27,120 bases of DNA. It comes from a virus. Position numbers and translations under genes: made by a program. The first letter of the stretch is position 1, and each line of letters starts with the position of its first letter. Shown piece by piece: positions 1 through 27,120 of the stretch. Under the pieces are notes generated by a model. The model worked only from the letters and a program-made list of their open reading frames with translations. It was not told where the DNA came from and did no database searches. The DNA lies in IMG/VR virus record IMGVR_UViG_3300030099_002117, positions 1 through 27,120 of that record; one strand, given 5' to 3'.

Positions 1-130
1 GTGCTGCAACCTGCGTACGCATAGTGCTAAAAGTACCTTTGACCGCCAGCCCTTGATATATAAGGCTTTTAGAGTTGCCATTAAAAATTGGCGTAAATGT
101 GTAAAAAAATCTTAATGTGTTTATATTCAT
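1..130 (-). CDS. Unrecognised protein, N-terminal part only (runs off window)
   Basis: An open frame of 43 codons starts at an ATG (complement of 128-130) and runs leftward past position 1 without a stop. The peptide begins MNINTLRFFYTF and continues with QGLAVKGTFSTMRTQ. It is not similar to any family I can name. The region before the ATG has no clear Shine-Dalgarno sequence, so the start is uncertain. The gene would be divergent from the rightward operon starting at 330, so 131-329 would be a shared control region. A shorter alternative frame (MATLKALYIKGW...) is also open here, which lowers confidence. Confidence 0.35.
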   Translation of the reverse strand, partial: MNINTLRFFYTFTPIFNGNSKSLIYQGLAVKGTFSTMRTQVAA

Positions 131-329
131 CAAATTTATATTTGCTTTGATTTTTTAAGTTGTGGCTAGCGTATAAATATTTATATATTTTTGCTGGCTT
201 TTTGTTGTGCTAAAACTTATTTAAATAAATATCCGCACATTTACATATTTATATGTATAATAGATCACATGATAGATATAATTAATAAACTACTGTATAA
301 ATTTACAGTATACAAATTAGGAGAATAAA
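131..329. promoter_or_regulatory. Divergent AT-rich control region upstream of gene 330
   Basis: This is a non-coding stretch of about 200 bp between a leftward partial gene and the rightward operon. It contains a perfect 14-bp palindrome (172-185, TATAAATATTTATA) set between the imperfectly complementary arms GCTAGC and GCTGGC. It also has two TATAAT hexamers (256-261 and 277-282) usable as -10 elements for rightward transcription, neither with a good -35 at 16-18 bp, and a LexA-type box at 291-310. The exact start of transcription cannot be fixed by eye. Confidence 0.5.
291..310 (+). promoter_or_regulatory. LexA (SOS) box
   Basis: The sequence TACTGTATAAATTTACAGTA has the full CTGT-N8-ACAG core, symmetrical TA flanks and an AT-only centre. 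It matches the enterobacterial/gammaproteobacterial LexA consensus at 18 of 20 positions. It lies 9-30 bp downstream of the candidate -10 hexamers and 19 bp before the start codon at 330, where a bound repressor would block the promoter or early elongation. LexA control of prophage genes is well known (for example tum of phage 186). Binding here is inferred from sequence alone. Confidence 0.8.
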
Positions 330-575
330 ATGGATTTATCAATACATAATGTTAATGCAATAACTACTGACGGGATTAAAGAATGGCGAGAAGGTGACAA
401 GGTGCGTTATACAGTAGATATGACTTTTGAATTTGAGGACTATGGTCTTAATGTTGATGATAAGAAGAATTGGCAAAGCGGAAATAATCAATGCTCTTTT
501 ACTGTTAGCCTATTTGCTGACACATTGGAGGCGCTAGAGTTTCAAATTGAAGGCGTTAGCAAAGTATATGCATAG
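330..575 (+). CDS. Small hypothetical protein, first gene of an SOS-box-controlled operon
   Basis: This is an 81-residue acidic protein beginning MDLSIHNVNAITTDG, with a good ribosome binding site (TTAGGAG, 319-325) and an ATG start. I do not recognise the family; it looks like a small soluble alpha/beta protein with no membrane segment or cysteine cluster. It is the first gene after a LexA box, so it should be made after DNA damage. By analogy with phage antirepressors under LexA control it could have a regulatory role, but nothing in the protein itself shows this. Its stop codon (TAG, 573-575) abuts the hammerhead-like structure, whose first base is the G of the stop. Confidence 0.8.
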   Translation: MDLSIHNVNAITTDGIKEWREGDKVRYTVDMTFEFEDYGLNVDDKKNWQSGNNQCSFTVSLFADTLEALEFQIEGVSKVYA

Positions 576-630
576 GTTAACTGATGAAGGCTTTTGCCAG
601 AAACTGCCGATAATGTCGGCAGTCTTAACC
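575..630 (+). ncRNA. Hammerhead ribozyme, type I (candidate)
   Basis: The RNA can form the hammerhead three-way junction. Stem I is GGUUAA (575-580) with UUAACC (625-630). The core CUGAUGA is at 581-587. Stem II is GGC/GCC (589-591, 596-598) closed by UUUU. The core GAAA is at 600-603. Stem III is 8 bp, including the core A-U pair (603-610 with 616-623), closed by UAAUG. The cleavage triplet GUC is at 622-624. All invariant core bases (CUGAUGA, GAA, the A15.1-U16.1 pair and C17) are present in the right order. Cleavage would fall between 624 and 625. One defect is seen: the first stem II position is A588/A599 instead of the usual G-C. The open ends lie in stem I, making it type I. It sits between two genes on the coding strand. 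Confidence 0.78.
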
Positions 631-655
631 AAATAAAAACACTAGGAGGTGTTAC

Positions 656-1129
656 ATGAAAATATTAAAAGATAGATACAACTTAAAATTTAAGTGGACA
701 GTATCAAAAGAGGTTAATACGTACGGTTATAATATTTGTTCGTTATTTGTTAACGGTCAAAAGGTCAGTAGCTGTAATGGTGGTGGGTATGATATGCAAA
801 GCACTTGCCTTGGTGAGTGGATAGAAAGAGAATTTAAAGATGAACTTTTACAATTAAAAGAAAAATTTTATGGTTTAACTTTTCACAATCCAAATTGGCA
901 ACCACCTAAAGAAATAATTAAAAAAGAAGAAGAAGGTAAAAGTTTTGGGTTAGAGAGGATACAAGACTTTTATAAACGATCTAGTGATCTACCAACAGAA
1001 AAACATACAATACCTGTTATCGATGGTGCTACTGGTGTTAATAGTGTTGAAAAGATACTAAAAGCAGTTGGTTATCAAAATTCTTGTATTGATTATGACA
1101 AGGGTATTTATTTAGTTGATAGGTGTTAA
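656..1129 (+). CDS. Conserved phage hypothetical protein
   Basis: This is a 157-residue protein with a strong Shine-Dalgarno (AGGAGG, about 642-648) and an ATG start. The N-terminal half has a GGGYDMQSTCLGEWI stretch followed by an acidic/basic helix and FYGLTF. This pattern recurs in small phage proteins of unknown function. The middle (around residues 90-120) is charged and probably flexible. The C-terminal part (GVNSVEKILKAVGYQNSCIDYD) looks like a small folded domain. No enzymatic motif is visible. If the hammerhead upstream cuts, this message would begin at 625 with a short 5'-hydroxyl leader that keeps the ribosome binding site. Function unknown. Confidence 0.82.
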   Translation: MKILKDRYNLKFKWTVSKEVNTYGYNICSLFVNGQKVSSCNGGGYDMQSTCLGEWIEREFKDELLQLKEKFYGLTFHNPNWQPPKEIIKKEEEGKSFGLERIQDFYKRSSDLPTEKHTIPVIDGATGVNSVEKILKAVGYQNSCIDYDKGIYLVDRC

Positions 1130-1131
1130 AA

Positions 1132-1311
1132 ATGAAAGATAGAAGCGGATACATTGATTGTCCCAAGTGTAGCGATTATGAGGGCTTTTTAGCCGTTGAT
1201 CCTAAGCTTGGACATAAAGAAGGCGGTAAATGTCATACATGCGGTTATACAGTTAATACTCCATTATGGTTAAGTCAAACAGGTACAATATTTGGGAGGG
1301 ACTACACATGA
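1132..1311 (+). CDS. Small zinc-ribbon protein
   Basis: This is a 59-residue protein with two CxxC knuckles (C10/C13 as CPKC, and C34/C37 as CHTC) separated by about 20 residues. This is the layout of a zinc ribbon. I chose ATG 1132 rather than the in-frame GTG at 1123, because AGGTG (1121-1125) then sits at normal distance. The preceding stop (1127-1129) is just upstream. Zinc ribbons of this kind occur in primase N-terminal domains, transcription factors and small phage proteins. The protein is too short to tell, but nucleic-acid or protein binding is likely. The stop overlaps the next start as ATGA (1308-1311). Confidence 0.75.
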   Translation: MKDRSGYIDCPKCSDYEGFLAVDPKLGHKEGGKCHTCGYTVNTPLWLSQTGTIFGRDYT

Positions 1312-1466
1312 AAGATTACAATCACAAATTTAACAAGGATGGTAAGTTAAAATATAAGATTAGTGCAGGTGATAAAAATCGCAATATCATCTTTACGGAA
1401 AATCTTTTTATGTTTTTAACCGTGCTTTCTGTTTTGGGTTGTGTTCTTTATTTATTGATTAAATAG
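1308..1466 (+). CDS. Small single-pass membrane protein
   Basis: This is a 52-residue protein with a basic N-terminal half and one C-terminal hydrophobic segment (about residues 32-51, LFMFLTVLSVLGCVLYLLI). It is predicted to be anchored in the host inner membrane with its N-terminus in the cytoplasm. The ATG at 1308 is preferred over an upstream in-frame start because GGGAGG (about 1295-1300) sits just before it and the start overlaps the previous stop by ATGA. It is the last gene of the operon, with a terminator 20 bp downstream. Function unknown. Confidence 0.7.
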   Translation: MKDYNHKFNKDGKLKYKISAGDKNRNIIFTENLFMFLTVLSVLGCVLYLLIK

Positions 1467-1486
1467 AGCATCAAATCAACTTATAT

Positions 1487-1513
1487 AAGGCGGTATTTAT
1501 TACCGCCTTTTTA
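1487..1513 (+). terminator. Intrinsic terminator of the first rightward operon
   Basis: A 9-bp inverted repeat, AAGGCGGTA (1487-1495) and TACCGCCTT (1501-1509), encloses a 5-nt loop and runs into a T-tract (1508-1512). This is a classic rho-independent terminator for the operon at 330-1466. Confidence 0.88.
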
Positions 1514-1722
1514 TTGCCTTTTATTTATTATACTAATTCTAAGGCGTTTTAAGGTCATATCTTTATATATGTATACTAATGCATTAACTAAGATTTTTAA
1601 TGCAATATAGAGCATTAGAAGGCTTTTTATGTTTTTCTTTCTTGCTGGTGGCGTTGTTGTTGCTGTTTGCTGATCTTGTTTTTTTATCTGTATATTTTTT
1701 TTATCTATAATTTTTTTTAATC
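1514..1722. other. Non-coding AT-rich spacer
   Basis: About 210 bp lie between the terminator and the repeat array. There is no convincing gene. Present are a weak dyad (TGCATT/AATGCA around 1582-1605), several T-tracts (1678-1718), and a 14-codon hydrophobic frame (1629-1673, see findings). No tRNA-like fold was recognised. Confidence 0.5.
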
Positions 1723-1926
1723 AAATAAGTATTTGCCTTGAATATAAATTTGCATCTTAACAAAATTTGCATCTAAACAAAATTTGCATCAAACAAGTAT
1801 TTGCCTCAAACAAGTATTTGCCTTAAATAAGTATTTGCCTTAAATAAGTATTTGCCTTAAATATAAATTTGCCTTAAATAAGTATTTGCCTTAAATAAGT
1901 ATTTGCCTTAAATAAGTATTTGCCTT
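1723..1926 (+). repeat. Twelve phased 17-bp direct repeats (iteron-like array)
   Basis: The stretch is exactly 204 bp, or 12 x 17 bp, with no spacers. The majority unit is AAATAAGTATTTGCCTT. Units 1, 7, 8, 10, 11 and 12 match it exactly. Units 2-4 (1740-1790) carry ATTTGCATC instead of ATTTGCCTT, units 5-6 have AAACAAG, and unit 9 (1859-1875) has ATATAA. The ATTTGC core is kept in all twelve. The 17-bp period, AT-richness and position beside a promoter resemble replication iterons or a multi-operator regulatory site. The divergence at the left end suggests age rather than recent slippage alone. The binding partner is unknown. Confidence 0.93.
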
Positions 1927-1932
1927 TAGTTA

Positions 1933-1961
1933 TTGACATATAATGTATTTGCATATATATT
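1933..1961 (+). promoter_or_regulatory. Sigma70-type promoter for the second rightward operon
   Basis: A perfect -35 TTGACA (1933-1938) is followed after 17 bp by TATATT (1956-1961), a 5/6 match to TATAAT. It lies 6 bp after the last 17-bp repeat and about 30 bp before the start at 1994, so proteins bound to the array would touch this promoter. One further ATTTGC core (1947-1952) lies in the spacer. Confidence 0.82.
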
Positions 1962-1993
1962 TATTTATACATTATACAAGTAAGGAGGTTAAT

Positions 1994-2173
1994 GTGGATA
2001 AACACTATTTAAAAATAATGGATAATGAAATACATGATTTAAGGAATCATGTTTATTATCTTAATAATATTTTAACTAACATAAAAGATTGGCTTGATGA
2101 TCAGACGCAACATAGTGAATGTGCTTCATCTTTAATTGAGCTAATAAAAAAATGGGAGAGTGAAGATGAGTAG
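1994..2173 (+). CDS. Small hypothetical protein (helical, GTG start)
   Basis: This is a 59-residue protein. The start is placed at GTG 1994 because a strong Shine-Dalgarno (AAGGAGG, 1982-1988) lies 5 nt upstream. The upstream ATG at 1943 falls inside the promoter spacer and cannot be used by a transcript from it. The sequence (DKHYLKIMDNEIHDLRNHV...) looks almost wholly alpha-helical, with heptad-like leucine/isoleucine spacing, so it may form a small coiled coil. No family recognised. It is the first gene after the repeat array. Its end overlaps the next gene by 8 nt. Confidence 0.75.
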   Translation: MDKHYLKIMDNEIHDLRNHVYYLNNILTNIKDWLDDQTQHSECASSLIELIKKWESEDE

Positions 2174-2411
2174 ATATTGTTGTGAAATGTGTGGTGAAGA
2201 ACAAGTAAAAGTTTTTTATGAGCCAGAGGTAAGACCTTATTTAATTTTCTGTTCTCATAATTGTATCAATCAACACTTGTTAGATATAGAGCAGGGTGAA
2301 TGGGATAATCACGAAGGAGAAAACTTACGACTTGAATACTCTAAAGACATAAAAAATAATTGGAAAGATTTAGATATACTAGAACTAAAACAGGAGGTGC
2401 ATAGTGAGTAA
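2166..2411 (+). CDS. Small zinc-finger-like protein
   Basis: This is an 81-residue protein beginning MSRYCCEMCGEE. Cysteines C6-x2-C9 and C29-x3-C33 (CSHNC), with H37 nearby, could bind one zinc ion. This layout resembles treble-clef or FCS/MYM-like fingers. The C-terminal half is acidic and helical. The start is ATG 2166, just after GGGAGAG; the in-frame GTG at 2160 is possible but worse placed. It is coupled to both neighbours by short overlaps. A DNA- or protein-binding regulatory role is a guess based only on the metal-binding pattern. Confidence 0.75.
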   Translation: MSRYCCEMCGEEQVKVFYEPEVRPYLIFCSHNCINQHLLDIEQGEWDNHEGENLRLEYSKDIKNNWKDLDILELKQEVHSE

Positions 2412-2601
2412 GAAAAAAGATTATCAATATGTAAGTGTTTCTGATATTACATTTCAATTATCAGATGATGAAGGAAACATATTAGAAAATGCAGATGGAA
2501 CTATCAAGAAATTTCATTTTAAAGGTAGATTAAAAATGTTGGAATATCTTTGTGAGGATATGACTGTTGGAGATTTAGAAGAGGTTAATGATAAAGACTA
2601 G
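2404..2601 (+). CDS. Small hypothetical protein (GTG start)
   Basis: This is a 65-residue protein starting at GTG 2404, with a strong Shine-Dalgarno (AGGAGG, 2392-2397) and an 8-nt overlap with the preceding gene. The sequence contains FQLSDDEGNILENADGTIKKFHFKGRLKMLEYL, which suggests a small beta-rich domain followed by helices. No family recognised. The stop TAG (2599-2601) shares the palindrome CTAG (2598-2601) with the stop codon of the convergent leftward gene, so the two operons meet tail to tail with no room for a terminator. Confidence 0.75.
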   Translation: MSKKKDYQYVSVSDITFQLSDDEGNILENADGTIKKFHFKGRLKMLEYLCEDMTVGDLEEVNDKD

Positions 2602-3254
2602 CCAAACCTACGTTTGATGCGTCTAATCATTTGCTTATTGATCTCTTTAAATAAGTTGTTCTTAACAACTTTATGAGATAGCTTGAAAAAGTCAATAAAC
2701 TTTCTATGTTGAATAAATGGCGTAAAGGCTACAAGAAGTTCTAAACCTTCACGTCCTTTTTTACCCGTTCTTTCCCAAACACCATATCTTTTGGAGCCTT
2801 TACCCTTAGGTACACCAACAAACCTACTGCCCTTTCTGCCAGATACTTTTGTCTTATCAATTCTTTTTAGTAGACCTTTTTGCGTAACAATATTACCAAA
2901 AGCATTTACTCTTTCTTTACCTTCACCAGCAGGAGATGGATAGCCTTGCCTTCTAGCTGGCTCATTATCACCTGTATATAAGTAGTATAAAAACTTAGTA
3001 GCATAGCTTTTTACTCTTACAGTTGCAGATAATTTATTTCTTTTAGGTTTAGCAAATTTGCTCATTGTTAAAGCTGTATATGTAGTTTTTCTATGTTTTG
3101 GATTTTGTTCAAATAATTTTTGCCTTTGTGCATTTACTACTTTTGCACCTGTAAAGTTTATACCTTCAGACATAACTTTTAAAAAGTCTTTCTTTTGCAA
3201 CAAAGTCATCTTTTTTTGTATGTCATTTAAGTTTGTTTTAATTTGTATATCCAT
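2598..3254 (-). CDS. Minor tail / tail-completion-like protein (tentative)
   Basis: This is a very basic 218-residue protein beginning MDIQIKTNLNDIQKKM. The N-terminal region (residues 1-50, with IQKK...INFTGAKVVNAQRQKL) and the overall build recall siphovirus minor tail protein Z and tail-completion proteins. The assignment rests on pattern recognition only. The middle has glycine- and arginine-rich patches (GYPSPAGEGKERV, KGSKRYGVWERTGKKG). It is the last gene of the leftward early operon, far from the other morphogenesis genes. It starts directly after the stop of the 52-residue HTH gene (1-bp step, 3255/3254). An alternative is a basic nucleic-acid-binding protein. Confidence 0.7.
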   Translation of the reverse strand: MDIQIKTNLNDIQKKMTLLQKKDFLKVMSEGINFTGAKVVNAQRQKLFEQNPKHRKTTYTALTMSKFAKPKRNKLSATVRVKSYATKFLYYLYTGDNEPARRQGYPSPAGEGKERVNAFGNIVTQKGLLKRIDKTKVSGRKGSRFVGVPKGKGSKRYGVWERTGKKGREGLELLVAFTPFIQHRKFIDFFKLSHKVVKNNLFKEINKQMIRRIKRRFG

Positions 3255-3413
3255 TTATAAATTTGCCCAATATGATTTACCTTGAAACTTTAGACCAAAT
3301 TCTTTTGCTTTTTTTAAAATAGTAAATTTGCTTCTACCTGTAGATAAAGCAACATCATTTACTGATTTGCCTTTGTCAATATATGCTTTAAGTATTTGCC
3401 TTTCAAGTTTCAT
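3255..3413 (-). CDS. Small helix-turn-helix DNA-binding protein
   Basis: This is a 52-residue protein (MKLERQILKAYIDKGKSV...). Residues 17-41 (SVNDVALSTGRSKFTILKK plus AKEFGL) fit a helix-turn-helix: an alanine/valine in the first helix, a glycine turn (STGR), then a recognition helix with polar residues. It resembles the HTH used by homing-endonuclease-associated and Hin-type domains. It is probably a small regulator, or a DNA-binding module of the early region. The coding sequence holds four ATTTGC cores (as GCAAAT on the sense strand) in all three frames. The stop directly abuts the next ATG. It is a candidate binder of the repeat array, purely by position and fold. Confidence 0.72.
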   Translation of the reverse strand: MKLERQILKAYIDKGKSVNDVALSTGRSKFTILKKAKEFGLKFQGKSYWANL

Positions 3414-3628
3414 AAATTTTTATAATATGTTATTAACTCGTCAAGATAAAATTTGCCTTTCTCTAAATCTTGTATATTTTGGTCTTTATATTTGTGCCTA
3501 TGTAAATACTTTATAACATTGCCTTCAAGATATGAAGGGAAATTTGCACCCAACTGTTGTCTTATATATTCCAAACATTCAACTTTGCCTTTATTGTAAT
3601 GTGGCGGTTTATTTACCATGTCTACCAT
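3410..3628 (-). CDS. DUF3310 family phage protein
   Basis: This is a 72-residue protein with the DUF3310 signature: the N-terminal KPPHYNKGKVECLEYI, then EGNVIKYLHRHKYKDQNIQDLEKG and a final YLDELI helix. The family is very common in tailed phages, sometimes fused or adjacent to nucleotide-metabolism genes. Its biochemical role is not established. The Shine-Dalgarno AGGAGG (within 3637-3642) is well spaced from the ATG at 3628. The gene overlaps the end of the upstream 66-residue gene by 20 nt and the next gene by 4 nt. Confidence 0.88.
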   Translation of the reverse strand: MVDMVNKPPHYNKGKVECLEYIRQQLGANFPSYLEGNVIKYLHRHKYKDQNIQDLEKGKFYLDELITYYKNL

Positions 3629-3809
3629 TTTTAATCCTCCTAGTTAATTCACGCTTACATTTAATTCTTAATTTTGGATTTGCCCTTTCGCTGAGTATTA
3701 TCTCCTCTAACTCTTGATAAGATGAGTTCTTTATATAAAAGTGTTCTATTTTGTATTTGCCTGTCTTTCTGTCGTAATGCTTTACGCTTGGCTTTAGTTT
3801 TGTTGGCAT
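3609..3809 (-). CDS. Small basic conserved phage protein
   Basis: This is a 66-residue basic protein (MPTKLKPSVKHYDRKTGKYKIEHFYIKN...). The pattern of a basic start, an EHFYIKN segment, a helix and a C-terminal KCKRELTRR is one I recognise from small uncharacterised proteins in many marine and enteric phages. Function unknown; RNA or DNA binding is possible from the charge. Its first 149 nt overlap the 73-residue gene above in another frame. The ribosome binding site is poor (AAGG next to the ATG), so it may depend on translation of that gene. Confidence 0.72.
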   Translation of the reverse strand: MPTKLKPSVKHYDRKTGKYKIEHFYIKNSSYQELEEIILSERANPKLRIKCKRELTRRIKNGRHGK

Positions 3810-3882
3810 CCTTAAATATTTTATCCCAATTTTTATCTATCTTTTTTTTATTTTCTTTTCTACGCTTACTACCCTTGCCCAT
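3661..3882 (-). CDS. Very basic small phage protein (MGKGSKRR type)
   Basis: This is a 73-residue protein beginning MGKGSKRRKENKKKIDKNWD. Small phage proteins with an MGKGSxRR start are widespread and uncharacterised. The ATG at 3882 is preferred over an upstream in-frame ATG at 3909 because it shares its A with the stop of the preceding gene (TAATG), which indicates coupled translation. The C-terminal two-thirds overlap the 66-residue gene in a different frame for about 150 nt, unusually long for two real genes. The conserved part is the N-terminal part, so the tail may be unconstrained. Probably nucleic-acid binding (lysine/arginine-rich). Confidence 0.62.
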   Translation of the reverse strand: MGKGSKRRKENKKKIDKNWDKIFKDANKTKAKRKALRQKDRQIQNRTLLYKELILSRVRGDNTQRKGKSKIKN

Positions 3883-4628
3883 TATTTTTTTATGCAAAAA
3901 ATACCGCACTCAAAGTCATAATTTTTTAAATCTCTACCCTTTGCGTCTGCTGGTAATTCATCTAAAAATATTCTTTTACCCTTATGTCTTACAAGTTTAG
4001 CACCTAAATCTCTTGATGTTTTGCATCTTTTATAAAATATATCAGGAAATGTCTTTCTGACTAAATTCCAATAAGTAGGTGAAGATGCCTTTACGCATCC
4101 AATACAGTTAGCATTTGGATAACCAAAAGAATAAATATCTGGTAGACGTATGCCTTCAGCTAATAAAATATCAAAACATCCTTGTTTAGTTATACCTTCA
4201 TCAATTAAAGGTGTAAGTAATAATTGTTTATTTGTCTCGTTAAATCTCTTTGCACGTCTTTTCTCATCAGCAGTAAAACCTAAAACAATGTAATCAGTAG
4301 GGTTTTTTATTTCCCAAACCTGTCTGGCATTTCTCTTCAAATGCAATGTGCATGGCGCACCAAAATTACCTGACATAAACTTCCTTTCCTCCCATACTGT
4401 TTGACAAGATGCATCAGGAAATTTAGGATTTAAGGCAAATTCTATCTGCACACCTAACCATTCTTCAACATCTTTTAAAAACCTTTTATTATCTTCATGT
4501 TCTTCTTTAATTGGGTTATTAACAATTTTTATAGTGTTATCTCGACCATAAAGATCAATAGTTTTTTTGGCAGCTACTGCACTTGCAGCACCGCAACTAA
4601 ACCAAACTGTAATTATTTTATTTAACAA
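3882..4628 (-). CDS. PAPS-reductase-like PP-loop protein with cysteine cluster
   Basis: From a TTG start at 4628 it is 248 residues; AAGGTG lies just upstream. The upstream ATG at 4658 would overlap the previous gene by 41 nt. The N-terminus has a degenerate PP-loop (VWFSCGAASAVAA, residues 8-20), as in the phosphoadenosine phosphosulfate reductase/adenine-nucleotide alpha-hydrolase superfamily. Next come the family-typical PCTLHLKR (about 92-99) and GFTADEKRR. C175-x2-C178 and C241-x3-C245 are spaced as if to hold a metal or Fe-S cluster. Relatives activate a substrate with ATP for sulfur transfer or base modification. In phages the substrate is usually unknown, and DNA or tRNA modification is possible. 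It contains none of the ATTTGC motifs that fill its neighbours. Confidence 0.82.
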   Translation of the reverse strand: MLNKIITVWFSCGAASAVAAKKTIDLYGRDNTIKIVNNPIKEEHEDNKRFLKDVEEWLGVQIEFALNPKFPDASCQTVWEERKFMSGNFGAPCTLHLKRNARQVWEIKNPTDYIVLGFTADEKRRAKRFNETNKQLLLTPLIDEGITKQGCFDILLAEGIRLPDIYSFGYPNANCIGCVKASSPTYWNLVRKTFPDIFYKRCKTSRDLGAKLVRHKGKRIFLDELPADAKGRDLKNYDFECGIFCIKK

Positions 4629-5112
4629 GACGCACCTTTTCAAAATTTGCATCTCCAAAAGATTTTGTAAGACTTTCTTTAATTTGCATCAAATCAGTAG
4701 GTATAATTCTAAATAATTCTTGCATGCTAAAAAAGACTGCATCAGCATCTAAATTATAATTTTTTATCATACTTGGCTTTTCATCATCATAATCGCACAC
4801 TAAAGCATATTTGCCTTGATCATAATCATAACATCTAATTTGCGGTTCAAGTGCGGAATACCCATTTGCCTTAATGCAATCTTCTAAAGTTTCATAAGCA
4901 CGATACATCATATCCAACATTTGCATTTGCCTTTTTCTTTGATCTTCTTGTAAAGATTTTCTGTATAACATTTTTGCCTTTTCAAATTTTATTTCCATAT
5001 CTACGCCAACCATTTTATATATTCGTTTCATACAACCATATTTGCATATAAAATTTGCTTCAAACTCTCTAAGCTCTCTTAATTCCTTTTTAAATTCTTT
5101 ACACAGTTTCAT
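4618..5112 (-). CDS. Hypothetical early protein, helical
   Basis: This is a 164-residue protein beginning MKLCKEFKKELRELREFEAN. The first 85 residues are strongly charged and helical, with heptad-like spacing (likely coiled coil). The C-terminal half is a compact acidic domain (YDYDQGKYALVCDYDDEKPS...). No family recognised. It is the first gene after the dyad-rich control region at 5113-5224, so it probably has its own promoter. The gene contains at least nine ATTTGC cores on the non-coding strand, read in all three frames, so the motif is selected at DNA level rather than by codon use. It overlaps the PP-loop gene by about 11 nt. Confidence 0.78.
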   Translation of the reverse strand: MKLCKEFKKELRELREFEANFICKYGCMKRIYKMVGVDMEIKFEKAKMLYRKSLQEDQRKRQMQMLDMMYRAYETLEDCIKANGYSALEPQIRCYDYDQGKYALVCDYDDEKPSMIKNYNLDADAVFFSMQELFRIIPTDLMQIKESLTKSFGDANFEKVRLVK

Positions 5113-5224
5113 ACAAAATTTTACATAAGAAGTGTGTGTAGTGTGTAGTCCTACGGACTACTACACACACAACACACTTGATATAATGTGTGTTACACAC
5201 TTAACACAAAAGTTTACACAGTTT
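5113..5224 (-). promoter_or_regulatory. Dyad-rich promoter/operator region
   Basis: This GT/CA-rich 112-bp spacer lies inside the early operon. It holds a 7-bp hairpin with 3-nt loop (GTAGTCC 5145-5151, GGACTAC 5155-5161) and an operator-like dyad GTGTGT-T-ACACAC (5188-5200). It also has ACACAC/GTGTGT arms around an AT core (5172-5177, 5188-5193). Read leftward, TTGTGT (complement of 5204-5209) and TTATAT (complement of 5181-5186) are 17 bp apart. That makes a candidate promoter for the 164-residue gene, with the dyad inside its spacer, an arrangement typical of repressor control. Confidence 0.6.
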
Positions 5225-7177
5225 TTAATCTTCATAAGGTTTCATTTCAACTAATCTATATCCTTCTTTCCTATCGCTATCTTTGTCTCTTTTTGCGTGG
5301 ACTATAACATTTTGTGCTTCTAATCTTCTAAAAGAATTGTCAATTTTATATTTAGTTAATTTTTCGCCAGTAGATAAAGAGCTAGTGTGTGGCTCTAATC
5401 TACTCCAAGTAAACCAAACATCTTCTTTACTCATAACATACATAAGATTTACCAATTTTTTATCTATACCTTTTAAATATGCTTTATTATCAAATTCTTC
5501 AAAATTATGATTATCATCATCATCTAACTCAATCAATAACCCAGAAGTCATCTCTAACCCAGCACCAATCAGATTTTCTTCATGAAACTTAAATCTTTTC
5601 TTTGTCATTCCCATGCCATCTTTGTTTTTTGTTTGCTCAAAGTTTACATACATAATTCCATCATCATCTTTTCTCTTAACTTTAAACTCACCATCTATAC
5701 TTGCATCAAGAACAGAAGAACCTCTAGCCCTGTTAAGATTACCTCTACCTGTATGATGTACCAATAAAACAGCGCATTGATAATCATGTATCAGCGCATC
5801 TGCGGCTTTGACAAACTTATTTACTTCTTGAGCCGAATTTTCATCGCCTGAAAACGATCTCTGAAATGTATCAAATATAATCAAACCAATATCTCCAGAC
5901 TGTTCTTTTATAAGATTTATCTCATCTTCAAGCTTTTTATATTCATCTTCCTCATTTATTCTTGCACCTCTGTTTGATAAAAACATTTGTGCATCTTGCA
6001 ATTTAGTATTTGCCTTCTTTTCTTCATCAGTAAAAAACAGCTTATGACCATAACTACTTTGATGAAATGCTAAAAGTCTCTTACGCATACCTGATAGACC
6101 TTCTCCTGCTAAATAAATAACATTTGACCTATTTGCCTTACATCCATAAAATTCTGTACCAGAAGCAACAGCACAAGCCATAGCTATAGCAATAAATGAT
6201 TTGCCTGATTTTGGCTCACCAAATACAGTAATCAGCTTTTCTTGTTCAAAGCAACCTTCTATTAACCATTTAGGATTTTCTACATTTAATATTGCTTCTT
6301 TTACTGTTTGAAATCTTAATGAGCCTCTTGGTATTTTTTGCTCTTGCTTATTAATAAAAAGCACAAGTTCTTCTGGTGTCTTAAAATAATTGCTTTGAAG
6401 TGCATCGTATAGATCATCCTTTTCAGCAAAGTCTTTTGGTGGCTCAACTACCTTAACTTTGCATTTTTGCCTTCTAAGATGATCCGATAAGTCATTTGCA
6501 CATTTCTTGCCAGCTTCATCATTATCAGGAAAAATAATAACCTCTCTACCTTCTATAGGACTCCAATCGGCTTTTTGCCATGCATTTACGCCACCATGCC
6601 AAGTTACAGAGTCGCCTTGCCATATCTTCTCAGAGGCAATTGTAGCTTTCTCTCCTTCATTTATTAAGATAGGCTTATCTGGGTATTGGTTTTTAAAATA
6701 AATTGGCAGCAAGCCATTTGGTCGCTTCATACACCATTTACCATCGATCATCTTAGTAAATGGTGCATATTTTTGCTTTATTTTATGATTTTCAGGGAAA
6801 CGCATAACTACAAAGTCTGGCGAATATCTCAGTGATATAATGGCTTCACTTTGTAGTTTGTGCATTTCTGCATTAGAAATTGACTTAGCACCAACAGAAG
6901 GAGGTTTCACTACGAAGGGTTGTGGTGCTAAGTCATAACCGCATAGGTTGAGTATATCGTTGACTTCCCTACTTTCTCTTTTTATCAAGTCTACTATACC
7001 ACCACCTTCGTCATTTTCAAAGTCAAACCAAGTAGCATTACCTATACTAACTACTAGCGAACCTTTATTGCCATAACGCCATTCATCGCCTTTCTTGACT
7101 TTTGGCTCGCCTAGTAGCTCTAAGACAACTTGTGGTGCGATTTGCACCCAATCAACATTAGAAGGGTAAGTCGTCAT
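5225..7177 (-). CDS. Replicative primase-helicase (TOPRIM + RecA-like ATPase)
   Basis: This 650-residue protein joins a primase half to a RepA/AAA_25-type hexameric helicase half. The N-terminus (residues 30-65, with WFDFENDEGGGIVDLI) resembles the DNA-binding start of phage/plasmid primases. The TOPRIM domain has NEGEKA (catalytic E174) and FPDNDEAG (D218/D220). Walker A is GEPKSGKS (320-327), Walker B GLIIFD (D436), and the downstream VHHTGRG (about 473-479) is the usual sensor motif. The C-terminal 100 residues are probably a winged helix. It should unwind the fork and make primers. Its start lies inside the acidic tail of the SSB-like gene (20-nt overlap). No polymerase gene is seen, so a host enzyme may be used, or the gene is outside the window. 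Confidence 0.93.
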   Translation of the reverse strand: MTTYPSNVDWVQIAPQVVLELLGEPKVKKGDEWRYGNKGSLVVSIGNATWFDFENDEGGGIVDLIKRESREVNDILNLCGYDLAPQPFVVKPPSVGAKSISNAEMHKLQSEAIISLRYSPDFVVMRFPENHKIKQKYAPFTKMIDGKWCMKRPNGLLPIYFKNQYPDKPILINEGEKATIASEKIWQGDSVTWHGGVNAWQKADWSPIEGREVIIFPDNDEAGKKCANDLSDHLRRQKCKVKVVEPPKDFAEKDDLYDALQSNYFKTPEELVLFINKQEQKIPRGSLRFQTVKEAILNVENPKWLIEGCFEQEKLITVFGEPKSGKSFIAIAMACAVASGTEFYGCKANRSNVIYLAGEGLSGMRKRLLAFHQSSYGHKLFFTDEEKKANTKLQDAQMFLSNRGARINEEDEYKKLEDEINLIKEQSGDIGLIIFDTFQRSFSGDENSAQEVNKFVKAADALIHDYQCAVLLVHHTGRGNLNRARGSSVLDASIDGEFKVKRKDDDGIMYVNFEQTKNKDGMGMTKKRFKFHEENLIGAGLEMTSGLLIELDDDDNHNFEEFDNKAYLKGIDKKLVNLMYVMSKEDVWFTWSRLEPHTSSLSTGEKLTKYKIDNSFRRLEAQNVIVHAKRDKDSDRKEGYRLVEMKPYED

Positions 7178-7733
7178 CTGTTAGCCCATCTACTGTACCT
7201 TGTTGTGTCTGATCACCAACATCGACATTGTTTGCCCACTCAGGTATTACAAACTCAGACTTTCTTGGTTTAAAACCAACAAAATCAAAATTTATCTCAG
7301 CAGTTTTACCTAACCCAACCTGTATTGATTTTGCATCAACATATTTAAAAGTTGGCAGGTTTGGCTCTTTACCATCTTTTTCATGCCAAAAAGCAGCTAA
7401 CATTTTATTAAAGGCAGAAGTTTCACAATAGCTAAATCTTTGCCAAAGTAAAGGTCTATCTGTGCCATCGGTATAAAGCCATGTAGACATAGCTCTTTTA
7501 TAGGTTTCATCAGGTCTTACCCCAACTACCCCAAATTTATCATCCCATACAAAATCAAATCCAGATGTAGGCACATAAGCACCCCAGCCAGATTGAAAAG
7601 TTGCAGGATCAAGTTGTAGATATTCAAATTTAACATTCTCATCACCTACATAGAATTTAAGCTCCCCAGCTTTAAATGAAAGGAATGATGTAGTAGAGTC
7701 ACCACTACTCATTCCGCCTAATATATCAACCAT
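7158..7733 (-). CDS. Single-stranded-DNA-binding-like protein
   Basis: This is a 191-residue protein ending in an acidic tip, TDDDLPF, nearly identical to the DDDIPF tail by which bacterial SSB recruits partner proteins. The body is rich in aromatic and beta-type segments (LKFYVGDENVKFEYLQLD, GFDFVWDDKFGVVG). This fits an OB-fold phage SSB, although it is not a close match to the bacterial family. The neighbour is the primase-helicase, whose ATG lies within the GATGACGAC coding for the final Asp residues, so the two are translationally coupled. The ribosome binding site (AGGAGAG) is well placed before the ATG. Confidence 0.85.
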   Translation of the reverse strand: MVDILGGMSSGDSTTSFLSFKAGELKFYVGDENVKFEYLQLDPATFQSGWGAYVPTSGFDFVWDDKFGVVGVRPDETYKRAMSTWLYTDGTDRPLLWQRFSYCETSAFNKMLAAFWHEKDGKEPNLPTFKYVDAKSIQVGLGKTAEINFDFVGFKPRKSEFVIPEWANNVDVGDQTQQGTVDGLTDDDLPF

Positions 7734-7749
7734 AATACTCTCCTATTGG

Positions 7750-7956
7750 TTAATGTATAGATAACTTACCTATACTATCTAAATACTCAACTTCAAGTCT
7801 AAGATAGTTCCTCTCCTTGAAGTCACTAAAAGTCTCGTCATTAGCTATTCCTAGCAATGACAAAACAACATTGACCTGTTCAAATTGAACACGACAAAAA
7901 TCTTCAAAATCCTCTTCATAAATTATATTCACTAGCATATCGTAATACTTTTTCAC
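7750..7956 (-). CDS. Small acidic hypothetical protein
   Basis: This protein has up to 68 residues (MKKYYDMLVNIIYEEDFEDFC...). The start is uncertain: the listed start is a GTG at 7956, and an ATG at 7938 would give 62 residues. Both lie inside the end of the upstream nuclease gene and neither has a clear ribosome binding site. It is acidic and helical, with no recognised family. It ends 16 bp before the SSB-like start. Confidence 0.6.
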   Translation of the reverse strand: MKKYYDMLVNIIYEEDFEDFCRVQFEQVNVVLSLLGIANDETFSDFKERNYLRLEVEYLDSIGKLSIH

Positions 7957-8338
7957 GATCTTTGCACAAGCTGTCTAAAGTGCTTAGATAAACAGCTTCA
8001 TTATTACCTTTATCTTTACCAGTCATTAAATAAATTGGCACAAGTGTTTGTATGGGTCGCCTATCATATTTAAAAATTAAGATAGGTATGTATTTGTCTT
8101 TTGCGGCTACGCACACTTGATTCCACCATTCTTGTTTATAAACAGACTTTTCTGTGCCAGCATATCTTTTGCACTCAATAGCAAAGTTATCCCAATAAAT
8201 GTCTGCTTGTCCTTTATATTGTGTTTGATCTAAATTTCTTTTAACTCTATCTTTTGATCCCACAGACTTTAGATAATGATTAATGCAAGAAACTATACGC
8301 CTTTCAAAGTTATGACCTTTAGCCCTACTATTCACCAT
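7916..8338 (-). CDS. PD-(D/E)XK nuclease, Holliday-junction-resolvase-like
   Basis: This is a 140-residue protein with the full nuclease signature: E12 in GHNFERRI, D46 in GQADIYWD, and E55-x-K57 in FAIECKRY. Next come an aromatic WWNQV helix and a conserved beta strand (YIPILIFKYDRR). Size and motif spacing fit archaeal Hjc/phage resolvases and related structure-specific endonucleases. It should cut branched or recombining DNA using Mg2+. It lies between replication and recombination genes, which agrees. Its start overlaps the stop of a tiny membrane-protein gene. Confidence 0.86.
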   Translation of the reverse strand: MVNSRAKGHNFERRIVSCINHYLKSVGSKDRVKRNLDQTQYKGQADIYWDNFAIECKRYAGTEKSVYKQEWWNQVCVAAKDKYIPILIFKYDRRPIQTLVPIYLMTGKDKGNNEAVYLSTLDSLCKDREKVLRYASEYNL

Positions 8339-8423
8339 CTTTATAATCTAAGTAAAAGATATAACCTACACTTATAATTATGATAATAGCAACACCTAAA
8401 AATATGTAATTACTTACTATCAT
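8328..8423 (-). CDS. Tiny single-pass membrane protein
   Basis: This is a 31-residue reading frame (MIVSNYIFLGVAIII..., ending YLDYKDGE). It is almost entirely one transmembrane segment with a charged C-terminus. A GGAGG lies 10-11 nt upstream, and its stop overlaps the next start by 11 nt. Both fit coupled translation. No family recognised. Short hydrophobic frames do arise by chance in AT-rich DNA, hence moderate confidence. Confidence 0.45.
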   Translation of the reverse strand: MIVSNYIFLGVAIIIIISVGYIFYLDYKDGE

Positions 8424-8514
8424 TATCCATCATCCTCCTCTCTTGCTTTTCTAACGACCTCTCACAACATCTGTCAATTTTGTTTGATATATAATTAAGC
8501 AACTTAAACAACAT
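8410..8514 (-). CDS. Tiny hypothetical protein
   Basis: This is a 34-residue frame (MLFKLLNYISNKIDRCCERS...) that fills the gap between two genes. It overlaps the preceding stop by 11 nt and the following start by 14 nt. It is basic and helical, with no recognised family and only a weak ribosome binding site. Support is mainly positional. Confidence 0.35.
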   Translation of the reverse strand: MLFKLLNYISNKIDRCCERSLEKQERRMMDNDSK

Positions 8515-8686
8515 ATTCTTCTACAGTTTTTTTTCGCTTATCATCAAACTCTATAACTCTTCTGCCTGATCTATAGCCTGTAGTTATCTGACCATTTTTG
8601 CCTTCAATAAAAGTTATTTCATTATCATGCCTTTCTTTTCTCAGCTCTAATCTTCTTTTAATTACTTTATCTGTATGCTCAGTCAT
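8504..8686 (-). CDS. Small basic hypothetical protein
   Basis: This is a 60-residue protein (MTEHTDKVIKRRLELRKERHDNE...). The start is placed at ATG 8686, whose ATGACTGA overlaps the stop of the preceding ribbon-helix-helix-like gene, rather than the in-frame start at 8698. It has a charged N-terminal helix followed by a short beta region (ITTGYRSGRRVIEF). This build is seen in small phage proteins that bind head or DNA components, but no family is assigned. Confidence 0.65.
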   Translation of the reverse strand: MTEHTDKVIKRRLELRKERHDNEITFIEGKNGQITTGYRSGRRVIEFDDKRKKTVEEYVV

Positions 8687-8837
8687 TATTATTACCATGA
8701 GAAATTATGCCAAGCTTTATCAACATTTCTGTTGCTCTACCAATGTCAGTTCTATTAGTTGCAGCAAATACATTGATCGCATGGTGCATATCTTCTGATA
8801 CCCATAATGCTTTTTTTGTTGCTTTCTTTTCTTCCAT
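8679..8837 (-). CDS. Small ribbon-helix-helix-like protein
   Basis: This is a 52-residue protein (MEEKKATKKALWVSEDMHHAIN...). A lysine-rich start leads into a short strand (KALWVS). Two helices follow (EDMHHAINVFAATN and IGRATEMLIKLG) in the layout of Arc/CopG-type ribbon-helix-helix DNA-binding proteins. GGAGAG lies 9 nt upstream of the ATG. It is likely a dimeric repressor or accessory factor of the early operon, inferred from fold pattern only. The stop overlaps the next ATG by 8 nt. Confidence 0.65.
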   Translation of the reverse strand: MEEKKATKKALWVSEDMHHAINVFAATNRTDIGRATEMLIKLGIISHGNNND

Positions 8838-8928
8838 TTTATTTACTCTCCGTTATCAATATTATTATTTAATTAGTTTATAATCAAGTAAGGGCAAAAG
8901 GTAATACTCTCCAAAACCAATACTCTCA

Positions 8929-9882
8929 TTACTTTTTTGCCCTTTTAACTGTTATCGTTTTCCTTCTGATACTATAAGCATCACTAGCAGGTATAACCCT
9001 TTCTGGTTTAGCTTTATAGTTAATCATTCCCCAAGAAACGATATATTCCTCATTGACTGCTTTACTGGCATTACCCATATCGCCCATGATTTGTGACTGG
9101 TGGTAATCCACCTGTTTTTCTAATTCCTTAATCTTTTGCTTCAAATCTAAATATTGTTCTATGTGAAAGCTATCTTTTATCTCCACCACAGCTTCTTGAT
9201 CTGCTTCTTGGTTCATAACATAAGCATCTCTGCTGACCTGTGGTGTAAAGTAATCTTTCTCTTTAATCCTACGATCAAAGTCTAAAACCTTTTCTGCTAA
9301 CTGTTCTTCAAACTGATAGTCTCTACGATACACAAACACTCTTAGGTCTGTTGACTCAAACAAGATTATTAACACACCAAAGTCACATTGCGTTGTCGAC
9401 ATAGCAGCTTTTAACTGCATTACTCCTAACCAATTGGGCGGTGTATCTGTTGCTCTAACAGAGGTGCATTTAACTTCTATTGGGCATTTGCCATGAACAA
9501 CAATCTTAGTGCCATTTGGAATATAGATACCTAAGTCAGGGTTATTCTCAATAACTAAGTTGTGAGCTTCCGCCATGCCATCCAATGATCCCTCTAATGG
9601 TAATAAAGGATGCTCAACTTTTTCTGTGATTTGTGATTGTACATTTATAAGTCCAAGTCTACGACATCCCTCAGTCATTACTACATTCTCCAAAACAGAA
9701 CCAGTAAGTTGACGATTGGTTTGTGGAGTTCTTATATCCACACCTTCGCTTGCTCTAATACAGTTGTGTAAAGCTTCTTGTTTGGTTTGAAAATGACCCT
9801 CATCAAATATACAAGGCACTAAAGAGTGTGATGCTTTATCATCTCTAGTTATTTTAGATATAACTTTTTCGTATGCTGTCAT
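8929..9882 (-). CDS. YqaJ / lambda-exonuclease-like recombination nuclease
   Basis: This is a 317-residue protein with the PD-(D/E)XK core of viral recombinase nucleases: GSVLENVV (E65), GSLDGMAEA (D101), PIEVKCT (E136-x-K138), then WLGVMQLKAAM (Q156). These are the YqaJ-family motifs. It should resect 5' ends of double-stranded DNA to make single strands for annealing. The C-terminal 100 residues hold a coiled coil (about 235-260, LKQKIKELEKQVDYHQSQI) and a basic tail. No annealase of the Bet/RecT type is recognised in the window. The ATG overlaps the preceding stop (ATGA). The frame ends AAA-AAG-TAA. Confidence 0.9.
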   Translation of the reverse strand: MTAYEKVISKITRDDKASHSLVPCIFDEGHFQTKQEALHNCIRASEGVDIRTPQTNRQLTGSVLENVVMTEGCRRLGLINVQSQITEKVEHPLLPLEGSLDGMAEAHNLVIENNPDLGIYIPNGTKIVVHGKCPIEVKCTSVRATDTPPNWLGVMQLKAAMSTTQCDFGVLIILFESTDLRVFVYRRDYQFEEQLAEKVLDFDRRIKEKDYFTPQVSRDAYVMNQEADQEAVVEIKDSFHIEQYLDLKQKIKELEKQVDYHQSQIMGDMGNASKAVNEEYIVSWGMINYKAKPERVIPASDAYSIRRKTITVKRAKK

Positions 9883-10058
9883 TTAATTATGCTTTCAAGT
9901 TCGCTTATTGACTCTCTTACCAAATATGTAGTTGGCTTGATGCCAACCTCAACACAGGTATCGCCAGTAATAAAATCTTTGTAATAAGAACCAAAAGATC
10001 GTAATGGAGCGCATAAAGTGCCGCCACCAATAATATTCAATTTAATTAGCTTTTCCAT
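9879..10058 (-). CDS. Small hypothetical protein
   Basis: This is a 59-residue protein (MEKLIKLNIIGGGTLCAPLR...), preceded by a strong ribosome binding site (AAGGAGGG) 8 nt before the ATG. It contains a glycine-rich turn and a small beta/alpha build, with no known motif. It is coupled to the exonuclease gene by an ATGA overlap and starts directly after the stop of the 94-residue gene (10059). Confidence 0.72.
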   Translation of the reverse strand: MEKLIKLNIIGGGTLCAPLRSFGSYYKDFITGDTCVEVGIKPTTYLVRESISELESIIK

Positions 10059-10343
10059 TTACTTACCCTCCTTTTTATTTTTCCAAATTATAAATTGTCC
10101 TAGCAGAGAACATCCTGTGCCTTCAACAGTAAAATCTTTTGTAGCCTTAAGATAATCTATTGGCACATTATAATCTTTCCAAACATTAATATAATTCTTT
10201 GATGTATCTAAAGCACTAACATCACATGTTTTTCTATTAACCTTTTGTATAACAACAGGCACTTTTTTAATATTTACGCACCCATACTTATCTCTCCAAT
10301 CAAAGAAATATGCTGTATCACCTTTTTTAAATGTAGTTTCCAT
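10059..10343 (-). CDS. Hypothetical protein, first gene of the leftward early operon
   Basis: This is a 94-residue protein beginning METTFKKGDTAYFFDW. The ATG at 10343 is chosen because TAAGGAGGT lies just upstream. A longer reading from 10382 would begin within the promoter. The N-terminal FKKGDTAYFFDWRDKYG...KVPVVIQKVN pattern suggests an SH3-like small beta barrel, but no family is named. It is the first gene behind the strong promoter at 10374-10401, so it is probably expressed early and strongly. Confidence 0.72.
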   Translation of the reverse strand: METTFKKGDTAYFFDWRDKYGCVNIKKVPVVIQKVNRKTCDVSALDTSKNYINVWKDYNVPIDYLKATKDFTVEGTGCSLLGQFIIWKNKKEGK

Positions 10344-10373
10344 GTTTACCTCCTTACTGTTAAACATACCTAT

Positions 10374-10401
10374 ATTATACATGAATATATAAATGTGTCA
10401 A
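10374..10401 (-). promoter_or_regulatory. Strong sigma70-type early promoter (leftward)
   Basis: On the lower strand a perfect TTGACA (complement of 10396-10401) and a perfect TATAAT (complement of 10374-10379) are 16 bp apart, about 30 bp before the start at 10343. It begins only 3 bp after the last codon region of the late operon (stop at 10405-10407). It divides the late genes from the early genes. Confidence 0.9.
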
Positions 10402-10404
10402 TAA

Positions 10405-10854
10405 TTATTTAAACAATGGATTTAGGACTGGTATTTGATTTAGTTGATTAAGGCATTCTTGAAAAGAGTCAAGCTCCATAGTGTCAGTAATTATATTTTT
10501 GTTAAAAGTAAAATAGTTTTGCGAAGAAGTATTTGCTTGAAAAAAGATACGCTTATGATCCTTGTTAAAAAAAACAAAAGCTAAAATATCAGTATGATAA
10601 TTTTTATAAACATTTGACATACTTCTAGATGGCTCACTAGCAAAAACATATTTGCCCTCTTTAGTTTCCCTTCGGCTTTTAACTTGTACTGTATATTTTG
10701 CATTTGATAACTCACACATTATGTCTGCTGGATGTTTGTCTTGTGTAGGATAAACGAAGTCGCAGTATTCAGTTAAGAAGGTTTGGACAACTAATTCACC
10801 CAAAGCTCCTAATCGTGAATTACTTTGATAATCTTCCGTTGTCTTGTTGCCCAT
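10405..10854 (-). CDS. PD-(D/E)XK nuclease with QxK variant (PDDEXK_5 / I-Ssp6803I-like)
   Basis: This is a 149-residue protein. Motifs are GALGELVVQTFL (E20), HPADIMCEL (D44) and YTVQVKSR (Q57-x-K59). Glutamine in place of the usual acidic residue in the third motif is typical of the I-Ssp6803I-like family of freestanding or intron-associated nucleases. It may be a homing-type or recombination nuclease. It sits at the end of the late operon after the lysozyme, with a 35-nt overlap, and not within a split gene. A genuine regulatory or repair role is equally possible. Confidence 0.72.
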   Translation of the reverse strand: MGNKTTEDYQSNSRLGALGELVVQTFLTEYCDFVYPTQDKHPADIMCELSNAKYTVQVKSRRETKEGKYVFASEPSRSMSNVYKNYHTDILAFVFFNKDHKRIFFQANTSSQNYFTFNKNIITDTMELDSFQECLNQLNQIPVLNPLFK

Positions 10855-11266
10855 TCTGGCACAAAGAAAGTTGGCGTGAGTTATACAAACATCTGCTAGG
10901 AGTTTGCGTATAGTATTTGCTGTTAAGTATTTCTTCTGATGCTTCTAGCCACATACCAAGCTTCATTAAAGCAATGGTCTTACGAAAGCCTAAGAAGCCT
11001 TGTAAGCCCATTTGGAATGACATATCTATTGCTACCATTCTGGCTCTCTTTGGAAAGGCTCTCCATCCTTGTAAGTGCTTATCTAAACCTTTTAACACTT
11101 TATCTATGTCATTATTAAGTAGATACATAGCTTCATCTTCTGATATTCCATTCTTATCTAAACAACGACCTACGCCAATTGTGTCATAACCCAAACTATC
11201 TTTGTAAACTTGCAGCACCAAGCCCTCATGCTTTATCAACATGTCTTGTATTTGTTTTTTATCCAT
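10820..11266 (-). CDS. Endolysin, T4-type lysozyme (GH24)
   Basis: This is a 148-residue glycoside hydrolase family 24 protein. E14 (HEGL), D23 (YKDSLG) and T29 (YDTIGVG) reproduce the T4 lysozyme catalytic triad spacing of E11/D20/T26. MSFQMGLQGFLGF and the QTPSR near the C-terminus are also family landmarks. It cleaves peptidoglycan at the end of infection. It has no signal peptide, so release needs the holin encoded just upstream, with which it overlaps by 8 nt. The C-terminal 20 residues are diverged from T4. They overlap the next gene. Confidence 0.93.
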   Translation of the reverse strand: MDKKQIQDMLIKHEGLVLQVYKDSLGYDTIGVGRCLDKNGISEDEAMYLLNNDIDKVLKGLDKHLQGWRAFPKRARMVAIDMSFQMGLQGFLGFRKTIALMKLGMWLEASEEILNSKYYTQTPSRCLYNSRQLSLCQNGQQDNGRLSK

Positions 11267-11657
11267 CTTTTAAGCTATTTCTAGCTACACCTTTAAACTT
11301 CTCAAAACTTCTATAACCACCTAATCCAAGCAACGCTAGAGTAAGTGATAATAAACCTTCTGTTTCTATTACAGGCAATGTTGCTGTTGATCCACTAGCA
11401 ACAATTAACCAAGATAGAAATGGTGCTAAAAAGAATGACCAAAAAAGACCTAAACAGCAAACCCACATAATCGCAGGTCTAGCACCTGATACAAATAAAG
11501 AAGCGTGCTTGGCTTGTTCTTTATTAACTTCTATTTGCGCCATATTGGCTTTATGCAGTTCTTGATTTAATTCGTGTTGTAGCTTTAATTTTAAATCTTT
11601 ATCAGCAACAAATTTATCCAATATTCTTGTTATCGGATCAATTAATTTATCAATCAT
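11259..11657 (-). CDS. Holin, GTA_holin_3TM-like
   Basis: This is a 132-residue membrane protein. An amphipathic helical N-terminus (DPITRILDKFVADKDLKLKL...) is followed by SGARPAIMWVC, which starts the hydrophobic region. That region spans about residues 61-88, room for one long or two short segments, and another segment lies at 101-117. The GARP-I-W motif after a helical leader is typical of the three-TM holin family also found in gene transfer agents. It forms the inner-membrane lesion that lets the lysozyme reach the wall. The gene order holin-lysozyme supports this. Confidence 0.85.
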   Translation of the reverse strand: MIDKLIDPITRILDKFVADKDLKLKLQHELNQELHKANMAQIEVNKEQAKHASLFVSGARPAIMWVCCLGLFWSFFLAPFLSWLIVASGSTATLPVIETEGLLSLTLALLGLGGYRSFEKFKGVARNSLKDG

Positions 11658-11658
11658 A

Positions 11659-11856
11659 TTACATAGATGTTTTAACTATTAAAGTAACCAAAGAAGCTAC
11701 TATAGTTGTAAGACCGCCAATGAGCCAAATCTTTACATAATCAACTGAGCTTTGCAAAGCATCTGTCTTTTTGTAAATAGTTTTCCATCTTTCCTCGCAC
11801 ATTTTCTCATGCACTCGTAAATCTGAAGCAACATCATTAGCGGTCTTTCTAGCCAT
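11659..11856 (-). CDS. Small membrane-anchored protein of the lysis cassette
   Basis: This is a 65-residue protein with a charged helical N-terminus (about residues 1-42, heptad-like) and one C-terminal membrane span (about 44-62, IWLIGGLTTIVASLVTLIV). The build resembles the XhlA-type haemolysin/holin-partner family, but the sequence match is only general. Its position directly before the holin suggests a lysis accessory role. It may also be an antiholin or spanin-like component. Ends overlap or abut both neighbours. Confidence 0.65.
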   Translation of the reverse strand: MARKTANDVASDLRVHEKMCEERWKTIYKKTDALQSSVDYVKIWLIGGLTTIVASLVTLIVKTSM

Positions 11857-12104
11857 TATTCTTCCTCTTGCTCCTCTTCTTCGGTTTCAAGAGTAGAACT
11901 AAAAGATTCTATTAGTCTTTTCTTATGATCGTTGGCTGTAACCCACTTATCATAATAACCTTGCAGACCTGCGATCTCACGCCCAACTACATTCAGCAAA
12001 CCTGCTAGTTCTAGTTGTTCTGGTGATAAATCTTCTGCTGTATATTCCCTGTTATTAAAATTAATAATTACAGGATTTTCATTTTTAGTGTTTTCTTCAC
12101 TCAT
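11856..12104 (-). CDS. Small acidic phage protein (DUF6447-like)
   Basis: This is an 82-residue protein. The NREYTAEDLSPEQLELAGLLN stretch followed by a helical region resembles the DUF6447 type of small phage proteins, found near tail fibres and lysis genes. The C-terminus is a run of glutamates (ETEEEEQEEE). Role unknown. Two bases separate it from the stop of the preceding gene. Confidence 0.62.
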   Translation of the reverse strand: MSEENTKNENPVIINFNNREYTAEDLSPEQLELAGLLNVVGREIAGLQGYYDKWVTANDHKKRLIESFSSTLETEEEEQEEE

Positions 12105-12106
12105 AC

Positions 12107-12421
12107 TTACTCTCCTAAAGTAATGGTTTCAGTTGTTGGATTTTCTAATTGTTCAATCCGAGAATCCAAGTTGCTTTCTAAATCGGCAACTGCTTCTTCG
12201 CCCATAGCAGCTTCAACCCAACCTTGCACCATAGCTTCTGTAACATCCGCTAGTGGTGTAAAGTTTTCAAGCTCTTCTGTGTTTAAAGATTGCGTGCCAT
12301 AAGATGATGCAGAAAAATCTCCTTCACCTTTAGAAACTCGCCAATGCACATTCCAGATGACCCCTTCATGTCCATTATGTTCATGTGTATACACATCAAT
12401 TGTTTTACAATTCCATTCCAT
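12107..12421 (-). CDS. Small phage protein (DUF7936-like) next to the tail fibre
   Basis: This is a 104-residue acidic protein (MEWNCKTIDVYTHEH...). The pattern VIWNVHWRVSKGEGDFSASSYGTQSLN, then TEAMVQGWVEAAMG, matches small proteins usually encoded just after tail fibre genes in siphoviruses and podoviruses. Function is not known; a fibre-associated or assembly role is plausible. The last 30 residues are acidic and helical. Confidence 0.68.
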   Translation of the reverse strand: MEWNCKTIDVYTHEHNGHEGVIWNVHWRVSKGEGDFSASSYGTQSLNTEELENFTPLADVTEAMVQGWVEAAMGEEAVADLESNLDSRIEQLENPTTETITLGE

Positions 12422-12422
12422 A

Positions 12423-15400
12423 TCATTTCTCCTTTAAATTTGCAATTTCACTTTTTAATAATTCTATTTGTTCTTGTTGCTCTTGCATACCTTTTACAAG
12501 GTGCGTAACAAGTTTACTATAATCCATTGAGTAGTAACCATCTTGACCTTGATTTACTGCATTTGGTACAAGTTCTTCAACCTCTTGTGCTATCAATCCT
12601 TCATCTGCATGATTATCACTTTTCCAATTATAAGCAACAGGATTAAGATTATTAATAACATCTAAACCTCTTGATGATCCTGTTACATCTTTTAATCTTG
12701 CATCTGAGGATGTATTGTACTGTACAGCATTGGTTGAGCTTTGGTTAATAGAGCCAATTTGTGTGCTGTTTCTTCTAAACACATAAAGTTCAGCACCACC
12801 AGAAGTACCATCCATATTTTGTTGTATGTTTACACCAGTAGCAGTATGTTGAAAAGATAGACCACCCACCCCTTGATTTGATGTAGTTCCTAAAAGTACA
12901 TGTCCAGTAGAAGTTACACGCATGTGTTCATTTTGCGTGCCTTGATCCTCTCTAGTTTTAAATACAAGAGCAGCACCATGTTCATTGTGTGTTGCGTTTT
13001 CTTTGCTTGCTTCAATAGAAGCGTAAGCTGTAATATTACCACCTGAGTGAAAAACTCCACTAAAATTAATTGCACCACCATTACCTGCTGCTAAAGCAGT
13101 TGTATCTGTAGCATTTATAATTCCAGAAGGTATCCCTGCTGTTGTTGCTTTTGCACCATGAGAATCTAAACTAGATGAGATGCTTGTTGTGCCTATACCT
13201 AATCGTCCTGAAGAATCAAGACGCATTTTCTCAGAACCATCTACTTCAAAAGCCATTCTTGAAGCACTTTGACTAGCACCCCCATCAGCAGATAGTGTTA
13301 AATGTCCACCACTTCCTGATATTTCTGAAAAACCACCATCACTGTCTTCAAGTCTAAATCTTGGTGTTGTTGCTGATAAATGTAATTCTCTTGCAGGACT
13401 TGTAGTTCCAATTCCAACACCAGAAGGTGTAAATCGTACTGTTTCTGTACCGTTAAACTGCCAAGTATGAGCTGCTGACGCACTACCTGTTCCAATATTA
13501 TGAACATTTACAAGGTCAGAAGATAAAAACCAATCATGTTCCTGTGCTCCTGCTGATAAAGTAATACCACCTGAACCATCTTCTGCTCCATCAATATGAA
13601 GTTTTGAAGTGGGACTTGCAGTTCCTATACCAACATTTCCGTCTGAACTAACCCTAAATCTTTCTGTATATGTTCCATCTTCTGCTGGCTGTATAACAAA
13701 TGCACCATCAACCTTTGTTGAAGGCATAGCATCTGCTTCAAATCCTAATCTTCCATAACTATCAACACCACCAGTTATTCTATCTCCTCTAAAATCGATA
13801 AATGCTCCAAACCCAACAGCAGGTGTTCCTGAACATGAAGCCTCTATTCTCATAACTTCTACTTCTGCATTGGTTGTAGATGATTCAAGAGCAACATGAA
13901 GTCTATCAGCAGGACTTGAAGTTCCTATACCAACCCTATCTAATCCACCATCAACAAATAACATGTGAGTATTACTTGTTGATTCAACCCTAAAGTCTGC
14001 TGTAGTTCCATCTTCATTAAATACACTTGCTGATCCTGCTTGTCCTGAACTTAAAATACCATCTGACATTTTTATAGCGCCAGAAACCTCAAGAGCTTGA
14101 GAAGGACTTGAAGTTCCTATACCAACATTTCCTGCTGTAGTGATAGTTAAATGACCAGCATTATTAGCCATAAATTGTAAATTATGGTTTGAGGTTGTTC
14201 CAAATTTACCGAGTGCTGATTGTGCTTGTGTTAATATTGCTGCACCACTTGTTCTTTCAGCTTTTATTTCTCCATTACCTGAACTTACAACATGGACTGT
14301 GTGAGAAGGACTTGTAGTTCCAATACCAACTTTTCCTGAACTATCTATACGCATTCTTTCTGTTGATGCTGTCGCAAATGCTAAAGTATTATCTGCTACT
14401 CTAAAAATTGATGCATCACCTGTAGGTACTGAAATATTAGACCTACCAATAAAAGCGTCTGCTGTTATATTTCCTGCAACATCTAGCTTTTGTCCCGGAC
14501 TTGTAGTGCCTATGCCAACTCGTCCTGAATTGTCTATAGTTAATCTTCTTGTATCAGCAGTTTTAAAACTAAAGGCGTGGCTTGTTGTTGTCCCAAACTC
14601 CATGTCTGTTGTAGCATCGTTGTATTCAATAGCTGCTGCAACTGCACCACCATTTCTTTCAAAACTTGCTAATTTTACATCTCCATTACCACTAAATTGT
14701 CCTTCAAATGTAGCAACTGTTGCACCTGCTGAAGCATTATTTACTTCTAGTGTAGATGCTGGACTTGTAGTTCCTATACCAACGTTTCCATCACCTTTTA
14801 AATGCAATACATCTGCCTGTGACGTTGCAGATACGCCATCATGAACTTTAAATGATATAAACGCACCGCCCCCATCTGTAGAATTAGATGTAATAGAATT
14901 ATATCTAAGTGAATCTGATGCTCTTTCAAATCTTAATACTTCTCCAGTAGTTGTTTTTGTTATTAATTTTGTAGATGATTGAACATCTGAATTAAAAAAA
15001 GCTTTTCCTGCATCTGACATATCAAGGGTGAGAGCAGTTATACTTGAACCACCATCTTCACCTTTAAAAATTATATCTTTATCATTTACAGATGATTTAA
15101 TAACAAAGTCATTAGATGAATTTTCAATTCTTCCAATTTGTGTACCGCCATCGTGAAACTTCCATTTACCACCATCTGAATCAAGTTCTATTTCTCCACC
15201 AACATCTAGTGTTAGATCACCTGCATCAGAAATAGTAGAACCATTAATTGTTATATCATCTACTGTAAGGGTTGTAAGTGTTCCAAGACTTGTGATGTTT
15301 GGTTGTGCAGCACCTGTAACTGTTGCTGCTGTTCCTGACACATTCCCTGTTACATTACCTGTTACATCTCCTTCTAAGTTAGAGACCAAAGTGCCAACCG

Positions 15401-16937
15401 CATATCCTGTTCCAGCAGTGTTTACTGTAGTTGTTGGCTCGGCTTGTAAATCTTTAAATAGTTTAAATTTGCCACTATCGGATGCATCTCTAAATAACCC
15501 TGCATATAAATCTTGAGAGCCTGAAGTGTCATACAGACCATAAAAACCAATATCAACACTATCAGCACCACTATTAGCTCTTGCAAGTTTTATAAGAGGG
15601 TCTTCTACTTCTAAAGTTTCGGTATTTACTGTGGTTGTTGTTCCGTTAACTGTTAGATTGCCTGCAATAGTTACATTGTCTGGCAAACCAATCGTTACGC
15701 TTGCTGTTTCACTTCCTGATCCTGAAACCTCAATCTCGTTAGTTGTTCCTGCAACTGTAGCTACATAATTGCCTGTAGTATCTGTGCCAAGAGCTACGCT
15801 GTTTGCAGCTATTGTTGTTGATAAAGTTATATCGCCTGTACCATCAAAATTGACACCTGAAGCAGTTACATCGCCTGACAATGCTATTGATCTTGCAGTA
15901 GCTAGAGCAGTTGCAGTATCAGCTACAACGCCTGATAGATTATTGATAAATGTGTTTGTAACTCTTGCATCAATAGCTGAATTTGCTCTTGCATCTGTGT
16001 AGTAAAGATTTGATGATCCTTCTGATAAATCATCAGTATCGCCAGACAATCCACTTATAACTGGTGGTGTATAAGTAAATACACCTGTTGAACTGTTGTA
16101 AGCAATAGCACCATTACCACTTGCTGATCCTTCTGATCCTATGCTCAATGATCCTCTAGCTCTTGCATTTGTAAAATAAAGATTGCTTGAACCCTCACCA
16201 ATATCATCGCTATCAAAAGTATGTGATCCGCCCAAAGTTATAGCTTGAGAGTTTATGGTCACGCTTGAATTTGCAAGCTTGCTGTTTGCAATAGAGCCAC
16301 CTAGCATAGCATTTGTAATACCACTTGCTTTAACCCTTAATGCATCTGAATTTATTTCTATGGATGAATCATCAACACTTACTGCTAAAGTAACATCACC
16401 TGAAGTTCCGCCACCTGTAAGACCATCACCTGCGACAACGCTTGTTATATCAGCAGAATTAGTGTTTGCAATTGTTAATGTACCTGCTGCATCGTCATAA
16501 GTAAGACTAATACCGCTTCCTGCTGTAAGCAAAGAATTTACCTGATCGTCAACTCTTTCATTGGTGAAATACTTATTGCTTGAACCCTCGCTTACAGAAT
16601 CACTATTGAATGATATGTTTGCTGTACCATCAAAGCTAACACCATTTATTGTTCTTGCTGTTGCTAATGCAGTTGCAGTAGCACTATTGCCAGTTATATT
16701 GCCTGTAAAACTATTATCTGTTGTAAGACTAATACCTGTTGTTACCCATGCATCATTAGCAGCATTTCTTATTTTTAGAGTATTAGTTGATGTATCTATC
16801 CATATTTGTCTAGCAAAAGTTGTACTTGGTGACGATGCATTACTATTATTTGTAACAATAGCCAATAAAGCATTGTTTAAGTCTGCTCTAAATTCGCTTC
16901 CAATTTGGTTAGCTATGTTGTAATCATGTGTTGCCAT
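12423..16937 (-). CDS. Tail fibre / host-recognition protein with S74 chaperone domain
   Basis: This 1504-residue protein is the main receptor-binding candidate. The N-terminus (MATHDYNIANQIGSEFRADL..., through RQIWIDTSTNTLKIRN) is a widespread phage fibre attachment segment. Three EGSSN-Y-T repeats lie in residues 100-340. A VNGTTTTVNTETLEVEDP region comes next, then at least seven VGIGT(T/S/A)SP repeats (about residues 760-1280), probably a beta-structured shaft. The C-terminal 94 residues begin with SDARLK at Ser1411 (codon 12705-12707) and form a Peptidase_S74 intramolecular chaperone, expected to self-cleave before that serine after trimerisation. The final helices (MQEQQEQIELLKSEI) are the chaperone coiled coil. 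No obvious enzyme domain is seen. Confidence 0.93.
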   Translation of the reverse strand: MATHDYNIANQIGSEFRADLNNALLAIVTNNSNASSPSTTFARQIWIDTSTNTLKIRNAANDAWVTTGISLTTDNSFTGNITGNSATATALATARTINGVSFDGTANISFNSDSVSEGSSNKYFTNERVDDQVNSLLTAGSGISLTYDDAAGTLTIANTNSADITSVVAGDGLTGGGTSGDVTLAVSVDDSSIEINSDALRVKASGITNAMLGGSIANSKLANSSVTINSQAITLGGSHTFDSDDIGEGSSNLYFTNARARGSLSIGSEGSASGNGAIAYNSSTGVFTYTPPVISGLSGDTDDLSEGSSNLYYTDARANSAIDARVTNTFINNLSGVVADTATALATARSIALSGDVTASGVNFDGTGDITLSTTIAANSVALGTDTTGNYVATVAGTTNEIEVSGSGSETASVTIGLPDNVTIAGNLTVNGTTTTVNTETLEVEDPLIKLARANSGADSVDIGFYGLYDTSGSQDLYAGLFRDASDSGKFKLFKDLQAEPTTTVNTAGTGYAVGTLVSNLEGDVTGNVTGNVSGTAATVTGAAQPNITSLGTLTTLTVDDITINGSTISDAGDLTLDVGGEIELDSDGGKWKFHDGGTQIGRIENSSNDFVIKSSVNDKDIIFKGEDGGSSITALTLDMSDAGKAFFNSDVQSSTKLITKTTTGEVLRFERASDSLRYNSITSNSTDGGGAFISFKVHDGVSATSQADVLHLKGDGNVGIGTTSPASTLEVNNASAGATVATFEGQFSGNGDVKLASFERNGGAVAAAIEYNDATTDMEFGTTTSHAFSFKTADTRRLTIDNSGRVGIGTTSPGQKLDVAGNITADAFIGRSNISVPTGDASIFRVADNTLAFATASTERMRIDSSGKVGIGTTSPSHTVHVVSSGNGEIKAERTSGAAILTQAQSALGKFGTTSNHNLQFMANNAGHLTITTAGNVGIGTSSPSQALEVSGAIKMSDGILSSGQAGSASVFNEDGTTADFRVESTSNTHMLFVDGGLDRVGIGTSSPADRLHVALESSTTNAEVEVMRIEASCSGTPAVGFGAFIDFRGDRITGGVDSYGRLGFEADAMPSTKVDGAFVIQPAEDGTYTERFRVSSDGNVGIGTASPTSKLHIDGAEDGSGGITLSAGAQEHDWFLSSDLVNVHNIGTGSASAAHTWQFNGTETVRFTPSGVGIGTTSPARELHLSATTPRFRLEDSDGGFSEISGSGGHLTLSADGGASQSASRMAFEVDGSEKMRLDSSGRLGIGTTSISSSLDSHGAKATTAGIPSGIINATDTTALAAGNGGAINFSGVFHSGGNITAYASIEASKENATHNEHGAALVFKTREDQGTQNEHMRVTSTGHVLLGTTSNQGVGGLSFQHTATGVNIQQNMDGTSGGAELYVFRRNSTQIGSINQSSTNAVQYNTSSDARLKDVTGSSRGLDVINNLNPVAYNWKSDNHADEGLIAQEVEELVPNAVNQGQDGYYSMDYSKLVTHLVKGMQEQQEQIELLKSEIANLKEK

Positions 16938-16990
16938 ACTTTGTCCTCTTTATTATTGTAGTTTATATCTAAAGTGTTTGAAATATAAAC

Positions 16991-17326
16991 TCATGCATTA
17001 ACCTCATCAATACCGAATATTTGCCAAGTAAAGTAAATATTTAGATCATCTAGGGTTACAGTTTTTTTATACCAATCTATTATTTGTTGCTCGGTAATAT
17101 CTTTTAATAATATAAAATCAGGTGGTAAATCATTATCTCGCAAACTATAAACACCTTCTAGTTGTGAATACATTTTTTCAGTATGTGTTTTTTTGCTATC
17201 TATAACATCAACACCTGTTACTTCGATACAAACTTGTCTAACTATTTGTGTATCATCATCAATGCTTTTTGGCATTGTTTTCATGCTGTTGTACTTGTAA
17301 CTATAATCAAAATTATGTATTGGCAT
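16991..17326 (-). CDS. Hypothetical tail-region protein
   Basis: This is a 111-residue protein. The start is ATG 17326, sharing its A with the stop of the tail-tip gene (TGATG); a TTG at 17329 is the alternative. It contains VRQVCIEVTGVDVIDSKKT and ILLKDITEQQIIDWYKK. This general pattern (a beta strand rich region, then a helix ending in WY) recalls the 104-residue protein on the other side of the fibre gene, though the similarity is weak. Probably a small fibre- or tail-associated protein. A 53-bp spacer separates it from the fibre gene. Confidence 0.6.
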   Translation of the reverse strand: MPIHNFDYSYKYNSMKTMPKSIDDDTQIVRQVCIEVTGVDVIDSKKTHTEKMYSQLEGVYSLRDNDLPPDFILLKDITEQQIIDWYKKTVTLDDLNIYFTWQIFGIDEVNA

Positions 17327-20250
17327 CAAATCTCCGAGAATCTATAAAAACCATATTGAACATTACTTAATTGTTTATTGTTGCCATCGCCTTGAGCTAG
17401 TACATATAACCTCAATGTTCTACTTGTATTGCTTACTTTTCTAACAATAAAATCTTTTTGCACCATTTCATTAGTACTATCGAATCTATCTATTGCTGAA
17501 AAGAATTGTGTTTGTCCAGAATGATATTGAGCAGAACCTTCGTCTGCTGTAGGTATTGTTGGGCTTGATCCATCAGTATAACCAAAATCATCTCTTAGCT
17601 CAAAACTTGAACCTGTGCCAAAAGTACCATCACCTGCAACAATAGATAATGTTTTTACCTGACCATTACCACCAAAAATTCTACAATAAATATGATATAT
17701 GCCTGACGCTGTACCTAAGTCAGCAACCTTTTTAAGTCGCATAACATTATTTTGGAATGATCCTATTGATGCACCTGAAACAGTATCAGCAGTAAAGTCA
17801 AGAGCCAAGTCTGTAACATTTAATCTATCAGCAGTTATTGTGGCTGCTTGTATATCACCTGCTTTTATTGGCTCATCTGCAACAGTAAAAGTTAAATCAG
17901 TTGATTCTGATTCTGTTCCAATCGTATTTATTGTAGTTACAGAAGCTACATAGTTTGATGCTTTTTTGATAAAGTTAAGATCAATTTTTGTATCATTAAC
18001 AATTCTGTTATGAACTTCGTTGCCACTCGAATCAACAATCGCAACTCTAAATTCTTTGGATGGATAAGTTGTAGGATTGCTCCAAGACAAGAATGGTCTT
18101 CCTGTAGAACTTGCATTTGTGTCAGTAAAAGCCAAAGAAGTAACTTTTGCTGTCTCTGTGCCAGTTGGTAAAAGTGTTTCATCGCCTACATTTTCTGTGG
18201 TTGTGCTTGCTTGCCAAGAGTAAATGTCTATGTATTCAAGCATCTGAACTGACACTAACCCATTGCTTAATAAGTCGATACTTTCCACTCTATATAAAGC
18301 ACTAGATAAATTATAAGGAGAGTAAGTTATGTCTACAATATCCCCTGCTGTTAAGTTTAGAAGTATTGGAGTACCAATAAAAGCAATAGTTTTTTGATTT
18401 CTACTTCTTAATATAGCAGCTTTTGCCATATTATAAGCATTGTAAGGATTTGTAATAAATGGAAGTTCAATAACAGTTTCTAATTCTTCACCACCATCAT
18501 CATTAGCAAAAGTTGTAGTATTATCATTTTGCAATACAACTCTAGTATCTGCTTCATATTTCTTTTGTGCATTAAAAAATTTTGCAACAGCTTTATTAAG
18601 TTTGTTTGCTTTATCTTCATATTTAATTTTAATACCACTATTTATAATATGATCTTTGTTAATACTAAATGTTGATGAGCCTGTATCCTCAATCAAAACA
18701 CTATACTTACCATCAATGTAGTTTAAAAAACCACGCATATTACTAAGTAAGTCTCTTGCATTTTCCAAAACAGTTTCATTGGTATCTACAACGCCATCGC
18801 ACATAAATCTTCTTGTTTCTGTAAGAATAGAACCTGATTCATCTTCATACATAAACTTACCAACAGCACTAGCACCACCATTTCCTGTATCAGAACTATT
18901 TGCTTTGGCTTCTGTAAGATCAAGGTTAGTTGCTTCAAAGGTAAAAGTATTTGCATCTGCAACTGAGGTTATAACATAAAGTTTGTTTAAAACTGTAGCT
19001 GTTATGTTGCCACCCAAAGAAGCAGCACCAGAAAATAAAACTTTATCGTCAACGCTTGCTCCATGAGAACTGCAAGTTACAGTAATGGTTGCATCGTCAT
19101 TTGTAGCTGAAAAAGTAACACTTTTGCTTATTTTTTCAGGAGGCGTGCTATCTGTATAAATCCTAAATTTTGTATTACTTGTATGTGGCGTAAATCTCTG
19201 TGGATCAATAACATTAGCTTTATCAAGAATAATTGTTCCGCCACTATCCTTTATACTTATTAACTCTCCACCTTTGACCTTTTTCCAAGTATCTTTATTT
19301 ACTTCTACAAAGTTTTGACCGAGTACTGTTGTAAAAGTAGCAGAAGAATATGAACCACTATAATCAGGCACATCAACAACTGTATCTGCTGTATTTGCTG
19401 CTGCTTGAAATGATTGTAAATCTATTAAAGATGAACCCAAGCCTTTACCATAATCTCCATGCATATAATCTAACAAACATAAAGCACCATTATTTGACCA
19501 CTCGTAGGTACTAGGATCATCTATTCTATGCGATCCAGTACCACCTGTTATTGAGCCATCTAGTCTTGGATCATAAAGCTTTCTACCTTTTACAACTACA
19601 GTCAATTCAGGAACAGAAGTAAACATGCCTCTAGCATCATATTGAAAAGATGAAGCAATATAAGCAATACCTTTTAATTTATGAAAGCTTGAAAATTTTG
19701 CAGGTTGTGAAGCTGCAAGCATAGGATCAACAACTTGATCGTCTGCTCCGTGATGAGCATTAAAAACCATTCTATAAATTGCTGTAGGATCGCTACCTGA
19801 TCTTCCATCATATCTTGGCGCTACGCTGTGAGTGCCAATTTGACTTGCAGTATTTAATGATCCTGCACCACTAGATATTTTGTCTGATCCTGTATAAAAA
19901 CCATCTCTAAAAACTGAAGTATCAGATAAAGGCACTCCATTAATTTCTATAGTATCTAATTCAATGGAATCAACCTCGCCCAAACATAAACCATAAATAA
20001 CAAACAATTCTTTTGAGTTACCTGCATCCGTGTCCATATAAAGCAGAGTTGAGCCAACTCTTCTTCGTCCATAGATAATTGGTATTTTGCCACCCTCTGC
20101 TGTTTTAGTAGCTAATATATCTTGCCCTTGATCTTTGAGTTTTTGTATAGTTCTATAATTTTTTACACCTGTTACAACTGTTACTATGCTAAAAACAATA
20201 TTAAAAGCTTTTCCTAAAATCTCTTTAGCAGCAGCTTCTAATAATGGCAT
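17326..20250 (-). CDS. Tail tip / host-specificity protein (J-like)
   Basis: This is a 974-residue central tail protein. The N-terminus has a hydrophobic helix (residues 1-30) and then GKIPIIYGRRRVGSTLLYMDTD, the usual start of J-type tail tip proteins. The middle (about residues 460-700) fits the putative phage tail protein domain (RRFMCDGVVDTNETVLENARDLLSNMRG...). After residue 700 comes a fibronectin-III-like module (around 705-800) and a distal beta-rich part. It should form the tip complex that joins tube and fibre and starts DNA entry. Gene order (tape measure, two tail proteins, J, fibre) supports this. Confidence 0.88.
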   Translation of the reverse strand: MPLLEAAAKEILGKAFNIVFSIVTVVTGVKNYRTIQKLKDQGQDILATKTAEGGKIPIIYGRRRVGSTLLYMDTDAGNSKELFVIYGLCLGEVDSIELDTIEINGVPLSDTSVFRDGFYTGSDKISSGAGSLNTASQIGTHSVAPRYDGRSGSDPTAIYRMVFNAHHGADDQVVDPMLAASQPAKFSSFHKLKGIAYIASSFQYDARGMFTSVPELTVVVKGRKLYDPRLDGSITGGTGSHRIDDPSTYEWSNNGALCLLDYMHGDYGKGLGSSLIDLQSFQAAANTADTVVDVPDYSGSYSSATFTTVLGQNFVEVNKDTWKKVKGGELISIKDSGGTIILDKANVIDPQRFTPHTSNTKFRIYTDSTPPEKISKSVTFSATNDDATITVTCSSHGASVDDKVLFSGAASLGGNITATVLNKLYVITSVADANTFTFEATNLDLTEAKANSSDTGNGGASAVGKFMYEDESGSILTETRRFMCDGVVDTNETVLENARDLLSNMRGFLNYIDGKYSVLIEDTGSSTFSINKDHIINSGIKIKYEDKANKLNKAVAKFFNAQKKYEADTRVVLQNDNTTTFANDDGGEELETVIELPFITNPYNAYNMAKAAILRSRNQKTIAFIGTPILLNLTAGDIVDITYSPYNLSSALYRVESIDLLSNGLVSVQMLEYIDIYSWQASTTTENVGDETLLPTGTETAKVTSLAFTDTNASSTGRPFLSWSNPTTYPSKEFRVAIVDSSGNEVHNRIVNDTKIDLNFIKKASNYVASVTTINTIGTESESTDLTFTVADEPIKAGDIQAATITADRLNVTDLALDFTADTVSGASIGSFQNNVMRLKKVADLGTASGIYHIYCRIFGGNGQVKTLSIVAGDGTFGTGSSFELRDDFGYTDGSSPTIPTADEGSAQYHSGQTQFFSAIDRFDSTNEMVQKDFIVRKVSNTSRTLRLYVLAQGDGNNKQLSNVQYGFYRFSEI

Positions 20251-20799
20251 TTAACTTCCCCACCTAATATTGGCTTTTGTAATATGTGCATACTCTAAAC
20301 CTCTATCATTTATATCTATTAGTCTTTGTGAGTTATCAGTAAAGTGCCTTCCCTTTTTTAAGTTCCAATTAGACCAATGATTAGAGCAAGTTACAGTAAT
20401 TTTAGACTCTGAATTTGATTCATTTACTTCTACATTTTTTATGTTGCCTGAAAAGTATGTAAGTGCATCAATAAAAGTTTCGTTGCTGTCAAAAAAACCA
20501 AGATAAATGTTGACTGTGTTATCAATATAGTTTTGATCGTCAAATACTGATATTAAGGTTGAATTTATATTTGATAATTCTATAGATGTTTCTTCAACTT
20601 TTAACTCGCCTGTTTCAGGTGTTGTGCTAACTGATATTATTTCGCCTGAAGACGTGTAAGTATTTGAATCGTAAGTCACATCAAACTGATTATCAGTTAA
20701 TCTAAAAACTGTTGATGTATTTATTTCAAGTAAAAAACAAAATGTATTAGTAGGATTTGCTAGTTGCGTAATTAAAGATGAGCTTAAATTTCTTGACAT
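20251..20799 (-). CDS. Tail tip assembly protein (DUF2163-like)
   Basis: This is a 182-residue protein between the tail proteins and J. The sequence (RLTDNQFDVTYDSNTYTSSGEIISVSTTPETGELKVEETSIELSN...) and the C-terminal GRHFTDNSQRLIDINDRGLEY follow the pattern of DUF2163/BR0599-like phage tail proteins, which occur beside tail tip genes in siphoviruses and gene transfer agents. Probably a baseplate or tip component. It overlaps the next gene by 1 nt and shows no membrane segment. Confidence 0.75.
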   Translation of the reverse strand: MSRNLSSSLITQLANPTNTFCFLLEINTSTVFRLTDNQFDVTYDSNTYTSSGEIISVSTTPETGELKVEETSIELSNINSTLISVFDDQNYIDNTVNIYLGFFDSNETFIDALTYFSGNIKNVEVNESNSESKITVTCSNHWSNWNLKKGRHFTDNSQRLIDINDRGLEYAHITKANIRWGS

Positions 20800-21422
20800 T
20801 ACTCAATGCACTCTCGCAATGAAAAGTTTATAGCAAAAAATCCTGAAGTATCTGTTGCATATAGAATATCACCATTCAAATAAACTTTAAAATTAGGTTG
20901 ATCTACTGTTACAGCTTCACTATTTGCAAGTGATGATATTATACTTGGCTCTATAGTTACTGTAGCATTACCACTTCCGTCTGAGGATGGATTTACTGGT
21001 GGATCAGAATTATCCTTTGTAACCATATACACTTTATCGTGATTTGCAAACTTAATAACATCACCTGCTTTTAAAACATCTGTTGTCGAATTATCAAATC
21101 CTGATAATGCAATAGTGTTATCGCCAACACTATGAGAACCATTAACTACTATATCTGTTTGTGTTCTATTTGCACCTCTGTTTGTGATTGGATATTGGTA
21201 ATCAAATTTATCAAAAGAGTTTTGCTGTTTTTTAAGAAAAGCAAAAACATCCATTGCATCATCTTTTGATAAAGGTGGTAAGGTAATATCCAAAGTAAAA
21301 AATTGTGATCCATATTTTCTTGTAACTCTTTTACCTGATACAGATTGATTTATTAAATTTGGTCTATTGTCTTGAAGTGATAAGCTACTAGGTTTTATCG
21401 TTGTTGGAAAAGTGCCTGACAT
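20799..21422 (-). CDS. Distal tail / minor tail protein (probable)
   Basis: This is a 207-residue beta-rich protein following the tape measure. The N-terminal KYGSQFFTLDITLPPLSKDDAMDVFAFL and the C-terminal VYLNGDILYATDTSGFF recall distal tail proteins and minor tail proteins L/M of siphoviruses, although I cannot place it in a single family. It is expected in the ring that ends the tube. The gene overlaps the tape measure stop by 1 nt. Confidence 0.7.
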   Translation of the reverse strand: MSGTFPTTIKPSSLSLQDNRPNLINQSVSGKRVTRKYGSQFFTLDITLPPLSKDDAMDVFAFLKKQQNSFDKFDYQYPITNRGANRTQTDIVVNGSHSVGDNTIALSGFDNSTTDVLKAGDVIKFANHDKVYMVTKDNSDPPVNPSSDGSGNATVTIEPSIISSLANSEAVTVDQPNFKVYLNGDILYATDTSGFFAINFSLRECIE

Positions 21423-23359
21423 TATACTACTCCCATTTTACCTCTTGAGTTATAAGCTTGATTAACCATGCTTATAATCATATTTTTTCTTGTAGCAAGC
21501 AGTTCATCAAAACCTGCTGCATCTACTGTAGATATGTTAAAGTTTACGGTAGCACCCATGCCTTGTCCTTTTGTATGATCTATAACTGTTTCGTTTGGAT
21601 GTAATATTGCAGGAAAGCCACCTCTACCATCTAAACCACCTGCTCTAACGCCATACCCTGTAAAGCCACCACCCTCATTGTTCATTATATCTAAGCCACC
21701 ACTAGATTTATCTTTTTTACCTAATTTAAAGAAACCACCAAAGCTTTCAAACATTCTATCCAAAATAAGTTTTTGTATCGCAATTCTAATTAACTCATCA
21801 ACAACTGCTGTTGCAAAATCTTTAAAACTAGCCTTACCATTTTTAAGAAAATCCATAGTTAGACTTGTCAAGCCATCATAACTTTTCTTAAAAACTCCCT
21901 GCAATTCTTCTTGCATAGTTTTTATTGATGTAAAGAAGTCTTTATAACCTTTTTCTGCATCTGCAAAAAATTGTTCTAATGCAGATGGTATACCAAAACC
22001 TGTTTCACCATCTTCTTCTTTTGCGTTAGGATCACGACCAAGCAATAAATCCATTACTGATCTTCTTTTTACTTTTTCAAAGACTTTATCTTGGAGCTTA
22101 TTTATTTTTGTTATAGTTTGATCTATAGCTTTTTCTAAGTTTCCATCTTCAGATACTATATCACCAAGTAAATTTATTTTTGGTAAATTACCAATTCCAA
22201 GTTTATCCTTTAGTTTTTTTGGTAATTTATCAACAACTGCATTAATCATATCTATAGCTTCATTCATTTGCGTAAAAATAAAATTAGCTGCGTTTCTAAA
22301 ACCTTGACGTAGTGGTGTTAAAAAACCATCTTTAATACCCTGAAACAACGACAGAAATGCTAATAACTTTTTTAATGTTGATATTTTTACATCATTAGCA
22401 ATAATTTTAAATCCATGTATAAGTTCATCTCTAAAAACATAAAAAGCTGCTAAAGCTGTTGCTGCTGTAATAGCAAAAAAAGTTAGTGGATTTGCAAGTC
22501 CAAAGGCTATCATTGCCTTTGTAGCTTTTATTGTTGCAATTGTTATCAAACCTAATGCTGGTATTAAAATTACATCCATATTATTTGCTACCTTTGACAC
22601 GATGCTTGCAGTCCCAGAAAAACCATCTGTAAGTTCTTCAATATCACCAATCATAAATTGAAAATTATTACGTAAAGCAACGCCAGCTTGCCCTAATGTC
22701 ATGGGCATTTCTTTTATCAATTCATTAGTTTCTTCAAACCCCTTTATAAGAATTGGCATTACAACTTCTGCTGTTAATTTACCAGCATGACCGAACTCTC
22801 TTAGTTCACCAACAGTCATGTTCAAACCATCAGCGAGCATCTTAGTCAAAATGGTGTTGTTTTCCATAACTGATCTAAGCTCGTCACCTCTTAGTGTTCC
22901 AGAAGCCAAACCCTGTGCTAACTGTCTTGCAGAGTTATTTGCTTCTTGAGCATGCGAACCAGCAATAATAAAAGTATTTGCAACCATCTGTGTTGCTTTG
23001 GCTACATCTAACTGTGTAGCTCCTAGATGTTCTGTGGCTAAGGATAATCTTGTAAATAACATAGCAACAGCATCAAAATCAGACCTAGACTCAATAGCAA
23101 TTCTTTTCATGTGATCCATTGCTTTAGCAGTCTCTTCTACTGATCCTGTAAATGCCTGCATCCTGTTACGGACACCTATCATAACATTACCAGCTTCTAC
23201 AATTTCTCTAATACTAAAAGCACCAATAATGGTGTTTCTAAGTGTCTTTAATGATTGGTTAGCTTTTTTAGTGCTTTTGCTAAAGCTATTGAAAGCCTTT
23301 TTAGACTTGTCATTACCAAATATATTAAAATGTATGTCTGACTTAGTTAGTGCTGCCAC
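21422..23359 (-). CDS. Tail tape measure protein
   Basis: This is a 645-residue protein with a GTG start at 23359. The N-terminal 250 residues hold the tape measure domain typical of phages (MIGVRNRMQAFTG, ARQLAQGLASGTLRGDELRS, LREFGHAGKL). A hydrophobic segment (about 262-308) follows and is expected to insert into the host membrane during ejection. A charged helical region comes next, then a C-terminal tip that ends like other tape measures (LATRKNMIISMVNQAYNSRG). At 0.15 nm per residue it predicts a tail of about 95-100 nm. It sits directly after the frameshifted chaperone gene. Confidence 0.95.
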   Translation of the reverse strand: MAALTKSDIHFNIFGNDKSKKAFNSFSKSTKKANQSLKTLRNTIIGAFSIREIVEAGNVMIGVRNRMQAFTGSVEETAKAMDHMKRIAIESRSDFDAVAMLFTRLSLATEHLGATQLDVAKATQMVANTFIIAGSHAQEANNSARQLAQGLASGTLRGDELRSVMENNTILTKMLADGLNMTVGELREFGHAGKLTAEVVMPILIKGFEETNELIKEMPMTLGQAGVALRNNFQFMIGDIEELTDGFSGTASIVSKVANNMDVILIPALGLITIATIKATKAMIAFGLANPLTFFAITAATALAAFYVFRDELIHGFKIIANDVKISTLKKLLAFLSLFQGIKDGFLTPLRQGFRNAANFIFTQMNEAIDMINAVVDKLPKKLKDKLGIGNLPKINLLGDIVSEDGNLEKAIDQTITKINKLQDKVFEKVKRRSVMDLLLGRDPNAKEEDGETGFGIPSALEQFFADAEKGYKDFFTSIKTMQEELQGVFKKSYDGLTSLTMDFLKNGKASFKDFATAVVDELIRIAIQKLILDRMFESFGGFFKLGKKDKSSGGLDIMNNEGGGFTGYGVRAGGLDGRGGFPAILHPNETVIDHTKGQGMGATVNFNISTVDAAGFDELLATRKNMIISMVNQAYNSRGKMGVV

Positions 23360-23830
23360 TTCTTTCTTCCTTTATTTCATGATAAGCAAGCCATCCTTGA
23401 AACTCCTCTACAGTCATTCTTTCGATTTCGTATAAAGTCTTTCCTAGCTTTTCAGCTAATGCATATTTTATGTATAGCTGCTCATCTTTTATTACTTTTT
23501 TTTAACTTCTTCCTGTGAAACATTATTCATCATCTCAGTAGAAATTCTAATCAATACATCTCTATCTACCCTCTCCAATAAGGTTTGCTTATCGGCAATA
23601 GTAAACAACTTTTCACCAGCTTCATCTAGTGCTTTGTAAATTAATACATAAGCTAGAAGCTGTACATCATCATCTTTTGCTAATCTCATAAATTTAGAAG
23701 TCTCTGAAAGAGTTATGGGTTTGCAGTAAATCTTTAGCGGATTATCTTCATCCTCACCCCATTCAGGGACTTCTATAATTCTTGTATCAAGACTATCAAA
23801 ATGTTTTTTTGCGTTATCTATTGCTGACAT
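23343..23830 (-). CDS. Tail assembly chaperone, -1 frameshift fusion (GT-like)
   Basis: The 112-residue gene ends in AAA-AAA-AAG-TAA. A -1 slip on A-AAA-AAG (23501-23495) continues in an open frame for 50 more codons, giving a 162-residue product. The added part (VIKDEQLYIKYALAEKLGKT, then YEIERMTVEEFQGWLAY) has the typical sequence of the T half of lambda-type GT chaperones and ends at TAA 23345-23343, overlapping the tape measure start by 17 nt. Two chaperone forms in a set ratio are required for tail assembly in many siphoviruses. The slip is inferred, but the added part has no start codon of its own in a good context. Confidence 0.85.
23492..23830 (-). CDS. Tail assembly chaperone, short form (G-like)
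   Basis: This is the 112-residue unshifted product. IIEVPEWGEDEDNPLKIYCKPITLSE near the N-terminus is the usual start of siphovirus tail assembly chaperones. The rest is helical and charged. It lies between the tail tube gene and the tape measure, as expected. It should coat the tape measure and recruit tube subunits. The stop directly follows the slippery heptamer. Confidence 0.9.
   Translation of the reverse strand: MSAIDNAKKHFDSLDTRIIEVPEWGEDEDNPLKIYCKPITLSETSKFMRLAKDDDVQLLAYVLIYKALDEAGEKLFTIADKQTLLERVDRDVLIRISTEMMNNVSQEEVKKK
23495..23501 (-). promoter_or_regulatory. Programmed -1 ribosomal frameshift site (A AAA AAG)
   Basis: The heptamer A-AAA-AAG is in the correct phase and is the same as the E. 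coli dnaX slippery site. An internal Shine-Dalgarno-like AGGA (complement of 23511-23514) lies 9 nt upstream, close to the spacing that stimulates slipping in dnaX. A stop codon follows at once. An imperfect stem-loop (23454-23479) begins 15 nt downstream, too weak to rely on. Confidence 0.83.
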
Positions 23831-23832
23831 GA

Positions 23833-24222
23833 TTAATAAGTAGTAGTTGTTAAGCCACCTGTTCCCTGAACAGTAATGCTTGACTCTACTAAACCATCAA
23901 AAGATGCTGATACAGATTTTCCAGTCACAAGAGCAGTACCAGTAATTTTTACTGCTCCGCTTCCTGTGCCTTCAGGAGCAAAATTAAGTGTTACAGATGA
24001 TCCTACAGATAAAGCTGTTTGTCCGTTTGCATCGGTATCATCATATAAAACATCAACTGAGCCACTAAAATCCTTAATAGAAACCAAGTAAGTCTTTGAT
24101 GCATCACCCATGCTTGTATCTTCTACAACATCGGTTGTTTCATCAATACTATAACTTCTTATCTCAGCTATATCGTTACTTCCAACTTGAACAGTACCGC
24201 CTTTTCCTAAAAATGTTGCCAT
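23833..24222 (-). CDS. Major tail (tube) protein
   Basis: This is a 129-residue beta-rich protein (MATFLGKGGTVQVGSNDIAEIRSYSIDETTDVVEDTSMGDASKT...). The early pattern of G-V-Q-V-GS-IAEI-SYSIDE, with a ductile T-D-V-V-E-DTSMGD, is typical of siphovirus tube proteins. The ends are glycine/threonine rich, as are other tube proteins. It polymerises into hexameric rings around the tape measure. Location before the chaperone gene fits. The ribosome binding site (GAGGAA) lies in the end of the preceding gene. Confidence 0.9.
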   Translation of the reverse strand: MATFLGKGGTVQVGSNDIAEIRSYSIDETTDVVEDTSMGDASKTYLVSIKDFSGSVDVLYDDTDANGQTALSVGSSVTLNFAPEGTGSGAVKITGTALVTGKSVSASFDGLVESSITVQGTGGLTTTTY

Positions 24223-24224
24223 AG

Positions 24225-24371
24225 TTATTCCTCGTTTTTAGTTTTAGAAGAAGATTTAACTTTATCTTTCGATAGGATTGCTTCTTCTTTCCAACCCTTA
24301 CTCTTTAAATACTCTACACTATCAGGGTGAGCATCTATAGAACTTTTGCCATTTGGACTAATTAATTTCAT
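24225..24371 (-). CDS. Small basic protein between tail completion and tube genes
   Basis: This is a 48-residue frame (MKLISPNGKSSIDAHPDSVEYL...) that fills the gap of about 150 bp. Small proteins of the type MKLxSPNGK...HPDSVxxxxxxGW occur in this place in other phages. The tail is lysine/serine rich. It has a ribosome binding site (GAGGAAAA), and its stop is 2 bp from the tube protein start. Role unknown; possibly a head or tail joining accessory. Confidence 0.68.
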   Translation of the reverse strand: MKLISPNGKSSIDAHPDSVEYLKSKGWKEEAILSKDKVKSSSKTKNEE

Positions 24372-24382
24372 AATTTTCCTCG

Positions 24383-24823
24383 TTAAACTGCCACATCAGG
24401 ATTAGTTTCCTTGACATGATAAGTTGTTAAAAATGTAAGCGAAACATAGCCCATAGGCTGTTCGCCTTCCGCATTGAACTCTATTTCTGTTGATTCTAAA
24501 AAAGTATCTTTTGCAAGACCACCTAATGTAGTATCAGCAGCAATAGCTTCTTCAACTTCTTTGCATATTGTATCAATTATATCATCAAAATTAGTAGTGC
24601 CTTTAGCATAACCTTCTACAACCACGCTTAAATCTCTTTGCATAACTCTATCAGTATGCATTACCAATGGCTCTGATGTTTCTGATTTTGTGTAAATTAC
24701 CAATGCTGGAAGAGTATCTAATGGATAAACTCTTGACTCATGCACTCTTGTTCCTGTTGTTGTTAAATTATTTAGATTAGTGCCAAAGTATTCTCTTATT
24801 TGTTGTCTTACATGATTAGCCAT
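24383..24823 (-). CDS. Tail terminator / completion protein (gpU-like)
   Basis: This is a 146-residue protein (MANHVRQQIREYFGTNL...). The N-terminal helix, the segment RVYPLDTLPALVIYTKSE, and the later DLSVVVEGYAKGT and YVSLTFLTTYHV strands fit the gpU-like fold of tail terminator proteins, which cap the tube and join it to the head. Placed between the head-tail joining genes and the tube gene, as usual. It overlaps the next gene upstream by 1 nt. Confidence 0.78.
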   Translation of the reverse strand: MANHVRQQIREYFGTNLNNLTTTGTRVHESRVYPLDTLPALVIYTKSETSEPLVMHTDRVMQRDLSVVVEGYAKGTTNFDDIIDTICKEVEEAIAADTTLGGLAKDTFLESTEIEFNAEGEQPMGYVSLTFLTTYHVKETNPDVAV

Positions 24824-25173
24824 TACACTTCCTCAAGAATAAGAGATGAAAAACCTGTGCGATCTTTTTGTACATTGACAATAGTATAGTTTTGAGCAGC
24901 TTTAAGTGTATTACCGTTTACATCTTTTATAGCTTCAACATTTAATGTATCTCCAAAAGATGCGTTTGGAACATCGACACTTCTAGCATGAGCAGTTGGC
25001 TTCAAAGCCTCTAATCCAATTCCTTCATCTTGTAATATATATTCATTATTTAATATTATGCTTATAGATTTAGAAGTGCCTCCTCTTGTATAGGTTGCGC
25101 CTACACCATGCCCAAAATCTTTATCTAAATAATTAAGCATATCCGCCTCTGTTTCTAATCTATATTGACTCAT
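24823..25173 (-). CDS. Head-tail joining protein, copy 2 (paralogue)
   Basis: This is a 116-residue protein (ADMLNYLDKDFGHGVGATYTRGG...). FGHGV-ATYTRGG, IILNNEY, NTLKAAQNYTIVNV and the closing TGFSSLILEE line up with the next gene, so the two are paralogues. The pattern resembles gpFII/head-tail connector proteins. It overlaps that gene by 4 nt. Its role in head completion is likely but not proven. Confidence 0.75.
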   Translation of the reverse strand: MSQYRLETEADMLNYLDKDFGHGVGATYTRGGTSKSISIILNNEYILQDEGIGLEALKPTAHARSVDVPNASFGDTLNVEAIKDVNGNTLKAAQNYTIVNVQKDRTGFSSLILEEV

Positions 25174-25571
25174 TGTTTTTGTAAAACTAATGAGACCAAG
25201 CCTGTATTATCAGGCTCAACTATTTTTACTAAAAATGTAGTTGCTGCAACAAGTGTATTACCCTGATCTGTTGTTATAGCATCTACTCTTAATTCATCAT
25301 TTTCTGATATAAATGGAACGTCTGTAGCTTTCACTACTGCTCTTGGCTCAAATCCATCCACATCAACAGTACCGCCACCGATACCAAAATATTCCTGATC
25401 TATAATTAAATTTATTATTTTAGTAGCACCATCATCAATAAAGCTCATAGTATCTATTAATGGAAAATCATCAAAGAAGTTCTGCTGTTTTTCAATAAAA
25501 GTACCTGTAACACCATGACCTGTTGTGGCTTCTACATAGCTTGAAAAATCAGCAGCACTCTCTAATGGCAT
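25170..25571 (-). CDS. Head-tail joining protein, copy 1 (paralogue)
   Basis: This is a 133-residue protein (AADFSSYVEATTGHGVTGTF...). It shares with the 116-residue neighbour an acidic N-terminal helix, GHGV-GTF, LIIDQEY, the NTLVAATTFLVKIV strand and the final TGLVSLVLQK. It carries an extra loop near residues 28-45 (NFFDDFPLIDTMSF). Such proteins sit between portal/capsid and tail. Both paralogues seem intact and are translationally coupled. Confidence 0.75.
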   Translation of the reverse strand: MPLESAADFSSYVEATTGHGVTGTFIEKQQNFFDDFPLIDTMSFIDDGATKIINLIIDQEYFGIGGGTVDVDGFEPRAVVKATDVPFISENDELRVDAITTDQGNTLVAATTFLVKIVEPDNTGLVSLVLQKQ

Positions 25572-25780
25572 TATTTTTTACTTCTTTTTTTAGGTTTAGG
25601 AGTTTCAGATTTTTCTAATCCTACGCTTCTATTAGTTTCTTTTTTTGGCTTGCCTTTGTATTCTTCAGCTTTACCATAACCAACCAATGATCTACCTTCA
25701 TCAATAGGTAATTCAACAACATCACCTGCTTTAACTTTTTCTTTGTTTGCAACTGTATCTGCAAGTATTAAATATTTCAT
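25571..25780 (-). CDS. Small head-region protein
   Basis: This is a 69-residue protein. The start is placed at ATG 25780 because GAGAGGAACT lies just before it; a longer frame from 25840 would cross the hairpin at 25798-25818. The first 45 residues (MKYLILADTVANKEKVKAGD...) look like a small beta barrel. The C-terminus is a lysine/proline-rich tail (SETPKPKKRSKK) that could touch DNA. It is seen between capsid and connector genes; role unknown. Confidence 0.72.
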   Translation of the reverse strand: MKYLILADTVANKEKVKAGDVVELPIDEGRSLVGYGKAEEYKGKPKKETNRSVGLEKSETPKPKKRSKK

Positions 25781-25797
25781 AGTTCCTCTCTTAAAAG

Positions 25798-25818
25798 CGG
25801 AGGGCATTAAGCCCTCCG
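25798..25818 (-). terminator. GC-rich hairpin after the capsid gene (attenuator or partial terminator)
   Basis: A perfect 8-bp stem, CGGAGGGC (25798-25805) with GCCCTCCG (25811-25818), and a 5-nt loop. Read leftward it is followed by CTTTT, a short T-tract. Read rightward it is followed by TGTTTTT, a slightly longer one. It lies between the capsid gene and its neighbour, so a partial stop that lowers downstream expression, or mRNA end protection, is likely. Confidence 0.7.
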
Positions 25819-25843
25819 TGTTTTTGGTGCTTAAAACCATTTA

Positions 25844-27091
25844 TTATGATGCAGCACAGAATGAGACAGCATGCCTCACAGCTACGTCAACTGATTGTAA
25901 AGCCACAACTCTAACTGTACCTGAAGTTGAATTGCTATAAGGATCAACTAAAATATCTAACCCTCCAAACATTCCAATAAGTAAGTCATTGAAGTTACCA
26001 AAGACGTAATTGTTAGCTGTAAGCTGTGGTGAAACAACAGCTCTATAGCCATTAATTTCATCGTTTGCAGCTACGAATTGCGCAGTATTGGTTGCTTTCT
26101 CAGTAGTTTTAAGTGTGCCATAGTTTGATGGATGTACTATGTAAGCTAAGTCGCCTAGTAGTGCATTATCAACTCTAACAGCAGTTTCCATTGAAACCAT
26201 CTCAGCAAAAGTAGGAGCAGCAGCACTTGAAAGTGATACTGAGTTAATTCCTGAAGTGTTAGTAATACCTGTTGGATTACCTGAACTTCCAGAACCTTCT
26301 AATGCAGCGTCATCAATAGCAATAGCCATTGAAGCAGCTAGATCGTTTCTGATTAAGTTTTCTACATCTAATGATGATTGGATCATAAGTTGTCTAGTAA
26401 CGTCTGTAAAAGCTCCAAGAGACTTAGGACTCATAGAGACTGAACCAACTGTGAACTCACTTTCACCAGCAGCTCCGCCTTCTGAACTAATAAACGCAGC
26501 AGTTGATGCAGCAGTTTTTCTTGGGATTTTTACATCGCCAGACAGACCATTTAGCATAGTTGCTAGTGGCATGACAGCAGAATTATTACGTAAGACATCT
26601 ATAAAATCGCCTGCACGATAGTCTTGACCAATAAGGTCACCATCTGATCCAGCACTTAAATCTCTCTGACTCCAATTTCTTAGAACTTCAGATGGCAACA
26701 TTACTCCTTGAGCAGTTTGCCCGTATGATCTTTGTGCTGCTTCAGAAGCTTCAAATTCAAATCTAGCATTTTCTTGAGCTTTCCTATCAGTAGGATTTGC
26801 CATTGCATTGATAGCTCTCATAATGCTAAATCTTTTTGTTTCTTTTTCTGTAAGACCAATATCTTTTGGAGTTTCTAAAGGAGTATCATTAGAAATGTTG
26901 TCTAATAAAATACCTCTAAATTCTTCAACAGATTTGCCTTCAGAAATAGCTTTATGAGCTAGGTCTCTTTTGTTGTGCTTAACAGCTAAATCAAGAATCT
27001 CTTTTGAGTTTCTTGCAAATTCTTTTTTAGCAGCTTCAGCACTTTCTGACCTAACTTCATCAAGATTAATTTCTTGTTTTTCGTTTGACAT
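25844..27091 (-). CDS. Major capsid protein (HK97 fold)
   Basis: This is a 415-residue protein. The N-terminal 110 residues are highly charged and helical (NEKQEINLDEVRSESAEAAKK...), as in the delta/scaffolding domain removed during head maturation. From residue 120 on the sequence has typical capsid blocks: GVMLPSEVLRNW, FIDVLRNNSAVMPLATMLNGLSGDVKIPRKT, SEGGAAGESEFTVGSVSMSPKSLGAFTDVTRQLM and a C-terminal IGMFGGLDILVDPYS. It forms the icosahedral shell. The protease and portal expected to precede it would lie beyond the right edge. A Shine-Dalgarno (AAAGGTA) lies 7 nt before the ATG. Confidence 0.95.
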   Translation of the reverse strand: MSNEKQEINLDEVRSESAEAAKKEFARNSKEILDLAVKHNKRDLAHKAISEGKSVEEFRGILLDNISNDTPLETPKDIGLTEKETKRFSIMRAINAMANPTDRKAQENARFEFEASEAAQRSYGQTAQGVMLPSEVLRNWSQRDLSAGSDGDLIGQDYRAGDFIDVLRNNSAVMPLATMLNGLSGDVKIPRKTAASTAAFISSEGGAAGESEFTVGSVSMSPKSLGAFTDVTRQLMIQSSLDVENLIRNDLAASMAIAIDDAALEGSGSSGNPTGITNTSGINSVSLSSAAAPTFAEMVSMETAVRVDNALLGDLAYIVHPSNYGTLKTTEKATNTAQFVAANDEINGYRAVVSPQLTANNYVFGNFNDLLIGMFGGLDILVDPYSNSTSGTVRVVALQSVDVAVRHAVSFCAAS

Positions 27092-27120
27092 AATTTGTAC
27101 CTTTGTTTTTACTTTTTTTT
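27092..27120. other. Right-edge sequence upstream of the capsid gene
   Basis: 29 bp containing the capsid ribosome binding site. Read leftward, the edge starts with a run of eight A, then GTAA. This could be the end of an upstream gene, but too little is visible to call. Confidence 0.4.

Follow-up and report, generated by a model that had tools for sequence, protein, structure and literature searches.

At positions 575-630 of the window, the stretch of 27,120 nucleotides of viral DNA that we analysed, a type I hammerhead ribozyme lies between two phage genes, and its fold is confirmed base for base. It is an intergenic hammerhead of the phage kind whose stem II opens with an N.A mismatch followed by a G at position 10.2, and it probably cuts the operon transcript at 624/625 and acts as a portable module that sets a transcript boundary. 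The contig carries genes of the siphovirus type, among them those for an HK97-type capsid, a lambda-like tape measure, a J-like tail protein and a primase/helicase. The features of the locus are as follows:

291-310, plus strand: LexA-like palindrome TACTGTATAAATTTACAGTA, upstream of gene 330
330-575, plus strand: upstream gene (gene 330), 81 aa, no known family; a 78% identical homologue stands before the same ribozyme in L196
575-630, plus strand: type I hammerhead ribozyme, A10.1-A11.1 variant (from fold, covariance model and four other same-locus copies)
575-580, plus strand: 5' strand of stem I, GGUUAA, which pairs with UUAACC at 625-630
581-587, plus strand: core CUGAUGA (from sequence)
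588-599, plus strand: stem-loop II with the A588.A599 mismatch (10.1/11.1), GGC/GCC and the loop UUUU (from sequence)
600-603, plus strand: core GAAA, in which A603 is A15.1 (from sequence)
603-623, plus strand: stem-loop III, A15.1-U16.1 (A603-U623) plus seven pairs, 8 bp in all
624-625, plus strand: predicted cut between C624 (C17) and U625, from the hammerhead fold
625-655, plus strand: leader of 31 nt, the 3' strand of stem I plus AAAUAAAAACACUAGGAGGUGUUAC; it would form the 5' end of the downstream mRNA after a cut
638-653, plus strand: leader hairpin AACACU/GGUGUU, weak alone (z=-1.1)
656-1129, plus strand: downstream gene (gene 656), 157 aa, with 45 relatives in viral contigs
1487-1509, plus strand: probable intrinsic terminator (terminator scan) that ends the operon 330-1466

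All three stems are contained in the minimum-free-energy fold of the isolated 56-mer (-20.5 kcal/mol, z=-4.4), and with flanks the hammerhead fold has a z of -3.4. The unpaired hammerhead core C3UGANGA9, G12AA14, together with A15.1-U16.1 and H17, is present as CUGAUGA, GAAA, U623 and C624; N7 is U in the window and C in L196, which is permitted. The open end is at stem I and stems II and III are closed by loops, as in type I. The usual G10.1-C11.1 closing pair of stem II is absent, and A588.A599 takes its place. This pair is usual in hammerheads and not universal, U-U being known. No tertiary partner of loop II was identified in the window hammerhead; a pseudoknot between its UUUU and the A-rich leader is conceivable on paper. 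G575 is at once the last base of the stop codon TAG (573-575) and the first base of stem I. A first-pass annotation of the DNA had proposed a type I hammerhead at 575-630 with a cut after C624, and sequence, fold, covariance model and relatives support this; the sequence also agrees with its statements that the stop codon of gene 330 gives the first ribozyme base and that the start codon at 656 leaves a leader of 31 nt. Its further claim that every invariant core base is in place holds for the unpaired core and fails at the G10.1-C11.1 pair, as that annotation itself had noted.

A covariance model trained on 18 ordinary G-C phage hammerheads, with the window left out, finds a single copy in the window and scores it at 37.4 bits (E=1.4e-8), the runner-up place reaching 12.3 bits. 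The Rfam model Hammerhead_1 (RF00163; at least 34 bits) recognized nothing in the window in a gathering or a permissive search, at any threshold; the covariance search that had been proposed at first pass thus drew a blank with the Rfam models and succeeded with the model of phage hammerheads. At the Rfam gathering score none of about 30 related phage hammerheads in 12 loci was reported, G-C types included, and we conclude from these misses that the Rfam model overlooks the phage family. With a strict descriptor applied to the phage loci then collected, the true core gave 158 matches and nine of ten altered cores gave none; the tenth, CTGAAGA, gave four and corresponds to the permitted N7=A variant. 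Already the first DNA pattern had retrieved many sites with the same core and the A.A mismatch from viral contigs, and at several of them stems I and III were well paired, though the pattern did not demand pairing. The stem pairs vary on both sides, and a pairing descriptor had been used to pick the rows of alignment A1, which makes the covariation counts from it partly circular; support rests instead on the altered cores, a control free of this pairing bias, on the left-out window and on the same-locus copies.

The mismatch in stem II belongs to a wider pattern. Two scans blind to 10.1/11.1 yielded 269 distinct copies among the matches listed, with G-C in 238, C.A in seven, A.A in five, U.U in three and G.U in one; U-A, A-U and C-G were seen in none of these 269. 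In fifteen of the 269 listed, an inserted U stands between A9 and a normal G-C pair, and this second variant of stem II occurs in L112, L117, L144, L165 and others. Among the matches listed, all 12 copies with A.A or C.A have G at 10.2, whereas copies with G-C have it in 95 of 238 cases (Fisher P=2.6e-5); the partner of this G is C in eight of the 12 and U in four. G589 of the window is the G10.2 common to every variant of the N.A class. Stem-loop II averages 12.2 nt in the A.A/C.A copies, 13.0 nt in the G-C types and 14.2 nt in the U type, which is an insertion. A symmetric insertion was weighed as an explanation of A.A and dropped: since stem-loop II shows no extra length compared with the G-C types, A.A or C.A looks like an in-register replacement that requires a G one step further in. 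Judging from established hammerhead biochemistry, G10.2 perhaps keeps a purine near the A9/G10.1 metal site. As A.A or C.A with a fixed G10.2 recurs in many contigs, we call the window ribozyme a variant. The first-pass caveat on A-A was correct as to the mismatch, which is a recurrent natural variant with the G10.2 rule rather than a one-off defect. According to the 2011 survey (PMC3088659), G10.1-C11.1 is surpassed in conservation by no pair except A15.1-U16.1, and U10.1-U11.1 occurs in nature and is the most active mispair reported; for these reasons A-A is predicted to be slower in minimal constructs. We found no mention of A.A or C.A at 10.1/11.1 in the main text of that survey (PMC3088659), and within the literature compared the N.A/G10.2 stem II seems to be new as a recurrent variant.

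Three pattern scans of viral contigs gave at least 317 distinct hammerheads in at least 212 phage contigs. Among the matches listed, stem I is exactly 6 bp long in 282 of 317, with an A on its 5' side in 263 and on its 3' side in 255 of the 317, as if the geometry were fixed. Of 255 cases among the matches listed, 243 have an upstream frame whose end lies between -4 and +10 relative to the ribozyme's first base, and the stop codon is often provided by GGUUAA (as UAA) or by CUGA (as UGA). From the cut to the start codon the distance is 18-32 nt in 222 of 289 among the matches listed (median 26). Related records hold up to nine copies, clustered within a few kilobases of small genes, and 17 of 35 intervals between neighbouring copies contain exactly one gene, ending at the next ribozyme. 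Repeated copies in a phage gene array, two of them in the sister phage L197, agree with the intergenic arrays described before (PMC3088659). Long leaders of 44-45 nt accompany six hammerheads in L122/L232, with a conserved block, e.g. AAAAGTCAGGTGCAGACTATAACAGGCACA, before the start codon. In the genome collection, a search for the A.A type with GGUUAA gave nothing and the general pattern matched two MAG contigs; these phage-type hammerheads (L357, L358) are in contigs binned as Streptomycetaceae and Niabella, and L357 (Streptomycetaceae bin) may be a misbinned phage contig.

The ribozyme could be real and yet slow or conditional, so that A.A makes it a switch regulated by Mg2+, a ligand, a protein or ribosome occupancy instead of a constitutive cutter. 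The non-canonical closing pair of stem II would suit such a role. In the window, as in most relatives, the upstream stop codon and stem I share sequence, so that a ribosome terminating there would cover the core as well as the 5' strand of this stem. However, a conserved extra domain or ligand pocket is absent, the loops are short and variable, and the A.A, C.A and G-C types do not differ in context and at times occur together in one phage (L062, L237, L238), so we regard a regulated switch as unlikely.

Relatives of the locus were found through searches with the leader DNA and the 218-aa neighbour gene, and only through these, as the protein search with gene 330 returned no homologues. L196 has a homologue of gene 330, a ribozyme with CUGACGA and then another gene; L197 has three genes separated by two ribozymes; L202 has a divergent gene 330, a ribozyme with C10.1.A11.1 and then gene C. 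In L198, gene C stands directly behind the promoter with the same leader and without a ribozyme, and in L203 a homologue of gene 656 is present while ribozyme and leader are both absent. Within the ribozyme, the five copies from four phages (the window, L196, L197 twice, L202) differ at N7, at 10.1 and in loops II and III, and nowhere else. The homology between them sets in abruptly at AGGUUAA and stops at AUG, the flanking genes being unrelated; ribozyme plus leader thus form a block of ~86 nt that joins unrelated genes. The 31-nt leader is identical in L196 and both L197 copies and one base off in L202, and the AGGA of its Shine-Dalgarno sequence AGGAGG (644-649) lies in the loop of the leader hairpin. 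It had been asked at first pass whether related phages lose CUGAUGA/GAAA while keeping the surrounding genes: the core is intact in L196, L197 (twice) and L202 except at N7, where the change is permitted, and at 10.1, and L198 and L203 lack the whole module, with no decayed copy seen in either.

The leader itself recurs in a second setting. Promoter-proximal genes of L196, L197 and L198 follow a TATAAT box and then CUUAAUAAA(A)ACACUAGGAGGUGUUAnAUG, without a ribozyme, and internal genes follow the ribozyme plus CUUAACCAAAUAAAAACACUAGGAGGUGUUAYAUG; the post-promoter leader CUUAAUAAAACACUAGGAGGUGUUAAAUG is nearly the same as the post-cut leader UUAACCAAAUAAAAACACUAGGAGGUGUUACAUG. Gene C (MEKLSNE...) occupies both positions, promoter-proximal without a ribozyme in L198 and internal with one in L202 and L196. 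The first gene of the window has a different leader (AAAUUAGGAGAAUAAAAUG). This comparison with relatives suggests that the ribozyme gives an internal gene a promoter-like message start. The equivalence of ribozyme-leader and promoter-proximal leader was not found in the main text of Perreault et al. 2011 (PMC3088659) and seems to be new within the literature compared. None of the 45 relatives of gene 656 in viral contigs has an adjoining ribozyme, L030 having an unrelated hammerhead elsewhere, and since these relatives live without one, gene 656 does not need it. The hammerhead of L030 (3640-3690) contains CUGACGAG...CGAAA, precedes a GAGGAGG site and lies directly 3' of a gene whose C-terminus resembles that of gene C.

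The operon had been described as SOS-box controlled, which is plausible: the LexA-like palindrome at 291-310 is a good one and is kept in L202, but a AACACTAGGAGG leader replaces it in L196, L197 and L198, and one shuffled sequence in three is expected to contain CTGT-N8-ACAG by chance. The window also holds twelve tandem copies of the 17-bp unit AAATAAGTATTTGCCTT (1723-1926), placed between the operon terminator and a promoter-like site at 1933, with similar arrays at the same place in L198, L200, L201, L202 and L203; these are perhaps origin iterons or an operator array. On the minus strand, 12423-16937 encodes a repetitive tail protein of 1504 aa in which GIGTTSP recurs many times and whose C-terminus we take to resemble an intramolecular chaperone, S74-like.

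The sharp boundaries of ribozyme plus leader between unrelated genes could also point to a module at the DNA level, a repeat used for recombination or shuffling of accessory gene cassettes with the ribozyme as passenger or relic; neighbours are indeed swapped between phages and copies cluster in small-gene arrays. We consider this improbable, as copy-to-copy changes spare the catalytic core and keep every stem, and the at least 317 distinct copies vary their stems with pairing kept and the core constant, which a mere repeat does not explain. There is very little to recommend stem III as a transcription attenuator or terminator hairpin: it is strong and G+C-rich, but it is followed by UCUUAACC without a U-tract, such a hairpin would not account for the conservation of CUGANGA, GAAA and stem I, and we rejected a terminator because the terminator scan reported 1487-1509 and not stem III. 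Chance resemblance to a hammerhead, favoured by nothing except the missing Rfam match, can practically be dismissed in view of the altered-core control, the model with the window left out and the conserved copies that three other phages have at this locus.

Starting from the observed fold, conservation, context, geometry and modularity, we infer that the hammerhead cleaves in the cell and thereby affects translation and stability. The nascent operon transcript would be cut at 624/625 after the ribosome that completes the upstream gene has moved off stem I, and the cut would create a boundary for which neither a terminator nor a new promoter is needed. The upstream mRNA would have the hairpins of stems II and III at its 3' end, together with a 2',3'-cyclic phosphate. 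Its downstream counterpart would begin with a 5'-hydroxyl 31 nt before the AUG, and its short leader, which contains the Shine-Dalgarno sequence, would almost match the leader of promoter-driven first genes in sister phages. Decay that depends on the 5' end enters poorly at a 5'-hydroxyl, as established work on RNase E suggests. Such a module would be portable, since a gene placed inside the operon would still be translated from a promoter-proximal-like 5' end. More tentatively, the ribozyme-leader module might be an RNA-level substitute for promoter and terminator in accessory arrays, and N.A/G10.2 a second selected solution for the metal site of stem II.

The locus is a natural series in which a gene stands promoter-proximal without a ribozyme or internal with one and the leader is shared, and this turns the question of why phages carry hammerheads into a simple reporter test. 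The failure of the Rfam model on a large phage family suggests that phage annotation misses these RNAs. The A.A/C.A-G10.2 rule offers structural biochemists a natural variant at the best-studied position of stem II.

The setting between two operon genes, which the first-pass annotation did not recognize, is not new: clustered hammerheads flanking single phage genes were published in 2011, when transcript processing was suggested (PMC3088659), and have been reviewed (PMC6155905). The 2011 account reports their cleavage in vitro and, for one set from A. tumefaciens, also in E. coli (PMC3088659). What bacterial and phage hammerheads do is an open question according to a 2017 review (PMC6155905). 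The phage and prophage clusters of Perreault et al. 2011 share the type I fold, the unpaired core and the intergenic position with the window, and their copies likewise flank single genes or short blocks of unknown function, whereas the window has A.A at 10.1/11.1 with an obligatory G10.2 (PMC3088659). Hammerheads with U10.1-U11.1 also have a non-Watson-Crick first pair in stem II, in place of which the window has A.A (PMC3088659). The Rfam Hammerhead_1 (RF00163) is of the same class and permutation, but leaves the window copy unrecognized. Haloviruses HF1/HF2 carry a hammerhead (HHphage) 13 nt before the helicase start codon, with a mapped transcript 5' end at most 3 nt from the cut (PMC3088659). 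It resembles the window copy in standing a few nucleotides before a start codon in a phage operon, and differs in belonging to an archaeal virus, in insertions near C3 and in preceding the first gene of the transcript (PMC3088659). HDV-like theta ribozymes of gut phages are self-cleaving as well, widespread in tailed phages and proposed to process transcripts; in contrast to the hammerhead described here, they belong to another ribozyme class and adjoin tRNAs instead of start codons (PMC10879173).
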